Source of the DNA: Pukyongia sp.
GTDB taxonomy: Bacteria > Bacteroidota > Bacteroidia > Flavobacteriales > Flavobacteriaceae
DNA length: 64,000 nucleotides
Direction: 5' to 3'
Assembly (NCBI GenBank): GCA_030148705.1
Contig: JASBSY010000018.1
Span: 62,001 to 126,000 of the forward strand
Below the pieces are notes generated by a model. The model saw only the letters and a list, made by a program, of their open reading frames with translations. It did not search any database and had not been told where the DNA came from. Below are positions 1-64,000 of the stretch, piece after piece. A program made the position numbers and the translations under genes. Position 1 is the first letter of the stretch. Every line of letters starts with the position of its first letter.

Positions 1-690
1 TACCTTATTGTTGCGCTGCTCTTAACATCCTCTTGTGCCGAACTTCAGGGCGTGGTGGGTTCCTTACCGGGACAAACGGGAATGGATCCGGCAATGATTG
101 GAAATGGCCTAAGGCAAGCTCTCGACTTCGGAATCGATAAGCAGGTAACCAAATTAACCCGTAAGGACGGCTTCTACAAAAACCCTTTGGTAAAGATTCT
201 ACTCCCCCAGGAACTACAGAAAGTCGATCGCACTTTAAGGGATATCGGACTCAGTAGTTTGGCAGATGAAGGGCTTAAGATGCTGAATCGCGCAGCCGAA
301 GACGCCGTGAAAGAAGCAACTCCTATTTTTGTTAATGCAGTTCGAGAAATAACGTTTAACGACGCGAGGAATATTTTACTGGGACCGGATAATGCAGCTA
401 CCAATTACCTTGAAAACAAAACGAACGCCGCATTATACGCCAGTTTTAATCCTGTAATTCATAACTCATTTTCAAAAGTTGGCGCCGATCAGATCTGGGC
501 CAATATTATCAACAAATACAACAGCATCCCATTTATGGATCCGGTTAACCCCGACCTTACCGACTATGTTACTAATAAAGCGTTAGAGGGGGTATATACA
601 ATGATTGCTGTGGAAGAAAAACGTATTCGTACAGATATCGCCGCACGTACCACCACCCTCCTTAAACAGGTTTTTGCGCTTCAGGATTAA
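1..690 (+). CDS. DUF4197 family lipoprotein (5' truncated)
   Basis: The reading frame is open from the first base and runs to TAA at 688-690, so the start codon lies left of the window; 229 residues are visible. The first visible residues are a hydrophobic stretch ending LLLTSSC followed by AELQG. This is the end of a lipoprotein signal peptide with its lipidated Cys, so the GTG at 52 is not the true start. The rest is a soluble, mostly helical domain matching my recollection of DUF4197 proteins (repeated conserved blocks around KNPLVKILLPQEL and the ending KQVFALQD). The function of this family is unknown. It probably sits on the periplasmic face of a membrane. Confidence 0.85.
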   Translation, partial: YLIVALLLTSSCAELQGVVGSLPGQTGMDPAMIGNGLRQALDFGIDKQVTKLTRKDGFYKNPLVKILLPQELQKVDRTLRDIGLSSLADEGLKMLNRAAEDAVKEATPIFVNAVREITFNDARNILLGPDNAATNYLENKTNAALYASFNPVIHNSFSKVGADQIWANIINKYNSIPFMDPVNPDLTDYVTNKALEGVYTMIAVEEKRIRTDIAARTTTLLKQVFALQD

Positions 691-799
691 ACGTTAAGAT
701 TTTAACGAAGACTACAGTACACCGAGCTTTTTTAATACGGATTTAACCCGATCTTAGCGGAAATTGTTATTAGTAGCCGGTAATTTTGTAATTAAAAAA

Positions 800-991
800 A
801 TGCTACACTGGTTTAAACCCAAAACTAAACTGGAGATACTGAAAGAACGTTACCGTATCCTTATGAAAAGATCGTTTCAAATTTCACCCTACAACGCCAG
901 TGAAAGTGAACGATTAATTCGCAAAGCGGAAAAGATTAAACAACAGATACAAGAATGTGAAAAGAAGAACAGGAATAACTTTGCCCATTAA
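800..991 (+). CDS. Lacal_2735 family small protein
   Basis: A 63-residue basic, helical protein. I chose the ATG at 800 over an in-frame upstream TTG at 764 because family members begin with MLHWFKP or similar. The pattern KLxxRYRxLMKxSFxxS followed by SExxRxxAEKIxxQI is typical of the small Flavobacteriaceae family that I know as Lacal_2735; its function is unknown. Two amphipathic helices are likely, with no signal peptide. It ends four bases into the convergent metal-receptor gene. Confidence 0.7.
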   Translation: MLHWFKPKTKLEILKERYRILMKRSFQISPYNASESERLIRKAEKIKQQIQECEKKNRNNFAH

Positions 992-1758
992 ATTTCCAAC
1001 CGAAGGAAATAATCGAAGGCATCACGAATACGCGATCCAAACCAACTAAAATATTCTCCATCTACTAAACGACAGGGAATTTCGGTTTTACTGTTCAGAA
1101 AATCGGCATGCTCTTGTTTAAATGGAAAAGGTTCGGTCGATAATAAAATTAGATCGCTGCCCCGAAGCTGGTCTATACTCACTTCCGGATAGCGACTTTC
1201 TTCGATATGGTTAATATAACCGTTAAGCTCCAGCATATGATTGATAAAGGTATTTTGTCCGGCCGCCATGTAGGGATCTCTCCAGATAAGGTATACGACC
1301 CTCAAGGCTTCCCTGTTTTGAATCTTTTTTAAAAATGCATCCCTGGCAGTCTGAATATTCTTAATTACAACGTCCGCAACAGCTTCAACTTCCAGTATTA
1401 AGCCCAGGTCCTGTATCAGTTTCAAGGTATCGTCAATGCTAACGATATCGCTGATGTAAACAGGTGCTATACGCTCCAATTGCTGAACCGTTTCCGGGGT
1501 ATTTTCTTCCTTATTGCATAGAATAAAATCGGGAGAAAGTGTTTCCACTTTGTCGAGGCGAACAGACTTTGTACCCCCTACAACCACTTTTCGACGTATT
1601 AGTCCAGGAGGATGCACACAAAATTTAGTAATTCCAACCAGGCTATCTTCCAATCCCAGATCCACGAGCAATTCGGTTTGTGAAGGTACCATGGAAATAA
1701 TCCGCCGAACCGGACTATGAAGTGTTATAGTTCGTCCAAGTTGATCAACTACGCGCAT
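988..1758 (-). CDS. Helical-backbone metal receptor (BtuF-like, no signal peptide)
   Basis: A 256-residue protein of the Peripla_BP_2 fold. It begins with a VVDQLGRTITL strand and the block RIISMVPSQTELLVDLGL, as in cobalamin- or siderophore-binding receptors. A long connecting helix follows around residues 110-150, then a second lobe containing VVYLIWRDPYMAAG. Family members usually deliver cobalamin or chelated iron to an ABC importer. This copy has no signal peptide and no transporter gene beside it, which is common for Bacteroidota members of this family and leaves the ligand open. Its start overlaps the end of pyrF by 14 bases, so it is translated from the pyrF mRNA. Confidence 0.75.
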   Translation of the reverse strand: MRVVDQLGRTITLHSPVRRIISMVPSQTELLVDLGLEDSLVGITKFCVHPPGLIRRKVVVGGTKSVRLDKVETLSPDFILCNKEENTPETVQQLERIAPVYISDIVSIDDTLKLIQDLGLILEVEAVADVVIKNIQTARDAFLKKIQNREALRVVYLIWRDPYMAAGQNTFINHMLELNGYINHIEESRYPEVSIDQLRGSDLILLSTEPFPFKQEHADFLNSKTEIPCRLVDGEYFSWFGSRIRDAFDYFLRLEI

Positions 1759-2566
1759 CTAAGACAGCTTTCATTTGCCGTTGAATGTCCCGGGCTGCAG
1801 TGGCAGCGGCAGCGGCAAAATCCTTACCATTGGATGCATAGATAATGGCCCGGGAAGAATTGACAAGTAATCCTACATCCGAATTCAGACCATAACGACA
1901 TACCTCGGCCAGGTCACCTCCCTGCGCACCAACGCCCGGAATGAGGAGAAAATTATCAGGCGCAAGCTTCCTGATTTCAGAAAGATATTCGGCTTTGGTT
2001 GCCCCGACAACATACATTAGCCGGTCTGAATTATTCCATTTAAGGGAGGTTTTAATCACTTCTTTATAAAGTTCAAGACCATCGATACGCTTCGTTTGAA
2101 ATTCGAAGGCACCTTCGTTGGAAGTCAACGCGAGCAAAATTGTGTACTTATTGTCGAAAGCGAGGAACGGTTCAACCGAATCCCTGCCCATATACGGAGC
2201 GACGGTGACACTGTTGAAATTAAGATCTTCGAAAAAAGCCTTTGCGTACATTCTTGATGTGTTGCCAATATCCCCTCGTTTTGCATCGGCTATGGTAAAA
2301 ATTTCCGGATAGTTTTCATTCAGGTATGATATTGTCTTTTCCAAAGACTTCCATCCAGAAAGGCCATATGCTTCGTAAAAAGCAGTATTGGGTTTATAGG
2401 AAACAGCCAGTTGATGCGTGGCATCGATAATGGCTTTATTGAATTCGAAAATAGGGTCTTCGCTATTCAATAAATGAGTTGGAATTTTCTCAAGATCAAC
2501 ATCCAGACCTATACACAGAAACGACTCCTTCTTGTAGATTTGATCGATTAGATGTTTTAATTCCAT
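1745..2566 (-). CDS. pyrF: Orotidine-5'-phosphate decarboxylase
   Basis: Converts OMP to UMP, the last step of de novo pyrimidine synthesis, in the cytoplasm. The 273-residue length and the motif ADAKRGDIGNTS near residue 93 mark the longer group-2 OMP decarboxylases; the Asp and Lys residues in it are catalytic. The phosphate-binding end LIPGVGAQGGD and a following LVNSSRAI are also present. It lies two bases downstream of prfA and overlaps the next gene, so it belongs to a prfA-pyrF-receptor operon. pyrE, another pyrimidine gene, lies far away at about 34 kb. Confidence 0.95.
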   Translation of the reverse strand: MELKHLIDQIYKKESFLCIGLDVDLEKIPTHLLNSEDPIFEFNKAIIDATHQLAVSYKPNTAFYEAYGLSGWKSLEKTISYLNENYPEIFTIADAKRGDIGNTSRMYAKAFFEDLNFNSVTVAPYMGRDSVEPFLAFDNKYTILLALTSNEGAFEFQTKRIDGLELYKEVIKTSLKWNNSDRLMYVVGATKAEYLSEIRKLAPDNFLLIPGVGAQGGDLAEVCRYGLNSDVGLLVNSSRAIIYASNGKDFAAAAATAARDIQRQMKAVLDARS

Positions 2567-2568
2567 AT

Positions 2569-3645
2569 TTAAAAGGTTTCGCCTGCTTCCTTCAACTTTT
2601 CTGTATTACTCACTAATTGTAATTCATCGATAATCTTTTGAATATCGCCATCGATGATGTTTCCAAGGTCGTACAAGGTGAGGTTTATTCGGTGGTCGGT
2701 TACCCTGCCCTGTGGATAATTGTAGGTTCGAATTTTTGCGCTCCTGTCGCCACTGGTTACCATCGAACCTCTTTTTTCGGCATCTTCAGCCTGTTTTTTG
2801 GCTAACTCACGATCGTAAAGTCTGGACCGCAACACCTTAAAAGCTTTCTCCTTGTTTTTATGCTGCGACTTCTGATCCTGGCATTGGGCCACCAGGCCTG
2901 TGGGTTCGTGAGTAAGTCGTACGGCCGAATAGGTGGTATTTACAGACTGACCCCCCGGTCCCGAGGAACAAAAATAATCCACCCTTACATCTTTAGGATC
3001 TATCTCCACGTCGAACTCTTCGGCTTCCGGGAAGACCATAACCGTAGCCGCACTGGTGTGCACACGACCCTGAGTCTCGGTTTGGGGAACTCGTTGAACG
3101 CGATGAACACCGGCTTCGAATTTCAGGATGCCGTAGACATCCTCACCTTCCACTTCAAATTGTATTTCCTTGTATCCTCCACTGGTACCTTCGCTAAAAT
3201 CGACCACATTTACCCTCCAGCCTTTACTTTCACAGTATTTACTGTACATTCGGTAAAGATCGCCGGCAAATATACTGGCTTCATCCCCACCTGTACCTGC
3301 CCGTATCTCCATAACTGCATTCTTGGCGTCTTCGGGGTCTTTGGGAACCAGTAAGAATTTAATCTCATCCTCCAGGGTATCAATCTTCTCCCTGGCCTCT
3401 TCCAATTGCATTTTGGCCATTTCTATCATTTCGTCGTCCCCGCTTTCCTTGATAATTTCCTCAGCTTCACTTAATCGCTCGTTGGCAGTTAGATATTCCT
3501 CCCGTTTATCCATTAACAATCTCAGGTCCTTATACTCTTTATTCAATTGGACATAACGCTTTTGGTCTGTGATTATCTCGGGTTGAATAATAAGATCACT
3601 AACCTCGTCGAAACGCTGTTTAACTATTTGAAGTTTTTCTAACAT
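2569..3645 (-). CDS. prfA: Peptide chain release factor 1
   Basis: Terminates translation at UAA and UAG codons. The 358-residue length is standard. The N-terminal coiled-coil domain spans about residues 1-110 and is followed by the PCRF block with RAGTGGDEA. The codon-recognition loop reads VPQTETQGR (PxT type, residues about 187-189). The catalytic GGQ motif lies at residues 231-233, within [10 protein letters not shown], and its Gln is normally methylated by PrmC. The ATG is preceded by a 65-bp gap after purM, so the two may or may not share a transcript. Confidence 0.97.
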
Positions 3646-3710
3646 AGATGTTTGATAAGCCTATAAATTTACGATAATTACTGTTTTTAGCAGTGATTGC
3701 CTCAGCCCAT

Positions 3711-4889
3711 TTAATAGTTGAATGTTCCCATAGGGGTTGAAATAGTGAGTTTCTTTTCTGAAGATTCTTCCACTCGTCCTACTATCTGTGCATCCACACC
3801 AAATGATGCGGACACCTCTATTATCTGTTCAGCAACCTCTTCCGAAACATAAAACTCCATACGATGGCCCATATTAAAAACCTGGTACATTTCTTTCCAG
3901 TCGGTCTTACTCTCCTGTTGTATGAGTTTGAAGAGTGGCGGAACTTCGAATAAATTATCTTTTATAACGTGAAGCTCGTCTATGAAATGCAGTATTTTCG
4001 TCTGTGCACCACCGCTACAGTGAATCATTCCATGGATGTTGTGGTTCCCTATTCGTTCCAGAACGGCTTTCACCACGGGGGCATAGGTGCGTGTAGGTGA
4101 AAGTACCAGTTTACCGGCATCCAGCGGACTGTCGGTAACACTGTCGGTTAGTTTTTTACTTCCGGCATAGACCAAATCGTACGGAACCTCACTGTCGAAA
4201 CTCTCCGGATACTTTGCAGCAAGGTATTTACCGAAGACGTCATGACGGGCAGAAGTAAGCCCGTTACTTCCCATGCCCCCGTTGTATTCCTTTTCATACG
4301 TAGCCTGCCCGAAAGAGGCCAGACCAACGATTACATCTCCGGCCTGAATATTCGCGTTATTTATTACATCCTTGCGTTTTATACGTGCAGTAACTGTTGA
4401 ATCCACTATGATTGTGCGGACAAGGTCGCCAACATCGGCAGTTTCCCCTCCCGTTGAATGAATTTGTACTCCAAACTGAGCAAGTTCCGCGATTAGCTCT
4501 TCAGTACCGCTGATAATAGCCGAAATAACTTCTCCCGGGATCCGGTTCTTATTGCGGCCGATGGTAGAAGATAAAATAATATTATCGGTTGCTCCTACAC
4601 AGAGAAGGTCGTCAATATTCATTATCAGCGCATCTTGTGCAATACCTTTCCAAACACTTAAATCGCCGGTTTCCCTCCAGTACATATAGGCAAGAGATGA
4701 CTTAGTGCCGGCGCCGTCGGCGTGCATTACGAGGCAATAATCTTCATCATTGCTGAGATAATCCGGAACGATTTTACAAAATGCCTTGGGAAACAAACCT
4801 TTATCGACATTTTCTATGGCTTTATGCACCTCTTCCTTGGAAGCTGAAACTCCGCGTTGTGCATACCTCTTTGAAATTTCCTGGCTCAT
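3711..4889 (-). CDS. purM: Phosphoribosylformylglycinamidine cyclo-ligase (AIR synthase), Bacteroidota long form
   Basis: The likely role is the ATP-dependent closure of FGAM to AIR in purine synthesis. The N terminus carries RYAQRGVSASKEEV, and the ATP/substrate loop reads HADGAGTKSSLAY. STGGETADVGD and a conserved Asn/Asp core (IMNIDDLLCVGA) follow. At 392 residues it is longer than the roughly 345-residue E. coli PurM. Bacteroidota homologues share this length and are often labelled only AIR synthase-related, so the exact reaction is an inference. It has its own candidate -7 box at 4904-4911. Confidence 0.88.
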   Translation of the reverse strand: MSQEISKRYAQRGVSASKEEVHKAIENVDKGLFPKAFCKIVPDYLSNDEDYCLVMHADGAGTKSSLAYMYWRETGDLSVWKGIAQDALIMNIDDLLCVGATDNIILSSTIGRNKNRIPGEVISAIISGTEELIAELAQFGVQIHSTGGETADVGDLVRTIIVDSTVTARIKRKDVINNANIQAGDVIVGLASFGQATYEKEYNGGMGSNGLTSARHDVFGKYLAAKYPESFDSEVPYDLVYAGSKKLTDSVTDSPLDAGKLVLSPTRTYAPVVKAVLERIGNHNIHGMIHCSGGAQTKILHFIDELHVIKDNLFEVPPLFKLIQQESKTDWKEMYQVFNMGHRMEFYVSEEVAEQIIEVSASFGVDAQIVGRVEESSEKKLTISTPMGTFNY

Positions 4890-4903
4890 AGCTCGATTTG
4901 CTA

Positions 4904-4911
4904 CAAAAATA
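4904..4911 (-). promoter_or_regulatory. Candidate -7 promoter box for purM
   Basis: Read on the minus strand the sequence is TATTTTTG, a match to the Bacteroidota -7 consensus TAnnTTTG. It ends 14 bases before the purM ATG. I did not find a convincing -33 TTTG at the expected distance. Confidence 0.45.
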
Positions 4912-4920
4912 GTAATAAAA

Positions 4921-4943
4921 AAAAGCCCACATAGTGAGCTTTT
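4921..4943 (-). terminator. Terminator after the curli operon
   Basis: AAAAGCCCAC, loop ATA, then GTGAGCTTTT forms a 10-bp stem with one mismatch. The A-rich run at 4913-4924 becomes a U tract on the minus strand. It lies about 20 bases beyond the stop of the last curli-operon gene. Confidence 0.65.
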
Positions 4944-4961
4944 AATATTCTTTATTGATTT

Positions 4962-6452
4962 TTATTCCCAATCCGGCATAAAGGCATTTTCAAAGAGCAG
5001 GTCTCTGCTGTCTTCAAGGATTTCTATCGAATATACGTTCCGTTGAGATATTCCGTCATTCGATGTATTGGTGAAAATCACGAAGGCTTCATTTGGAGAG
5101 AATATTGGCTCAAGGTCATTGGTACCACCCGGTTTCTCATCTCCCGAGACATCAATGGTTGTTCCGGCTACCATATCGTAAATAAACATCCTTGAATCCA
5201 GTCTTCGATATGTGGCAGCCTCGAAGCCCGTAACATCGTAAGCATAAAGGATCTGTTGGTTGGTTACCGACAAGCTCAAACCACTAACGGCTCCATCGAC
5301 ACCGGATAATATGGTGTCTTGTACATTGCCATTAAAATCTATAGTAAAGATTTCAACATCGTAACCGTCCAGGTTGTTTGTTTTAAGAACGATAAGATTG
5401 GTATTCTCACTAACTGCGACCTCAGAAATCAGGGAACCATCGGGAGTTTGATATACCAACTGTACCGACTGGCCATTGGTTGTAATCCTGTATAATTTAT
5501 CAAACTGCGGGAAATAGATTCTGTCTGTATCGGCCGGCCAGGAGAAATTGATCTCGTTTAAGTTAAAGCCGTTAGGCTTGAAAGTGGAAGTCACCTGGAA
5601 CTTTTCGCTTCCGTCCCTGTTCATGGTAAATATATCAACATCGGCTCCATTACTTTGCAAATAAGCAATCTTGTTACCTGCCACATGTCGTCGCGGTCTG
5701 TAACTATTAACCTCCTGTGAGGTCAATTGGAATTCATTTCCTTCTTCGTCTGCCGAAAATATAACATTGTTTTCCCCAATTTTTCGTACAAAAAGGAACC
5801 GATTATCAACCGGGGCTTCCATTACTTCAAAAGTTCCTATCGGACTAATTACCGGGTCATTTATATCGTCGGAAGCGGTTACCTGCCAGAAATATTTCGC
5901 TCCCAGCATTAGCGGGGAATAAGTAAGTGTAGTATCGGTTAGTTCTTCGAATAGCAGCACATCATTGTTCTGATCGTTCCTCAATTCGAGTGTATATTCC
6001 AGAGGATCCCCTTCAGGATCGACCGAAGTCCAACTAAAAACAGCTTCAATACTTGGCAATACTTCATTCTCTTCGGGTGAAAGTAGAACGGGAGCAGATG
6101 GTGGCCTGTTGTTAGCCGTAGAGACCAGCAATTCGAAAACGACGTTACTGGTGGCATTTCCATTTATTGTGGCCGGTTCGAAATCGGCGAGATAGCCGTC
6201 TTTTTTAGCCTGAACACTATAATCACCAACTGCGATATCGTTAATCGTGAAACGGCCCTGGTCATCGGTGAATACGGTACTTGAAACCGGATCGGTCGAT
6301 ATTTTAACGTCTGCCAGCGGTTCATTTGTTCCCGATGCCACAACCTGTCCTTTTAGCGTACCAAACTCATTTTCGCTAATTTTATCTTCATTACAGGAAA
6401 ACAAAAGTATCAATACCACTCCTATTAACTTTACATTTAAAAACCTTTCCAT
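4962..6452 (-). CDS. Curli-operon lipoprotein: carboxypeptidase-regulatory + FN3-like + TolB-type beta-propeller
   Basis: A 496-residue lipoprotein with its lipobox LLFSC at Cys20. The order of domains is a carboxypeptidase regulatory-like beta-sandwich at about 30-110 (TLKGQVVASGTNEPL), then a fibronectin III-like domain at about 115-215 that begins RPPSAPVLLSP. A C-terminal region at about 220-496 contains repeated blades of the type IAYLQSNGADVDIFTMN, as in TolB/PD40 propellers. It starts 10 bases after csgG, so it is the last gene of the curli operon. It has no E. coli counterpart. An accessory role at the outer membrane, such as fibre anchoring or quality control, is my inference from position and lipidation. 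Confidence 0.8.
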   Translation of the reverse strand: MERFLNVKLIGVVLILLFSCNEDKISENEFGTLKGQVVASGTNEPLADVKISTDPVSSTVFTDDQGRFTINDIAVGDYSVQAKKDGYLADFEPATINGNATSNVVFELLVSTANNRPPSAPVLLSPEENEVLPSIEAVFSWTSVDPEGDPLEYTLELRNDQNNDVLLFEELTDTTLTYSPLMLGAKYFWQVTASDDINDPVISPIGTFEVMEAPVDNRFLFVRKIGENNVIFSADEEGNEFQLTSQEVNSYRPRRHVAGNKIAYLQSNGADVDIFTMNRDGSEKFQVTSTFKPNGFNLNEINFSWPADTDRIYFPQFDKLYRITTNGQSVQLVYQTPDGSLISEVAVSENTNLIVLKTNNLDGYDVEIFTIDFNGNVQDTILSGVDGAVSGLSLSVTNQQILYAYDVTGFEAATYRRLDSRMFIYDMVAGTTIDVSGDEKPGGTNDLEPIFSPNEAFVIFTNTSNDGISQRNVYSIEILEDSRDLLFENAFMPDWE

Positions 6453-6462
6453 GATAAATTCG

Positions 6463-7869
6463 CTATTTGTTAGTTTTTAGTTTAGTTTTTTTAGAGCCGA
6501 AATGGTAATTGATCCCGGCGGCAAAAGTGAAATAAAAGTCATCTCTTCTTCCGCTGATCTGATTATCTATTTTGTCTGAAAACGTGGCATTCCACGCCCC
6601 GTTAGCTGTAAATGATATTCGATCCGATACGGCAAATTCCAGTCCGGCTCCCGCTTTCATTTGAAAGAAGGTATCGAATTTCTGCAAGTACAGAGCCGGA
6701 TCATTATCGGCGAACAGCATAAATCCGGGGCCGGCAAAAACATAAGGAGCAAGCCTGTCGTGCGGTAACAGGTTATATTCCACCAGAACAGATTCGCTAA
6801 TCCACCAATGGCTAGTCTCCTGGGTGGAATTCAATCTGAATATCTGTATGGATGTTCCAAGACTAAACCCGGGAAGGAACCTGTATTTATAACCTAATTC
6901 AAAATTGTAATCCACAATTCCGCTCGAAAAATCACCGTCTACATAAGCCACCCCTGCGGCTGCATTCATGGTATGTCTGTAGTCGTGTTTTAAGAATTCT
7001 CTTTCATAAAGTGCTGTGGAAGCTTCAAGTTCCTGTTCGAGCAGGTATTGATCCACCAGTTCTTTATTCTTTTCAGGACCTTCTGCTGTAGACCACAACG
7101 AATCTTTAATCCCTTCGAGAATAAGCACTTCAACTGCTTTTTCGATAGCTTCCTGTACTGCAAGCTGGGTAGGTTCGTTTTTCGTGAATCCGGTTTCGGC
7201 TTCCAGTAACTTCTGAAAACTCACGTATCGGAAAATGCCCACATCCACTGCCTGCGACAGTATGGTCTTCGACACATTCACGGTTTTTAAAATTTCTCCG
7301 GTAGAAGTAGAAACAGCTCGAAGGTATATAGTTATCCGGTCCTGCCGGTACTGAGACGAACCGCCTACCCCGAAATATCGGGCTCCCACACCACCGGTAA
7401 GGATGTTGGTATCGTAGGAGATTACCCCTCCTTCGAGCAACATTCCTGCGAAAAGCAAGGGACTCATTCGTTGATTTTGCTCCGAACTACCCAGATATTC
7501 CTGTCGGGTAGTTCGAATAATATTCCTTTCGTTAAGCAGGTTCTGCAGGTTCTCCCGCTCAATAGGTGTAAACCAGTTGGAATCTTCCAGTGCTTTAATA
7601 AGGATGGTAGTTGCGCCCTGGGTTACCGCAGTACTGAAGGTGCTTCCGGTTTCAATACTCTTGTACTGCCCGGTTTGATCCTTGAAATTATAAACCCCAA
7701 CTACGATAGGAGAAGCTGGGGCGGGAAGTTCCTTGAGAATACTGGTTAACTTTGTGTCTTCGGCAATCCTTGCTTTTTGGACGCCGGTTGGTTGGTTATA
7801 ATAGGCTCCGCAACTGCTTAACGCCAGAATTAAGAAAAGCAGTCCGGCTATTTGTAAAAACTTTCTCAT
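6463..7869 (-). CDS. csgG: Curli secretion channel CsgG with C-terminal beta-barrel-like domain
   Basis: A lipoprotein pore that exports curlin subunits across the outer membrane. The ATG at 7869 is preferred over one at 7890 because it places the signal peptide correctly (lipobox LSSC, Cys20) and avoids overlap with csgF. Residues 20-265 match CsgG closely: VYNFKDQTGQ, NLLNERNIIR, GGVGARYFG and LLEAETGFTKNEP. In the constriction loop the Phe is kept (Phe78) while the neighbouring Asn of E. coli is Thr. A helical linker at about 265-295 leads to residues 300-468, which are not in E. coli CsgG (277 aa). These read as alternating strands ending in INYHFG, like a small outer-membrane barrel. Confidence 0.93.
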   Translation of the reverse strand: MRKFLQIAGLLFLILALSSCGAYYNQPTGVQKARIAEDTKLTSILKELPAPASPIVVGVYNFKDQTGQYKSIETGSTFSTAVTQGATTILIKALEDSNWFTPIERENLQNLLNERNIIRTTRQEYLGSSEQNQRMSPLLFAGMLLEGGVISYDTNILTGGVGARYFGVGGSSQYRQDRITIYLRAVSTSTGEILKTVNVSKTILSQAVDVGIFRYVSFQKLLEAETGFTKNEPTQLAVQEAIEKAVEVLILEGIKDSLWSTAEGPEKNKELVDQYLLEQELEASTALYEREFLKHDYRHTMNAAAGVAYVDGDFSSGIVDYNFELGYKYRFLPGFSLGTSIQIFRLNSTQETSHWWISESVLVEYNLLPHDRLAPYVFAGPGFMLFADNDPALYLQKFDTFFQMKAGAGLEFAVSDRISFTANGAWNATFSDKIDNQISGRRDDFYFTFAAGINYHFGSKKTKLKTNK

Positions 7870-7873
7870 ACGA

Positions 7874-8242
7874 TTATCCGTTTGGAACAATTATCTGTGT
7901 TTGTTCACCCGTTAATATATCCAGAACATTGATTACTAATCCTTCGGTAGATTCGAACACCTCGTATTCGAAGTTTCCGGACTGGGACGTTCCTAACGGA
8001 GGAGTTCCACCTCCAAACTGGTTTGTGAACTGATTACCCAAACTACTATTCAATCCGGATAAATTGTCAAACCCGGTAAATGAATCATTTTCAAAAGGGT
8101 TCTGGGAGTTAGCCGAATTCAGAAGCCAGGTATAGTTAAAGGGATCTCCTCCAAAAGCCGGATTCACCGGGGTATACACCAGTTGCTGTCCAAAACTATA
8201 GCCGGAAAAAGTTAGAAATAGTACTAAGAATAACGTTCTCAT
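7874..8242 (-). CDS. csgF: Curli assembly factor CsgF
   Basis: A secreted protein that docks in the CsgG channel and couples subunit export to nucleation at the cell surface. The 122 residues begin with a Sec signal peptide cleaved near SFG/QQ at about residue 18. The mature N terminus, the part that plugs CsgG in E. coli, keeps the NPAFGGDPFN and LLNSANSQN pattern of the family. The C-terminal half (from about residue 65) is more divergent and ends TGEQTQIIVPNG. It sits between csgE and csgG, with 11-bp and 4-bp gaps. Confidence 0.93.
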   Translation of the reverse strand: MRTLFLVLFLTFSGYSFGQQLVYTPVNPAFGGDPFNYTWLLNSANSQNPFENDSFTGFDNLSGLNSSLGNQFTNQFGGGTPPLGTSQSGNFEYEVFESTEGLVINVLDILTGEQTQIIVPNG

Positions 8243-8253
8243 GATAATATAAG

Positions 8254-9036
8254 TTAATATGATTTTACAACATTCTTGCTCTCCTTGAGATTCTTAAAAT
8301 ATCTGATCACCCTGTTAAGTGCTTCCTCCTCCATCGAATCCATGTATTCGGTCTGTGGGCGAACAAAGAATTCCATCACGATGTCCTCTCCTACTTTCAC
8401 TGCGATCTGGGTGTTATTGGCAAGGGCAAGGCTCTCGATTATCGTCACGACCTTTGGCCCCATAATTTCCTTATTCCGGTAGTCTGTAGCAAATTTACTA
8501 TAAAAATCCCTTCCAAGACGGGTTTTGGTCTCTTCAAGTACCAATCCTTTTAATTCAATTCCATCACTGGTGGCAAACGCTTCATCTATATCACTATCGG
8601 GATTTGGCTTCTTATTGAGGATTATCTTCTGATCTCCTTCGGTATCATTCAGGACAACCCTGTCTTTACCTAGCAACCTGTCCTTTTCGTCATAGACCAG
8701 TAATAAAATTATCACCCGCTCATCTCCCGGCTTACTGGTGTAGGTCTTAACAAGATTCTTTATATCACCTCTGGAAAGAACAAGACGCCCTTTCTGGTCT
8801 TTTTTATTGCGCAGATCTGTTTTGGGGTCATGTCTGATTATAGACAAGACGAACCTAAGGCTCTGATCTATCTCTGTTTTATTATAAGCAGTTCCTGATA
8901 CATCAATGAATTCGGAATTGGGTTTGAGAATTATTTTAGCTTCAACCTGGGTATTGTACACCTGTGCCGTAGCAGGTACGGCGAATAACAATAATAAAAT
9001 TACCAGAACTGGTAGTATTATAATTCTTTTACCCAT
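8254..9036 (-). CDS. csgE: CsgH/CsgC-like amyloid-inhibitor domain fused to CsgE
   Basis: 260 residues, about twice the length of E. coli CsgE (129 aa). A signal peptide ends around ATA/Q at residue 24. Residues about 28-130 form an immunoglobulin-like all-beta module with the pattern VEAKIIL, VSGTAYN, then GRLVLSRGD and LLLVYDEKDRLLGKDR. This resembles CsgH/CsgC, which suppress curlin aggregation in the periplasm. Residues about 158-250 are CsgE: ELKGLVLEETKTRLGRDFY, then IAVKVGEDIVMEFFVRP, matching the conserved GLLLDHTVSSIGHDFY region. CsgE caps CsgG and loads subunits. The fusion would place anti-aggregation and loading activities on one chain. The CsgE assignment is firm, the CsgH-like one moderately so. 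Confidence 0.85.
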   Translation of the reverse strand: MGKRIIILPVLVILLLLFAVPATAQVYNTQVEAKIILKPNSEFIDVSGTAYNKTEIDQSLRFVLSIIRHDPKTDLRNKKDQKGRLVLSRGDIKNLVKTYTSKPGDERVIILLLVYDEKDRLLGKDRVVLNDTEGDQKIILNKKPNPDSDIDEAFATSDGIELKGLVLEETKTRLGRDFYSKFATDYRNKEIMGPKVVTIIESLALANNTQIAVKVGEDIVMEFFVRPQTEYMDSMEEEALNRVIRYFKNLKESKNVVKSY

Positions 9037-9039
9037 TCA

Positions 9040-9570
9040 TTACTGGCGTTGAAAATTTCGAATAATGACAGTCTGATTATTTCCCTGCATCGTAACCCTC
9101 AACCTGTCGGAAATTGAATTATTACCTATCCAGTACAGTTGCTGATTGGTTCCGGTTTGAATTACCTGACCCTCGTGATACAGGTTTAAACCATTTCCGA
9201 TGTCGTAAAATACATGGTTATTACCAAACTGAAAGACTTGTTCATTAATTCGGGCTGAATTAATATTTAAATATGTTTCGTTGTTATTTCCGTATTGATA
9301 GAGACCAACATTACTCTGAACAGAGCGTAGGTTGGATTCAAAACGATTATTATTTCCAATCTGCTGTACATAAACGGCATTGGAAACGGATTGATTAGTT
9401 GTTGTGGAAGAAACAATTTCGGAAGCGATAAGATTTAAAGGGACGGCCGTACTACCAATGGTAATACCTCTTGGCGTGGCGTCGACATTCTTATATGTTT
9501 GAGCCAAGACAGCTCCACCGGCGACCAATACAAGAAGAAAAACCAATAGTAACTCTTGTCGAATCTTCAT
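9040..9570 (-). CDS. csgB: CsgB-like minor curlin / nucleator
   Basis: 176 residues with a signal peptide ending AVLA/Q near residue 23. After a 40-residue non-repetitive segment it has about five irregular curlin-type strands with the Q-x-G-x-N pattern: VQQIGNNN, YQYGNNN, VFQFGNN, VIQTGTNQ and MQGNNQ. Repeat spacing is irregular, and the C terminus is basic and hydrophobic (VIIRNFQRQ), as expected of a nucleator held at the cell surface rather than the bulk fibre subunit. The CsgB role is inferred from position next to csgE and from irregular repeats. It starts 134 bases after csgA, beyond a terminator-like hairpin. Confidence 0.75.
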   Translation of the reverse strand: MKIRQELLLVFLLVLVAGGAVLAQTYKNVDATPRGITIGSTAVPLNLIASEIVSSTTTNQSVSNAVYVQQIGNNNRFESNLRSVQSNVGLYQYGNNNETYLNINSARINEQVFQFGNNHVFYDIGNGLNLYHEGQVIQTGTNQQLYWIGNNSISDRLRVTMQGNNQTVIIRNFQRQ

Positions 9571-9624
9571 ATTAGAAAGGTATCAAATTTGTGAGCAAAT
9601 AAAAAATAAAATTATTAAGAAAAA

Positions 9625-9665
9625 GTAGTGTATAAGATGAACAGTAACGAACACTTATACACTAC
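9625..9665 (-). terminator. Hairpin with U-rich tail between csgA and csgB (terminator/attenuator)
   Basis: GTAGTGTATAAG at 9625-9636 and CTTATACACTAC at 9654-9665 are perfect 12-bp inverted repeats around a 17-base loop. On the minus strand the hairpin is followed by TTTTTCTT. It begins about 40 bases after the csgA stop codon. It fits an intrinsic terminator that lets only part of transcription proceed into csgB-EFG, or alternatively a 3' stabilising hairpin for csgA mRNA. Confidence 0.65.
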
Positions 9666-9704
9666 CTTCAAACTTAGTATTGTGTAAATACTTTTCGGTG
9701 TTTA

Positions 9705-10433
9705 TTAGAATCCACCATTGTGCTGGTTCACGATTGAAGCGTTACCTGCACCAAACTGAACTACAGTACTCATGTGTCCAAGACCGTGCTGATGCGTATA
9801 GCTAAAGTTGAATAATCCAACCTGAAGTACATCAGAGTCGTTGATTACACCATACTGCTCAGTCCACTGACCGTTTCCGATTCCAATTTGAAGAACGTCA
9901 GAGTCGTTAGCAAGACCGTGCTGATCAACTACACCCCAGTTTCCAAAACCGAACTGAAGAGAAGTAGAAGTATTCAAAGCACCTAGTTGATGAACACCAA
10001 CAGTGTTATCTTCTCCTACCTGAAGCGCATAAGAATCGTTAGCGATCCCTTCCTGAAGGATATCAGCTTCGTTATCTTCTCCTATTTGAACAACATCAGA
10101 GTCGTTGAATGCTCCGTACTGATCTACATCTGAATCGTTATCTTCTCCTAGTTGGAAAACATTTGAATCGTTAAGAAGACCTACTTGAGTTACATCAGAT
10201 TCGTTGGAAACTCCAATTTGAAGTACATTCGAAATGTTTGCAACACCAGTTTGGTCAACATCAGAGTCGTTGAAAGCTCCAAGTTGAACAACGTCAGAGT
10301 CGTTTACCCAGCCTATCTGGTTAACATCAGAGTAATTCAATAATCCAATTTGTAGAACATCAGAGTCGTTGAATTGCGCAGACGCTACTGTTCCGATCAT
10401 AAGCGCTAATGCGCAGAAAATCACTTTTTTCAT
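9705..10433 (-). CDS. csgA: Acidic curlin-repeat protein (major amyloid subunit)
   Basis: 242 residues: a signal peptide to ASA at residue 19, one Gln, then twenty uninterrupted 11-residue units (consensus N-D-S-D-V-x-Q-x-G-x-x) and a final Gly-Phe. Odd units have a hydrophobic residue before the Gln (LQ, VQ, FQ). Nine of the ten even units have a polar one (NQ, DQ, TQ, HQ, EQ), so the true period is 22 residues, matching two strands per turn of a curlin beta-solenoid. The mature chain has about 30 Asp/Glu and no Lys, Arg, Cys or Pro. The last quarter swaps Asp for His and aromatics (HQHGL, NQHNG). It is the first gene of the curli operon. Confidence 0.88.
   Translation of the reverse strand: MKKVIFCALALMIGTVASAQFNDSDVLQIGLLNYSDVNQIGWVNDSDVVQLGAFNDSDVDQTGVANISNVLQIGVSNESDVTQVGLLNDSNVFQLGEDNDSDVDQYGAFNDSDVVQIGEDNEADILQEGIANDSYALQVGEDNTVGVHQLGALNTSTSLQFGFGNWGVVDQHGLANDSDVLQIGIGNGQWTEQYGVINDSDVLQVGLFNFSYTHQHGLGHMSTVVQFGAGNASIVNQHNGGF
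9714..10373 (-). repeat. Twenty 33-bp tandem coding units in csgA
   Basis: The repeats of the curlin protein are visible in the DNA as degenerate 33-bp units. The plus strand shows recurring blocks such as TCAGAGTCGTTGA about every 33 bases. Twenty units times 33 bp fill the span exactly, with no insertion or deletion breaking the register. Confidence 0.85.
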
Positions 10434-10501
10434 AATTAAAAATTTAGAGGTTAAAAAATATTAGTTAAACATTACTTACTTAAATACATCGTTTATGTTG
10501 A

Positions 10502-10528
10502 TATACAAACTGCTAAGCAGCATATATA
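10502..10528. promoter_or_regulatory. Candidate operator dyad upstream of csgA
   Basis: The core CTGCTAAGCAG at 10510-10520 is a perfect interrupted palindrome (CTGC-TAA-GCAG). Symmetry extends outward to ATAT on both flanks about the same centre. It lies 77 bases upstream of the csgA ATG, in an otherwise AT-rich region, where a regulator could bind. No regulator gene is adjacent, so the role is an inference. Confidence 0.3.
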
Positions 10529-10928
10529 AACGTGCCAATACACTAAAATTTGTTGTTGAGGATTGTAACTTGAAACAGAAAAGCGGTTTGACAATTTTTC
10601 TATTTCCAACCAGAACGTAGGGGATCTGTTTTATGTGAGAATTGGGGGCTCAGTTAAATCTGGTTTGTTTAAATTGTCTTTTGAAAGAATTTGTATAGGG
10701 GAGTGATCTTTCAATTGAACAAGTCAAATATCCAAAAAAAATCCGTACCAAAAAATACGTATTCACACGTATATTTCTGAAAATCAAGTATTTGTAGGTT
10801 CTTTCTTACAAGTAATTATTTTCTTACAGATTTCAATCAAAATTAAACGTTGAAATGCTTAAAACCCCATATTTACCTTAAATGTTAAATATTTGTTAAA
10901 TAAAAATAGGAAAAGGATTTCAATAAAA

Positions 10929-10952
10929 AAGCCCTTTTGTAAGAAAGGGCTT
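10929..10952 (-). terminator. Terminator after glnN
   Basis: AAGCCCTTT, loop TGTAAG, AAAGGGCTT is a perfect 9-bp stem. The run of A before it on the plus strand gives a U tract on the minus strand. It lies just downstream of the glnN stop at 10974. Confidence 0.85.
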
Positions 10953-10973
10953 ATTAATGATTTAATAATAAAA

Positions 10974-13160
10974 CTATCGCGTAAAGAGCAATTCTCTGTA
11001 CTTGGTCAACGGCCATAATTCATCATCGACCAATAGCTCGAGTTTGTCGCAGTGATACCTTATCTCATTAAAATACGGTTTTACCTTATCGCAGTAAGCA
11101 AACGCTCGCTTTTCGGCATCTTCGATCTTGTTCGCTTTTTTCCGCTCCTCTATCATATCGGTAATTCCTTTATTAATCTTAGCAATGTGCTCGCTGATAC
11201 TTTCTATAAGCTGCATCTGTTCCCCGGCAAACTTCTTAAACGAATTCCCGTAGATGTTTTTAAGCCCTTGCACATTCTCTATCAGTATGTTCTGGTAACG
11301 AATAGCAGTTGGAATAACATGGTTCCGGGCAATATCACCCAGAACCCGGCCTTCTATCTGGATGTGCATGGCGTATTCCTCCACCTGAATCTCATGTCTG
11401 GCCTCAATTTCTACCTTGGTCATAATCCCAAGGTCTTCATATAACTGAATGGTCTTTTTTGAGACATTGGCCTTTAATGCTTCAGGTGTGGTTTTGTTGT
11501 TACTCAGCCCGCGTTTCTTGGCTTCCTTCTCCCAGGCTTCCCCATATCCGTCTCCCTCGAAACGAATATCTTTGGAGGTCTTAATATATTCGCGCAGCAC
11601 GTTGAAGATGGCATCGTCCTTCTTCATCTTCTTCTCCTTTATCAGCTTATCCACACTTTCCTTGAACAGTATGAGCTGTTTGGCCACTATGGCGTTGAGA
11701 ACTGTCATAGGCATCGCGCAGTTTGAAAGCGAACCTACAGCTCTTAACTCGAATTTATTTCCGGTAAATGCGAAGGGAGACGTCCTGTTCCTGTCTGTAT
11801 TGTCCAATAAAATCTCCGGAATCTTCCCTACAACGTTGAGCTTTAGTTCTGTCTTCTCCTGTGGTGAGAGTTTACCATTGGTTACTTTCTCAAGTTCATC
11901 CAGCACTTCGGTTAACTGAGACCCGATAAATACCGAGATTATCGCCGGTGGCGCTTCATTGGCCCCAAGCCTGTGGTCGTTGCTGGCACTTGCGATAGCC
12001 GCACGTATCAATTCCTCGTATTCGTGTACCGCCTTTATGGTATTGATAAAGAAAGTTAGGAACTGCAGGTTCTTCATGGGCGTACTTCCCGGACTCAACA
12101 AGTTGGTTCCGGTATTGGTAGCCAGCGACCAGTTGTTGTGTTTCCCACTTCCGTTGATTCCGGCAAATGGCTTCTCGTGAAACAAGACTTTAAAGTTATG
12201 CCTGTCCGCAATCTTGTCCATCACATCCATTAATAAGGAGTTGTGATCTACAGCCAGATTAGCTTCTTCAAAAATTGGTGCCAGTTCGAATTGGTTGGGA
12301 GCCACTTCATTGTGCCTTGTCTTAACAGGTACGCCGAGGTACATACACTCTGTTTCCAGATCGCGCATATAATTAAGGACACGAGATGGAATTGAGCCGA
12401 AGTAATGATCATCCAATTGCTGACCCTTGGCCGAAGCATGTCCCAACAGGGTACGTCCCGATAACAAGATATCGGGCCTGGAGGCCGCCAGGGCCTTATC
12501 GATTAGAAAATACTCCTGTTCCCATCCCAGGGTTGCGTATACTTTACTTACCCCTTTATCGAAATATTTGGCAACCGCCGTAGCCGCATTGTCAATTGTT
12601 TGAAGCGATCTTAATAGCGGTGTTTTGTAATCCAGTGCTTCTCCCGTGTATGCCACGAAAACGGTTGGAATACAGAGGGTGGTTCCATAGATAAAGGCCG
12701 GCGAGGTAGGATCCCAGGCCGTATAACCCCTTGCTTCAAATGTATTCCTGATTCCACCGTTCGGAAAACTCGATGCGTCAGGTTCCTGCTGAACCAATTG
12801 TCCGCCCCCAAATTTTTCTATCGGCATGCCATCGCTGGTAGTTTCAAAGAAAGCATCGTGCTTTTCAGCCGTCGCTCCCGTTAGTGGCTGAAACCAGTGA
12901 GTGTAATGTGTGGCTCCTTTAGTAATGGCCCACTCTTTCATTCCGGTGGAAACATGATCGGCTACATGCCGTTCTATCTTACTTCCGTTCTCAATGGCAT
13001 CCTTAACACTTTTGTACGAATCTTTGGTGAGGTACTGACGCATTGCTGCCTCGTTAAAGACATTCTTTCCAAAAATCGCCGAGCGACGCTCAGGTTCATG
13101 GACTTCAATAGGCTTTCGGTTAAATGAGTCTTCGACGGCTCTGAATCGCAATGTTGACAT
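10974..13160 (-). CDS. glnN: Glutamine synthetase type III
   Basis: Makes glutamine from glutamate, ammonia and ATP. The 728-residue length is that of GSIII, much longer than GSI (about 470). GSIII signatures visible include FGKNVFNEAAMRQYL near residue 30, HWFQPLTGATAEKHDAFF near 105, and the catalytic-core blocks KTRHNEVAPNQFELAP and GINGSGKHNNWS. A helical C-terminal extension is also typical of this type. It is transcribed alone: a terminator follows, and a candidate -7 box (13192-13199) lies 31 bases upstream of the ATG. It is the main ammonia-assimilating type of GS in many Bacteroidota. Confidence 0.97.
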   Translation of the reverse strand: MSTLRFRAVEDSFNRKPIEVHEPERRSAIFGKNVFNEAAMRQYLTKDSYKSVKDAIENGSKIERHVADHVSTGMKEWAITKGATHYTHWFQPLTGATAEKHDAFFETTSDGMPIEKFGGGQLVQQEPDASSFPNGGIRNTFEARGYTAWDPTSPAFIYGTTLCIPTVFVAYTGEALDYKTPLLRSLQTIDNAATAVAKYFDKGVSKVYATLGWEQEYFLIDKALAASRPDILLSGRTLLGHASAKGQQLDDHYFGSIPSRVLNYMRDLETECMYLGVPVKTRHNEVAPNQFELAPIFEEANLAVDHNSLLMDVMDKIADRHNFKVLFHEKPFAGINGSGKHNNWSLATNTGTNLLSPGSTPMKNLQFLTFFINTIKAVHEYEELIRAAIASASNDHRLGANEAPPAIISVFIGSQLTEVLDELEKVTNGKLSPQEKTELKLNVVGKIPEILLDNTDRNRTSPFAFTGNKFELRAVGSLSNCAMPMTVLNAIVAKQLILFKESVDKLIKEKKMKKDDAIFNVLREYIKTSKDIRFEGDGYGEAWEKEAKKRGLSNNKTTPEALKANVSKKTIQLYEDLGIMTKVEIEARHEIQVEEYAMHIQIEGRVLGDIARNHVIPTAIRYQNILIENVQGLKNIYGNSFKKFAGEQMQLIESISEHIAKINKGITDMIEERKKANKIEDAEKRAFAYCDKVKPYFNEIRYHCDKLELLVDDELWPLTKYRELLFTR

Positions 13161-13191
13161 AATGCAGTAAATATTTTAGGGTTGAACGGAG

Positions 13192-13199
13192 CAAAAATA
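13192..13199 (-). promoter_or_regulatory. Candidate -7 promoter box for glnN
   Basis: TATTTTTG on the minus strand fits TAnnTTTG and would give a leader of about 26 bases. No clear -33 TTTG at 19-23 bases further upstream. Confidence 0.45.
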
Positions 13200-13319
13200 T
13201 AAATTTCACCCATAGACCCCCCTCTTTTTTTAAAGAAAGTTATTAATAAGTATGAATTTTTTGTTTATAACCCCCTGATTTGATTATCAACCCTCGAGAA
13301 AGTAAAGATTTACTGTTGG

Positions 13320-14270
13320 TTACTCGAGGAAGGCACTCCCTACAAAGAAGACATAGGCCAGGAAGATGATGATGCCCTTGTATCTGCCCAATTCGAATTT
13401 CTTCGGAAGAAAAGCCAGTGGAATTAGGATTCCGGCAAAGCCCAGCATCCAGAAGATATCGCTGTTTAATATGGCTTCGCTCTTTACCGCTATCGGCTGA
13501 ATTAGGGCGGTAATTCCAAGTACCGATGCAATATTGAAGATGTTTGAACCAATGAGGTTGCCCAGTGAAATTGCCTTTTCTTTCTTAAGGGCCGCAATTA
13601 CCGATGCTGCCAATTCGGGCACACTTGTTCCCACAGCGATCATGGTAACCGCTATTACCCGCTCTGTTATACCCAGTGTAATGGCGAGATTCACGGCTCC
13701 CTTCACCAGTAATTCACTCCCTCCCCACAGCGCAACGCCACCAATCAGCAGCCAAATGAATATCTTAAAACTCGAAACCGTTGCCAAACGGTCGTCCACT
13801 TCTTCAGCAGGAGCTATGGAATGACTTCTTCTGGATTTCCGGATCAGGAAATACAAATATACTATCAGCAGTATACACAACAAGCCGCCTTCAATCTGAT
13901 CGAGCACTCCGCCAGATTTCAGCAGGAAGTAGAGCGCAACCGACAAAAACATCATCACCGGCCAGTTGTACTTGTAAAATTCGCGATCTATGGCCAGCGG
14001 GGCGATGATGGCTGTAATTCCAAGTACTAATCCTATATTGGCAATATTAGAGCCTATTACGTTTCCAAGGGAAATATCACTAAAACCGTCCAGGGCGGCG
14101 TTCACACTTACCAGTAATTCAGGGGCCGAGGTAGCAAAGGATACCACCGTAAGACCGATTACCATCCTGGATAACCTAAGTTTAAAAGACAGGCCCACCG
14201 AAGCGCGGACCAAATACTCTCCTCCTACTACGAGTAAGGCCAAACCAATAAGTATGTAAAGTACATTCAT
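13320..14270 (-). CDS. Calcium/sodium antiporter (CaCA family, YrbG-like)
   Basis: A 316-residue inner-membrane exchanger with about ten hydrophobic segments in two inverted halves. Each half carries the alpha-repeat that lines the ion path: SFATSAPELLVS with GNVIGSNIANIG in the first, AVGTSVPELAAS with GNLIGSNIFNIA in the second. Acidic residues within the TSxPEL motifs bind the cations. Ca2+/Na+ is the usual pair for this family, but the substrate is not proven by sequence. The start ATG is preceded by a 157-bp region shared with divergent blaI. Confidence 0.9.
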   Translation of the reverse strand: MNVLYILIGLALLVVGGEYLVRASVGLSFKLRLSRMVIGLTVVSFATSAPELLVSVNAALDGFSDISLGNVIGSNIANIGLVLGITAIIAPLAIDREFYKYNWPVMMFLSVALYFLLKSGGVLDQIEGGLLCILLIVYLYFLIRKSRRSHSIAPAEEVDDRLATVSSFKIFIWLLIGGVALWGGSELLVKGAVNLAITLGITERVIAVTMIAVGTSVPELAASVIAALKKEKAISLGNLIGSNIFNIASVLGITALIQPIAVKSEAILNSDIFWMLGFAGILIPLAFLPKKFELGRYKGIIIFLAYVFFVGSAFLE

Positions 14271-14370
14271 CGGGCAAAAATCTTTGCGCGAAGATAAAAA
14301 GAATTGGAGGGACGCTCAGGGCATTTAAGATAATTATCTGATAATTGAAATACTAAAAAATAAAATTGTC

Positions 14371-14402
14371 AGTTATATAACTATCAATTTAGTTGTATAA
14401 CT
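14371..14402. promoter_or_regulatory. Tandem dyad operator, likely BlaI-type
   Basis: Two copies of AGTTRTATAACT lie 20 bp apart. AGTTATATAACT at 14371-14382 is a perfect palindrome and AGTTGTATAACT at 14391-14402 is a near-perfect one. The second covers the -33 region of the blaI promoter. Two dyads about two helical turns apart suit cooperative binding of dimeric BlaI/MecI repressors and suggest autoregulation of the pair downstream. Confidence 0.6.
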
Positions 14403-14423
14403 AGAAAAATAGTTTTAAGTTTG
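14393..14423 (+). promoter_or_regulatory. Promoter of the blaI-blaR1 pair (leaderless)
   Basis: A -33 TTG at 14393-14395 and a -7 box TAAGTTTG at 14416-14423 are separated by 20 bases, close to the Bacteroidota consensus. The blaI ATG begins only four bases after the -7 box, so transcription should start at or within the start codon, giving a leaderless mRNA. Confidence 0.65.
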
Positions 14424-14427
14424 AAAT

Positions 14428-14784
14428 ATGGAACGACTTACAAATAAGGAGGAAGAAATAATGCAGGCGCTGTGGCAGCTTGAAAAGGCCTTCGTAAAAG
14501 AGATTTTGGAAGAATTAGGCGGAGAGCAACACTACAACACCGTATCGACCATTGTCCGAAACCTGGAAGAAAAAGGATATATAGATCATGTAGCCTTTGG
14601 CAAAACCCATCAGTATTATCCCCTGGTGAGCAAGGAAGAATACACCAAACGGTTTATGAACCTGGCCATGCAGCGATATTTTAACAATAACTACAAAAGT
14701 ATGGTCTCCTTTTTCGCAAAGGAAGAAAAGATCAGTGCCGAGGAGCTTAGAGAGATTCTTGAATTAATCGAACAAAAAGAATAA
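14428..14784 (+). CDS. BlaI/MecI/CopY family transcriptional repressor
   Basis: A 118-residue winged-helix repressor. It begins MERLTNKEEEIMQALW, and the recognition helix region reads HYNTVSTIVRNLEEKGYI (residues about 37-54), typical of BlaI/MecI. The C-terminal helices provide dimerisation and normally contain the site cut when the partner protease is activated. It is followed after one base by a BlaR1-like peptidase, the classical repressor/antirepressor pairing. Flavobacteria carry many such pairs that are not tied to beta-lactamases, and no beta-lactamase gene is nearby. A tandem dyad just upstream is its probable operator. Confidence 0.92.
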   Translation: MERLTNKEEEIMQALWQLEKAFVKEILEELGGEQHYNTVSTIVRNLEEKGYIDHVAFGKTHQYYPLVSKEEYTKRFMNLAMQRYFNNNYKSMVSFFAKEEKISAEELREILELIEQKE

Positions 14785-14785
14785 C

Positions 14786-16747
14786 ATGGACCTAATGGTA
14801 TACCTTCTTAAATCGGCGGTGGTATTGGCACTATTCTATTTGGTGTATATCGCGCTCCTTCGCAGGGACACCCATTTTAAAGTGCATCGGGTCTTTTTGC
14901 TCGCAGGCGTGGCCGCATCTTTTGTATTACCCCTACTCTATTTTACAACCACCGTGTATATCGACCCGCCACAAATTATGACAACTTCAGTCCTAACTGA
15001 ACTTCCTTCAGAAGCCATGAATGTAATTGGGGAAAGCGGCAGTTGGTGGAATTGGCCAAACATATTGCTCATATCCTACTGCATCGGACTTAGCGTTCTG
15101 CTTGGCAGATTCGGCATACAGCTGCACAGCCTGATAAGACTGTTGAGAAATAACACCTGTCATTACCGAAACGGCTTCCGCTTTATTAAGGTAAGTGAGA
15201 AGCTTGCGCCCTTCTCTTTTTTCAATTATATCGTATACAATCCCCGGCTGCATTCGGAATTGGAATTAGAGATGATCCTAAAGCACGAGCAGGCACATGC
15301 CTTCCAATGGCATACAGTCGATATCCTACTGGCCAATATCCTGGTAATCTTGCAGTGGCCAAACCCATTTGCATGGCTTTATAAGAAAAGTGTGGAGGAA
15401 AACCTCGAATTCCTGGCCGATAATACGACCATAGCAGAGGTTCCTTCGAGGAAAGAATACCAAATCGCCCTGTTGAAAGTCTCGTCGTCCAGGGAAATCC
15501 CGGCTTTGACGACCAATTTTTATAAATCATTCATCAAAAAACGAATAATCATGTTAAACAAACAATCATCTAAACAGTACAATGTTTTAAAAGTAGCGGC
15601 AATTTTACCCTGTATTGCTATTTTCCTATGGGGATTCAACCTTCGTGAAACAGTTGCCTATAATGAAGTTCCCCAAACCCCGGAGACAGAACAGTGGGAC
15701 GAACCGCAAACCGAACCGCTTGCTCAGGACAAAACAGACGGCAGCCAAACTCCTAAGACCCGGACGGCAACTACGGCCAAAGCGGGCAGTTCGGAAATTG
15801 CCATGTCTTCGGCTGAACCCAAAAGGAATACGCGGGCCCGGAGTTCCTCAAACCCTGAAATAAGGAAGACCCCTAAATTCAACGCTATGGGAAAGGACTT
15901 TAAGGTAACGATCACCAAGAATACTACCGATGCCGAGTTAGAGGAAATGAAGAAAACCCTGAAACGCGATTTCGATATTGAATTTTCTTACAGCACAACA
16001 AGGAACAGCAAGAATGAGATCACGTCCATAAATATTCAGTATCAGGGTGACGGCAGGAGTGGTAATTTCTCCGAAACCGAGGATGACGCCATAGGAGATT
16101 TTGTATTCTATATCAGCGACAGCGGTAAAAGCGGTTTTTATTCTGAAAAGCATGAAGAACGTATGGCCCAGCGTATGGCACAAAGAGCAGAACGCATGAA
16201 GGATCGGGAAAAAGAACGGGAAGAAATCATTATCCGTCGCGATGAGATACGAAAAGAGATGAGAGAAGAGATGGAGGAAGAGCGGAAAGCAATTCGACAG
16301 GAAATGAAGGAAGTTCGCAAAAAAATAAAGGAAAAAGACGGCTCGGTAATAATTATTGAAGAGGAGGACATCGATGATGGGGGCGAATCTCGCGAATTCG
16401 TACATGCCATGCGGGCCCGAGACAATGCCATGCGTGAAAGAGACAGGGCAATTGCCTCAAGAGCAACGGTAGTTCGAGACCGGGACAGCAGGCGGGCGGA
16501 CCGAGGCCGATTTGCAAGACACAGTCTGGCGATAGACAAAAATATGAGCGATGCGGCACTGGAAGAGCTTAAGAACGATCTTACGGATGATGGCATACAG
16601 ATCGATTTCAGCAAGATAAGACGTAACAAACAGGGCGAACTGACCCGTATCAAGGTCACGGTTGAAACCGAAAACTCCAAACAAACCATGGTAGCCGAAG
16701 GCGAGGGCGGAGAACCGATTAACGTATTGCGAATGCAAATCAATTAA
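14786..16747 (+). CDS. BlaR1-like M56 membrane metallopeptidase with duplicated C-terminal module
   Basis: A 653-residue membrane sensor-protease. Hydrophobic segments lie near residues 5-24, 36-56, 92-110 and 264-284. The zinc site is HEQAH at 167-171, with a downstream ENLEFLAD acidic helix. After the last membrane segment the tail is not a penicillin-binding domain. It holds a Ser/Thr/Pro-rich linker (295-350) and a first module at about 368-430 (TITKNTTDAELEEMKKTL). A charged coiled coil rich in Arg, Glu and Met (about 450-530) follows, then a second copy of the module at about 585-653 (AIDKNMSDAALEELKNDL). The ligand is unknown. It likely cleaves or inactivates the adjacent repressor on a periplasmic cue. 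Confidence 0.85.
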   Translation: MDLMVYLLKSAVVLALFYLVYIALLRRDTHFKVHRVFLLAGVAASFVLPLLYFTTTVYIDPPQIMTTSVLTELPSEAMNVIGESGSWWNWPNILLISYCIGLSVLLGRFGIQLHSLIRLLRNNTCHYRNGFRFIKVSEKLAPFSFFNYIVYNPRLHSELELEMILKHEQAHAFQWHTVDILLANILVILQWPNPFAWLYKKSVEENLEFLADNTTIAEVPSRKEYQIALLKVSSSREIPALTTNFYKSFIKKRIIMLNKQSSKQYNVLKVAAILPCIAIFLWGFNLRETVAYNEVPQTPETEQWDEPQTEPLAQDKTDGSQTPKTRTATTAKAGSSEIAMSSAEPKRNTRARSSSNPEIRKTPKFNAMGKDFKVTITKNTTDAELEEMKKTLKRDFDIEFSYSTTRNSKNEITSINIQYQGDGRSGNFSETEDDAIGDFVFYISDSGKSGFYSEKHEERMAQRMAQRAERMKDREKEREEIIIRRDEIRKEMREEMEEERKAIRQEMKEVRKKIKEKDGSVIIIEEEDIDDGGESREFVHAMRARDNAMRERDRAIASRATVVRDRDSRRADRGRFARHSLAIDKNMSDAALEELKNDLTDDGIQIDFSKIRRNKQGELTRIKVTVETENSKQTMVAEGEGGEPINVLRMQIN

Positions 16748-16768
16748 ACAATTATACAGCAACTGAAA

Positions 16769-16795
16769 TCCCGCCACACGCGGGATTTTTTTTTT
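16769..16795 (+). terminator. Terminator after blaR1
   Basis: TCCCGC, loop CACAC, GCGGGA followed by ten T. A strong intrinsic terminator 22 bases past the stop codon. Confidence 0.92.
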
Positions 16796-16806
16796 AAATT
16801 TACAGT

Positions 16807-16959
16807 ATGAAGAAGCGCTTATTCAAAATACTGGCCAAATTCAACAAGGCGGTTCTTCCCAGTTATTCCAAAAAGCAGCTCGACCTGAGCAAGGCTTCGA
16901 AATTGCAGTTGGCCGTTTTCGGCTATCGCTTATGGGTTACTAAAAATGCGTTGGATTAA
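16807..16959 (+). CDS. Small conserved basic protein (50 aa)
   Basis: ATG at 16807 to TAA at 16957-16959. The 50-residue product begins MKKRLFKILAKFNKAVLPSY and ends YRLWVTKNALD, with about ten Lys/Arg. I recall near-identical short proteins throughout Flavobacteriia, sometimes mislabelled SsrA-binding protein although they are far too short for SmpB. The conserved N and C termini support it as a real gene. It probably forms a short amphipathic helix pair. Function unknown. Its 3' end overlaps apt by four bases on the opposite strand. Confidence 0.7.
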   Translation: MKKRLFKILAKFNKAVLPSYSKKQLDLSKASKLQLAVFGYRLWVTKNALD

Positions 16960-17471
16960 TAGGTAAACAAGGATCTGAGCTCGTAACGTCTTAGTTTGGC
17001 GGTTCCGCGCAATTCGGAGAGTTCGATCAAAAAGTTACACTGCACGATTTCCCCACCCAGTTTTTCTATCAGTTTGCAGGCCGCCTGAGCTGTCCCTCCC
17101 GTGGCAAGTATATCATCATGCAGCAGTACCTTATCCCCCGGTTGGATGGCATCTTCGTGAATTTCCAAAGCATCCATCCCATATTCAAGGGCATAGGGCT
17201 CCTTTATGGTATCGTAGGGTAGTTTGCCCGGTTTTCTCAGGGGAACAAAGCCGGCTTCTAGTTCAAGCGACATAAGCGTGGCAAAGAAAAAACCTCGGGT
17301 TTCTATACCTACAACCTTATCGATCTTTTGTCGTTCGGTGAGTTCCAGCAAACCGTTCAGGCAATATCGTACCGCTTCCGGATTGGCCAGCAAGGGGGTA
17401 ATATCCTTAAACAGTACTCCCTGTTTTGGAAAGTCGGGTATATCGCGAATTAAGGTTTCGATGTTCTTCAT
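16956..17471 (-). CDS. apt: Adenine phosphoribosyltransferase
   Basis: Salvages adenine to AMP using PRPP. 171 residues, the standard bacterial length. The PRPP-binding loop reads LLHDDILATGGTAQ (residues about 120-135), and the N-terminal IPDFPKQGVLFKDITPLL block is a hallmark of Apt. It is convergent with the small 50-aa gene, and divergent from the tRNA-Arg promoter whose -33 box lies 17 bases from its start. Confidence 0.97.
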   Translation of the reverse strand: MKNIETLIRDIPDFPKQGVLFKDITPLLANPEAVRYCLNGLLELTERQKIDKVVGIETRGFFFATLMSLELEAGFVPLRKPGKLPYDTIKEPYALEYGMDALEIHEDAIQPGDKVLLHDDILATGGTAQAACKLIEKLGGEIVQCNFLIELSELRGTAKLRRYELRSLFTY

Positions 17472-17487
17472 TTATTTTAGAAAGTGC

Positions 17488-17519
17488 TTTGCCTATAAAG
17501 GTAAAAAGAAATATATTTG
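17488..17519 (+). promoter_or_regulatory. Promoter of tRNA-Arg
   Basis: TTTG at 17488-17491, a 20-base spacer and TATATTTG at 17512-17519: the best match to the Bacteroidota housekeeping promoter in the window. Transcription would start near 17525, about 47 bases before the mature tRNA. Confidence 0.8.
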
Positions 17520-17571
17520 CACCCCGAAGTAAAACAAGCTTATTTTTAAAATGTTTTACTGAGAAATTTAA

Positions 17572-17645
17572 GGCCTCGTGGCGCAACTGAATAGCGCATC
17601 TGATTACGGCTCAGAAGGTTGCAGGTTTGAATCCTGCCGAGGTCA
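17572..17645 (+). tRNA. tRNA-Arg (anticodon ACG)
   Basis: A 74-base cloverleaf. The acceptor stem pairs GGCCTCG with CGAGGTC (one G-U). The anticodon stem TCTGA/TCAGA surrounds loop TTACGGC, giving anticodon ACG. The T arm is GCAGG-TTTGAAT-CCTGC and the discriminator base is A. The 3' CCA is not encoded and must be added. ACG in the first position is normally deaminated to inosine so that CGU, CGC and CGA are read. Confidence 0.96.
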
Positions 17646-17666
17646 CGAATAAACACTTCAAAATAG

Positions 17667-17698
17667 AAAAAACGCCAAGCTTGCTTGAGCGTTTTTTT
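17667..17698 (+). terminator. Terminator after tRNA-Arg
   Basis: AAAAAACGCCAAGC pairs with GCTTGAGCGTTTTTT (one bulge) and ends in a T run. It is nested inside a further perfect 12-bp inverted repeat, AAACACTTCAAA at 17651-17662 and TTTGAAGTGTTT at 17700-17711. Confidence 0.8.
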
Positions 17699-17713
17699 GT
17701 TTGAAGTGTTTTC

Positions 17714-17778
17714 AAAGCGGAGCTTTGTCAGGATGTTGAGCGAAGCGAGACAATCCTGTTTTAGAAAAGCGGAGCTTT
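17714..17778. repeat. Compact intergenic repeat cluster
   Basis: AAAGCGGAGCTTT occurs twice (17714-17726 and 17766-17778), each a small dyad AAAGC-GGA-GCTTT. Between them CAGGAT and ATCCTG (17729-17734, 17753-17758) flank TTGAGCGAAGCGAGA. The nested symmetry looks like a BIME/REP-type intergenic element of the kind scattered through Bacteroidota genomes. It is non-coding and lies between tRNA-Arg and the end of clpS. Confidence 0.55.
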
Positions 17779-17794
17779 CTCTTAAAATTTACTA

Positions 17795-18070
17795 TTAAAC
17801 AATCTCCGCCGACAATCCCGCGTCCAGTAATTTGCTGCATCTTGGGGTAAGGTCCTCCAGCGAACCGGTCTTTACGGTGCATTTTCCCTTAAAGTGAACG
17901 ATGATAGAACATTGTTCAGCCTGCTCCGGAGTGTGGTCGCAGGCATAGATTAGCGTCTCGATAACATGATCGAAGGTATTTACCTCGTCATTGTACAAGA
18001 CAATCTGGTTTTCGAAGTCCTCCTGTTCAGCTAGAAGTACCTCTTCCTTAAATTTTTCTCTGGTACTCAT
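17795..18070 (-). CDS. clpS: ATP-dependent Clp protease adaptor ClpS
   Basis: Delivers N-degron substrates to ClpAP-type proteases. The 91 residues carry the folded core IVLYNDEVNTFDHVIETL followed by an Ala/His-rich helix and the CTVKTGSLEDL strand. The DEVNTFDHV segment contains the conserved residues of the N-end-rule pocket. A charged N-terminal tail precedes it. It starts eight bases after prmA, so it is the last gene of the DUF1599-to-clpS operon. Confidence 0.93.
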   Translation of the reverse strand: MSTREKFKEEVLLAEQEDFENQIVLYNDEVNTFDHVIETLIYACDHTPEQAEQCSIIVHFKGKCTVKTGSLEDLTPRCSKLLDAGLSAEIV

Positions 18071-18078
18071 ATCAACCC

Positions 18079-18915
18079 CTAATTTACAAATTTTGCGGCA
18101 ACCCAGTTATTCTTCATCTTGTGTTCAACGTAACGCAGTCCGAGATTATTGCAGACCTCACTTATCTGCGCCAGGTCCTCGCTGTAAAATCCACTGAGAT
18201 ACAATTCACCCGAAATCGTTAAAGTCTGAACATAAATCTCTAGGTCTTCCAATAAAATGTTCCGGTTAATATTGGCAATAATGGTATCGTATACCGGTTT
18301 ATTCCCCAAAACAGATGCATCGCCCTGCGATACCGAGATGTTTTCACAATTGTTCCGCTCCGCATTCTCCATAGAGTTTTCCACACACCACTCATCTATG
18401 TCGATGGCATCGATGGCTTTGGCGCCCCTCATTTCAGCCAGTATGGCCAATACCGCCGTTCCGCAGCCCATATCCAGCACCTTTTTATCCTTAAACTCGT
18501 TCTGAAGCAAGAACTCAAGCATCATAAAAGTTGTTTCGTGATGCCCGGTCCCAAAAGACATCTTTGGTTCTATGACGATCTCGTACGGTAACTGCCGCTC
18601 CTCATGGAAGGGTGCCCGAACTACACAACTGTGCGACACTTCGATGGGGGTGAAATTCTTCTCCCATTCCTCGTTCCAGTTTAACTGCTCGATCAACTCA
18701 GAGGTATAAGTGACCTCGAATTCTTCCGAAGAAAGGATCTGTAAACTTTCCAGGGCCTCGGCATTAAAGTCGGATGGCTGAATATAGGCCATCACCCCTT
18801 CTTCAGTTTCAACAAAGCTTTCAAAGCCGATCTCCCCTAACTGGGCGATCAGGATCTCAGATCCGGGTATCAAGGGCTTGACACTAAAATTGTATTCCAG
18901 GTATGCATTCGCCAT
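18079..18915 (-). CDS. prmA: Ribosomal protein L11 methyltransferase
   Basis: A SAM-dependent enzyme that trimethylates ribosomal protein L11. 278 residues. The N-terminal substrate-binding domain is followed by the catalytic domain, with the SAM loop VLDMGCGTAVLAILA (about residue 145) and the family motif MSFGTGHHETT just before it. The later IIANINRNILLEDL block corresponds to the NPPY-like motif of PrmA. It is part of the operon with tpiA and clpS. Confidence 0.95.
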   Translation of the reverse strand: MANAYLEYNFSVKPLIPGSEILIAQLGEIGFESFVETEEGVMAYIQPSDFNAEALESLQILSSEEFEVTYTSELIEQLNWNEEWEKNFTPIEVSHSCVVRAPFHEERQLPYEIVIEPKMSFGTGHHETTFMMLEFLLQNEFKDKKVLDMGCGTAVLAILAEMRGAKAIDAIDIDEWCVENSMENAERNNCENISVSQGDASVLGNKPVYDTIIANINRNILLEDLEIYVQTLTISGELYLSGFYSEDLAQISEVCNNLGLRYVEHKMKNNWVAAKFVN

Positions 18916-18956
18916 GCTGCGGGTTCAGAGAATTAATAAATTTCTTCGAAGTAGTA

Positions 18957-19709
18957 CTAACTGAAGGCATTGATAATCGCGGCAAAACTCTCCGCTTTAA
19001 GGGAGGCCCCGCCAATTAGACCGCCATCAACATCGGGTTTTCCAAAGATCTCCCCGGCATTCTCGGGTTTAACACTTCCCCCGTATAAGATGGAAATACT
19101 ATCAGCAATTTTAGCCGTATAACGTTCACCTATGGTGCGCCTGATGAATTTATGCATTTCCTGCACCTGCTCCGGACTCGCGGTCTCCCCGGTCCCTATA
19201 GCCCATACGGGTTCGTAGGCCAGGATGATATTCTCCCAGGCGGATTCTTCCAGATGAAACAATCCCTGCGATAACTGGCTCGAAACCCGGTCGAAGTGCT
19301 CTCCCCTTTGCCGGTCGTCCAGTTCTTCCCCGAAACAGAATATTATCTGCATATTGGCCTTAAGAGCCGCATTGACCTTTTCTGCCAGTATGCCGTTGGA
19401 TTCGCCAAAATAGGCCCGGCGTTCGCTGTGACCTATTATCACTGTATCTACCCCTGCGCTCTTTAACATAGCCGCCGAGATCTCGCCGGTATAAGCTCCG
19501 CTCTCCGCCTGGTGCATATTCTGGGCCACAACAAGGATATCAGTATCGATAAGCGCCTGGTTCGCAGCCTGTAAACTGGTGAAAGGCGGTGCCACCATTA
19601 CCTGTACGTCTTCTGCTAATTCATATTCCGACAAAGCATCCAGCAATTCGTAGGTCTCGGAGATGTCGCAATTCATCTTCCAGTTACCCGCAACAATTTT
19701 CTTTCTCAT
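18957..19709 (-). CDS. tpiA: Triosephosphate isomerase
   Basis: Interconverts dihydroxyacetone phosphate and glyceraldehyde 3-phosphate in glycolysis and gluconeogenesis. 250 residues. The N-terminal GNWKMNCD contains the catalytic Lys, HSERRAYFGE the catalytic His, AYEPVWAIGTGETAS the catalytic Glu and flexible loop, and YGGSVKPENA the phosphate site. It starts ten bases after the ABC permease gene. Confidence 0.98.
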   Translation of the reverse strand: MRKKIVAGNWKMNCDISETYELLDALSEYELAEDVQVMVAPPFTSLQAANQALIDTDILVVAQNMHQAESGAYTGEISAAMLKSAGVDTVIIGHSERRAYFGESNGILAEKVNAALKANMQIIFCFGEELDDRQRGEHFDRVSSQLSQGLFHLEESAWENIILAYEPVWAIGTGETASPEQVQEMHKFIRRTIGERYTAKIADSISILYGGSVKPENAGEIFGKPDVDGGLIGGASLKAESFAAIINAFS

Positions 19710-19719
19710 AATGTGTTGA

Positions 19720-20793
19720 TTAAGTTCTGATTTTAGGATCCAGCCAGCCGTAGATCACATCGACTAAAATATTAATAAGGATAAACAGAGTGGCAATGAC
19801 AATTACAGCTCCCATGATAACCGGGAGGTCCAGGGTATTCAAAGCGTCGACTATCTCCTTCCCCAAACCGTTCCAGCCGAAAATATACTCAACGAAAACA
19901 GCCCCGGCAAGCATGGATGCAAACCAGCCTGATATGGCAGTTACAACCGGGTTCAGGGAATTTTTAAGCGCATGTCTCTTAATAATGGCAAAGAACGACA
20001 ACCCCTTTGCCCTGGCGGTTCGAATGTAGTCCTGGCTCAGCACTTCCAGCAGTGAATTCCGCATTAGCTGAGATACCACTGCCAGCGGCCGAATACCCAA
20101 CACTATGGCCGGCAGGATTAGATTCTTCCACTGTATATACTTTCCTTCCCCGAAGTCGTCTACTTCATACAAACTACCCGTCATATTCAGCCCTGTATAT
20201 TCATGCAGCAAATATCCAAAAATCCATGCAAATACAATAGCACTAAAAAAAGATGGCACACTCATTCCAAGCGTACTCACAAATTGTATCGTCTTGTCGA
20301 TCCATCCGTCTTTGAACAGCACCGAGACAATGCCCAGCAGTATGCCGATAAACATGGCGATAATTATTGCTGAAACAGCCAGGATAGCGGTATTTGGCAA
20401 GGTTTCCGCGATAACTGCGCTAACCTCCTTGCCATTCTTCTGAAAGGATTCCCTGAGATACGGCAATTTAACAACCGTGATGATATCGCCCGTTTGAAAC
20501 AAGCGAAGGGCTTCATATTTACCTTCCGATAGAAAAGTATAGTCCCGCTCATTATCGCTGTGAAATGAAAGGGGCGAAAGATCATTGAGGTAATAGAGAT
20601 ACTGAGTCCCCAGGGGTTTATCGAAGCCGTATTTCTGCTTAACTATGGCCACCTGCTCCTCGGTCTCATTCTGTCCCAGCATCATCCGGGCAGGATCGCC
20701 CGGCAAAATGGTAAACAATAAGAAAATAACGGTAACTACCCCGAACAGTGTGAGTAGGGCATATCCCAGTTTCTGAAGTACATAACCAACCAC
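19720..20793 (-). CDS. Oligopeptide/dipeptide-type ABC transporter permease (DppB-like)
   Basis: A 357-residue inner-membrane protein with about six transmembrane segments and the BPD_transp_1 fold. The N-terminal FTILPGDPARMMLGQNETEEQ and the coupling EAA loop YIRTARAKGLSFFAIIKRHALKN (residues about 260-285) identify the DppB/OppB branch. An approximately 75-residue periplasmic insert lies after the first membrane segment. Partner permease, ATPases and binding protein are not in the window, so its transporter must be completed from elsewhere. The substrate is not certain. It lies two bases from the DoxX gene in a tight operon. Confidence 0.88.
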   Translation of the reverse strand: MVGYVLQKLGYALLTLFGVVTVIFLLFTILPGDPARMMLGQNETEEQVAIVKQKYGFDKPLGTQYLYYLNDLSPLSFHSDNERDYTFLSEGKYEALRLFQTGDIITVVKLPYLRESFQKNGKEVSAVIAETLPNTAILAVSAIIIAMFIGILLGIVSVLFKDGWIDKTIQFVSTLGMSVPSFFSAIVFAWIFGYLLHEYTGLNMTGSLYEVDDFGEGKYIQWKNLILPAIVLGIRPLAVVSQLMRNSLLEVLSQDYIRTARAKGLSFFAIIKRHALKNSLNPVVTAISGWFASMLAGAVFVEYIFGWNGLGKEIVDALNTLDLPVIMGAVIVIATLFILINILVDVIYGWLDPKIRT

Positions 20794-20794
20794 A

Positions 20795-21895
20795 CTACTC
20801 TTTTAAGATTAGGGATTCGGCATCGTTCCAGTGAAGTTTCTGTTTGATCGTACCCTTCTGAAGTTCGAGAATTCCGGGATTGGACCTCACAATGGTTTTC
20901 AAGGTGGTCATATCGCAGAAATAGAACTTAAAATTCAAATCCATTTCATTCACCAGCGCATCGGTAACCGCGGTGGAAGAGGCAGATAAACCAATAACCT
21001 CGTATCCTTTTTCAATGGCTTCATTGGTCACTTCACGTACGGCGGCGAAACCTTCCATTTCCGAATTACTTAGACTATATGCAATTACCACGATAAGGTC
21101 CTCTTTGTTCAGGAATTCCTCCGTAAAATTCGCCCCGTCCCGTTCAATACTAAAGTCGTGTATGGGCGGTTCATAGCCGGCCTGTACCTCCTCTGTTTCC
21201 ACCTCTATGAACTCACCTTCCTGATCGGGATAATCTCCGTTGGTCGTTACGATCTTTTCCTCCCCGTTCACCATAAACTTCCAGTTGTATTCATAGATGG
21301 CCTTTGGTGCATCTTCAGGCGTGGTCATCCCTTCTGAAATATTGGCGCCTATCTTATACGGCCTGAAATCGATAATGGGAAGATGCATCAGCACATAATA
21401 GGTGATCCCAAGACAGAATATAAACGAAGCAAAAACAATCAAACTACGGGTATTCCGTGAGAAGAAGGGCTGTATGTATTTCCTTCCGAAGAAAAGAATT
21501 AGAATTAAGACAAGGAGCACCACATCCTTATAGAACGATTCCCAGGGTGTTAATTTCAACGCATCTCCGAAACATCCGCAATCGGTTACCTTGCCTGTAA
21601 CGGCCGAATAGAACGTAAGGAAGGTGAAGAAAACGATCATGATGAGTAAGCTCCAGAGGGTGAATTTCTTAGCATAGCCAAAGATGATCATTACCCCCAG
21701 CAATACTTCGTAGATAACCAGGACGATCGCAATAACGAGCGCATAGGGGGTTAAGAAATCCAGGTTGAGAACTTCAGGTGCAAAATAATCCTGCAACTTG
21801 AAAGAGAAACCTACGGGGTCGTTTAGTTTGATCAGCCCGCTGATTAAAAATAAGATCCCGACGAATATTCTTGAAATTCCAACTAATATTTTCAT
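20795..21895 (-). CDS. BT_3928-type DoxX membrane protein with C-terminal soluble domain
   Basis: 366 residues. The first ~165 hold four to five membrane segments of the DoxX/MauE type, with a conserved KVTDCGCFGDALKLTPW loop carrying two Cys. The C-terminal ~120 residues look like a thioredoxin-like fold (LIVVIAYSLSN, then VIGLSASS and FKFYFCDMTTLK) without a CxxC pair. I recall this architecture as the BT_3928 family of Bacteroidota. A redox or membrane-maintenance role is inferred, not shown. Its ATG overlaps the end of the DUF1599 gene by four bases, so translation is likely coupled. Confidence 0.8.
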   Translation of the reverse strand: MKILVGISRIFVGILFLISGLIKLNDPVGFSFKLQDYFAPEVLNLDFLTPYALVIAIVLVIYEVLLGVMIIFGYAKKFTLWSLLIMIVFFTFLTFYSAVTGKVTDCGCFGDALKLTPWESFYKDVVLLVLILILFFGRKYIQPFFSRNTRSLIVFASFIFCLGITYYVLMHLPIIDFRPYKIGANISEGMTTPEDAPKAIYEYNWKFMVNGEEKIVTTNGDYPDQEGEFIEVETEEVQAGYEPPIHDFSIERDGANFTEEFLNKEDLIVVIAYSLSNSEMEGFAAVREVTNEAIEKGYEVIGLSASSTAVTDALVNEMDLNFKFYFCDMTTLKTIVRSNPGILELQKGTIKQKLHWNDAESLILKE

Positions 21896-22434
21896 GCTGT
21901 TTCTTTTAAATGTATAAGTGCAAAAACCGAGTAATTTATCATGTCCTGGTAATTGGCATCTATTCCCTCCGACACCAGCGTCCTGCCTTGATTATCCTCT
22001 ATTTGTTTTACTCTCAGTAATTTCTGAAGAATTAGATCTGTGAGGGAGCTCACCCGCATATCCCGCCAGGCTTCTCCGTAGTCGTGGTTCTTATCCAGCA
22101 TTAATTGCCGGGTAGTACTCACCTTTTCATCGTAATGCGCCATGGCCGTTTCCAGGTCCATGTCGGGTTGTTCCACCACGCCTTTCTCGAGCTGGATAAG
22201 CGCCATAACACAATAATTGATTATTCCGATAAATTCGCTTACTTCCCCTTCATCCACTTTCCGCACATCGTTCTGCTGCAATCCTCGAATTCGCTGTGCC
22301 TTTATAAAGATCTGGTCGGTGAGCGAAGGCAGCCGAAGGATGCGCCAGGCACTGCCGTAATCTTTCATTTTATTGATAAACAGTGCTCTGCAACTAGCTA
22401 TAACCTCATCGTATTGTTTTGAAGTATCGGGCAT
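21892..22434 (-). CDS. DUF1599 protein (duplicated helical domain)
   Basis: 180 residues made of two similar halves: FINKMKDYGSAWRILRLPSLTDQIFIKAQRIR near the N terminus and LMLDKNHDYGEAWRDMRVSSLTDLILQKLLRVK in the second half. The repeated DYGxAWRxxRxxSLTD block defines DUF1599. Each half is an all-alpha unit reminiscent of MazG-like pyrophosphatases, but I do not see a complete catalytic motif, so the function stays unknown. It is the first gene of the leftward operon and is divergent from folP, 52 bases away. Confidence 0.85.
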   Translation of the reverse strand: MPDTSKQYDEVIASCRALFINKMKDYGSAWRILRLPSLTDQIFIKAQRIRGLQQNDVRKVDEGEVSEFIGIINYCVMALIQLEKGVVEQPDMDLETAMAHYDEKVSTTRQLMLDKNHDYGEAWRDMRVSSLTDLILQKLLRVKQIEDNQGRTLVSEGIDANYQDMINYSVFALIHLKETA

Positions 22435-22486
22435 CAGGTCTCTCAGATTTTGCGTAAATTTCGCTTAAATAAATCAATTTAAAAAA

Positions 22487-23320
22487 TTGTATACCATCAA
22501 TTGCAAAGGAGCCCTGATCGACCTGTCTGTACCTAAAGTAATGGGCATAATTAACGTCACTCCCGACTCGTTCTACGACGGGGGCAAGACCCAGGCTCTT
22601 TCCCAGATTGTGGCACAGGCTGAGAAAATGATCTCTCATGGTGCCGCTTTTCTCGATATAGGAGGTTACAGCTCAAGGCCAGGTGCCGCCGATGTTTCGG
22701 AAGAAGAAGAATTAAAAAGGGTGGTGGTTGCAGTTGAAGCTATTCGCCGGGAGTTTCCGAAGACCATAATTTCGGTTGATACCTTCAGAAGTAGTGTAGC
22801 CAAACAGGCTGTAGCTGCAGGTGCTTCAATAGTTAACGATATTTCGGGAGGTACCCTGGATGACAATATGTTTGCTACCGTAGCTCAACTGGGTGTTCCC
22901 TACATCCTGATGCATATGCGGGGCACTCCTCAGAATATGACTGAAAAAGCCAACTACAATACGGTAACAACCGAAGTAGTTTACGAGCTGGCTGTTCGTA
23001 TTGCCGAAGCCAAGGCGGCCGGAATTAATGATATTATTGCCGACCCCGGGTTTGGTTTTGCCAAAACCAGGGAGCACGGTTTCGAACTATTACAGCATTT
23101 GGAACACTTCAAACTACTTGAGACTCCGCTTCTAATAGGAATTTCACGTAAATCGATGATCTATAAGACGCTTGATGTCGATGTACAGCAGGCCCTTAAC
23201 GGTACTACTGCCCTGCACAGCATTGCCCTGCTGAAAGGCGCATCCATACTGCGGGTTCACGATGTAAAGGAAGCTGTACAATGCGTTGCCCTGGTTTCGG
23301 AAGTTCTAAACAGCCAATAA
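22487..23320 (+). CDS. folP: Dihydropteroate synthase
   Basis: Joins p-aminobenzoate to dihydropterin pyrophosphate in folate synthesis; the target of sulfonamides. 277 residues. MGIINVTPDSFYDGG is the pterin-site signature, and SVDTFRSSVAKQA, DISGG and ADPGFGFAKT follow. Translation appears to start at TTG 22487: an in-frame stop lies 19 bases upstream, and the first ATG (22541) would remove the first strand. It forms a pair with cdaA, an order I recognise as common in Bacteroidota. Confidence 0.96.
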   Translation: MYTINCKGALIDLSVPKVMGIINVTPDSFYDGGKTQALSQIVAQAEKMISHGAAFLDIGGYSSRPGAADVSEEEELKRVVVAVEAIRREFPKTIISVDTFRSSVAKQAVAAGASIVNDISGGTLDDNMFATVAQLGVPYILMHMRGTPQNMTEKANYNTVTTEVVYELAVRIAEAKAAGINDIIADPGFGFAKTREHGFELLQHLEHFKLLETPLLIGISRKSMIYKTLDVDVQQALNGTTALHSIALLKGASILRVHDVKEAVQCVALVSEVLNSQ

Positions 23321-23362
23321 CTTTTAAAATTTTAAAGTACATTTACAAAAACACTTCAGCCT

Positions 23363-24145
23363 GTGGAGCTATTTGACTGGACGAATATTAGGATAATCGA
23401 TGTGGTCGATATTGTCTTGGTGGCTCTTTTGCTCTATTACCTTTATAAACTTGTAAAGGGCACTGTTGCGATTAATATTTTCTTCGGAATTGTTATCCTC
23501 TACGCTACCTGGAAGGTTACCGAACTGCTCGAAATGGAAATGCTGAGCAAGGTGCTTGGGGGGTTTCTCGGGGTAGGAATGTTGGCCCTGGTGGTAGTTT
23601 TTCAGCAGGAGATAAGAAAATTTCTGCTTTTGGTGGGGTCAACAAACTTCAGGGCCAGGAAACGCCTGTTCAGCAAATTAAAATTCTTTTCCGAAACCGG
23701 GTCTTCCAATATAAATGTTAGTGCCATCGTAAGAGCCTGCAAAAAAATGTCGGAGAGCCGTACAGGAGCGCTGATCGTAATTCAGCGGAATAACAGGCTC
23801 GATTTTGTAAAAAGCACCGGAGATATGATGAATGCGAAGGTGAACCAGCCCATCATTGAAAGTATCTTCTTTAAGAACAGTCCGCTACACGACGGGGCTA
23901 TTATCATAGAGGATAATGTAATAACGGCTACCCGGGTGATCCTGCCGGTTTCCAACGACCGAAGCATCCCGCAGCGCTTTGGTCTGCGTCACAGGGCGGC
24001 TATTGGCATAACCGAGAAGAGTGATGCAGTTTGCCTGGTGGTGTCGGAAGAGAACGGGCAGATTTCCTATATCAAAGAAGCCGATTTCGTGCTGTTCAAG
24101 GATTTGGATGAGTTGGAATCGATACTAGAAAATGATCTAAGGTAG
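23363..24145 (+). CDS. cdaA: Diadenylate cyclase CdaA
   Basis: Makes the second messenger c-di-AMP from two ATP. 260 residues with three N-terminal membrane segments (about 10-75) and a DAC domain from about 100. Catalytic motifs are SPLHDGAIIIEDN (DGA) and FGLRHRAAIGI (RHR). The start codon seems to be GTG at 23363, since no ATG lies upstream in frame. c-di-AMP usually governs osmolyte and potassium balance. In the Gram-positive gene order cdaA sits with cdaR and glmM, whereas here it follows folP. Confidence 0.94.
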   Translation: MELFDWTNIRIIDVVDIVLVALLLYYLYKLVKGTVAINIFFGIVILYATWKVTELLEMEMLSKVLGGFLGVGMLALVVVFQQEIRKFLLLVGSTNFRARKRLFSKLKFFSETGSSNINVSAIVRACKKMSESRTGALIVIQRNNRLDFVKSTGDMMNAKVNQPIIESIFFKNSPLHDGAIIIEDNVITATRVILPVSNDRSIPQRFGLRHRAAIGITEKSDAVCLVVSEENGQISYIKEADFVLFKDLDELESILENDLR

Positions 24146-24151
24146 GTACTT

Positions 24152-24982
24152 ATGGAGTGCAAGAATTGCTCGCAACTACTGGAATCATCAGACAATTACT
24201 GCAACAATTGCGGGGCCAGGGTAATCAGAAACCGCTTAACTACTCGCAAACTGTGGGATGATTTCAGCACACAGTTCCTCAACTACGACAACAGGTTCCT
24301 GCGTACCTTTATCGCCATGTTTCGAGATCCGGTCTCGGTAATCGATGGGTTTATTGGCGGCCTGAGAAAAAAGTATGTAACCGTTCTCAGCTACTTTGCC
24401 ATAGCCGTAACCTATGCCGGTTTTTACACCTTTATCAACCAGAAGTTCTTTCCTGAGGCCTATCAGAGCTTGTTCGAATCTGTTAACTCGTCGGCCGAAC
24501 ATACCGAACTTTCAACGGCTTCATACCAGTTTATTATCGAATACCAGGCCTTTATTTTCTTCCTAACGATTCCGCTGCTGGCAGTTATTTCGCGTCTGGT
24601 TTTTCTAAGGAATAAAAAATACAATTATGCCGAGCACCTGGTAATTAACCTCTACACCTATTCCCAGGCGTCCATAGTGATTACCACCATTGGCTTTTTT
24701 GCGCAGCTCGACCCGGCCACCTTCAGGGTGTTTTCCTTCCTGGCGCTCTTACTTCAGATCCTTTATTTTTCTTATGTACTGAAGAAACTCTTTCAATTGT
24801 CGTTGCTGAAAATCATTCTGAAGACGCTGTTATTCTTTCTTATTATCGTGGTGGTATACATTCTGCTAATAGTCCTGGCTGTAGTTTATATGATGTTGTT
24901 TACAGACCTTTTACAAAAGACCATGGAGGCTGAACGCTTGAAGCGGGCAGCTGCCTATGTGGTTTCTTCTGCCATGAACTGA
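24152..24982 (+). CDS. DUF3667-type membrane protein with zinc ribbon
   Basis: 276 residues. The N terminus is a zinc ribbon with two CxxC pairs (MECKNCSQLL, YCNNCGARVI). A conserved FLRTFIAMFRDPVSVIDGFIGG segment and about five membrane helices follow. This matches DUF3667, common in Bacteroidota and of unknown function. It follows cdaA by six bases, so it is probably co-transcribed with folP-cdaA. Its last 28 bases overlap the convergent ABC exporter. Confidence 0.82.
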   Translation: MECKNCSQLLESSDNYCNNCGARVIRNRLTTRKLWDDFSTQFLNYDNRFLRTFIAMFRDPVSVIDGFIGGLRKKYVTVLSYFAIAVTYAGFYTFINQKFFPEAYQSLFESVNSSAEHTELSTASYQFIIEYQAFIFFLTIPLLAVISRLVFLRNKKYNYAEHLVINLYTYSQASIVITTIGFFAQLDPATFRVFSFLALLLQILYFSYVLKKLFQLSLLKIILKTLLFFLIIVVVYILLIVLAVVYMMLFTDLLQKTMEAERLKRAAAYVVSSAMN

Positions 24983-26718
24983 ACTTCGTAAAGGTTGCGG
25001 TAATAACCTTTCTCCCTCTTCAGAAGTTCTTTATGCGTGCCTGTTTCGACTATCTTACCAAGGTCCATAACTATGATCCTGTCGGCCTTCTTGACCGTAG
25101 CCAAACGGTGGGCTATTACTATGGAGGTGCGTCCCTGGGTGATCTTATCGGTAGCGCGCTGTATCATTTCTTCCGAATAACTGTCTATAGACGAAGTAGC
25201 TTCGTCCAGCACAAGAATTTCAGGGTTGCTTACATAGGCACGTAAGAAGGCAATAAGTTGTCGCTGCCCGGAGGAAAGCATGCTCCCGCGCTCTTTGACA
25301 TTATAGTGATAGCCATTTGGCAGGGACGTGATGAATTTATGCACGCCTATTTCCTTCGCCGCCGCGATCACTGTTTCCTCACTGATTTCGGGATCGTTCA
25401 GGGTGATATTATTCAGGATGCTGTCGGCAAAGAGGAATACATCCTGGAGTACCACCGCTATATGTTTGCGAAGCGATGCCAGGGTGTACGATTTTGTGTT
25501 CTTGCCATCGATGAGGATCTCTCCTGAATCGATTTCGTAAAAGCGGTTTAACAAATTGATAATGGTAGATTTCCCGGCTCCGGTGGCTCCTACGATGGCC
25601 ACGGTTTCTCCGGGATTTACCGTGAACGATATTCCCTTTATTACTTCCTCGTTCTCCTTATATCCGAAACGGACATCCTTAAACTCTATCAGTCCCGAAT
25701 TTCGGCTCATCTCTATGGTACCATGGTCGTCTATATGCGATTGGGTATCGAGGATTCCAAAGACCCGGTTGGCCGCTACCATCCCCATTTGCAAGGTGTT
25801 GAACTTATCTGCTATCTGCCTCAGAGGACGGAAGAGCATTTCGGCGTATTGAATAAATGCAGCGATGATTCCTACTGTGATGATCCCGCCTTCGGCTGCA
25901 TTTAGCCCCCCATACCAAGCAATAAGCCCTATGGCAATACTGGAAGAAATCTCGGCAATGGGAAAGAAGATGGAGTTATACCAAACGGTTTTAATCCAGG
26001 CTTTTTTGTGCTTTTCGTTGATATCCCTGAAACGCTGCGACTCTGTATCTTCTCTGGTAAAGATCTGTACGATCTTCATTCCCGATATACGTTCCTGTAC
26101 AAAAGTGTTCAGGTTAGCTACCTGGTTACGCACCTGTTCGAACGCCACTTTCATCGCTCTCTGGAAGAGTCTGGTTGCGTAAAGGATCAAGGGTAGAATG
26201 GCGAAGACGATCAAGGCGAGACGCCAGCTCTTATAGAACATTACACTCGCGATTACCAGCATTTTCAAAAGGTCGCTTATTATCATAAACAAGCCTTCGC
26301 TGAAGATACTCGAGATGGTTTCAATATCGTTTACGGCCCTGGTGGTTAATCTGCCTACGGCGTTCTTGTCGAAGTATTTCATTCGGAAGCTGATCATCAG
26401 CTTGAACAATTTTATTCTCAGATCTTTTATAACGCTCTGGCCCAGCCAGTTTGCAAAGTAAATAAACGACAACTGGAAGGCTACTTCTACCACCAGCACT
26501 ACGAGCATGAGTACGACATAAAAGAGGAACTGGTCGCCGTCCTTCGTAATGATCGAATTGTCTATAGCCAGCTGTAGCAGGTGTGGCCTGAAAGCCGACA
26601 AACCAGCCATTGCAATAGCGGCGAAGGCCACAAAGAAGAAAATACCTCTGTACGGTTTGGTAAAGGCAAGCAGCCTCTTAAAAAGTTTGGTATCAAATGC
26701 CTGTCCGGATTCTGCCAT
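24955..26718 (-). CDS. ABC exporter, fused permease/ATPase (MsbA/MdlB type)
   Basis: A 587-residue half-transporter that works as a dimer. Six membrane helices span about residues 20-310. The nucleotide-binding domain carries Walker A GATGAGKST, signature LSSGQRQ, Walker B ILVLDEATSSID and switch His in IVIAHRLAT. Substrates of this branch include lipids and drugs; sequence alone does not decide. It follows truA with no intervening base, forming a two-gene leftward operon. Confidence 0.9.
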   Translation of the reverse strand: MAESGQAFDTKLFKRLLAFTKPYRGIFFFVAFAAIAMAGLSAFRPHLLQLAIDNSIITKDGDQFLFYVVLMLVVLVVEVAFQLSFIYFANWLGQSVIKDLRIKLFKLMISFRMKYFDKNAVGRLTTRAVNDIETISSIFSEGLFMIISDLLKMLVIASVMFYKSWRLALIVFAILPLILYATRLFQRAMKVAFEQVRNQVANLNTFVQERISGMKIVQIFTREDTESQRFRDINEKHKKAWIKTVWYNSIFFPIAEISSSIAIGLIAWYGGLNAAEGGIITVGIIAAFIQYAEMLFRPLRQIADKFNTLQMGMVAANRVFGILDTQSHIDDHGTIEMSRNSGLIEFKDVRFGYKENEEVIKGISFTVNPGETVAIVGATGAGKSTIINLLNRFYEIDSGEILIDGKNTKSYTLASLRKHIAVVLQDVFLFADSILNNITLNDPEISEETVIAAAKEIGVHKFITSLPNGYHYNVKERGSMLSSGQRQLIAFLRAYVSNPEILVLDEATSSIDSYSEEMIQRATDKITQGRTSIVIAHRLATVKKADRIIVMDLGKIVETGTHKELLKREKGYYRNLYEVQFMAEETT

Positions 26719-27462
26719 CTATGGTCTTATGGATTTTGGGTATGAAATTTTGGTCAAATACAATCCGTGTGCCGGTGCCGACGGGCCGGCTTCCGACCTG
26801 TCCCGGCTTGACAATATGCTTTTAAACTGCGCTATTGTAGTTTTTTCCGAACCAACTTCCAGTAGTGTTCCCACCACGGCGCGCACCATATTGCGCAAGA
26901 ATCGATCGGCCGAAATCTTAAAAATAAGCTCTTCCTTTTTCTTTGTCCAATATGCAGTTTTAACATCACAATAATACGTCTTTACATCCGTATTGGATCG
27001 GGAAAAGCATTGAAAATCCTGATGGCCCAATAACAATTTTGCCGCAGCATTCATTTTTTCCAGGTTGGGCTCAGCGTGAATTATATAAGAAAAGTCCTGT
27101 TTAAAAGGGTTTTTCGACAGGCCAACTCTGTACTCATATGCTCTTTCAGTAGCGTGAAAACGTGCATGTGCATCATCTTTTACAACAAACAGATCTTTTA
27201 CCGCAATATCATTTGGCAGAAACGAATTAAGCCTGAAAACGATATCTCCGGGAATCTCACCCGATACCAGGTCGAAATGCGCAAACAACTGTTTGGCGTG
27301 CACCCCGGTATCGGTTCTTCCCGCACCGGTAACACTAACCTCCTCTCTTAGCAAGGTTGAAAGTGTTCGTTCCAGCACTTCCTGCACACTGATCGCATTG
27401 GGCTGCCGCTGCCATCCGTGATAGTTCTTGCCGTTGTATGCTATTTCGATAAAATATCGCAA
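26719..27462 (-). CDS. truA: tRNA pseudouridine(38-40) synthase
   Basis: Isomerises uridines 38-40 in the anticodon arm of tRNAs. 247 residues. It opens with YFIEIAYNGKNYHGWQRQ, and the catalytic Asp lies in GAGRTDTGVHAKQ (about residue 51). FRLNSFLPNDIAV and the C-terminal FLRNMVRAVVGTLLEVG are further family blocks. It precedes the ABC exporter on the same strand and is divergent from the phosphodiesterase gene. Confidence 0.96.
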   Translation of the reverse strand: MRYFIEIAYNGKNYHGWQRQPNAISVQEVLERTLSTLLREEVSVTGAGRTDTGVHAKQLFAHFDLVSGEIPGDIVFRLNSFLPNDIAVKDLFVVKDDAHARFHATERAYEYRVGLSKNPFKQDFSYIIHAEPNLEKMNAAAKLLLGHQDFQCFSRSNTDVKTYYCDVKTAYWTKKKEELIFKISADRFLRNMVRAVVGTLLEVGSEKTTIAQFKSILSSRDRSEAGPSAPAHGLYLTKISYPKSIRP

Positions 27463-27536
27463 GGATTCTTGTATTTTTGGTTTTCAAATATACGCAATCA
27501 GGCTGTTTTCACCTTCGGTGGAAAACTACAAACACC

Positions 27537-28028
27537 ATGAAGAAAATCTTACTTCTCAGCGATACGCACGGCTATATGGATGATGCCATTCTGAAACACG
27601 CTGCCGCAGCCGACGAAGTTTGGCATGCGGGTGATATAGGCTCGCTGGAAGTAACCGATGCGCTCTCTGAAAAAACTACGCTTAGAGCAGTTTACGGGAA
27701 TATAGACAATGGGGAGATCAGACAGGCCTTTCCCCTTCACAATCGATTTCGCTGCGAAGAACTGGAGGTGTGGATCACGCATATTGGGGGCTATCCCGGA
27801 AGATACGACCGGGAAGTGCGTGAAGCAATTAAGGAGAATCCGCCCGGACTCTTTATCTGCGGTCATTCGCACATATTAAAGGTGATGAACGACAAACGGT
27901 TGGGGCTTTTACATATGAATCCGGGGGCGGTTGGGATCTACGGGTTTCACAAAGTGCGGACAATGTTGCGTTTTAAAGTTGATGGTAAGAAAATAACCGA
28001 TCTGGAAGTTATAGAGTATCCACGATAA
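27537..28028 (+). CDS. YfcE/MJ0936-type metallophosphoesterase
   Basis: 163 residues from the ATG at 27537. An in-frame ATG at 27477 would add 20 residues of no family character, so the downstream start is preferred. Metal-binding motifs of the calcineurin-like fold appear in order: LLSDTHG, HAGDIGS, YGNIDNGE (GNxD), and ICGHSH. Members hydrolyse phosphodiesters with Mn2+; the natural substrate is unknown. A convergent terminator follows. Confidence 0.9.
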   Translation: MKKILLLSDTHGYMDDAILKHAAAADEVWHAGDIGSLEVTDALSEKTTLRAVYGNIDNGEIRQAFPLHNRFRCEELEVWITHIGGYPGRYDREVREAIKENPPGLFICGHSHILKVMNDKRLGLLHMNPGAVGIYGFHKVRTMLRFKVDGKKITDLEVIEYPR

Positions 28029-28045
28029 AAATTCGAGACATAAAA

Positions 28046-28078
28046 AAACCCCTGAAGTTGGCATACTTTCAGGGGTTT
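28046..28078 (-). terminator. Terminator between the phosphodiesterase and DUF4293 genes
   Basis: AAACCCCTGAA and TTCAGGGGTTT form an 11-bp perfect stem with an 11-base loop. The A run on the left (28042-28048) gives a U tract on the minus strand, so it mainly serves DUF4293. The hairpin may also stop the convergent phosphodiesterase transcript. Confidence 0.85.
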
Positions 28079-28101
28079 CGCACTAATATACCAAGATTGG
28101 T

Positions 28102-28512
28102 TTAGCGTAAACGGTCCACAGATTTTACGAGATCCTCGTCCCTTTTGATGGCCTTATTGGCCAGCACTAGAAAAACGATAGAAATGATGGGAAAAAGCAC
28201 CCCAATACCCTTCTCCGAGACTAAAGTCTCTCCGGATAATGTTAGCGACCTGTATACGAAAACTCCCAGTAATACAAAGTTTGATACTATATTTAATCGA
28301 TTAATTACAAACTGTAATTTTCGGTTCTTAAAAGAGAAAATGGCTATCAAAGCCAGAATGACCGATACGACCATCAGGCCGAGAACAAGTGGTTCATCCC
28401 GGGTTATCACGGCCTGTCCAGTTTCATCCTGTACCAGCGGAAACCACATATACAGCCCTCCGACAATTAAGGCGGATATAATGATATAGACTGTTTGTAT
28501 GCGTTGAATCAC
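28102..28512 (-). CDS. DUF4293 membrane protein
   Basis: 136 residues with four hydrophobic segments (about 7-25, 44-60, 70-87, 100-117). The opening MIQRIQTVYIIISALIVG and the end NKAIKRDEDLVKSVDRLR are typical of DUF4293, a small Bacteroidota-specific inner-membrane family of unknown function that often neighbours rho, as here. It is divergent from rho with a 198-bp spacer. Confidence 0.85.
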   Translation of the reverse strand: MIQRIQTVYIIISALIVGGLYMWFPLVQDETGQAVITRDEPLVLGLMVVSVILALIAIFSFKNRKLQFVINRLNIVSNFVLLGVFVYRSLTLSGETLVSEKGIGVLFPIISIVFLVLANKAIKRDEDLVKSVDRLR

Positions 28513-28710
28513 CGGTTATTGTTTGAATTGATGGCAAAAATAGGGTTTCTTTTTAAAAAATTTAAATGCAAATTATAATTTATTGTTGTATTATTGCATA
28601 ACCATTCGGTAACTTCTTCAATGACGGTTACTTAGTCTTCAATAACTTTTCAACACACTATCCTTCTCGAGAGAGAAAAGTATTATCAATTAATCTTATA
28701 GAATTTTTCA

Positions 28711-30417
28711 ATGTTAGAAATTTCAGAATTAAAAGAACAGAAGTTGCCTGAACTTCAAGAATTAGCTAAAACTTTAGGCGTACCAAAATACCGCAGTCTT
28801 AAAAAACTTGACCTAGTATACCAAATCCTGGATTACCAGGCAGCAAACCCTTCAAAAGTAAAGGCCGCCGCACCGGAAGTACTGTCGGACGCTAAGGACG
28901 AAAAGAAAGCCCCGGAACAACAACAAAACAAATCTGATAATCGCAACGATCGACAACGAAATCAACGTCCGAACAATCGCAATCAGAAACCTCAGCAGAA
29001 TACTCAATCCCAATCTAATAAATCGAACGCTCAGCAACCAAATAAGAGCGACAACCGTTCTACTCCCGACAATAAATCCGGGCAGGTAGCGGATAAGAAA
29101 TCGGACCAGAAAGATCAAAAGGATCAAAAGGATCAAAAGGATCAGAAAGACCAGAGAGATCAGAAAGATCAGAAAGATCAGAGGGATCATAAAAAGGACC
29201 AGCAGAAACGCGATTCGCATAACAAACGAGACAACCAGAACCAACGAGGTAAGAACGGAAATAAGGACAATCGAAACCGTTATAAGGAGCCCGATTATGA
29301 ATTTGACAGTATTATTGAAAGTGAAGGTGTGCTCGATATCATGCAAGACGGCTACGGCTTCCTTCGTTCGAGCGATTACAATTATCTTTCATCGCCGGAC
29401 GATATCTATGTATCCCAATCGCAGATACGTTTATTCGGTCTGAAATCGGGAGACACGGTATTAGGTGAAGTGCGCCCTCCAAAAGAAGGAGAAAAGTACT
29501 TCCCCCTAATTAAGGTGAACAAGATCAACGGTTTGAACCCCAATGTGGTTCGCGACCGAATCGCCTTCGAACACCTTACCCCCCTGTTTCCGCAGGAGAA
29601 ATTCAATATAGCTGAAAGACAGAGTACAATTTCAACTCGTATAATCGACCTGTTCGCACCAATTGGAAAAGGACAGCGAGGTATGATCGTGGCACAGCCA
29701 AAAACCGGTAAGACGATGTTGTTAAAAGACATTGCAAACGGAATTGCGGCCAACCATCCTGAAGTTTACCAGATTATCCTCCTAATCGACGAACGTCCTG
29801 AAGAGGTAACCGATATGCAACGAAACGTTAGCGGTGAAGTTGTGGCTTCTACCTTCGACAAAGAGGCATCCGAACACGTTCGGGTGGCGAACCTTGTTAT
29901 CGACAAGGCCAAGCGTTTGGTAGAATGCGGTCACGATGTGGTAATCCTTCTGGATTCGATCACGCGATTAGCACGAGCGTACAATACCGTACAACCTGCA
30001 AGTGGAAAGATATTAAGTGGTGGTGTAGATGCAAATGCGCTGCACAAGCCTAAACGATTCTTTGGAGCCGCAAGAAACATCGAAAATGGCGGATCTTTAA
30101 GCATCATTGCTACGGCACTTACCGAAACCGGTTCTAAGATGGACGAGGTGATCTTCGAAGAATTTAAAGGAACGGGTAACATGGAATTGCAACTGGACAG
30201 AAAGATATCCAACCGCAGAATATTCCCTGCTATCGACCTTACATCTTCAAGTACACGTAGAGACGACCTGTTACTGGATGAAAATGTGATACAACGTATG
30301 TGGATCCTGCGTAAATACCTGGCCGATATGAATCCTGTAGAGGCTATGGAATTTATTAACGAACGTATTAAGACCACAAGGAATAACGAGGAATTCCTCA
30401 TTTCCATGCAGGGATAA
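28711..30417 (+). CDS. rho: Transcription termination factor Rho with long disordered insert
   Basis: A hexameric RNA helicase that ends transcription. The 568 residues compare with 419 in E. coli. The Rho N-terminal SAP-like domain is residues 1-48. Residues about 58-195 are low complexity (Asn, Gln, Lys, Asp, Arg), including a KDQ tandem at about 132-164. The cold-shock RNA-binding domain follows at about 200-275 ([13 protein letters not shown]), then the ATPase: Walker A QPKTGKT near 330, Walker [11 protein letters not shown] and Q-loop [17 protein letters not shown]. The insert type is known from Bacteroidota Rho, where it drives condensate formation in Bacteroides. Confidence 0.97.
29104..29195 (+). 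repeat. 9-bp tandem repeat coding KDQ/RDQ in rho
   Basis: Roughly ten units of the type GATCAAAAG / GATCAGAAA encode a Lys-Asp-Gln repeat with occasional Arg. The low divergence between units suggests recent slippage, so the unit number may vary between strains. Confidence 0.85.
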
Positions 30418-30439
30418 GATACATCCTTATATAAAAACA

Positions 30440-30468
30440 AACCCTCCATAGCTACGGAGGGTTTTTTT
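30440..30468 (+). terminator. Terminator after rho
   Basis: AACCCTCC pairs with GGAGGGTT around a loop of eight bases and is followed by a T tract. It lies 22 bases after the rho stop. Confidence 0.9.
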
Positions 30469-30594
30469 ATGGATTGGAATCCCGTTAGTAGGATGAAGCT
30501 TGGTATTAGATGTCAGTTCAGTACAGTGGCGTATTGATTCCACGTTTAATTGCGTTGAACTACCAAATAAGAGTATATAATTCAGCCAATAAAA

Positions 30595-30617
30595 AAAGCC
30601 TCGCAGAGCGAGGCTTT
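30595..30617 (-). terminator. Terminator of the T9SS cargo gene
   Basis: AAAGCCTCGC, loop AGA, GCGAGGCTTT is a perfect 10-bp stem. A run of A on its left becomes the U tract for the leftward gene. Confidence 0.88.
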
Positions 30618-30638
30618 AAGTTATCTTTTAAGAAGTAA

Positions 30639-31484
30639 TTACTCCTTAACGATTTTCTGTGTAAGTGTACCGGCAGAAGTTTCGATGTTCAGGATATACA
30701 CACCTCTTGCTAGGTTAGAAGTGTTAATTTGTCCATCAGCCAAAACAAGACCAGTGTTCTTTCCAAGTACGTCGTAAAGAGCAGCGCTGTTTACATCTAC
30801 GTTCGCAGGAATGCTTACGTTAAGAACGTCACTTGTTGGGTTTGGATATACAGATACAAGATCAGCAATGTTGTCACCAACACCAAGGATATCCTGTCCA
30901 ACAACGTTCATAATGTGCCATCTGTCTGGGAAACCAATGTTTGCATAGGTATCAGCAGTTGTAAGACCACAAGCATCAGCAAGGATCCAAGAGTCGTCGT
31001 TAGAAGCAGTACCTGTAGCACCAAGACGGAAACCGGTTTGAGTATCATCTACAACAAGTAATTCAATAACTACTACACTTCCTGCAGGAGCTACTGCCGG
31101 AGTAGAAAATGGAACAGAAACAACTGATAACGCATCACCGGATGAAAGCGTAATTGCATCACCACCAAGAAGCGTTAAAGTACCATTAGGGTTACCATTA
31201 TCGGTTGTATATGCATTAACTACAACGTTATAAGCATCACCAGGTGCGTTTAATACCTCGTCAACACCGAATTGTACTTCGTCGATTTGCCATGCTCCGG
31301 TAATACCAAAGTCACCAGCAAGGTCGAAAACTCCAAAAAACTGGTTATCAGTAGTGATACCACCAGACTGACAAGTTAGACCCAATCCGTCATCCACAGT
31401 TTGTGAATTGTTATGGGTAATAGTCTGCGCATTTAACGCAACACCAGCTACAAGAGCAGCTAACATTAAAGTAATTTTTCTCAT
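30639..31484 (-). CDS. Secreted protein with T9SS type A sorting domain
   Basis: 281 residues. The signal peptide ends near LNA/Q at residue 19. An all-beta acidic body (Asp, Gly, Thr, Val-rich) spans about 25-200 and I recognise no catalytic motif in it. The last ~75 residues are a type IX sorting domain: VSVYPNPTSDVLNVSIP, then LYDVLGK, NTSNLARGVYILNI and a final KIVKE. The protein should cross the outer membrane by the Por machinery and be released or anchored. It stands alone, with a candidate -7 box at 31517-31524. Confidence 0.85.
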   Translation of the reverse strand: MRKITLMLAALVAGVALNAQTITHNNSQTVDDGLGLTCQSGGITTDNQFFGVFDLAGDFGITGAWQIDEVQFGVDEVLNAPGDAYNVVVNAYTTDNGNPNGTLTLLGGDAITLSSGDALSVVSVPFSTPAVAPAGSVVVIELLVVDDTQTGFRLGATGTASNDDSWILADACGLTTADTYANIGFPDRWHIMNVVGQDILGVGDNIADLVSVYPNPTSDVLNVSIPANVDVNSAALYDVLGKNTGLVLADGQINTSNLARGVYILNIETSAGTLTQKIVKE

Positions 31485-31516
31485 AATTTTTGTTTTAAAA
31501 GTTTAATATTGTCTAA

Positions 31517-31524
31517 CAAATATA
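31517..31524 (-). promoter_or_regulatory. Candidate -7 box of the T9SS cargo gene
   Basis: TATATTTG on the minus strand matches TAnnTTTG and would give a leader of about 27 bases. No clear -33 box. Confidence 0.45.
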
Positions 31525-31579
31525 TGAAAGCAATTTAAAAAATACCTCATTTTTTACAAAATTTCATTCAATAATTGTT

Positions 31580-33376
31580 ATGAAAGGTACTAAGCTTCGG
31601 ACACTTGATAAACATTTAAGAACAATCGTATCAAATCTCTTTCTCTGCCTGACGGCCGGAATTTTCCTCTTTTCATGCAAATCGGGCGACGATTCGGAGG
31701 CGTTTAATCCTGTCACCGTTTTCGAGCAGACCGATGGCGCACAAACCGCAACCTACGAAGAAATTATCGACTATTACCAGGGCTTGGCGAACGCTCATAC
31801 CTCGATTGCTCTCTATGAAATGGGTAAAACCGACAGCGGAAAGCCCCTGCATCTGGTTACCTTCAATCCCAACAGGACTTTCGATTCAGAATTCGCCGGA
31901 GATCAGCAGAAAACCATATTACTTATTAATAATGGGATCCATCCCGGAGAACCCGATGGGATAGACGCATCCATGATGTTGATGCGCGATCTTGCCAATG
32001 GGACACTTAAAACCCCCGAAAATCTTATCATCGCAGTGATTCCTGTTTACAATATAGGTGGAGCCCTTAACCGGAACAGCAGCAGCAGAACCAACCAGAA
32101 TGGCCCCGAATCCTACGGTTTCAGGGGGAATGCCAGGAACTTCGACCTCAACCGCGATTTTATCAAGGCCGATACGAGAAATGCGCGTTCCTTTATCGAA
32201 CTGTTTCATACGGTTAATCCCGATCTTTTTATCGATACCCACGTGAGTAACGGGGCCGATTACCAATACACCCTAACCCATTTGTTCACCCAACACAATA
32301 AACTGGGAGGCGAGCTCGGCAACTATCTGCACACCGAATTCATGCCAAGACTGGAGGATTCGCTCACCAAACAGGACTGGGAGATAACCCCCTATGTGAA
32401 TGTCTTCAACCGTACCCCAGAGACCGGCTTTAGTCAGTTTCTCGACGGCCCGCGTTATTCTACCGGATATGCGGCCTTATTCAACTCCCTGGGAATGATG
32501 ATAGAAACACATATGCTGAAACCCTATAAAAAACGGGTTGAAGGCACCTATGCGCTGCTGTACGAATTTATCCGAATAGCCGATGCGGAAGCAGATACCA
32601 TAAGAATATTACGACGGAATGCCACCGCTACTATGAATCCAGGGACAGAATATCCTCTGGCGTGGCAACTGGATACCACACAAAGCAGCAGGCTGAATTT
32701 TAAAGGGTATGAAGCTACCACCACAGCGAGCAAGGTTACGAATTCACAACGTCTTAAATACGATACTACCCGACCTTTCACCAAAGAGGTTACCTACAAC
32801 AACTATTACAAACCGGCAAAATCTGTCACAATTCCCGAATACTATATTATTCCCGCCGGCTACCACAATGTAGTGAACCTGCTACGTGAAAATGGCATCC
32901 GCTGTGACATGGTGACAAAGGATTCTACTGTATTGGCCGATGTCTATTATATTGATGACTACGAAACAGTGCGTTCACCTTACGAAGGGCATTACCTGCA
33001 CTATAACACCAGCGTGGAAACCAGGGAAGAAGAGGTTAGCATACAGGCGGGCGACTATAAAGTTTCCACCGATCAACGCGGAATACGATATATGCTCGAA
33101 ACCCTCGAACCCATTGCGCCCGATTCTTATTTCAACTGGAATTTCTTCGATACCATCCTGCAGCAAAAAGAAGGATTTTCACCCTATGTGTGGGAAGAAA
33201 AAGCTGAAGCATTTCTAGCTGAAAACCCCGAAATTATGGCCGAATTCGAAGCCAAAAAGTTAACAGAACCGGAATTTGCATCCAATTGGTTTATGCAGTT
33301 AGACTGGATTCACAAACAATCGCCACATTACGAGAAAGCACATCTACGCTATCCTGTCGTTCGGGTGGGTGGTTAA
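31580..33376 (+). CDS. M14-family zinc carboxypeptidase, lipoprotein
   Basis: 598 residues. The N terminus carries a signal peptide ending in lipobox FLFSC, so it is probably attached to a membrane facing the periplasm or surface. The M14 domain begins about residue 55. The first zinc ligands lie in NNGIHPGEPDG (HxxE) and the third is likely the His in DTHVSNGADYQ. The length exceeds that of a simple carboxypeptidase, and residues about 330-598 form an extra domain typical of Bacteroidota M14 enzymes. It likely trims peptides for nutrition. Its end overlaps the NUDIX gene by 33 bases on the opposite strand. Confidence 0.88.
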   Translation: MKGTKLRTLDKHLRTIVSNLFLCLTAGIFLFSCKSGDDSEAFNPVTVFEQTDGAQTATYEEIIDYYQGLANAHTSIALYEMGKTDSGKPLHLVTFNPNRTFDSEFAGDQQKTILLINNGIHPGEPDGIDASMMLMRDLANGTLKTPENLIIAVIPVYNIGGALNRNSSSRTNQNGPESYGFRGNARNFDLNRDFIKADTRNARSFIELFHTVNPDLFIDTHVSNGADYQYTLTHLFTQHNKLGGELGNYLHTEFMPRLEDSLTKQDWEITPYVNVFNRTPETGFSQFLDGPRYSTGYAALFNSLGMMIETHMLKPYKKRVEGTYALLYEFIRIADAEADTIRILRRNATATMNPGTEYPLAWQLDTTQSSRLNFKGYEATTTASKVTNSQRLKYDTTRPFTKEVTYNNYYKPAKSVTIPEYYIIPAGYHNVVNLLRENGIRCDMVTKDSTVLADVYYIDDYETVRSPYEGHYLHYNTSVETREEEVSIQAGDYKVSTDQRGIRYMLETLEPIAPDSYFNWNFFDTILQQKEGFSPYVWEEKAEAFLAENPEIMAEFEAKKLTEPEFASNWFMQLDWIHKQSPHYEKAHLRYPVVRVGG

Positions 33377-33967
33377 ATACTCTTTGGGAAATAACAGTTT
33401 TATGTTCTCGTACGAGTCATTGAGAGCAGCCTGCGTTTTTTCGAAGTTCTTCCAGCGCACCTTTTTAATCCCTTCACTTGGTTCGGGAATAAGCGGGCCC
33501 TCGTAGGTGGAATACATTTCGAACCAATAGGTGATCTTCAGTTTAAATTTTTCGTTTCTCCTGAAAATATGATAGGTCTTGGTGATAAAGCGCTTTACGT
33601 GCAGATCCTGTACCCCCGTTTCTTCTATCGTCTCCCTGATTGCTGCCTCTTCGTGGGTCTCTCCTTTCTCTACTTTTCCCTTCGGAAGGTCCCATTTCTT
33701 ATTTCTTCTTATAAAGAGTATTTCGCGTTTATCGTTAAATACCATCCCCCCTCCTGCTTCAACTACCGGTAATTTCTTCCGAAGGAATCGCTCTAATTTT
33801 TCGGGATTCTTATGATAGAGATTCACGTACAGCAACTCGCCGTTATTGATCTTGGTGATAAGCTTCTTAAACTTCGCAAGTTTCAGGGGAATAGAGGTAT
33901 ACTGCTTTCCAATTTTTTTCTCTGTAGAGAGAATAATGGGAATTTCATTGACAAAAACTTTATACAT
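33344..33967 (-). CDS. NUDIX hydrolase
   Basis: 207 residues from ATG 33967; an upstream ATG at 34000 is possible but would overlap pyrE, and homologues begin MYKVFVNEIPIILS. The NUDIX box starts GKVEKGETHEEAA and ends with REtIEETGV, containing the metal-binding glutamates (about residues 105-127). The N-terminal ~65 residues form a separate small domain. The nucleotide substrate is unknown. Its start codon lies only seven bases from that of divergent pyrE. Confidence 0.88.
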   Translation of the reverse strand: MYKVFVNEIPIILSTEKKIGKQYTSIPLKLAKFKKLITKINNGELLYVNLYHKNPEKLERFLRKKLPVVEAGGGMVFNDKREILFIRRNKKWDLPKGKVEKGETHEEAAIRETIEETGVQDLHVKRFITKTYHIFRRNEKFKLKITYWFEMYSTYEGPLIPEPSEGIKKVRWKNFEKTQAALNDSYENIKLLFPKEYLTTHPNDRIA

Positions 33968-33970
33968 TTG
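33963..33970 (+). promoter_or_regulatory. -7 box of pyrE, inside the NUDIX start
   Basis: TACATTTG matches TAnnTTTG and ends four bases before the pyrE ATG at 33975, so transcription should start at the start codon. The box overlaps the first codon of the divergent NUDIX gene. Confidence 0.55.
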
Positions 33971-33974
33971 CAGT

Positions 33975-34643
33975 ATGATTAAAAATAAAGAAACAGCCAA
34001 AAAAACAGCTGAATTACTGCTGCAAATTAATGCAATAAAATTACAACCACAAAACCCTTTTCAATGGGCCTCGGGTTGGAAATCCCCAATATACTGCGAC
34101 AACCGTATAACCCTTTCATATCCTATGATCAGGAACTACCTGAGAGAGGAATTAGCCAGGCAGATAGAAAGCATTTACGGCAGGCCCGACATGATCGCCG
34201 GAGTTGCTACAGGAGCCATTGGTATCGGAGCTTTGGTAGCCGATTATCTGAACCTTCCGTTTTGCTATGTGCGGCCGGAAGCCAAACAACACGGAAGGAA
34301 GAATAAGATCGAAGGTTATGTGGAATCACATCAGAGTGTAGTCGTGGTGGAAGACCTCATCAGCACGGGAAAAAGCAGCCTGATGGCAGTAGAGGCTTTG
34401 AGGGAATCCGAGCTAAACGTAAAAGGCATGGTTGCCATTTTCACCTATGGTTTCGACCTTGCGGAAACCAATTTCAAAGCTGCCGGGGTGCAGTTGAATA
34501 CCCTGAGTAATTACACCCATGTGCTGGAAACAGCCGAAAATTCAGGTTATATAAATGCGGAGCAAGCTGCCTTGCTGGCCGACTGGCGAAAGGATCCCGA
34601 CAACTGGGACCCGAAGATTACCCTCGATCTGGAAAATCAATAA
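33975..34643 (+). CDS. pyrE: Orotate phosphoribosyltransferase
   Basis: Makes OMP from orotate and PRPP. 222 residues from the ATG at 33975; earlier in-frame ATGs lie in the divergent NUDIX gene. The PRPP loop reads VVVVEDLISTGKSS (about residues 116-130), and PFQWASGWKSPIYCDNR is the orotate-side signature. A Lys-rich loop RPEAKQHGRKNKIEG is the mobile catalytic loop. It is followed after 23 bases by an SRPBCC protein, a pairing that recurs in Flavobacteriaceae. Confidence 0.96.
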   Translation: MIKNKETAKKTAELLLQINAIKLQPQNPFQWASGWKSPIYCDNRITLSYPMIRNYLREELARQIESIYGRPDMIAGVATGAIGIGALVADYLNLPFCYVRPEAKQHGRKNKIEGYVESHQSVVVVEDLISTGKSSLMAVEALRESELNVKGMVAIFTYGFDLAETNFKAAGVQLNTLSNYTHVLETAENSGYINAEQAALLADWRKDPDNWDPKITLDLENQ

Positions 34644-34666
34644 TTAAAAAAAGCTCCCAAACTGTT

Positions 34667-35059
34667 ATGAAACTGGAAAGTAAAAAAGTGGTGGTACAGA
34701 AACCTGCGCAAGAGCTCTGCGCATTTCTTACCGATGTAAAGAATTTTGAAACCCTGATGCCCGAAAATATCAGCAAATTTGAAGTATTAAGTGATTCATC
34801 CTTTGTTTTCGCCTTAAAGGGAATGCCCGAGATCGGCTTGGAAATAAAGGAAGTAGATGCTCCCAACAAATTAGTTCTGGGTGCAATCAGTGATAAGATT
34901 CCCTTTCAGCTAACTGCAAATATTAGGGCGGTATCTGATACTACTTCTGAAGCAGAACTTGTCTTTGAAGGAGATTTCAACCCCATGATGGCTATGATGA
35001 TCAAAGGCCCGATTACCAAATTCATTGCTACGCTATCAGAAAATATGGCAGCACTCTAA
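34667..35059 (+). CDS. SRPBCC-fold protein
   Basis: 130 residues with the START/Bet v 1-like pattern: a first strand (KLESKKVVVQKPAQEL), two short helices with FLTDVKNFETLMP, a series of strands, and a long C-terminal helix (PITKFIATLSENMAAL). It probably binds a hydrophobic ligand; which one is unknown. It is downstream of pyrE on the same strand and ends four bases into convergent birA. Confidence 0.78.
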   Translation: MKLESKKVVVQKPAQELCAFLTDVKNFETLMPENISKFEVLSDSSFVFALKGMPEIGLEIKEVDAPNKLVLGAISDKIPFQLTANIRAVSDTTSEAELVFEGDFNPMMAMMIKGPITKFIATLSENMAAL

Positions 35060-35787
35060 GAGATAAGTTCGATTTCTTTTATTCTGAAATATCTCATACC
35101 AGCTTCCTCGGTTTCAACCATCAGCGCACCCGAGTTACTCACCCCCCGAATTATCCCGTTGAAACGAACACCATCGGGAGTTTGAAAAACAGATACTATA
35201 TCCCTGCGGTACAGCCGGGATTCGAAGGCAGTTTTTAATACGTGGTCCTCTTCGCTCTCAACATACTGAAGTTGTGTCCTAATTTCATTCAATACCGCAG
35301 CCATCACTTCCTGCAGGTCGAATTTTATGCCCGTCTGCAAAAAGACCGAACCGGCCTTCGGTAACCCTTCAAACCACTCCTCATTTACATTAATTCCCAC
35401 TCCTATTACGCCAGACCTGATAAAACGGCCTTTTAACTGATTTTCAATAAGGATTCCGCTAATCTTTTTGCCGGCTGACAGAATGTCGTTAGGCCATTTG
35501 ATTTTTACAGCGGGTAGTTTGAGTTCTTTTAACACATTGGCCACCCCCACAGCCACTGCATAATTCAGTGTAAATTGCCGTTCAACCGCCAGGAAATCGA
35601 ATCGCTTAAAAACACTGAATGTAAGGCTATCACCCGCTTTAGACTGCCAGTGGGAAGCATGCTGACCTCTTCCTGCGGTCTGGCTCAATGCCCATACCAC
35701 AGTATCATCCTGCAGCTGGTTTTCTGCGTTGCGCTCCAAAAGGTATGAATTGGTGGAGTGGGTGGCATTAAGTTTGATTACTTTCAA
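35056..35787 (-). CDS. birA: Biotin--[acetyl-CoA-carboxylase] ligase
   Basis: Attaches biotin to the carboxyl carrier protein of acetyl-CoA carboxylase. 243 residues, with no N-terminal DNA-binding domain, so it is the monofunctional form and not a repressor of biotin synthesis. The adenylate loop TAGRGQHASHWQ and the block VKIKWPNDILSAGKKISGIL are diagnostic. A small C-terminal SH3-like domain ends the protein. It is divergent from rsfS. Confidence 0.94.
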   Translation of the reverse strand: MKVIKLNATHSTNSYLLERNAENQLQDDTVVWALSQTAGRGQHASHWQSKAGDSLTFSVFKRFDFLAVERQFTLNYAVAVGVANVLKELKLPAVKIKWPNDILSAGKKISGILIENQLKGRFIRSGVIGVGINVNEEWFEGLPKAGSVFLQTGIKFDLQEVMAAVLNEIRTQLQYVESEEDHVLKTAFESRLYRRDIVSVFQTPDGVRFNGIIRGVSNSGALMVETEEAGMRYFRIKEIELIS

Positions 35788-35845
35788 TTGGAATTGAATT
35801 GTTTTAGTTTAATATTTAATAACGGTTCAAGAAACAAAAAAGTAA

Positions 35846-35853
35846 TAACTTTG
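35846..35853 (+). promoter_or_regulatory. Candidate -7 box of the rsfS-ftsH operon
   Basis: TAACTTTG matches TAnnTTTG and ends nine bases before the rsfS ATG at 35863, giving at most a very short leader. No clear -33 element. Confidence 0.5.
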
Positions 35854-35862
35854 CACAAATAA

Positions 35863-36243
35863 ATGATTTTAATGTCAGAGAGAGAAGTAGGAACAGATCA
35901 GCTTGTAACACAAATAATATCAGGGATTGAAGAAGTTAAGGGTCAGAATATAGAAATACTGGACCTTAGAGATATAGAGAATACAGTATGCGATTATTTT
36001 ATTATCTGCGATGGTACTTCAAACACGCAGGTAAATGCTATTGTTAATTCAGTTCAGAAGACAGTTAGCAAATCCATAAAAGAAAAACCGTGGCACATTG
36101 AAGGTGTCGACAACGCCGAATGGATACTGATGGATTACGTACACGTAGTGGTTCACGTATTTCAGAAACATATCCGTGAGTTCTATGATATTGAAGGACT
36201 GTGGGGAGATGCTAAATCGGTAAAAATTGAAACAACCTATTAA
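35863..36243 (+). CDS. rsfS: Ribosome silencing factor RsfS
   Basis: Binds ribosomal protein L14 and blocks subunit joining when nutrients are scarce. 126 residues (or 123 from the in-frame ATG at 35872, which begins MSEREVG). The core is IEILDLRDIENTVCDYFIICDGTSNTQV, followed by GVDNAEWILMDYVHVVVHVF, both hallmarks of the family. It starts a rightward operon with ftsH 14 bases downstream. Confidence 0.95.
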   Translation: MILMSEREVGTDQLVTQIISGIEEVKGQNIEILDLRDIENTVCDYFIICDGTSNTQVNAIVNSVQKTVSKSIKEKPWHIEGVDNAEWILMDYVHVVVHVFQKHIREFYDIEGLWGDAKSVKIETTY

Positions 36244-36257
36244 ATTAACAGCCCCTT

Positions 36258-38264
36258 ATGGCGAACGAAAATAAAAAACCCGAAGCGAAGAAACCTAAGT
36301 TCAATGCCTATTGGATTTATGCAGCTATTATACTTGTATTCTTAGGTATTCAGTTCTTCGGTGGCGGCAGCTGGTCTCAGCCCGCAAAAACTACCCAGGA
36401 AGAATTCCAGAATTACCTGCGCGACGGCGATGTTGAAAAGGTAGAGATTATCAATAAAAAAGTGGCCCGGGTGTATCTTACACCGGAAGCACGGACCAAG
36501 CCTGTCCACGCCGATAAGGCGGACAAAGGTTTTCTGCCTACAGCCGCGACCGACCCTTTTTACGAATTCGAGTTCGGAGATCTTCAGAACTTCGAAAACA
36601 GCATAAAACAGATTAAGAACGACAATAATCTCGATACGAAAGTGGTCTGGAACACCGACAGTAATATGTGGGGCGAACTGTTCCTTACTCTGCTGCCCTT
36701 TATCGTGATCATCGGGATATGGATCTTCATCATGAGGCGGATGTCGTCCGGTGCAGGTGGCGGAGCTGGCGGCCAAATCTTTAATATCGGTAAGTCGAAG
36801 GCCAAGCTTTTCGACGAAAAGACAGACGTTAAAACCTCGTTTAAGGATGTTGCCGGGCTGGAAGGAGCCAAGGAAGAAATACAGGAAATCGTCGATTTTC
36901 TTAAGAACCCTACAAAATATACCGCTCTTGGAGGAAAGATTCCAAAAGGTGCGTTGCTGGTAGGCCCCCCGGGAACGGGTAAAACCCTGTTGGCCAAAGC
37001 CGTGGCAGGAGAGGCAAAAGTGCCGTTCTTTTCGCTTTCAGGTTCAGATTTTGTGGAGATGTTTGTAGGGGTTGGTGCATCGCGTGTTAGAGACCTGTTT
37101 AAACAGGCAAAGGAGAAATCGCCTTCCATCATATTTATCGATGAGATAGACGCTATTGGCCGAGCCAGGGGTAAAAATAACTTCTCCGGTTCCAATGACG
37201 AACGCGAGAACACTCTGAACCAGTTGCTTACTGAAATGGATGGTTTTGGCACCAATACGAACGTGATCGTGGTAGCCGCGACCAACAGGGCCGATGTGCT
37301 GGACAAGGCATTAATGCGGGCGGGTCGTTTCGACCGACAAATCTATGTCGACCTGCCGGATGTACGGGAACGAAGAGAGATTTTTGAAGTACACCTTCGG
37401 CCAATCAAGACCGACGATACCCTTGAGCTGGATTTTCTGGCCAAGCAAACACCCGGTTTTTCCGGAGCCGATATTGCCAATGTGTGTAACGAAGCAGCAT
37501 TGATCGCAGCCAGAAAAGAAAAGAAAACAGTAGGGAAACAGGATTTCCTCGATGCGGTCGACAGGATTGTTGGCGGGCTGGAGAAAAAGAACAAGATCAT
37601 CACTCCCGATGAAAAGAAAGCCATTGCTTTCCATGAAGCCGGGCATGCTACGGTGAGCTGGATGCTGGAACACGCAGCACCACTTGTAAAAGTTACTATT
37701 GTACCTCGCGGTCAGTCCCTGGGGGCAGCCTGGTACTTGCCGGAAGAACGGCTTATCGTTCGGCCGGAACAAATGCTGGACGAAATGTGTGCCACCATGG
37801 GTGGACGTGCGGCCGAAAAAGTGATCTTCAACAAGATCTCAACCGGTGCGCTAAGCGATCTTGAAAAAGTGACCAAGCAGGCACGGGCCATGGTGACTAT
37901 TTACGGCTTGAATGAACGACTTGGTAATCTAACTTACTACGATTCCTCAGGGCAGAACGAATACGGTTTTACCAAACCCTACAGTGAAAAAACCGCCGAA
38001 TTAATCGATAAGGAAATCTCTAATCTCATCGAGTCGCAGTACGATCGTGCGGTAGAACTGCTCGAGAAACACAAGGATAAACTTACGTTGCTGGCCAATG
38101 AATTGCTGGAAAAGGAGGTAATTTTCAAAGAGAGCCTTGAACGTATCTTTGGAGAGCGCCCCTGGAAAAAGGAAGAAGTCCAGCTGGTGAAGCCTAAACA
38201 GTCTGAAGACGAGCCTGCCAAACCCGAACAGGAAGAAGACGAAGTTCCTACTAAGCAGAACTAG
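36258..38264 (+). CDS. ftsH: ATP-dependent zinc metalloprotease FtsH
   Basis: A membrane-anchored AAA+ protease for quality control. 668 residues, with membrane segments at about 17-33 and 143-160 flanking a periplasmic domain. The AAA module has Walker A GPPGTGKT (236-243), Walker [12 protein letters not shown] (291-301) and the SRH segment RAGRFDRQ. The zinc site is HEAGH (459-463). A Gly-rich linker [10 protein letters not shown] follows the second membrane segment. The C-terminal 30 residues are acidic and Pro/Lys/Glu-rich. In Bacteroidota it is regularly found, as here, beside rsfS and cdsA. Confidence 0.98.
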
Positions 38265-38331
38265 TGGTTTTTTTGAAGGAAAAATCCTAAAAGATTAATT
38301 CTTCCGTTACTTAACTTCAATATAGATTTTA

Positions 38332-38339
38332 TATATTTG
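38332..38339 (+). promoter_or_regulatory. Candidate -7 box before the LUD gene
   Basis: TATATTTG, a full match to TAnnTTTG, 39 bases before the LUD ATG. It would allow the lipid genes to be expressed apart from ftsH. No clear -33 box. Confidence 0.45.
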
Positions 38340-38378
38340 AAGATTACACAATTATTAGAATTCCTCAACAACGCTTAA

Positions 38379-38981
38379 ATGAGTCTATTTAAAAGACTTT
38401 TAAATCCGAATTACAAATCAGAAGAAAAACTAAAAAGCTCTGATACCAGTAAATATTTCCCTGAAGAGAAGCTCCCTATAGACGAAAGGTTTACGTATCA
38501 CTTCAACAGAAACGGCGGGAAGTTCCTCTATTGTGAAAACTGGGAAGAGATTATCGAATCCTTCGATAATATACTTTTGGAAAACGATTGGTACGAACGG
38601 GATGTCTTATGCCTGGATGATAACCTGCGCTCGCGTTTCGACGGTTTTAATCTGAACTTCAACAACCAATCCTCTTCAACTTTTTTCCTGTCTGCCTGCG
38701 AATCGCTGGTTTCCAATAACGGTTCTATCTTACTCTGTTCTAATCAGGTAAAAGAAAAGAAGCTTCACGAACTGCCTTCAAATTTTGTGATCTTTGCCAC
38801 TACCAGTCAGCTGGTCGAAAATATTAGTGAAGGACTTCGGAAGATAAAATCGAAGAACAAAAGCCACATTCCCAGTAATATTACTACCATACAGGACTTC
38901 GAAACAAACAAAGAAAAGGACTTCATGAGCTACGGAAGTAGCACAAAAAACCTATATTTGCTGTTACTCGAAGACCTCTAA
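38379..38981 (+). CDS. LUD domain protein (LutC/YkgG-like)
   Basis: 200 residues. The second half resembles the LUD domain of LutC: DNLRSRFDGFNL, a Ser-rich turn (STFFLSACESLVSNNGSILLCS), then NFVIFATTSQLVENISEGL. LutC proteins take part in lactate oxidation, but no lutA or lutB genes are nearby. The consistent placement of this protein between ftsH and cdsA in Flavobacteriaceae suggests another role, which I cannot name. It is three bases upstream of cdsA, so the two are translated from the same mRNA. Confidence 0.75.
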   Translation: MSLFKRLLNPNYKSEEKLKSSDTSKYFPEEKLPIDERFTYHFNRNGGKFLYCENWEEIIESFDNILLENDWYERDVLCLDDNLRSRFDGFNLNFNNQSSSTFFLSACESLVSNNGSILLCSNQVKEKKLHELPSNFVIFATTSQLVENISEGLRKIKSKNKSHIPSNITTIQDFETNKEKDFMSYGSSTKNLYLLLLEDL

Positions 38982-38984
38982 TAT

Positions 38985-39788
38985 ATGAAGGAACTTATTG
39001 TACGTTCTATTTCGGGCGTGCTATATATCTCAATAGTACTATTCTCAATGTTCACTTCCAGAGAATGGTTTATGGGACTCTTCCTGGTACTTGCGGCTAT
39101 CACCATCAATGAGTTTTTACGACTGATCCACCTGCGTAGCTATGTGGCATATTTGATATTGATCCTGTTCTTTTATTTTCTCAGCTACAGCATATTCGAT
39201 TTTAACGCCGTTTACCTCCTCCTCATCCTCTGTTGCTTTGTTAACCTATTCCTGCTGAAGGACCTGCTATGGACCAGCAAGATCCCCATGTTTGAGAAAA
39301 AAAAATACATAGTGGTTATCTTTTACCTGATAAGCGGTTTTATATTTCTCACCCTTATCCCGAATCATTCCGGGGATTTCGTTCCCCAGACTATTGTTGG
39401 GGTGTTTGTCCTGGTTTGGAGTAATGATTCATTTGCTTATTTAATCGGTAAGAATTTCGGGAAACATAAACTACTGGAACGGATCTCACCAAAAAAAACC
39501 GTAGAAGGGTTCTTAGGAGGATTACTCGGTTCTGTGTTCGCCGGATTTATTATCTTTAGTTACCTGGATTTTTACCCTCTGTGGATGTGGCTCACCATGG
39601 CGGTAATCGCCTCATTCTTTGGTACAATTGGCGACCTCATCCAATCGAAGTTCAAACGCCAGGCAGGGGTTAAAGACAGTGGAATCCTGATGCCCGGGCA
39701 TGGAGGGCTGTACGACAGGCTGGATAGTATAGTTTACAGCAGTCCGTTTATTTATGCATTTTTAGAAATTTCAAACTATGTTTCATAA
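38985..39788 (+). CDS. cdsA: Phosphatidate cytidylyltransferase
   Basis: Makes CDP-diacylglycerol, the precursor of phospholipids. A 267-residue membrane protein with about seven helices. The signature lies near the C terminus: FKRQAGVKDSGILMPGHGG followed by LYDRLDS. The earlier block SPKKTVEGFLGGLLGS is also typical. Its stop overlaps the start of psd by 11 bases, indicating coupled translation. Confidence 0.95.
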   Translation: MKELIVRSISGVLYISIVLFSMFTSREWFMGLFLVLAAITINEFLRLIHLRSYVAYLILILFFYFLSYSIFDFNAVYLLLILCCFVNLFLLKDLLWTSKIPMFEKKKYIVVIFYLISGFIFLTLIPNHSGDFVPQTIVGVFVLVWSNDSFAYLIGKNFGKHKLLERISPKKTVEGFLGGLLGSVFAGFIIFSYLDFYPLWMWLTMAVIASFFGTIGDLIQSKFKRQAGVKDSGILMPGHGGLYDRLDSIVYSSPFIYAFLEISNYVS

Positions 39789-40428
39789 AGAAGGTCACAA
39801 CATCATTCTCTTTGCCCTCGTATTTTGTATATCATTAGTATTAATAGTGGATATGAACGTGGCAGACCCGGTTATCAAATATTCCTTGATAGCGGTCTTT
39901 ATAATCGCTCTTATATTAATTCTGCAGTTTTTCAGAAACCCGAAAAGGACGTTCGAACCTAATACCTCTCAGGTCCTTTCCCCTGTAGACGGTAAGGTAG
40001 TGGTGATTGAAGAGGTTTTTGAAAAAGAATACTTCAATGACAAACGGATTCAAATCTCGGTATTTATGTCACCGCTTAATGTTCATGTTACCCGATATCC
40101 GGTGGGCGGAAAAGTGGTTTTCAGTAAATATCACAAAGGAAAATACCTGGTGGCCTGGCATCCAAAATCCAGTGAAGAAAACGAGCGTACAACCGTGGTG
40201 GTTCGGTCGGAAGAATTTGGAGATGTCTTACACAGACAAATTGCAGGAGCCATGGCCAAACGAATCGTAAATTATGCAAAGGAGGGAGAAAGCGTAAACC
40301 AGTCGGACGACAGTGGATTTATAAAATTCGGCTCCCGGGTTGATGTTTTTCTGCCTTTGGATGCTAAAATCAACGTATCATTAAACCAGAAAGTAAAAGG
40401 CGGGATTAGCATACTGGCTTCCAAATAA
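39778..40428 (+). CDS. psd: Phosphatidylserine decarboxylase (short proenzyme)
   Basis: Makes phosphatidylethanolamine from phosphatidylserine. 216 residues, the short class that is anchored by an N-terminal membrane segment (about 10-55). The body holds VLSPVDGKVVVIEEV and VFMSPLNVHVTRYPV. The self-cleavage site is the Gly-Ser in FIKFGSRVDVFLP near the C terminus, which yields the pyruvoyl group. It overlaps cdsA and is followed by an acyl-CoA-binding protein, so the operon is devoted to lipids. Confidence 0.95.
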   Translation: MFHKEGHNIILFALVFCISLVLIVDMNVADPVIKYSLIAVFIIALILILQFFRNPKRTFEPNTSQVLSPVDGKVVVIEEVFEKEYFNDKRIQISVFMSPLNVHVTRYPVGGKVVFSKYHKGKYLVAWHPKSSEENERTTVVVRSEEFGDVLHRQIAGAMAKRIVNYAKEGESVNQSDDSGFIKFGSRVDVFLPLDAKINVSLNQKVKGGISILASK

Positions 40429-40430
40429 CA

Positions 40431-40697
40431 ATGGCAACTTCCGAACTTGATATCGCATTTCAAAAGGCTGTAGAAAGTATCAACCAACATACCGAGCCAT
40501 TTCCTGCAGATGTACTCTTAAGGCTATATGCTTACTATAAGCGAGCCACCAACGACGAGGTGAGGCCAAGAAGTGATAAGCCGCTTATTGACGCCTTTAA
40601 GACAAATGCGCTGTTCCAGACTCGTCACCTCACGGTTGAGGAGGCCAAACAGCTGTATATCGACGCTGTAAACACTTATTTCATCTATCGGAAATAA
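40431..40697 (+). CDS. Acyl-CoA-binding protein
   Basis: 88 residues of the four-helix ACBP family: LDIAFQKAVESINQ, then LRLYAYYKRATNDEV (the conserved YKxAT helix), and a final LYIDAVNTYF. It binds long-chain acyl-CoA and buffers or delivers it. ACBP is patchy in bacteria. Position directly behind psd, two bases away, points to phospholipid acyl supply. It ends next to the convergent stop of valS. Confidence 0.9.
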   Translation: MATSELDIAFQKAVESINQHTEPFPADVLLRLYAYYKRATNDEVRPRSDKPLIDAFKTNALFQTRHLTVEEAKQLYIDAVNTYFIYRK

Positions 40698-43328
40698 TTA
40701 CCGAAGACTGGCCAGGCTGGCTTCAAGTGTCTCTATCTTAGCCAGGGCGTCTGCTTCCTTGGTACGTTCCATGGCCACTACTTTTTCCGGAGCCCCCTTC
40801 ACAAACTTCTCATTGCCCAGTTTCTTCTGAACGCTCTTCAGGAATCCGCGTGTGTAGTTCAATTCTTCGGTGATCTTTGCTATCTCCTCTTCCACATCGA
40901 TCGCTCCTGCGATAGGGACAAAGTACTCATTCGATTTTACCCTAAAGGTCAGGGCTCCGTCCAGTGCTTCTGAAATATAGTATAATTCCGAAATGTTCCC
41001 CAGCTTTTTAATCACGGCATCGAAGGTTTCCGGAGCATTTTCAGAATTGATCACAGAAAGTTCGATGGTCTCTTTAAATGCAATATTCTTTGTCTTTCTG
41101 ATGGTTCTAATTCCCGATATTACCTCTTTGGCGAATTCAAACTCCCGGATTAACTCGTTGTTGTAGTCCGACATCTTCGGCCATGATGCAACGATTAGTG
41201 CCTCTTCCTTACTGCGGGTTGCAATATGCTGCCAGATCTCTTCAGAAACAAATGGAACGAAGGGGTGCAATAACTTCAGGTTATTCTCAAGAATCTCAAT
41301 TATGGCAGAATGAGTAGTCGAATCGATAGGTTTTCCATAAGCGGGTTTCACCATCTCGAGTAACCAGGAACAGAAATCATCCCATACCAGTTTGTAGGTT
41401 GCCATAAGCGCATCACTGATACGATACTTGCCGTAATGATCCTCAATCTCACTCAACACCTTGTTGAACTTGTTCCGGTACCACTGCAATGCTATGCCGG
41501 TGGCTTCGGCAGGGGGCTTTTCTTCAGAAATTTCCCAACCATCTACAAGCCTGGAGGCGTTCCATATCTTGTTCACAAAGGCACTCCCCTGCTTACAGAG
41601 TTCTTCATCAAACATCAGGTCGTTTCCTGCCGGAGAGCTTAACAGCATTCCAACCCTTACGCCATCTGCTCCATACTGATCCATAAGTTCGATGGGATCC
41701 GGGGAATTCCCCAGAGATTTACTCATCTTTCGGCGTTGTTTATCCCTAACAATACCGGTTAGATAAACGTTTTCAAAAGGTTTTTCATCCCGGTATTCGT
41801 AGCCGGCTATGATCATACGCGCTACCCAGAAAAACAGTATTTCCGGAGCCGTAACCAGGTCGTTGGTGGGATAGTAATACTTAATATCCTCATTTTCGGG
41901 CTCTAATATGCCGTTGAATACGCTAATAGGCCACAGCCATGAGGAAAACCAGGTATCGAGCACATCACCGTCCTGAGTAAGATTCATGGCGGTGAGATCA
42001 GAGTTCCCCGATTTCTCCTTTGCAAGCTCTAATGCCTCTTCTTTTGTTGCTGCAACAACAAAGTCTTCTTTGCCCTTACCGTAGTAATAAGCCGGAATCC
42101 GGTGTCCCCACCACAATTGGCGCGATATATTCCAGTCGCGCACATTCTCCATCCAGTGTTTGTAGGTATTCAGGAATTTTTCAGGCACCAGGTTCACCTC
42201 GCCTTCAACCACGGCATCCAGTGCCGGTTGGGCAAGCTCTTTCATTTTAAGAAACCACTGATCACTTAATTTAGGCTCTATTACCGCGCCTGTTCGCTCA
42301 CTGGTTCCTACTTTGTTGGTATAAGGCTCAATTTTGGCAATAAGCCCAAGATCTTTTAATTCCTGCACTATTTCTTTTCGTACCTCGAAGCGATCTTTCC
42401 CTTCGTAATGAAGGCCATAACTGTTCAGGGTAGCGTCGTCGTTAAAAATATCCACGACTTCAAGCCCGTGTTTATCCCCGAGCATCTTGTCGTTTTCGTC
42501 GTGGGCCGGAGTGACCTTCAGGCAGCCGGTTCCAAATTCCACAGTGACGTATTCATCTTCAATAATGGGTACCACCCGTTTACAGATTGGAACGATTACG
42601 CGTTTGCCCTTTAAATGTGCGTAACGCTCGTCTCCGGGGTTTATACACACAGCCGTATCTCCAAGAATGGTTTCGGGCCTGGTTGTGGCGATGGTAACTA
42701 CATCCTTACTGCCTTCAATCTCGTAGTTGATATGATAAAGGCTTCCTTGTTTTTCTTCGTAGTTTACCTCTTCATCAGACAAGGTGGTCTGGGCTTGAGG
42801 ATCCCAGTTTACCATTCGGTAACCCCTGTAGATCTTACCTTTTTTGTACAGATCTACAAAGACTTTGATCACCGATTCGGACAGATCGTCGTCCATGGTG
42901 AACTTGGTTCGGTTCCAATCGCAGCTAGCCCCCAGTTTTTTTAATTGTTCGAGGATGATGCCTCCGTGCTTATGCGTCCATTCCCAGGCATGTTCGATGA
43001 ATTCTTCCCTACTGATATCCGATTTCGAAATACCCTCTGCCTGTAATTTGTTCACTACTTTGGCCTCCGTGGCGATGGAGGCATGGTCCGTTCCGGGCAC
43101 CCAGCAGGCATTATAGCCCAGTAATCGCGCTCTTCTTATCAGGACATCCTGTATGGTATTATTTAGCATATGACCCATATGGAGTACTCCGGTGACATTT
43201 GGCGGCGGGATAACTATGGTATAAGGGGTCCGATCGTCTACTTCAGAGTGAAAATATCCATTTTCCATCCAATAGGCGTACCACTTGTCTTCCACGCTTT
43301 TGGCACTGTATTTTGCCGCTAAACCCAT
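40698..43328 (-). CDS. valS: Valine--tRNA ligase
   Basis: Charges tRNA-Val. 876 residues, a class I synthetase. The HIGH-type motif is [14 protein letters not shown] (about 41-54) and the KMSKS motif [13 protein letters not shown] (about 535). A CP1 editing domain lies between them, recognisable by [13 protein letters not shown]. The C-terminal ~60 residues form the coiled coil typical of ValRS. It is transcribed alone; a candidate -7 box lies at 43357-43364. Confidence 0.98.
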
Positions 43329-43356
43329 ATTTTGGTCTGATTTTTGAAATAATAAG

Positions 43357-43364
43357 CAAAAGTA
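43357..43364 (-). promoter_or_regulatory. Candidate -7 box of valS
   Basis: TACTTTTG on the minus strand matches TAnnTTTG, giving a leader of about 24 bases. No -33 box is evident. Confidence 0.45.
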
Positions 43365-43453
43365 GGCATATCTGCAGGATTATAAAAGTGAATAACTTAT
43401 TTTGCAGGTTGTATAAAAGATGGCTAAATTAGCTATCCAAAATTTATGTAATT

Positions 43454-43849
43454 ATGAAAAAATTAGTAGTTACCATTTTAATCGTTTTTGTTGGTTTTGC
43501 CGTACAGGCACAGGCTGAAATCAGTTTTAAGACCGACACCATCGATTATGGCCAGATTGCTAAAGGGAGCGACGGAACTCGTGTTTTCGAATTTACGAAT
43601 ACCGGCGACAAACCTTTAGTGATTTCCGATGTGAAGTCTAGCTGCGGATGTACAGTCCCCAAGAAACCTGACGGACCTGTTGCTCCCGGAGCATCCAGTT
43701 CAATAGAGGTGAAATATGACACCAATCGAGTTGGGCCTATCCGTAAGACGATAACAGTACATTCCAATGCCAAGGAACCCGTAGTTGCCCTAAAAATAAA
43801 GGGAGAAGTGCTGGCTGAAGGCAAAAGCGTCCTGGAAAAGACCGAATAA
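43454..43849 (+). CDS. Secreted DUF1573 protein
   Basis: 131 residues. A signal peptide ends near VQA/QA at about residue 19. The rest is a single immunoglobulin-like domain of DUF1573, with the conserved VFEFTNTGDKPLVISDV and DVKSSCGCTVPKKP blocks. The family is frequent in Bacteroidota and Planctomycetes; its role is unknown, although an envelope location is likely. A terminator follows. Confidence 0.88.
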   Translation: MKKLVVTILIVFVGFAVQAQAEISFKTDTIDYGQIAKGSDGTRVFEFTNTGDKPLVISDVKSSCGCTVPKKPDGPVAPGASSSIEVKYDTNRVGPIRKTITVHSNAKEPVVALKIKGEVLAEGKSVLEKTE

Positions 43850-43871
43850 TAACTTTACTTTATATAATAAG

Positions 43872-43898
43872 AACCCCTGCAGCTGCGGGGGTTTTTTT
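43872..43898 (+). terminator. Terminator after the DUF1573 gene
   Basis: ACCCCTGC, loop AGCT, GCGGGGGT (one G-U pair), then seven T. It overlaps the first bases of the convergent protease gene's stop codon. Confidence 0.88.
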
Positions 43899-45231
43899 AT
43901 AATACCTCCTTTAGAACGAATTTTTTCTTAAGAACAGTATTGTTGCGCTGTATCTCAAGATGAATCGTCCTTCCGGCCTTTGATGAGAACATCGCAACCA
44001 GATCGGATAATTTATATTTGTACGAGGATCGGCCATTGATAGATACTACTTCATCTCCTTTCAGAATTCCAGCCAGATCGGCCGGCGATCCTGCTCTCAC
44101 TTCGGCTACAACGAATTTAGGCGCAAGAAAAAAATGCACCACAGGCGAATTATATAAATCGGCCAGAGAAGTAGTCTCCCTGCTTTCTTCGTTCATGGTC
44201 ATGGTATTTCTTCTGGAGTATCGAAGGTCCTTCACAGGGATGAGTCCTTCATGCTGAACTATCAGCCCCGCCATATTGTAATGAAAGGGATCATTGAAAA
44301 AGCGGTTTTTCTTCAGGGTCATCTTCCTGTTGCGGTAATCCATGATCACAGTAAATCGTCTCAACACCTCGCTTCCCAAACTACCGTCCCGTTTATGGTA
44401 ACTAATGAGGTTCTCTATGGCTGCAGCTTCGGGGAATGAAGCTGTTACCTGAGGTAGCTCAAAGCTTCCCAATTCCAGATTGTCTGCCTTGGAGCGTTTG
44501 CCGTAAATCGTACCGCTTAAACCAAGACCGAGAAAATCGGAAAAGTAGTTTTTAGGATTCTCGGTGATGAAATCGGCCGGTTCGAAGATCCATAAGCCGT
44601 CACTGGACCCACTATCGATAAGCAAGGTAAGCTCTTTCACCCCTGATAACGATTTTACTTTTGCATCCACATAAGGTTTATTGGCGTGAAATGTGAGCTC
44701 AAAGTGTTCACAGGACCGGCATCTTCGCTCCCTGTATGCGTCCGGATCGTAGAAGGTAACCCGTTTTGCGGTGTAATCGGTCTTCACCACAAATCTTCTG
44801 AAAAAATCGAAACCCAGTATACCGTGAATAGGAATTCCCATTCTGGTGGAGAAATTAATATTCTGGTCCAACACCATATATATGGTATGCTGATTGTCGA
44901 TTGCCCTCCCTACCTTGAATGTATTGTTATTGCTTCGGTAGGCATCTACGCTTCCCCCCGTACCAAGACCCTTGATCTTGATAGGTTGCGCATTATTTAA
45001 TTTTAGTGAATCGAGGTTTTCATAGGAGAAGAGCAGCGTGGAGTTCACTCCTGTATCCAACAGAAAATTCAAATTTGTTCCATTGATTTCTACCGGTATA
45101 ATAACGAGGTTATTAACCAGTTCGAACGGGATCTTATCTTTTGTATATGGGGATGGTAGCGAAAATCCTTTTTGGGAAAACGCCCATGTACTCAAGCAGA
45201 AAAAACAGAACAACAGTCCGAATACACGCAT
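43897..45231 (-). CDS. Aspartyl protease family protein with PDZ domain
   Basis: 444 residues with a signal peptide ending at about residue 19. Two retropepsin-like half domains carry the active-site triads LLDTGVNSTLLF (about residue 58) and LLIDSGSSDGLW (about 205; DSG in place of DTG). A C-terminal PDZ domain starts about residue 360: AEVRAGSPADLAGILKGDEV. The architecture is of a periplasmic or surface protease; the substrate is unknown. In the middle part a CRSCEHFEL segment with two Cys lies just before the second half domain. Confidence 0.82.
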   Translation of the reverse strand: MRVFGLLFCFFCLSTWAFSQKGFSLPSPYTKDKIPFELVNNLVIIPVEINGTNLNFLLDTGVNSTLLFSYENLDSLKLNNAQPIKIKGLGTGGSVDAYRSNNNTFKVGRAIDNQHTIYMVLDQNINFSTRMGIPIHGILGFDFFRRFVVKTDYTAKRVTFYDPDAYRERRCRSCEHFELTFHANKPYVDAKVKSLSGVKELTLLIDSGSSDGLWIFEPADFITENPKNYFSDFLGLGLSGTIYGKRSKADNLELGSFELPQVTASFPEAAAIENLISYHKRDGSLGSEVLRRFTVIMDYRNRKMTLKKNRFFNDPFHYNMAGLIVQHEGLIPVKDLRYSRRNTMTMNEESRETTSLADLYNSPVVHFFLAPKFVVAEVRAGSPADLAGILKGDEVVSINGRSSYKYKLSDLVAMFSSKAGRTIHLEIQRNNTVLKKKFVLKEVL

Positions 45232-45345
45232 GAAACGAACATTAATTAATTATCTTGAATATATGGAAAAAATCTTGAACCGCTCTTCCGCCCGGGCGGT
45301 TTTATAAAATATATTTCGCAACTTTGCAGTTCAAAACATAAGCGT

Positions 45346-46536
45346 ATGCCTTCAATTTCAAAAAAGGGCCATGGAATGCCTGAGTCGCCTATTCGCAAGT
45401 TAGTCCCTTATGCCGAGAAGGCGTATAAGGCAAAAAAGACCGTCTTTCACCTCAATATCGGGCAGCCCGATATAAAGTCGCCCGTAGTAGCCATGGATGC
45501 AGTGGCCCATCATTCCCTGGAAATTCTGGCCTATACCAGGTCTGAAGGCTCGGAAGGGTACAGAACGAAAATAGCCGATTATTACAAGCGGCAGAACATC
45601 ATTGTAGATGCCGACGACATCATTGTTACAACAGGGGGTAGTGAAGCCCTGCTTTTCGCCATGGGAACGATAGCCGATGTGGACGACGAGATTATCATCC
45701 CGGAGCCTTTCTATGCCAATTACAATGGGTTTGCAACGGCTTCGGGTATAAAGATCGTCCCGGTAATCTCTAAGATAGAGAACAACTTTGCGCTTCCTCC
45801 AATTGCCGATTTTGAAAAACTGATCACTCCTAAAACCAAGGCAATCCTCATTTGTAACCCGGGGAATCCTACGGGCTATCTTTATTCGAAGGAAGAAATT
45901 CAGAAACTGGCAGCCATCGTTAAGAAACACAACCTCTTTTTGGTCGCCGACGAAGTATATCGCGAATTTGTATACGACGGTTTAACGCATTATTCCATCC
46001 TGGAGGAGGATGGAATGGAAGACTACGGGATTATCATCGACTCCGTATCCAAACGCTACAGTATGTGCGGTGCACGCATAGGCTGCCTGGTCTCCAAGAA
46101 CAAGGAAGTAATTAGGACGGCTATAAAATTTGCCCAGGCGCGACTTAGTCCGCCAACTTTTGCACAGATTGCCAGCGAGGCTGCTTTACTTACGCCTCAG
46201 AGCTATTTTGATGAAGTGATTTCCGAATACAAGGAACGAAGGGATATCCTGATTGAACTTCTGCAGGAAATTCCCGGGGTAAAAGTAGGTTTCCCAAAAG
46301 GCGCATTTTATTGTATAGCCGAACTCCCAGTAAAAAACAGTGATGATTTTGCCCAATGGTTGCTGGAATCCTTCGACCTGAACGGGGAGACCGTTATGGT
46401 TGCCCCCGCCGCCGGCTTCTACTCCAGTGAAGGGGTGGGAAAAAATCAGATACGGATAGCCTATGTCCTTCAGAAAGAAAGTTTGATAAAAGCGGTGAAT
46501 ATCCTAAAAAAAGGACTGGAACAATACCCGGGCTGA
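45346..46536 (+). CDS. PLP-dependent aminotransferase (class I/II, AspC-like)
   Basis: 396 residues of the fold-type I aminotransferase family. The N-terminal PESPIRKLVPYAEKA is followed by LNIGQPDIKSP, the conserved ICNPGNPTGYLYSKEE, VADEVYREF, and the PLP-binding Lys in SVSKRYSMCGARIG. Aspartate is a common substrate but cannot be assigned from sequence alone. Its stop codon overlaps the murB start by one base (TGATG), so the two are translated together. Confidence 0.9.
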   Translation: MPSISKKGHGMPESPIRKLVPYAEKAYKAKKTVFHLNIGQPDIKSPVVAMDAVAHHSLEILAYTRSEGSEGYRTKIADYYKRQNIIVDADDIIVTTGGSEALLFAMGTIADVDDEIIIPEPFYANYNGFATASGIKIVPVISKIENNFALPPIADFEKLITPKTKAILICNPGNPTGYLYSKEEIQKLAAIVKKHNLFLVADEVYREFVYDGLTHYSILEEDGMEDYGIIIDSVSKRYSMCGARIGCLVSKNKEVIRTAIKFAQARLSPPTFAQIASEAALLTPQSYFDEVISEYKERRDILIELLQEIPGVKVGFPKGAFYCIAELPVKNSDDFAQWLLESFDLNGETVMVAPAAGFYSSEGVGKNQIRIAYVLQKESLIKAVNILKKGLEQYPG

Positions 46537-47549
46537 TGAAGGTAGAAAAGAACAAATCCCTTCGCAGTTACAATACATTTGGCATTGATGCCAAGGCTGC
46601 TGAATTCATTTCGGTAGATTCGGTCGCCACGCTGAAACAGGTATTGGAGCACTACAAAGGGGAGGATATCTTCATACTCGGAGGCGGCAGTAATATGTTG
46701 CTTACAGACGATATTAACCGCACCGTGGTGCATATAAACCTCAAGGGTATTTCGGTGGTGAGTGAAGACAAGAACGAGGTTGTCTTAAAGGTAATGGCCG
46801 GAGAAAACTGGCATGAACTGGTGCTCTACTGTCTCGAACATAATTACGGGGGGATAGAAAATCTGTCTCTTATTCCGGGCAATACAGGTACTGCTCCCAT
46901 CCAGAATATCGGTGCCTACGGCGTAGAATTAAAAGATGTGTTTGTAAGTTGCGAGGCTATTTCGGTGGTCGCCGGTGAACTGCGTAGTTTTTCCCTGGAA
47001 GACTGTAAATTTGCGTACCGCGATTCCATATTTAAAACCCGCTTAAAAGGCGAATATATAATTACATCCGTTAATTTGCGCCTTACTAAAACGGATCACC
47101 GGCTGAACATCAGTTATGGCGCGATATCGGATGTGCTTGAGGAAAAGGGGATTTCGCAGCCGGACATTAGGGATGTTTCAGAGGCTGTGATACAAATAAG
47201 GCAGTCTAAGCTGCCCGATCCGGAAAAACTAGGTAATAGTGGTAGTTTTTTTAAGAATCCTGTGCTCACTTCGGAAGAATTTCAAGCCTTTAGGAAGAAT
47301 CATCCCAATGCCCCCTATTACGAAGTATCACCCACCGAATTCAAGATTCCTGCCGGCTGGCTGATAGAACAGGCCGGGTTCAAGGGTAAAAGGTTCGGGG
47401 ATGCCGGGGTTCACGATAAGCAGGCATTGGTACTGGTTAATTTTGGCAGCGCCACCGGAAAAGAGATATGGGAACTCGCCCTGAAGATACAGAAGAAGGT
47501 AAAAGACAGCTTCGGAATTTACATTGAACCGGAAGTAAATATAGTCTAG
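46536..47549 (+). CDS. murB: UDP-N-acetylmuramate dehydrogenase
   Basis: Completes UDP-MurNAc synthesis for peptidoglycan using NADPH and FAD. 337 residues, the type I form resembling E. coli MurB. The FAD-binding motif is LGGGSNMLLTDD; the active site has GNSGSFFKNP with the Ser that protonates the substrate. LIEQAGFKGKRFGDAGVH is another family signature. It is joined to the aminotransferase by an overlapping stop/start. Confidence 0.96.
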   Translation: MKVEKNKSLRSYNTFGIDAKAAEFISVDSVATLKQVLEHYKGEDIFILGGGSNMLLTDDINRTVVHINLKGISVVSEDKNEVVLKVMAGENWHELVLYCLEHNYGGIENLSLIPGNTGTAPIQNIGAYGVELKDVFVSCEAISVVAGELRSFSLEDCKFAYRDSIFKTRLKGEYIITSVNLRLTKTDHRLNISYGAISDVLEEKGISQPDIRDVSEAVIQIRQSKLPDPEKLGNSGSFFKNPVLTSEEFQAFRKNHPNAPYYEVSPTEFKIPAGWLIEQAGFKGKRFGDAGVHDKQALVLVNFGSATGKEIWELALKIQKKVKDSFGIYIEPEVNIV

Positions 47550-48142
47550 TTAGAACCTAAAAAGTTGTCGATAAGGTGGATAACGCCATTTCCTCCAATG
47601 ATATCACTTTTGCCAATTTTTGCGCTGATTCCTTTTTCGCTTTCGACCATAATTTCAGAACCTTTTTTTGAAATCGTTAGGCCGCTGCCGTTTAAGGTTG
47701 TGAGTTTAACCGGCCCGGATTTTAAGGCCTGAACCAGGTTTACGGTATCGTAATACCCTTCTACTATATGGCCTTTTAGCATGATCGCCAGGCTATCTTG
47801 TTTCTGCTGTTGCGAAAGTCCTTTGTTCAGTTTATCCCCAAGCCTTTCGATTACATCATCCGTAGGCGCGAAAACCGTGAACGGGCCGTCTTCAAGGAAT
47901 AGTTTATCCGTAAGACCTACGGTTACCAAATAACTGGAAAATCGGCTACACTCTTTAGTGAGCATTAGTTTTGCCATAACGCTCTTCGCTTTTTTAATAT
48001 CCTCTATAGTGCGTACGGGCTTCTTTTCAACGGTTTCTTCTACCGCCTGTTCCTGCTGAACAGGCTCCTCCTTATCTGTTTTACAACTAATGAATAGTAT
48101 AGACAACGCTAAAATTAGAAGTGCCGGAATTCGTAGTTTCAT
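47546..48142 (-). CDS. Fasciclin-domain lipoprotein
   Basis: 198 residues with lipobox LFISC (Cys20) and a Glu/Gln/Lys-rich linker before the FAS1 domain, about residues 55-198. The FAS1 H1 and H2 motifs read LLEDGPFTVFAPTDDVIERL-like and NGVIHLIDNFL. FAS1 domains mediate weak adhesion; in bacteria they often lie on the outer membrane. An odd feature is an apparent Cys-containing helix (LTKECSRFSSYL) early in the domain. It ends four bases into murB on the opposite strand. Confidence 0.86.
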   Translation of the reverse strand: MKLRIPALLILALSILFISCKTDKEEPVQQEQAVEETVEKKPVRTIEDIKKAKSVMAKLMLTKECSRFSSYLVTVGLTDKLFLEDGPFTVFAPTDDVIERLGDKLNKGLSQQQKQDSLAIMLKGHIVEGYYDTVNLVQALKSGPVKLTTLNGSGLTISKKGSEIMVESEKGISAKIGKSDIIGGNGVIHLIDNFLGSN

Positions 48143-48210
48143 ACAATGTGATTTGAAGGATTATGGTGCTAAAATTAATCAAAATCGGTGCATTTCAAAT
48201 AGAAAGATTG

Positions 48211-48218
48211 TATTTTTG
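48211..48218 (+). promoter_or_regulatory. Candidate -7 box before the small Cys-rich protein
   Basis: TATTTTTG fits TAnnTTTG and ends 17 bases before the ATG at 48236. No clear -33 box. Confidence 0.4.
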
Positions 48219-48235
48219 CAGTAGAATTAAATCTG

Positions 48236-48436
48236 ATGGGACTTTTATTAATTACACTTCTTTTATTACTGCTGGCTGTAGCCGGAATTGCAATTAAACT
48301 CTGGGCAAAGAAAAACGGAGAATTTGCAGGAACCTGTGCCAGTCAGAACCCAATGCTCAACAAAGACGGGGAGGCTTGCGGCTTTTGCGGTAAAACGCCC
48401 GATCAATTCGACAGCTGTTCGGGGGAAACACAATAA
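48236..48436 (+). CDS. Small membrane-anchored Cys protein (66 aa)
   Basis: 66 residues: one membrane segment at about 2-22, then a soluble tail with four Cys (CASQN, GEACGFCG, DSCSG). The last two pairs resemble a small metal-binding or disulfide knuckle. Homologues are common in Flavobacteriia, usually labelled membrane or secreted protein; function unknown. It is followed after 14 bases by a glycosyltransferase gene and probably leads that operon. Confidence 0.7.
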   Translation: MGLLLITLLLLLLAVAGIAIKLWAKKNGEFAGTCASQNPMLNKDGEACGFCGKTPDQFDSCSGETQ

Positions 48437-48450
48437 ATTGTGAATCGCCT

Positions 48451-49545
48451 ATGATGCTACTTTACTTCTTCATCTTTATTGTCCTTGTAAATTGTAGCTT
48501 CTATATCTTTTTTTCACGCTTTATTTTCGGGAAGTCGGATTTGAAAAACACGGCTATTACGTATCCTGTTTCGGTTTTGATTTGCGCTAAAAACGAAGAA
48601 GAAAATCTAAAAAGACATATCCCGCTCATACTCTCACAGGACTATCCCGATTTCGAACTAATTCTTATAAATGACGCGTCCTCGGACCACAGCCTTATGG
48701 TAATGGAATCCTTTGCCGAGAAGGATGCACGTATAAAAATCGTGGATGTACAGAACAATGAAACCTTCTGGGCCAATAAGAAATACGCCCTGACGCTTGG
48801 CATCAAAAAAGCTGCCAACAAGCGGTTGCTCTTTACAGATGCCGATTGCAAACCTGCCGGAAATCGATGGATTGCCACCATGGCTTCACATTTCAGTAAG
48901 GATAAGCAACTCATTCTCGGCTACGGTGCTTACGACACAACCAGCGGATTTTTAAACAGGCTAATTCGCTATGAAACCTTTATTACGGCCATACTTTATT
49001 TTTCTTTTGCAAGCGCAGGAAGGCCTTATATGGGGGTTGGACGGAATCTGGGTTACACCAGTACTTTATTCTACGACAATAAGGGATTTGCCTCACATAT
49101 GCATATCGCATCCGGCGATGACGACTTGTTTGTCTCCGAAGCCGCAACCTCTAATAATACAGCACTTTGTTTTAGCCCGGAATCGTTTATGTATTCAAAA
49201 CCGAAAACTACTTTAAAAAGCTGGTTGGTTCAGAAGAGAAGGCATATTTCCACGGCTTCCCATTACAGCCCCTTTCATAAATTCCTGCTTGCCGGCCATT
49301 ATATTTTCAACCTGCTGTTCTGGGTATTCCTGGTTGTAACCCTGTTTCTATACAATTGGAAACTCGTACTGGTAATCGCCCTATTCCGGATTTTGGCTCA
49401 GCTTTTCATCCTCGGGAAGGGCAGTATGAAGCTCCGTGAAAAAGGACTGATCTTCTTGCTCCCGCTGCTCGAATTATTTTTAATCTTCCTTCAAATGATT
49501 ATCTTTATTACTAGAGGCCGAGCAAAACAAAACCGTTGGAAATAA
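48451..49545 (+). CDS. Family 2 glycosyltransferase (membrane)
   Basis: 364 residues. One N-terminal membrane segment, then the GT-A domain starting VSVLICAKNEEENL, with the metal-binding Asp pair in LLFTDADCKPAG and the later conserved ASGDDDLFV. Two or three C-terminal membrane segments (about 280-350) follow. It probably adds a sugar to an undecaprenyl- or lipid-linked acceptor; donor and acceptor unknown. The end overlaps the sigma-factor start by ten bases. Confidence 0.88.
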   Translation: MMLLYFFIFIVLVNCSFYIFFSRFIFGKSDLKNTAITYPVSVLICAKNEEENLKRHIPLILSQDYPDFELILINDASSDHSLMVMESFAEKDARIKIVDVQNNETFWANKKYALTLGIKKAANKRLLFTDADCKPAGNRWIATMASHFSKDKQLILGYGAYDTTSGFLNRLIRYETFITAILYFSFASAGRPYMGVGRNLGYTSTLFYDNKGFASHMHIASGDDDLFVSEAATSNNTALCFSPESFMYSKPKTTLKSWLVQKRRHISTASHYSPFHKFLLAGHYIFNLLFWVFLVVTLFLYNWKLVLVIALFRILAQLFILGKGSMKLREKGLIFLLPLLELFLIFLQMIIFITRGRAKQNRWK

Positions 49546-50108
49546 CTAAAGAACTGATACTGTCGCAGATACGACAAGCAAAGAAAGGCAACCAAAGCGC
49601 CTTCAGTTTCTTATTGGATAATTTCTGGAATGAAGTCTATGGATTTCAACTGAAACGGGTAAAAGACGAATACGAGGCAGAAGATATAGCCATAGAGAGT
49701 TTTTCCAAGGCCTTCGACAAGATTCACACCTTCGACGAAAAATATACCTTCGGAACCTGGCTGATAGCTATCTCCAAAAACATTCAGATTGACAAGTCCC
49801 GTAAAAAGAACGCCTCCATTTACGCACTTACTTCAGATGCCAGTGATGAACACGTTCAGAAGATAATTGACGACTCTCCTACCCCTGAGGACAAGTTAAT
49901 CACCGAACAGAACCTGGCCGAGCTACTGCGCTATATCAAACAGCTTAAGCCTCATTACCAGGAAGTGATCAATCTCAGATATTTTCATGAGATGTCCTAC
50001 AACGAAATATCAGAAACTCTGGAAGAACCGTTGAACAATGTAAAAGTGAGACTGCTGCGCGCTAAAAAGCTACTTGCCGAAATAATCACTCAAAACAGAA
50101 CATCGTGA
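49536..50108 (+). CDS. ECF-type RNA polymerase sigma factor
   Basis: 190 residues from a TTG start within the end of the glycosyltransferase gene (no ATG fits). Region 2 is about 25-90 (VKDEYEAEDIAIESFSKAF) and region 4 about 125-185 (EVINLRYFHEMSYNEIS), with helix-turn-helix spacing. No anti-sigma gene is adjacent. Its stop overlaps the Nramp start by four bases (GTGA), so this sigma factor is translationally coupled to a metal transporter. Confidence 0.9.
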   Translation: MEITKELILSQIRQAKKGNQSAFSFLLDNFWNEVYGFQLKRVKDEYEAEDIAIESFSKAFDKIHTFDEKYTFGTWLIAISKNIQIDKSRKKNASIYALTSDASDEHVQKIIDDSPTPEDKLITEQNLAELLRYIKQLKPHYQEVINLRYFHEMSYNEISETLEEPLNNVKVRLLRAKKLLAEIITQNRTS

Positions 50109-51316
50109 AACTGTCTCTTAGGAAACTGGGGCCCGGTTTTATTTTTGCAGGCGCTGCAATTGGAGTCTCACACCTGGTGCAGTCCACCCGTGCAGGAGCC
50201 GATTTTGGATTCGGTTTGTTGTGGGCCTTATTACTTATCAATGCCGTGAAATATCCCTTTTTCGAATATGGTCCGCGCTATGCCGCCTCTACCGGGGAAT
50301 CGCTGCTTGAAGGCTACCACAAAATGGGCAGGGGGGTAATCATCGCCTATTTCGTCCTCACCTTTGCCACTATGTTTACAATCCAAACGGCAGTAACCAT
50401 TGTTACCGCCGGCATAGCCACTTCAGTTTTTGGAGTTGGCTCTGTGGTGGGATGGACCATCATTATTACGGTAATCTGCAGTACTATCCTGATTATAGGT
50501 CGATATAAAGCGTTGGATTTACTTATGAAGATCGTTGTAATTGGTTTGACCCTTAGTACTATTATCGCGGTACTACTTGCCATAGATCCGGCAGAACCGA
50601 TAACCATAACCCAGTTGTTACCCTCTGATGTAGCATCGCTTGCCTTCCTGATTGCATTTATGGGATGGATGCCCGCCCCTTTGGATATATCGATCTGGCA
50701 TTCCATCTGGACAGTAGAAAAGAAACGTGTGAATCCGGATATCAATCCGCGCCAATCACGCTTCGATTTTAACGTAGGATATATTACCACAACGGTAATA
50801 GCCATTGGATTCTTAGCCCTGGGGGCACTGGTAATGTTCGGTAGTGGCGCCCGGTTTTCCGCAGGGGGTAGTGATTTTGCCAATCAATTGATCGCCATGT
50901 ACACCAACAGCCTGGGAGATTCTGCCAGGCTGCTGATAGGAATTGCAGCCCTAACAACCATGTTCAGCACAACGCTCACCACCCTCGACGGTTCTCCGCG
51001 GGTAATGAGCAGGGCCACCGAATTAATAAGCGGTACCACTATTAAAAGAGGGTATGTTATATGGCTGCTGATACTGGCTTCCGGTACAATTCTAATCTTT
51101 TTATTGTTATTGTCTGAAATGAGGTTACTGGTGGAAATAGCTACCATTCTTTCCTTTTTAACCGCTCCTTTCTACGCCATCCTGAATTATAAATTGATTT
51201 GCGGCCGAAATACACCCGAAAATGCACGACCGGGGGCTTTATTAAGGGTTTACAGCCTGATAAGTATCCTTATCCTACTCGGATTCAGCGGGTGGTATAT
51301 AAGCAGTCTTTTGTAA
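50105..51316 (+). CDS. Nramp-family transporter lacking the canonical DPGN motif
   Basis: 403 residues with about 11 membrane segments, opening KLGPGFIFAGAAIGVSHLV. Nramp metal transporters have DPGN in the first helix, whose Asp and Asn bind Mn2+ or Fe2+; here that position reads GVSH (about 20-23). In the sixth helix the canonical MPHN is MPAP (189-192), keeping Met and Pro only. The family fold is convincing, but the metal site is not, so the substrate may be another cation or molecule. It uses a GTG start and is coupled to the sigma factor. Confidence 0.85.
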   Translation: MKLSLRKLGPGFIFAGAAIGVSHLVQSTRAGADFGFGLLWALLLINAVKYPFFEYGPRYAASTGESLLEGYHKMGRGVIIAYFVLTFATMFTIQTAVTIVTAGIATSVFGVGSVVGWTIIITVICSTILIIGRYKALDLLMKIVVIGLTLSTIIAVLLAIDPAEPITITQLLPSDVASLAFLIAFMGWMPAPLDISIWHSIWTVEKKRVNPDINPRQSRFDFNVGYITTTVIAIGFLALGALVMFGSGARFSAGGSDFANQLIAMYTNSLGDSARLLIGIAALTTMFSTTLTTLDGSPRVMSRATELISGTTIKRGYVIWLLILASGTILIFLLLLSEMRLLVEIATILSFLTAPFYAILNYKLICGRNTPENARPGALLRVYSLISILILLGFSGWYISSLL

Positions 51317-51344
51317 GCTAATTCATCTAAACTTTGTACATTTG
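51310..51344 (+). promoter_or_regulatory. Promoter of lipA
   Basis: TTTG at 51310-51313 and TACATTTG at 51337-51344, separated by 23 bases. The ATG is nine bases downstream, so the leader is only a few bases. The -33 region overlaps the stop codon of the Nramp gene. Confidence 0.6.
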
Positions 51345-51352
51345 CTGCTGCT

Positions 51353-52225
51353 ATGGAAACACAGATCATAGAAGAAAAAAAACCTCAACCAAAGCCCAAA
51401 TGGCTAAGGGTTAAACTTCCTACCGGGAAAAAATATACCGAGTTACGGGGACTGGTGGATAAGTACAACCTGCACACTATTTGTACCAGCGGCAGTTGCC
51501 CCAATATGGGAGAATGCTGGACAGAAGGTACGGCCACTTTTATGATCCTGGGAAATATCTGTACCCGTTCCTGTGGCTTCTGTGGTGTTAAGACCGGCCG
51601 TCCTCAACAGGTTGACTGGGACGAACCTGAAAAAGTAGCCCGATCGATCAAGATCATGGAGATAAAACACGCGGTGGTCACCTCGGTGGACCGTGATGAT
51701 CTCAAGGATATGGGATCGATTATCTGGGCTGAAACGGTAAAAGCCATCCGCAGAATGAACCCCGATACCACACTGGAGACCCTTATTCCCGACTTCCAGG
51801 GTGAAACGCGAAATATCGACCGAATTATCGAAGTACAGCCGGAGGTGGTTTCCCATAATATGGAAACCGTAAAACGACTAACACGAGAAGTGCGGATACA
51901 GGCCAAATACGAAAGAAGCCTCGAAGTGCTTCGATATTTGAAGGAGCAGGGAATAAATCGAACCAAGAGCGGTATAATGCTTGGGTTGGGGGAAACCGAA
52001 AAGGAAGTTATAGAAACCATGGAGGATCTGCGTAATGTCGGTCTTGACATCGTTACCATCGGACAATACCTGCAGCCATCGAAAAAGCATTTACCGGTCA
52101 AGGAATTTATCACCCCGGAGCAATTCAAGAAGCTGGAGGAAATTGGCCTTGATATGGGCTTCCGTCATGTGGAAAGCGGGGCCCTGGTACGTTCCTCGTA
52201 TAAAGCTCAAAAACACCTTACCTAG
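51353..52225 (+). CDS. lipA: Lipoyl synthase
   Basis: A radical SAM enzyme that inserts two sulfurs into protein-bound octanoate to make lipoyl groups. 290 residues. The auxiliary cluster is ligated by Cys in [12 protein letters not shown] (CX4CX5C) and the radical SAM cluster by CTRSCGFC (CX3CX2C). The C-terminal RSSYKAQ has the conserved Ser ligand. Downstream gap of six bases leads to gap; a shared transcript is plausible. Confidence 0.97.
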
Positions 52226-52231
52226 TTTGCC

Positions 52232-53230
52232 ATGAAGCAGGCGATCACTGTAGGAATTAACGGATTTGGCCGAATAGGGCGCACCTTGTTCAGGATCTTG
52301 TTAGAGCGGTCTGATATTGAAGTTGTAGCAATCAACGATATTTCAGATACGAGAACGATGAGTCACCTGTTGAAATACGACAGTATTCACGGACGACTGG
52401 ACGCTGAAGTGGGTTATACCGAAGACAAGATTCTGGTTAATGGTAAGGATTACCGCTTTACCAGCGAATCCGACCTTTCAAAAATAAGGTGGAACAAGGT
52501 AGATGTCGTAATAGAATGTACCGGTAAGTTTAAAACAAAGGATTTGCTGCAACAGCATCTGGAAAACGGGGCCGGAAAGGTGATCTTGTCTGTTCCTTCT
52601 CAGGACGACGACATCAAAACAGTAGTTTTGGGTGTGAATGAGCATATTATTGAGCCGGAGGACCGGATTATTTCAAATGCATCCTGTACGACTAATAATG
52701 CAGCCCCAATGCTGGATATTCTCAACAAGTTGTGTGGGATTGAACAAGCGTATATTACGACAGTGCATTCGTATACAACCGATCAGAGCCTGCATGACCA
52801 ACCGCACCGAGACCTGCGACGTGCACGAGCGGCAGGGCAGTCGATAGTTCCAACAACAACCGGGGCAGCAAAAGCCCTCACCAAGATTTTCCCTTCGCTT
52901 TCCGACGCTATTGGAGGCTGTGGGATCCGGGTTCCGGTTCCAAATGGTTCTTTAACAGATATGACGGTAAACGTAAAGCGACAGGTTACTATTTCGGAAG
53001 TTAACAAGGCTTTCAAAGCCGCTGCCGACGGGCATTTGAAACAAATTTTACAATATACCGATGATCCGATCGTTTCGGTTGATATCATTGGAAACACACA
53101 TTCTTGTATTTTCGACGCTGAAATGACGTCGGTTATAGGAAAAATGGTTAAAATCATAGGCTGGTACGACAACGAAGCCGGTTATTCGTCAAGAATTGTA
53201 GATTTAATCCTACAAGTTTCGAGGAAATAA
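52232..53230 (+). CDS. gap: Glyceraldehyde-3-phosphate dehydrogenase (type I)
   Basis: Oxidises glyceraldehyde 3-phosphate to 1,3-bisphosphoglycerate with NAD(P)+. 332 residues. NGFGRIGRTLFRIL is the dinucleotide site. The catalytic Cys lies in SNASCTTNNAAP, where most homologues have TTNC before the next residue. The catalytic His is in TVHSYTTDQSLHD. The late blocks VPVPNGSLTD and GWYDNEAGYSSR complete the signature. The residues after strand 2 (INDISD) favour NAD+. It may be the glycolytic or a second, gluconeogenic copy. Confidence 0.96.
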   Translation: MKQAITVGINGFGRIGRTLFRILLERSDIEVVAINDISDTRTMSHLLKYDSIHGRLDAEVGYTEDKILVNGKDYRFTSESDLSKIRWNKVDVVIECTGKFKTKDLLQQHLENGAGKVILSVPSQDDDIKTVVLGVNEHIIEPEDRIISNASCTTNNAAPMLDILNKLCGIEQAYITTVHSYTTDQSLHDQPHRDLRRARAAGQSIVPTTTGAAKALTKIFPSLSDAIGGCGIRVPVPNGSLTDMTVNVKRQVTISEVNKAFKAAADGHLKQILQYTDDPIVSVDIIGNTHSCIFDAEMTSVIGKMVKIIGWYDNEAGYSSRIVDLILQVSRK

Positions 53231-53258
53231 CTATATTTATCGTCCAATTGCATCATTA

Positions 53259-55511
53259 ATGCGCACGAAATTAGCAATTTACAGATTAAGATTCTGGACA
53301 ATTGTCTTGTTATTCGCTTCCCCCGCGTGTATCTCTCAACAGGCGGTAAAGGATTCTATTGAATATATTCAAACCTACAGAACCCAAGCCCATAAAGCCA
53401 TAGCGAACCAGGCATTCAGCGAGGCCATCATCAACTTAAACAAAGCAAATAAACTGGTTGCTTCCAGTAAGGATATTAGTTTAAAAGCATCGATTCAATT
53501 GGATGTAGCCGAACTGCATTACTTCCTGCAAAATTACCAGAAGGCCGAATCGGAATTAGACCTGGCACTTAAATTAATAGAGTCTAAAGCGATCGACACC
53601 CTAACGGCAGATGCATATGCCCTTAAAGGTCTGGTATTAACCCGCCTTCAGAAATACGAGCAGGCCGAAACCTTTCTAAAGCGTGCCGATCTCCTCTATC
53701 TCAATAAAGGCGACGAGGCTAACCAGGCCCGGGTATTAGTAAGTTTAGGTACCCTACAGCTACGACAGGGAAAACAGCGTGATGCGGTGAATTATTTTAA
53801 TGCCGCCATACCTGTACTCAAGGAATACAACAGAATGTACGATCTTGCCAAAGCGTACTTGCATAAAGCAGAGGCTTTACTGGGATTAAGTGATGGAGAG
53901 ACAGGAAACTCATTGTTGCAGGCAACAACCGCGTTAAACAATGCGACCGCTGTACTGGAGGCATATGATTTTCCCCGATTATCGATAGACAGCCTGAAGT
54001 TAGCCTCCTATGTGGCTATCAGACGAAATAACTTTTCGGAAGCGGAAAAGTATCTCCTGGCCTATGAAAAGAAGAACGACTCCATACAACAAGTGTATCT
54101 CGAAGCCATTTCAAAAGGTGTTGAAGTGGATACAAACATTAACAACCTAAAGGAAGTTATCGCCACACAGCAGGACGACCTTACCAAGCAACGAAAATCG
54201 ATTAACTTCGGTAAAATGACCATGGCACTTAGTATTGCCTTAATCGTCATCCTGTCGTTGCTTACGCTGTCGCTTTACAAGAACAATAACCTGAGAGCCA
54301 AGGCTAACGACCTGTTACAGGATAAGAATAACGAATTGCAACTGGCAAAGGAAAAAGCGGAAAAGGCTTCACTTGCCAAAGCCCAGTTCCTGTCCACGAT
54401 TACGCACGAACTGAGGACACCACTTTATGCGGTAACCGGCCTTACGCACCTGCTGCTTGAAGAGGATCCGAAGCCTCATCAGAAGGAACATCTCAACTCT
54501 TTAAAATTCTCGGGCGAATACCTGCTTTCCCTTATCAATAACATCTTAGACCTCAACAAACTGGAGGCCAATAAAGTCGAGATTGAAAAGGCCAGTTTCT
54601 CTCTTAAGAAGCGTATTAATGATGTATTGATTGCGCTGAAGAAATCTGCAGACGACCGCAAGAACAACCTGCACCTGGAATTCGACGAAGCCATACCCGA
54701 TCGCCTGGTAGGAGATCCGTTGAAACTATCCCAAATTCTCATTAACCTGATTGGCAATTCTGTGAAGTTCACCCAAAACGGGGACGTGGTAGTACGCGTA
54801 AAGAAACTGGAAGAGAAGAATTCGCGGGTATCCCTGCATTTTGAGATCGAGGACAATGGGGTTGGTATTTCCAAAAAGAAACAAAAAAGCATATTCGAAA
54901 CCTTCTCTCAGGCTTCCCTTCAGATCAACCGTAAATTCGGAGGAACGGGACTCGGTTTATCCATCGTTAAGAACCTGCTCGAACTAATGGGCAGCAAGAT
55001 CAACCTGGAAAGTCAACTGGGGAAAGGATCTAAGTTCTGGTTTAATATCACTTTTGAAGTATCTGAAGACCTTTCAGAAGAAAAGAATCCGAAGAACATC
55101 ATCTACGATGTGGATTATGTGGCCCTTGAAAACAGAAAGATCCTTGTGGTTGAAGACAATAAGATAAACCAGATGATCACCCGTAAGATCCTTGAAAAGA
55201 ATAAAATGCAGTGTATGGTGGCAGATAACGGTATGGACGCCATCAAACTGGTTAAGGAAAACGAATTTGATGTGGTACTGATGGATATCCATATGCCGGG
55301 CATCAGCGGTATTGAAGCCACCCAAAAAATTCGAGCTTTCAACAAGGAGTTGCCAATCATCGCGCTAACGGCCGTTACCATCGATGAAAATCTGGATGAT
55401 TTTTACAGGGCAGGATTTAACGAGATCATCCCTAAGCCTTTTAAGCCGGAAGAATTCTTCGAAAAGATCTATCGTACTATAGAAGGCAAAGCCTTCCCGG
55501 TGGGGAATTAA
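53259..55511 (+). CDS. Hybrid histidine kinase with TPR sensor
   Basis: 750 residues. The N terminus has a signal sequence, followed by TPR-like helical repeats at about 40-290 that would lie outside the inner membrane. One membrane segment lies at about 320-340 and a coiled coil at 340-375. The HisKA domain has phospho-His383 in STITHELRTPLY, and the HATPase (about 480-600) carries NLIGNSVKFT, DNGVGIS and GGTGLGLSIV. A C-terminal receiver (about 630-745) has VVEDNKINQ and the phospho-Asp in VVLMDIHMPG. There is no DNA-binding output, so the signal must pass to another protein. Confidence 0.93.
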   Translation: MRTKLAIYRLRFWTIVLLFASPACISQQAVKDSIEYIQTYRTQAHKAIANQAFSEAIINLNKANKLVASSKDISLKASIQLDVAELHYFLQNYQKAESELDLALKLIESKAIDTLTADAYALKGLVLTRLQKYEQAETFLKRADLLYLNKGDEANQARVLVSLGTLQLRQGKQRDAVNYFNAAIPVLKEYNRMYDLAKAYLHKAEALLGLSDGETGNSLLQATTALNNATAVLEAYDFPRLSIDSLKLASYVAIRRNNFSEAEKYLLAYEKKNDSIQQVYLEAISKGVEVDTNINNLKEVIATQQDDLTKQRKSINFGKMTMALSIALIVILSLLTLSLYKNNNLRAKANDLLQDKNNELQLAKEKAEKASLAKAQFLSTITHELRTPLYAVTGLTHLLLEEDPKPHQKEHLNSLKFSGEYLLSLINNILDLNKLEANKVEIEKASFSLKKRINDVLIALKKSADDRKNNLHLEFDEAIPDRLVGDPLKLSQILINLIGNSVKFTQNGDVVVRVKKLEEKNSRVSLHFEIEDNGVGISKKKQKSIFETFSQASLQINRKFGGTGLGLSIVKNLLELMGSKINLESQLGKGSKFWFNITFEVSEDLSEEKNPKNIIYDVDYVALENRKILVVEDNKINQMITRKILEKNKMQCMVADNGMDAIKLVKENEFDVVLMDIHMPGISGIEATQKIRAFNKELPIIALTAVTIDENLDDFYRAGFNEIIPKPFKPEEFFEKIYRTIEGKAFPVGN

Positions 55512-56515
55512 CCCATATTTTTTACTGCATCTTTAATATACTGTTCGAAAAATTCGTTCTGCTCATTTAGCAGCACGGTTTTGATAGGGAGAAAATACAT
55601 GGCAAACTTGTCCAGGTGAGGTTGAAGACGAACATAGTCCTTTTCAGTAGTAAGAATAATATCCTTCTGAGATAATCTCTTTATTTCCGCTTCACTAAAG
55701 TAATGATGATCCCTGAATTTCTCGTGTTCGAAATAAAAGCCCTGTTTCTGCAGAAAGGCTACCAAGGGGTCGGGATTTGCTATTCCTGTTAGTAAGGTAA
55801 ACTTTTTATCGAGCAGATATTGCAGGGGTTGGATTTCCGACTTACCGTATATCTTGCTGTCGTAACCAATCCTTGAAAAATACAACCGCTGATGAGGCAG
55901 CAGCTGCATCCGGAACTGTATTTCTTGTTGTTTGGCGTACGACAGCGGCTGTGGACATTTAGTCACTATGATTACATCGGCCCTCCGCGCGCCGGTGGTC
56001 GGTTCTCTTAGCCGTCCAACAGGGACAATATAGTCGTCCAGATAGAGCTCATGAAAGGGTGTGAGAAGAATATTAATATCTGGCTTTACTTTTCTGTGTT
56101 GGAAGGCATCGTCCAACAAGATTACTTCTACCCGGGATTTCATCTTTTCGATACCCGTCCTGCGATCTTCACAAACTGCTGTGAGGACAGAGGGAAAATT
56201 CTGTTTTAGCTGAAGGGGTTCATCGCCTACCTCTTTTGCCGTGGAATGAGATTCCACTTCGAGATATCCGCTGGTTTTTCTACCGTATCCCCTGCTTAGC
56301 ACCCCGATTTTGTAATCATCTTTCAGCAGCTTCACGAGATACGCTATCATGGGAGACTTCCCTGTTCCACCCATCGACAGGTTGCCCACACAAATAATTG
56401 GAATAGCGTACTCCCTGCTTTCCAGCCAGCCATTGTTGTACATACCGTTTCGCACAGACATCAGCAGTCCGTAAAGAAAAGCAAATGGAAAACCCAGAAA
56501 CCTAAGATACTTCAT
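55508..56515 (-). CDS. lpxK: Tetraacyldisaccharide 4'-kinase
   Basis: Phosphorylates the lipid A precursor. 335 residues from ATG 56515; a start at 56566 is possible but would add 17 residues of no family character. A membrane-associated N-terminal helix (about 1-25) is followed by the Walker A loop NLSMGGTGKSPM and the block VGDEPLQLKQ. The C-terminal TGIANPDPLVAFL is another family block. Its last four bases overlap the hybrid kinase gene on the opposite strand. Confidence 0.94.
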   Translation of the reverse strand: MKYLRFLGFPFAFLYGLLMSVRNGMYNNGWLESREYAIPIICVGNLSMGGTGKSPMIAYLVKLLKDDYKIGVLSRGYGRKTSGYLEVESHSTAKEVGDEPLQLKQNFPSVLTAVCEDRRTGIEKMKSRVEVILLDDAFQHRKVKPDINILLTPFHELYLDDYIVPVGRLREPTTGARRADVIIVTKCPQPLSYAKQQEIQFRMQLLPHQRLYFSRIGYDSKIYGKSEIQPLQYLLDKKFTLLTGIANPDPLVAFLQKQGFYFEHEKFRDHHYFSEAEIKRLSQKDIILTTEKDYVRLQPHLDKFAMYFLPIKTVLLNEQNEFFEQYIKDAVKNMG

Positions 56516-56641
56516 CAGGCAGAAAATTTTTTGAATTGTTCCCCGGCCACTATCCCTCTTCCACAATGCCTCCGGGTTTTATTTTGGCCGTTTCCCAGAA
56601 CGAAAGTATACTTTTTTATCTTTACCGTAAAACCGGACCGC

Positions 56642-57757
56642 ATGAAGATTCACGATATAATTAGTTTACTACAGCAAATCGCACCCCTGGCCTATGCCGA
56701 GGATTTTGATAACACCGGCCTGTTGGTTGGAAACGAGGAGGCGGAAGTAACCGGCATCCTGGTTGCCCTCGACACCCTGGAAGCTGTAGTCGAGGAAGCC
56801 GTTAATAAGGATTGTAACCTTATTGTTAGTTTTCATCCCATCATCTTTTCAGGATTAAAGAAGCTCACCGGCAGGACCTATGTAGAACGGGTAGTCGAAA
56901 AAGCCATCAAGAACGACATTTCCATCTTTTCCATTCACACAGCCCTTGACAACCAGTGGAACGGGGTTAACGCGATGATATGTGAAAAACTTAAACTGAA
57001 GAACCGAGTGATCCTGCTTCCAAAAAAGGACAGCATTAAAAAATTGGTCACCTATGTTCCGGAACAGGAGGCAGACGCTGTTCGCAACGCCATGTTTGAA
57101 GCCGGTGCAGGCAATATCGGTAATTACAGCAACTGTAGTTTTAACACCGATGGAAAAGGTAGTTTCAATCCCGGTGAGGATGCTAATCCCACTTCGGGAG
57201 AAATCGGAAAAACCCATTTTGAAGGTGAGGTGCGAATTGAGCTAACCTATCACAAACATCTCGAGAGAAAGGTATTGCAAGCACTATTTTCTTCACATTC
57301 CTATGAAGAGGTGGCGTATGAAATAACCACCCTCGAAAACAGTAACCAAAAGCTGGGAATGGGTATGCTTGGAGAGCTTAACGCCGAATTGGATGAAAAA
57401 GCGTTTTTGAAACATCTAAAGGATACGTTTGGTACGGGCTGTATAAGGCATTCGAAGTTTACCGGTAAGATGATTCGCAAAGTTGCAGTCCTGGGTGGAA
57501 GCGGAAGCTTTGCAATCGATGCGGCCATAGGTGCCGGAGCTGATGTTTTTGTGACCTCCGATTTAAAATACCACGATTTCTTTAAAGCCGAGGGTAGAAT
57601 ACTACTTGCGGATATTGGTCATTATGAAAGTGAACAATTCACAAAAGAGTTGATAGTTAATGCCCTTACAAAAAAAATCACTAATTTTGCACCTGCCTTG
57701 CCGCCAGGCGGCGTGGTTGTATCGGAAATAAACACCAATCCTATTAGTTATTACTAG
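56642..57757 (+). CDS. Nif3-like dinuclear metal center protein
   Basis: 371 residues from ATG 56642, which fits the family start MKIHDIISLLQ; the upstream in-frame ATG at 56531 lies in the lpxK start region. Metal ligands are spread over two halves: VSFHPIIFSG and SIHTALDN in the first, FVTSDLKYHDFF and DIGHYESE in the second. Between them an insert of about 100 residues has a PII-like fold seen in longer members. Function is unsettled (GTP cyclohydrolase-like in some). It is followed after three bases by the coiled-coil protein, a pair conserved in many bacteria. Confidence 0.92.
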   Translation: MKIHDIISLLQQIAPLAYAEDFDNTGLLVGNEEAEVTGILVALDTLEAVVEEAVNKDCNLIVSFHPIIFSGLKKLTGRTYVERVVEKAIKNDISIFSIHTALDNQWNGVNAMICEKLKLKNRVILLPKKDSIKKLVTYVPEQEADAVRNAMFEAGAGNIGNYSNCSFNTDGKGSFNPGEDANPTSGEIGKTHFEGEVRIELTYHKHLERKVLQALFSSHSYEEVAYEITTLENSNQKLGMGMLGELNAELDEKAFLKHLKDTFGTGCIRHSKFTGKMIRKVAVLGGSGSFAIDAAIGAGADVFVTSDLKYHDFFKAEGRILLADIGHYESEQFTKELIVNALTKKITNFAPALPPGGVVVSEINTNPISYY

Positions 57758-57760
57758 CAT

Positions 57761-58543
57761 ATGGCAACAAAGACAGAAACTACTATTGAAGAGAAGTTAA
57801 GAGCATTATTCGATCTTCAGCTTATCGATTCCCGTATCGATGAGATCAGAAATGTGCGTGGTGAGCTTCCTCTCGAAGTTGAGGACCTTGAAGATGAAGT
57901 AGCCGGAATGAATACCCGCCTCGAAAAACTTACTTCCGATCTGGAACAGATTGAAACCAATATCAAGGATAAGAAAAATTTGATCGAGGAGGCTAAGGCC
58001 CTTATCAAGAAGTACGCTTCTCAGCAGGATAACGTGAGAAACAACCGGGAATACAATTCCCTGAGTAAGGAAATTGAGTTTCAGGAACTGGAAATTCAGT
58101 TGGCCGAAAAACATATCAAAGAACTTAAAGCCCAGATCGAACAAAAGAATGTCGTGATAGACGAGACCAAGGAGCGATTAGCCGCTCGCATGGATCACCT
58201 CAAGCACAAGCAGAGCGAATTGGATGAGATCCTTTCAGAAACAGAGAAAGAAGAAAAGTCTCTCATTAAGGAGTCGGAGAAATACGAAAAGAACATCGAA
58301 GAACGCCTTATTAAAGCGTATAAGCGAATTCGCAGCAACGTGAAGAACGGACTGGCTGTTGTTCCGGTGGAACGAGGAGCTTCCGGAGGATCGTTCTTTA
58401 CCATTCCGCCACAGGTGCAAATGGAGATCGCGGCACGAAAGAAAATCATCACCGATGAGCATAGCGGCCGAATCCTTGTAGATCCCGAACTGGCTATGGA
58501 AGAACGAGAAAAAATGGAAAAACTTTTTAAGAAAGTGAAATAA
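57761..58543 (+). CDS. Coiled-coil protein with degenerate C4 zinc-ribbon (CT398-like)
   Basis: 260 residues. About 1-190 are a long antiparallel coiled coil rich in Glu, Lys and Leu. The C-terminal ~65 residues align with the zinc ribbon of CT398-like proteins, but each cysteine is lost: GASGGSFFTIPPQ stands where the first CxxC should be, and HSGRILVDPE where the second pair (C-x-x-C-G-R-I-L) should be. It thus cannot bind zinc in the usual way. The family is linked to nif3, as here. Function unknown. A terminator follows. Confidence 0.88.
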   Translation: MATKTETTIEEKLRALFDLQLIDSRIDEIRNVRGELPLEVEDLEDEVAGMNTRLEKLTSDLEQIETNIKDKKNLIEEAKALIKKYASQQDNVRNNREYNSLSKEIEFQELEIQLAEKHIKELKAQIEQKNVVIDETKERLAARMDHLKHKQSELDEILSETEKEEKSLIKESEKYEKNIEERLIKAYKRIRSNVKNGLAVVPVERGASGGSFFTIPPQVQMEIAARKKIITDEHSGRILVDPELAMEEREKMEKLFKKVK

Positions 58544-58561
58544 ACCCATTAAAATTATAAC

Positions 58562-58592
58562 AAAGCCTTCACATCAAGTGAGGGCTTTTTTT
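58562..58592 (+). terminator. Terminator after the coiled-coil gene
   Basis: AAAGCCTTCAC, loop ATCAA, GTGAGGGCTTT (one G-U pair) followed by T. It closes the nif3 pair. Confidence 0.88.
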
Positions 58593-58656
58593 ATTAATTT
58601 ATACGGCACTTCAGGACAGGCAATACAAACATTGGTCTTGTTAAGCTAAAAATATT

Positions 58657-59340
58657 ATGAGAAAGTTTTGTTATCTGTTTTTTTCCTTCGCATTGATTTC
58701 AATACAGGCAAGTTGTCAGTCTTCAAATGAGACCAACAAAAAAATAGAGGCTGAGGCCCAGGCTACCATAGAGCCTGTGGAAGTACCACCTCAGAATGGA
58801 CTGGAACGCGCCTATTTTGCCAGTGGCTGCTTTTGGTGCGTTGAAGCTATCTATGAAAGTGTGAAAGGCGTTAAGGAATCCATTTCCGGTTACAGCGGCG
58901 GACACACGGAAAACCCGACCTACGAATCGAGTAATACGGGCAGAACCGGGCACGCGGAGGCCGTGGAGGTGATTTACAACCCCGAAGTGGTTTCGTTCAA
59001 GACCCTGGTAGATGTGTACTTTGGTTCGCAGAATGTTACCCAGGTGAACGGACAGGGTCCTGATCACGGTTCCCAATACAGGTCTATTATTTTTTATCAG
59101 AATCCCGCACAGAAAGAAATTATCGAATCGAAGATCAGCGAATTGGAAAAAGAATACGGTGAAGGCAAGGTCGCAGCCCAGGTGTTGCCCTTTCAGAAAT
59201 TCTGGGACGCTGAAAACTATCACCAGGATTACGAAAAACGGAATCCTACCAATCCATACATTCAGAATGTATCCATCCCCAGGTTAAAGCGGTTTCAGAA
59301 AAAATTCCCTGAACTCTTGAAAGAACCGGCCGATCATTAA
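58657..59340 (+). CDS. msrA: Peptide-methionine (S)-S-oxide reductase, lipoprotein form
   Basis: Repairs oxidised methionine. 227 residues, about 40 longer at the N terminus than cytoplasmic MsrA. The extra part is a lipoprotein signal ending in IQASC (Cys20) and a spacer rich in Glu and Ala, so this enzyme is anchored in the envelope. The catalytic Cys is in ASGCFWCVEAIY. Further blocks are GYSGGHTENPTYE, TGRTGHAEAV and DHGSQYRSIIF. It is transcribed alone. Confidence 0.94.
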   Translation: MRKFCYLFFSFALISIQASCQSSNETNKKIEAEAQATIEPVEVPPQNGLERAYFASGCFWCVEAIYESVKGVKESISGYSGGHTENPTYESSNTGRTGHAEAVEVIYNPEVVSFKTLVDVYFGSQNVTQVNGQGPDHGSQYRSIIFYQNPAQKEIIESKISELEKEYGEGKVAAQVLPFQKFWDAENYHQDYEKRNPTNPYIQNVSIPRLKRFQKKFPELLKEPADH

Positions 59341-59353
59341 TTCCCGGCGGTAT

Positions 59354-60157
59354 TCACTCACTTTTTACTGCCTTGATCTCATAAACCAGGGGAAAAAGAC
59401 CATCGACTCTTTCATACATACCATCTTCGGTCTTGATAAGATTCGGAAAAATATCATAGGGCGAAGCAGGGTGTTCCTTCAGGTACTCGATCTTCAGCCC
59501 CGCCTCTGTAAGTGCAGTGACGACTTCTCCCAGGCCATGATTCCAACCGTATTCCTTGCTTAATATTTTCGTTTCGGCATCTTCGGTATATGAGCCCTCG
59601 TATTCTTCGTATATGGGTTCTTTTTGTTGGTAGCCGTATCGCAGCACCGGCGGGTCCTGGAGATAATCGAACATCCAGGCAATAGGATGAAATTCGACCA
59701 TATAGAAAATTCCACCGGGTTTTAATCGCTCCGATATCATTTTCGCCCAGGGCAACAGCTCGGGAATCCAGCCAATCACGCCGTAACTTGTAAAGACTAT
59801 ATCGAAAGTTTCAGAAATATACTCCGAAACGTCCAGGACATTACAACACAGGAAACTGGCGTTTAACTGAAGTTCCCGGTTAAGGGATTGAGCAATCTCT
59901 ATTGCCTTTTCAGAAAAATCTATACCGGTGCAGGCTGCTCCTTTCCGGGCCCAACTAAGCGTATCCTGGCCAAAGTGACACTGCAAATGAAGCAGGGATT
60001 TACCTGCCACTTCCGGTAAGGCGTCTAATTCGTACTTATTAAGGGAGCTATGTCCTTCTCTAAAGGCCTCTAGGTCGTAAAATTCACTGGCAGCGTGAAC
60101 TTCAGCCTTTTTATTCCAGGTTTGACGGTTGGTATCGAACTCCTTGTTAAAATTCAT
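59354..60157 (-). CDS. Class I SAM-dependent methyltransferase
   Basis: 267 residues. The SAM loop is LLHLQCHFGQDTLSWA (about residues 53-68), followed by GIDFSEKAIEIAQ, and the post-core segment FDIVFTSYGVIGWI is typical. The substrate is unknown. A weak similarity to small-molecule methyltransferases is suggested by the C-terminal EYEGSYT and EYLKEHPASPYD segments. It is convergent with msrA, 13 bases away. Confidence 0.85.
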   Translation of the reverse strand: MNFNKEFDTNRQTWNKKAEVHAASEFYDLEAFREGHSSLNKYELDALPEVAGKSLLHLQCHFGQDTLSWARKGAACTGIDFSEKAIEIAQSLNRELQLNASFLCCNVLDVSEYISETFDIVFTSYGVIGWIPELLPWAKMISERLKPGGIFYMVEFHPIAWMFDYLQDPPVLRYGYQQKEPIYEEYEGSYTEDAETKILSKEYGWNHGLGEVVTALTEAGLKIEYLKEHPASPYDIFPNLIKTEDGMYERVDGLFPLVYEIKAVKSE

Positions 60158-60305
60158 CGCTGTTGACTTATTGTAATTATCGGACTGATTGCCCTATTCA
60201 CTAAACACAAAATTTTCATAAGATTGGGTTAAAGACAGGTTAAATGCCGACAGTGCGGTGGGTTTTCCTGCTATCTTTAAGATACTAATCACAAAAACAT
60301 TCATT

Positions 60306-60464
60306 ATGAGAGACTTAATTTGGTTAATAGTTGTAATCTTACTGGTAGGCTGGTTGATAGGCTACTTTGGTTTTGGAGACGCCGTGGGTAGTCTGATCCA
60401 CATCCTTCTCGTTCTGGCTATAATTGGAATCCTTTACCGACTCGCTACAGGCAGAAGGCCATAA
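60306..60464 (+). CDS. lmo0937-type small membrane protein
   Basis: 52 residues from ATG 60306: two membrane helices separated by GYFGFGDAVGSLIH, ending in a basic tail RLATGRRP. The pattern (MRDLIWLIVVILLVGWLIGYF) matches the lmo0937 family, often linked to stress conditions. An upstream in-frame ATG (60258) adds no family sequence. Function unknown. A second short gene follows after 25 bases. Confidence 0.8.
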   Translation: MRDLIWLIVVILLVGWLIGYFGFGDAVGSLIHILLVLAIIGILYRLATGRRP

Positions 60465-60489
60465 ATTTACTAACCTTTAAATTATTATT

Positions 60490-60621
60490 ATGAGAAAATT
60501 TCTTTTACTCTTGCTATTTCTGGGAGTGGCGAGTGTTACCTTCGAAAGCTGCCGGGAGAATAAAACGGTGGCAGATGATGTTGAAGATGTGGTCGATGAC
60601 GCGGAAGATGCAATAGATTAA
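60490..60621 (+). CDS. 43-residue acidic lipoprotein
   Basis: ATG at 60490, TAA at 60619-60621. Residues 1-20 form a Leu-rich signal and lipobox-like FESC with Cys21. The tail is a Val/Ala/Asp/Glu-rich helix (VADDVEDVVDDAEDAID) with no Lys or Arg after residue 26. This looks like a small entericidin-type lipoprotein. It is too short for most gene finders but the ATG, signal peptide and spacing behind the lmo0937-type gene support it. Function unknown. Confidence 0.65.
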   Translation: MRKFLLLLLFLGVASVTFESCRENKTVADDVEDVVDDAEDAID

Positions 60622-60662
60622 ATCCACAGCTCTTAACTTAAAGCCTGTCCGACGGATGGGCT

Positions 60663-60953
60663 TTATACATTATAACCTTCTGCAACCAGGGATTTCCACT
60701 CTTGATGTTCCCGGATGTACGATGCCACAAAAGGACACAGGGGTACTACCTTTTCTCCCTCCTGCAAAATTTGCTGAAGGACCTGTTTCACTAAGTTCGA
60801 GCCTATACCTTTGCCTTCCAGGGATTTTGGCACCTCTGTATGGGTTAGGTATACTCCATTTTTCGCCCTTATATATTCAATAAAGGCGATTTTTCGCTCG
60901 TATTCTGTTTCAAATCGTTTGCGTTCTGTATTATCATTTATAGTTAATTCCAT
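60663..60953 (-). CDS. Small GNAT-type N-acetyltransferase
   Basis: 96 residues of the short single-domain acetyltransferase type (NATD1-like). The acyl-CoA site is LEGKGIGSNLVKQVLQ (about 44-60), and the later PLCPFVASYIREHQEW block is characteristic. The substrate is unknown. Its start is three bases from the end of the CDGSH gene on the same strand, so the two form an operon. Confidence 0.88.
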   Translation of the reverse strand: MELTINDNTERKRFETEYERKIAFIEYIRAKNGVYLTHTEVPKSLEGKGIGSNLVKQVLQQILQEGEKVVPLCPFVASYIREHQEWKSLVAEGYNV

Positions 60954-60956
60954 CGA

Positions 60957-61373
60957 CTATTTTTTGTGAGATCCGTCGCAAAAAGGAATATTAGAGGTTT
61001 TACCGCATCTGCAAAACGATGTTCTTGGCTCTTTAACCTCTATCCTTCCATCGGCATGAATTACCTCTATTGTTCCTTTAACCAATAAAGGTCCATTATT
61101 CAGAACTTCAACACAGGTACGCTCCGCATTTTGTTCTTTTGTATCCTCGGTTACTTTGTCCGAATTCCTGTAATAGGTGAGAGCGCCGCTGGGACACTTT
61201 TCCACGGTACGTATAATCGCTTCGGAAGTTGATTCCCCTACTTTTATCCAGGGCTTTTCATTGGGATTGAAGACTTGTGGCGAACCTTTTACACACTCTT
61301 TTGAATGAAAACACAAACCGGGTTTCCAAACCACGGTTATCTCACCGTTCGAATATTCTTTTTTAATGTCCAT
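60957..61373 (-). CDS. Fer4-like domain fused to CDGSH iron-sulfur domain
   Basis: 138 residues from ATG 61373, since an in-frame ATG at 61433 adds a stretch that runs to the divergent gene. Residues 1-70 form a divergent ferredoxin-like domain (LCFHSKECVKG, VEKCPSGAL; Fer4_19 type). Residues about 100-138 are the CDGSH domain: FCRCGKTSNIPFCDGSHKK, with three Cys and one His binding a [2Fe-2S] cluster. Both are likely redox or cluster-transfer modules. It precedes the GNAT gene. Confidence 0.9.
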   Translation of the reverse strand: MDIKKEYSNGEITVVWKPGLCFHSKECVKGSPQVFNPNEKPWIKVGESTSEAIIRTVEKCPSGALTYYRNSDKVTEDTKEQNAERTCVEVLNNGPLLVKGTIEVIHADGRIEVKEPRTSFCRCGKTSNIPFCDGSHKK

Positions 61374-61437
61374 ATATAAAAATACAAAAATTATGTATGC
61401 TGTACGGGAATGATTATTTTTACTGAAATTCAACGCT

Positions 61438-62121
61438 ATGAGAATTTCTATCGGCCTACTCCTTTCGACTATTTTACTTGCTTCATGTAATAATTCTTCT
61501 GAAAAGGCTACCGCCGATCTAGCTTCGAACGAAGTTCAAACTACAGCCGAAAAGATAGCAATGGCATATGGAATTGAAAACTGGAAGGGGGTCGACATGC
61601 TGGAATTTACATTCAACGTAGACAGGGGTGAGCGACATTTCGAGCGCAGTTTTAAGTGGTTTCCCAAACAAAACAAGGTGGTCTATATGAATGAAAAAGA
61701 TACTGTTTCCTATTTCCGGGACCAACCTCTGGACAGTATTTCACGGGCTGCCGATAAGCGGTTCATCAATGATACGTATTGGATGTTATCTCCTTTTAAA
61801 CTGGTCTGGGATGAAGGTACCACCTTTATCGATTCCACCCGGGTGGCAGCAGCTGTTTCAAAAGACACTTTAAATAAGCTTACAATAATATACGGTAATG
61901 AAGGTGGCTATACCCCCGGCGATGCGTATGATTTTTATTACGATAACTCTTATATGGTGAAGGAATGGGCATATCGCCCACAGAATGCGGCTAAGGCTGC
62001 TACCGCTACCCTTTGGGGTGAAGTTAAATCGTATGACGGCATCAAAATTGCCACCCAACACACCGATACGACCGGTAATTTCAGGTTGTATTTCAGTAAT
62101 ATTTCGGTTATTCGCGAATAG
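61438..62121 (+). CDS. Uncharacterised lipoprotein (DUF6503-like)
   Basis: 227 residues with lipobox LLASC (Cys17). The mature part is mostly beta-strand. The opening block MAYGIENWKGVDMLEFTFNVDRG and WMLSPFKLVWDEGT resemble conserved blocks that I recall from the Flavobacteriaceae family DUF6503, but I am not sure of the number. No catalytic motif was seen. It is divergent from the CDGSH gene, 64 bases away, and ends at the stop of the haloperoxidase gene. Confidence 0.6.
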   Translation: MRISIGLLLSTILLASCNNSSEKATADLASNEVQTTAEKIAMAYGIENWKGVDMLEFTFNVDRGERHFERSFKWFPKQNKVVYMNEKDTVSYFRDQPLDSISRAADKRFINDTYWMLSPFKLVWDEGTTFIDSTRVAAAVSKDTLNKLTIIYGNEGGYTPGDAYDFYYDNSYMVKEWAYRPQNAAKAATATLWGEVKSYDGIKIATQHTDTTGNFRLYFSNISVIRE

Positions 62122-64000
62122 TTACTTCTTTAAAAATCTTCGCACCAAAATCGGGTTCCCCTCATTTTGAAGGACTGCAAAATACATTCCCTGTGAGAGC
62201 GCAGAAATATTTAACCGGCAATAATGATTCTCATCAAAATCTGCGGGAACAGACAATATCCTATTCCCAACCATATCATACACATTGAGCTGTAAGTTGT
62301 CGTTGGTTTCATATGCCAGGGTTAGCAGGTCGCTGGCAGGATTAGGAAAGAGAATTCCGTTAGCAACACTTTCAGCATTAAACACGCGTTTCGCAAATTC
62401 GAAGGCGTTATGCCCCAGTTCAAAACCGATAAATCTACCGGGAATGTCATCACAGGGCGGGTGAATACCGCCCCAAATCCGGGATAAGCTGGTCTGATCG
62501 CTGGCATCCCTGTATGTCGCCCATTGCAATTGAAACGACTCGCTTGGCCCCTTTTCAAATTTCAGGAATTCATGCTGTTGAATATCGAAAACTCCCATCC
62601 CCCCGGGAAAATACTCATCTCCCGTGAGTCTGGTAAGGATTTCTGCAGCTGCCCTGGAAAAGGTGGAATGACCTGAAACATACCCCGCAAATGGTGGGGT
62701 AACAAAGGAAGGCCTCTGGTAGGGAAACCATTCTTCGGCAAGTATCCAGCCTACACCCGCGATGTCATTATTAGGATCAGCTATATAATCCGGTCCGCGC
62801 CAGGTGTACAGTTTTATTTTCCCTACGTTTTCATCGAATGCGCCTGCCAGTGGGTCTCCGGGATTTACAAGTTCGATATAATCGGGAATAAGCGGAATGC
62901 CATGAGGGTGATAACTGGGTAAGGCAGGGTCGCTGGACTGCCCGCGATCTGTCATATAGCGGATGGCACTAATAGGCCTCACATAATCGTAATACCCTTT
63001 AATTCCCCAGGCCGTAACCGCCACATCGTGCATGGCTCCGCCAAGTATAAAATACGAACGAATATCCCATTCCAGGTCTGATAATACTTCCCCTCTCCCC
63101 TCGAATCGCTTTTCGAGTAAGGGATGGTCGTTTACATAGTTCAGGATGGTGAACCAATGCCCGGGTGGTGTTTCGCTGTCCGGCCCATCGGCCCAGAATT
63201 CGGCAAGGACTCTGGTATAATCCCCCCGCTTTACAATTTGAGGTTGATAGGGTTCTCCCGTCACCGGGTTTACCGGCCTTCCCCGGGATGGATCGCCACC
63301 TTCAAAAAAATCATAAAAATCCTTGTAATCAGAAAATAACTGAGGATACTCATCAAACGGTAAATTGCCAAGAGCTGCAGGGGAAATGTCGATGGTGGTA
63401 GTATCTTCAGGCCCCAGGTGCGAACCCCAGACAGATACCATGGCAAAACCCCATTTGTAAGGATCCTCTAATCCCAAACCATTCTGAATAAATGGCGGTG
63501 CACCGGGATCCATATAAACGTAATAATCGAAATCGGGCGATGGAAATATGGTAAGCTGTTCCTCACTTAAGGCAAAAGGCGTAACCTGCCCCCACTCGGG
63601 CCCCAAAAAAGGCGGCTGTCCGCCCGGAATGGTATTTCCACTTTGATCTACCCAATTTTCAACTCTTAACGGTTGCCAGTGGTTGGGGAATTCCATAGTT
63701 GGATTTCCTGAGATATCTGTATTTAATGGGGCGTTCAATGGCTCATAATAACGATTCTGGTAATCGTTGGCCTCATTTGAACCATCCTGTAGTCCGAACG
63801 CAATAAGTTGTTCAGCAATATAGTTCCCCATTGCGGCCGGATTGCCGTTCTTGTAATACGCATTGTTATAGGTGGTGTCGTAACCAAATGATTCCATCAA
63901 ACTATCGATGGAGGCATATATCTCATCCTTACCCGGGGAATTCGCAAAGCGATGTTTCATTAAACGATAAACCGCATAGCTTATGGTTTTATGTCTCGCT
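62122..64000 (-). CDS. Vanadium haloperoxidase/PAP2-like secreted protein with T9SS domain (5' truncated)
   Basis: The frame is open to the right edge: upstream of the Met at 63960 it continues ARHKTISYAVYRL, so that Met is internal and the gene begins outside the window. About 625 residues are visible. The vanadate/phosphate site is formed by YVRPISAIRY, AGYVSGHSTFSRAAA (SGHS) and RIWGGIHPPCDDIPGR (GGIH with a downstream Asp), as in vanadium haloperoxidases and related acid phosphatases. The last ~80 residues are a T9SS type A sorting domain (LFPNPASDLLTL, ISALSQGMYFAVL). Whether it halogenates or acts as a phosphatase is open. Confidence 0.87.
   Translation of the reverse strand, partial: ARHKTISYAVYRLMKHRFANSPGKDEIYASIDSLMESFGYDTTYNNAYYKNGNPAAMGNYIAEQLIAFGLQDGSNEANDYQNRYYEPLNAPLNTDISGNPTMEFPNHWQPLRVENWVDQSGNTIPGGQPPFLGPEWGQVTPFALSEEQLTIFPSPDFDYYVYMDPGAPPFIQNGLGLEDPYKWGFAMVSVWGSHLGPEDTTTIDISPAALGNLPFDEYPQLFSDYKDFYDFFEGGDPSRGRPVNPVTGEPYQPQIVKRGDYTRVLAEFWADGPDSETPPGHWFTILNYVNDHPLLEKRFEGRGEVLSDLEWDIRSYFILGGAMHDVAVTAWGIKGYYDYVRPISAIRYMTDRGQSSDPALPSYHPHGIPLIPDYIELVNPGDPLAGAFDENVGKIKLYTWRGPDYIADPNNDIAGVGWILAEEWFPYQRPSFVTPPFAGYVSGHSTFSRAAAEILTRLTGDEYFPGGMGVFDIQQHEFLKFEKGPSESFQLQWATYRDASDQTSLSRIWGGIHPPCDDIPGRFIGFELGHNAFEFAKRVFNAESVANGILFPNPASDLLTLAYETNDNLQLNVYDMVGNRILSVPADFDENHYCRLNISALSQGMYFAVLQNEGNPILVRRFLKK

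Follow-up and report, generated by a model that had tools for sequence, protein, structure and literature searches.

The curli cluster of Pukyongia sp. encodes, as one protein, an Ig-like domain homologous to the curli inhibitors CsgC and CsgH and the export-cap protein CsgE. This fusion is real, is the usual form of CsgE in the sampled part of the bacterium's order, and is apparently undescribed. In the window (the whole stretch of 64,000 nucleotides that was analyzed), its open reading frame (ORF) occupies positions 8254-9036 of the minus strand, starts with ATG, and has 260 codons for 260 amino acids. The encoded protein consists, in this order, of a signal peptide, a seven-strand Ig-like domain, a flexible linker of ~27 residues, and CsgE. 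A first-pass annotation, made from the sequence alone, had reported a 260-residue protein at this position, which holds, although the annotation had not stated the minus strand. Its remark that E. coli divides the two jobs between two proteins is consistent with csgC and csgE being separate genes in that species. The parts of the fusion protein and the curli genes around it are as follows.

8965..9036, minus strand: signal peptide, residues 1-24 (hydrophobic N-terminus in the sequence; cleavage before Q25 is inferred, and no signal-peptide program was used)
8644..8955, minus strand: CsgC/CsgH-like Ig domain, residues 28-131, seven predicted strands (AlphaFold2, Foldseek, NCBIfam CsgH model on relatives, hhalign)
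8557..8637, minus strand: linker, residues 134-160, predicted to be disordered (pLDDT < 50 at mature residues 110-136)
8272..8553, minus strand: CsgE domain, residues 162-255 (PF10627, E = 1.9e-12)
9705..10433, minus strand: curlin (PF07012, E = 7e-21; net charge of -32 without the first 19 residues)
9040..9570, minus strand: curlin-like subunit gene with QxGxN-type repeats (weak match to the CsgA model, E = 0.042, far under the cut-off)
7874..8242, minus strand: csgF (PF10614, E = 6.1e-22)
6463..7890, minus strand: csgG with an extra C-terminal outer-membrane-barrel-like region (PF03783, E = 7e-69, at residues 55-268)

The order of the domains, the homology of each half to its family, the operon, and the wide conservation of the fusion are all shown. 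The CsgE half, which the first-pass annotation had called firm and placed at about residues 158-250, scores 47.8 bits against PF10627 and passes the curated cut-off of 25. With known CsgE it also shares the csgE-csgF-csgG gene order. It differs in that E. coli csgE has 390 bp with the stop (129 codons), and, as counted in a sequence alignment, the residue aligned with the curlin-contacting R47 of CsgE (PMC6050966) is Ala in the window protein.

On the minus strand, the genes are ordered curlin, curlin-like gene, fusion gene, csgF, and csgG. Only 3 bases separate the curlin-like gene from the fusion gene and 11 bases the fusion gene from csgF, and csgF and csgG overlap. The host genome has a single CsgE and a single copy of the first domain, both at this locus. 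A search of the host genome with the Pfam CsgH and CsgC models gave no match, but the CsgH search was also silent in every control genome and hence carries little weight. The CsgG of the window is, at 475 amino acids, ~200 residues longer than E. coli CsgG; its C-terminal region matches PF13505 at residues 309-464 with a score equal to the cut-off of that family (28.7 bits), and there is a weak PorG-like NCBIfam match. A gene for a lipoprotein-like product (positions 4962-6452), which has a carboxypeptidase-regulatory domain and matches TolB propellers weakly, starts 10 bases past csgG on the same strand, and it is possible that it belongs to the curli operon.

The first-pass annotation had also described the first half of the protein (about residues 28-130) as CsgH/CsgC-like. 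This claim held, but only through relatives of the protein. Taken alone, the first domain of the window (~28-131) has no CsgC or CsgH match in Pfam or NCBIfam at E ≤ 1, and single-sequence searches with the window protein (Pfam, NCBIfam, and PDB sequences) returned nothing convincing for this domain, so that relatives were needed. A first-domain profile was built from 188 first domains, which were thinned to 85 below 60% identity and then aligned. The NCBIfam CsgH model (NF041112) matches 72 of these 85 non-redundant domains at E ≤ 1 (best E = 1.5e-12), and the NCBIfam CsgC model (NF007507) matches 40 (best E = 2.5e-7); the next family matches 3. Among Pfam models, Tafi-CsgC matches 26 of the 85 domains (best E = 9.8e-6), DUF1425 matches 12, and CsgH matches 7. 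The curated CsgH cut-off of 35 bits was passed by 3 of the 10 proteins that were scanned singly (L085, 43.8 bits; the free protein of L151, 39.5 bits; L030, 38.5 bits), and two others scanned in this way, L202 and L019, had no CsgH match. The window domain is linked to the family via relatives such as L047, L076, L060, L085, and L206 (48-56% identical), of which only L085 reaches the cut-off; L047, at 56% identity, scores 30.4 bits and stays under it.

Comparisons at the profile level agree with this assignment. When the first-domain profile was searched against all PDB sequences, CsgC came out on top (2xsk, E = 4.3e-4; 2y2t, E = 4.9e-4), with the next match at E = 0.12. We also compared the profile with eight stand-alone proteins, namely two Rhizobium CsgH, five CsgH-like proteins of the phylum, and E. 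coli CsgC, and hhalign aligned the two sets over 101 columns with a probability of 98.8 and E = 1.2e-16. Five of the eight proteins had been found with the first-domain profile itself, and three had not; for the five, which are those of the phylum, fresh support comes from NCBI's own CsgH model, which also names them. In hmmsearch, 6 of the 8 stand-alone proteins, including CsgC, match the first-domain profile at 18 to 51 bits, against 6.8 bits for the best of 1,600 shuffles. The Rhizobium CsgH proteins score only 9.9 and 7.0 bits, and a single Rhizobium CsgH reaches an hhalign probability of 76. This match is no more than suggestive; the link is carried by the NCBIfam models, by CsgC, and by the set as a whole.

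The predicted structure points in the same direction. The AlphaFold2 model of the first domain (input of 75 rows, the window and the named loci) has seven strands, a pLDDT of 93.1, and a pTM of 0.85. The published structures of CsgC and CsgH are seven-strand Ig-like beta sandwiches (PMC5135000, PMC4838910), and the sequence YDEKDRLLGKDR, to which the first-pass annotation had likened the ending of the domain, is indeed present in the fusion protein; in the model it runs from the end of strand 6 through the turn into strand 7, most of which it covers. Among 350,542 PDB chains searched with Foldseek, CsgH ranks third (2n59; E = 5.4e-5, TM of 0.69 by target) and CsgC seventh (2xsk; E = 1.3e-4, TM of 0.76 by target). 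A predicted fold unrelated to CsgC and CsgH had been named beforehand as an outcome that would refute the assignment; the assignment was not refuted. Ranks 1, 2, and 4 to 6 are, however, taken by unrelated, large enzymes and by factor XIII, which match over ~110 residues, and 59 chains match the model at E ≤ 0.001. Because Ig-like folds are common and unrelated chains stand near the top, the fold agrees with CsgC and CsgH but is not decisive by itself.

The full-length model has a mean pLDDT of 85.8 and a pTM of 0.49. Since the pLDDT of its linker (mature residues 110-136) is below 50, the prediction is one of two freely moving domains. Foldseek with this model places CsgH 12th and CsgC 20th, with no CsgE structure among the top 50 rows. 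Published CsgE has a three-stranded antiparallel sheet flanked by three helices (PMC6050966); the CsgE half of the model has strands at 173-181, 184-191, and 194-201 and helices at 149-164 and 205-230 (mature numbering), and the third helix was not seen.

An alternative explanation is that the first domain is a generic Ig-like domain that resembles CsgC and CsgH by convergence of fold only. In favor of it are the many unrelated chains that match the model, the failure of the window domain alone to match any relevant family, and the Rhizobium CsgH scores barely above those of shuffles. Against it, the profile evidence is specific to CsgH and CsgC, the hhalign E value is very low, and, beyond the family and order of the window, only 5 of 395 genomes match the profile, always in a gene that adjoins curlin genes. 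We consider convergence very unlikely. The homology of the first domain to CsgC and CsgH is shown by the combination of family models on the 85 relatives, profile-profile comparison, and the search of the PDB with the predicted structure.

The domain is nevertheless neither protein in the strict sense. According to Taylor 2016, CsgC is recognized by a CxC motif and CsgH by a distant pair of cysteines that form a disulfide (PMC4838910). None of the 85 first domains has two cysteines, 6 have one, and the mature window protein has no cysteine at all. In the absence of a cysteine pair, the domain is by this criterion neither CsgC nor CsgH proper, and we therefore call it CsgC/H-like. With CsgH, the alphaproteobacterial curli inhibitor (R. 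palustris 2N59; NF041112/PF21112), it shares the seven-strand Ig-like fold, profile homology, location in a curli operon, and, in most members of the first-domain family, a positive beta3-beta4 face; in contrast to CsgH, which is a separate protein with its disulfide, the window domain lacks cysteines and is joined covalently to CsgE. With CsgC (E. coli 2XSK/2Y2T; PF10610), it shares the fold and the profile match, but it lacks the CxC motif, and E. coli csgC is a separate gene after csgA.

Strands beta3-beta4 of CsgC and CsgH carry a positive patch, and charge mutations cost these proteins activity (PMC5135000, PMC4838910). Across the 85 first domains, the net charge of beta3-beta4 is positive in 60, zero in 17, and negative in 8 (median of +2), and the median charge of the rest of the domain is -3; the rows of this comparison are related, so that its small P value is not a true probability. 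Inhibitors were also reported to have a pI more than 2 units above that of the curlin subunit (Taylor 2016, PMC4838910). The first domain of the window has a pI of 9.4, versus 4.1 for the first curlin (9705-10433) and 8.3 for the second, curlin-like one, and the two-unit difference is thus reached only against the first. In 21 of 66 loci the pI of the first domain exceeds that of its curlins by more than 2 units, and in 54 of 66 by any amount. With a median pI of 5.6 over the 85 domains, the electrostatics are not uniform.

The fusion is not peculiar to this genome. Eighty-eight of the 397 genomes of the window's family match the fusion protein at E ≤ 0.001, although two of these (G498 and G686) are weak and probably unrelated matches in 929-amino-acid frames and a few others are partial. 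This count rules out a chance open frame as the source of the fusion gene, and an assembly error was set aside on the same grounds as the rival readings. Scanning contigs turned up 162 confirmed places, and the 80 best were retained. The kept loci include Altibacter, Aequorivita, Aureitalea, Aquimarina, Maribacter, Winogradskyella, Olleya, and Myroides, as well as bins titled Flavobacteriaceae, Flavobacteriales, Bacteroidia, or Bacteroidetes. Stop-to-stop frames at 207 loci, duplicates included, contain the first domain and CsgE in 170 cases, CsgE alone in 28, the first domain twice and CsgE in 7, the first domain alone in 4, and CsgE in two pieces in 2. The gene context is equally constant. 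Among the 72 of 80 named loci that have an ATG-started fused ORF (the other 8 were left out), the nearest recognized gene within 300 bases is curlin upstream in 69 and CsgF downstream in 69, and CsgG lies downstream in all 72.

The first-pass annotation had proposed a survey of Bacteroidota CsgE proteins for the fusion. In a sample of 395 genomes of the phylum, we detected CsgE in 41 and the first domain in 21, all of them among the 41. Sixteen of the CsgE genomes belong to the window's family or order (f1, f2), and in every one of them the domain precedes CsgE, in one frame in 14 and in split frames in 2 (G316 and G324). Within the sample, the fusion is therefore the rule for CsgE of this family and order. 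The first-domain profile found no such domain within the CsgE protein of the 25 other CsgE genomes. Five of these (G166, G387, G195, G309, and G344), which are the matches outside the family and order mentioned above, have instead a free first-domain gene, in the order csgE-csgF-csgG-curlin(s)-free gene; in E. coli and Rhizobium, csgC and csgH likewise adjoin curlin genes. These five loci encode six free proteins, all of which score above the NCBI CsgH cut-off (36.6 to 61.5 bits). The remaining 20 of the 41 CsgE genomes yielded neither a fused nor a free domain; at most 11 candidates were scored per genome, and absence is thus not shown. Because the domain and CsgE are fused here and separate in the same cluster elsewhere (a Rosetta-stone pattern), we suggest that inhibitor and CsgE work together.

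The number and arrangement of copies vary. In Maribacter antarcticus, a free 131-amino-acid CsgH-like copy (L151:2585-2980) lies between a curlin-like gene and the fused csgE; a tblastn search of 72,556 plasmids with this protein returned 3 records, each annotated csgH and weak (E of 0.2 to 4). In Olleya, Lutibacter, and their kin, frames of ~400 amino acids carry the domain twice before CsgE (L123, L140, L142, L146, L147, L159, and L164). Two consecutive free CsgH-like frames follow the curlin genes at L229 (7319-7762 and 7766-8218). Two full fused csgE genes occur within one genome in G742, in G735, and at L074 and L076, which share one contig. Genome G692 has a fused csgE and, on a separate contig, curlin followed by a free CsgH-like gene (L231:2483-2965), whose protein fails the CsgH cut-off (19.0 bits).

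We also considered a hidden copy of the domain in CsgE of other families, and rejected it for the three N-terminal parts tried (L040, L019, and L005), which mismatch the profile (hhalign probabilities of 4.1, 0.2, and 0.2). In f24, another family of the phylum, CsgE has a LysM domain (PF01476) at its N-terminus, over the cut-off in 3 of 5 proteins scanned (L002, L005, and L014), below it in L011, and not found in L003. Possibly, the cap is anchored to peptidoglycan in that family.

In some genomes of a related genus, to which G316 belongs, the fused frame is broken. The first domain is present in 47 of 199 genomes of this genus, and in 17 of them its open frame is just 134 to 179 amino acids long. 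Together with G324, a member of the same genus from the phylum sample, these make 18 frame-split genomes; of 20 split loci, L277 and L263 repeat L246 and L026, which leaves 18 (L026, L027, L246, L249, L251, L254, L255, L264, L266-L270, and L272-L276). In all 18, the frame of the domain enters a run of exactly ten A's followed by G (A10-G) and meets a stop 0 to 10 codons on, and CsgE resumes in the -1 frame. The zero frame at the junction reads AAA AAA AAG, which is A_AAA_AAG in the phase of the E. coli dnaX frameshift site; runs of nine A's are also known to slip in transcription (PMC5009743). We found no A ≥ 9 run in the linker of the window itself. Over-representation of such runs in linkers was, however, seen among other fused genes, where 9 of 15 runs fall in the linker, 12.9 of 104.8 kb (150 distinct of 170 fused frames, without tandem frames; the 15 runs are those in the domains or the linker), although linkers are lysine-rich. 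In a CsgE tree, the split genes fall into one supported group of 21 (support of 96/90), together with three genes (L031, L245, and L278) that are in frame and still have A10 or A11 at the junction. Outside this group, in-frame L247, L261, and L281 carry A9 or A10 at the same place (four duplicate loci, L277, L263, L220, and L222, were left out of the comparison of tree and junctions).

These split genes could be due to ordinary gene fission or to sequence error, without any recoding, and this remains a possible explanation. Homopolymers are error-prone, there is no RNA or protein evidence of both products, and a possible start codon (ATG, GTG, or TTG) comes first just after the junction in 10 of 18 split CsgE frames. 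No conserved RNA structure was found downstream of the A10 site in the 15 of 18 split genomes that were folded (-0.3 kcal/mol; minus-strand L027, L246, and L273 were omitted). On the other hand, every one of the 18 genomes has exactly A10-G at the junction, at least four of these genomes consist of a single contig (G316, G877, G871, and G904), and only one other run of A ≥ 9 occurs in 48,192 nt of ATG-started ORFs of ≥100 codons at the split loci. CsgE always lies in the -1 frame and is intact, with a mean amino acid identity of 78% versus 45% (0.45) at four-fold sites. No signal peptide was seen on the split CsgE frame, and 8 of 18 such frames have no ATG, GTG, or TTG up to ~10 codons into the domain. 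It is thus possible, as an inference made without RNA or protein data, that the A10-G site recodes and that one gene yields both free inhibitor and inhibitor-CsgE. The site would then share with dnaX-type -1 frameshifting, or with poly-A transcriptional slippage, the A_AAA_AAG in dnaX phase within A10 and a zero-frame stop soon after; it differs from dnaX in that no conserved downstream structure was found and in its inferred products, a bare inhibitor domain and one joined to CsgE. The lack of downstream RNA structure favors polymerase slippage over a structured ribosomal signal but does not decide between them.

Taking these observations together, we consider it likely that the protein is a periplasmic two-domain chaperone, in which a CsgC/CsgH-homologous Ig domain is joined by a flexible linker of ~27 residues to CsgE; its inhibition of curlin, its assembly into a cap, and the handover are inferred. 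The claim of the first-pass annotation that the domain stops curlin from polymerizing and hands it to the export cap likewise remains an inference from homology and known parts. We hypothesize that the Ig domain would make weak, charge-guided contacts with unfolded curlin via its positive beta3-beta4 face and stop nucleation as CsgC and CsgH do, while the CsgE half would assemble as a cap under CsgG. The linker would then hold up to nine inhibitor domains beside the export vestibule, and unfolded curlin would be met and held there by the inhibitor on the flexible arm of each CsgE of the cap. Curlin would thereby be kept disordered near the pore, and not by an inhibitor that diffuses freely. 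In the model for E. coli, in contrast, freely diffusing CsgC keeps CsgA disordered, CsgG binds the N-terminal tag, and CsgE then takes over (PMC7217966). The fusion would fix the ratio of inhibitor to cap at 1:1, from which the clade with the A10 frame break may escape by also making free inhibitor. Points against this proposal, besides the missing cysteine pair, the uneven electrostatics, and the CsgE genomes without a detected domain, include the stoichiometry. CsgC is active down to 1:1000 and CsgE at 1:1 (PMC5135000), and since CsgC works at 1:100 to 1:1000 (PMC4838910), a 1:1 fusion is not obviously needed.

It could also be that the Ig domain is a true homologue of CsgC and CsgH that is no longer an inhibitor and serves as a structural arm docking CsgE to CsgG, to peptidoglycan, or to the extra region of CsgG. 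The N-terminal LysM in place of the domain in CsgE of f24 makes an anchoring role conceivable, and the first domain is not uniformly basic. However, the free copies follow curlin genes in the manner of csgC and csgH, one lineage keeps at A10 a separate frame for the free domain, which would be useless as an anchor, and 60 of the 85 domains retain a positive beta3-beta4 face. We therefore regard a purely structural arm as unlikely and retain the two-domain chaperone as the preferred reading. A bolder version of this reading, toward which we lean only slightly, is that the window's order uses a tethered inhibitor in the pore cap and that the balance of free and tethered inhibitor is tuned by the number of fused domains (one, or two in tandem as in Olleya), by an additional free copy as in Maribacter antarcticus, or by recoding at A10-G in a single genus; both the anti-amyloid activity and the recoding are inferred.

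Earlier surveys came close to this protein. Taylor 2016 found CsgH-like sub-families in Bacteroidetes by PSI-BLAST (PMC4838910) and may well have counted some of these fusion proteins, but the words fused, fusion, and domain are absent from the main text of that paper. We found no description of a CsgC/H-CsgE fusion or of a curli frameshift in the open-access literature that was searched, nor a case of a recoding site that sets the ratio of free to tethered amyloid inhibitor; subscription papers and preprints were outside the scope of the search for the fusion and the frameshift. Dueholm 2012 reported csgC to be missing from all of their Bacteroidetes genera (PMC3521004), and the fusion points to the location of part of the inhibitor that Bacteroidota seemed to lack.

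Two questions about curli export are open: by what means an amyloid subunit passes through the periplasm unaggregated, and whether the inhibitor and the export cap work in a single complex. The covalent fusion in 16 of the 16 sampled CsgE genomes of the family and order (two of them frame-split), together with the separate genes that the cluster has elsewhere, amounts to genomic evidence of joint action, and the fusion offers a single 1:1 construct for the study of handover at the pore. If the A10 site recodes, it would set the ratio of free to tethered amyloid inhibitor.
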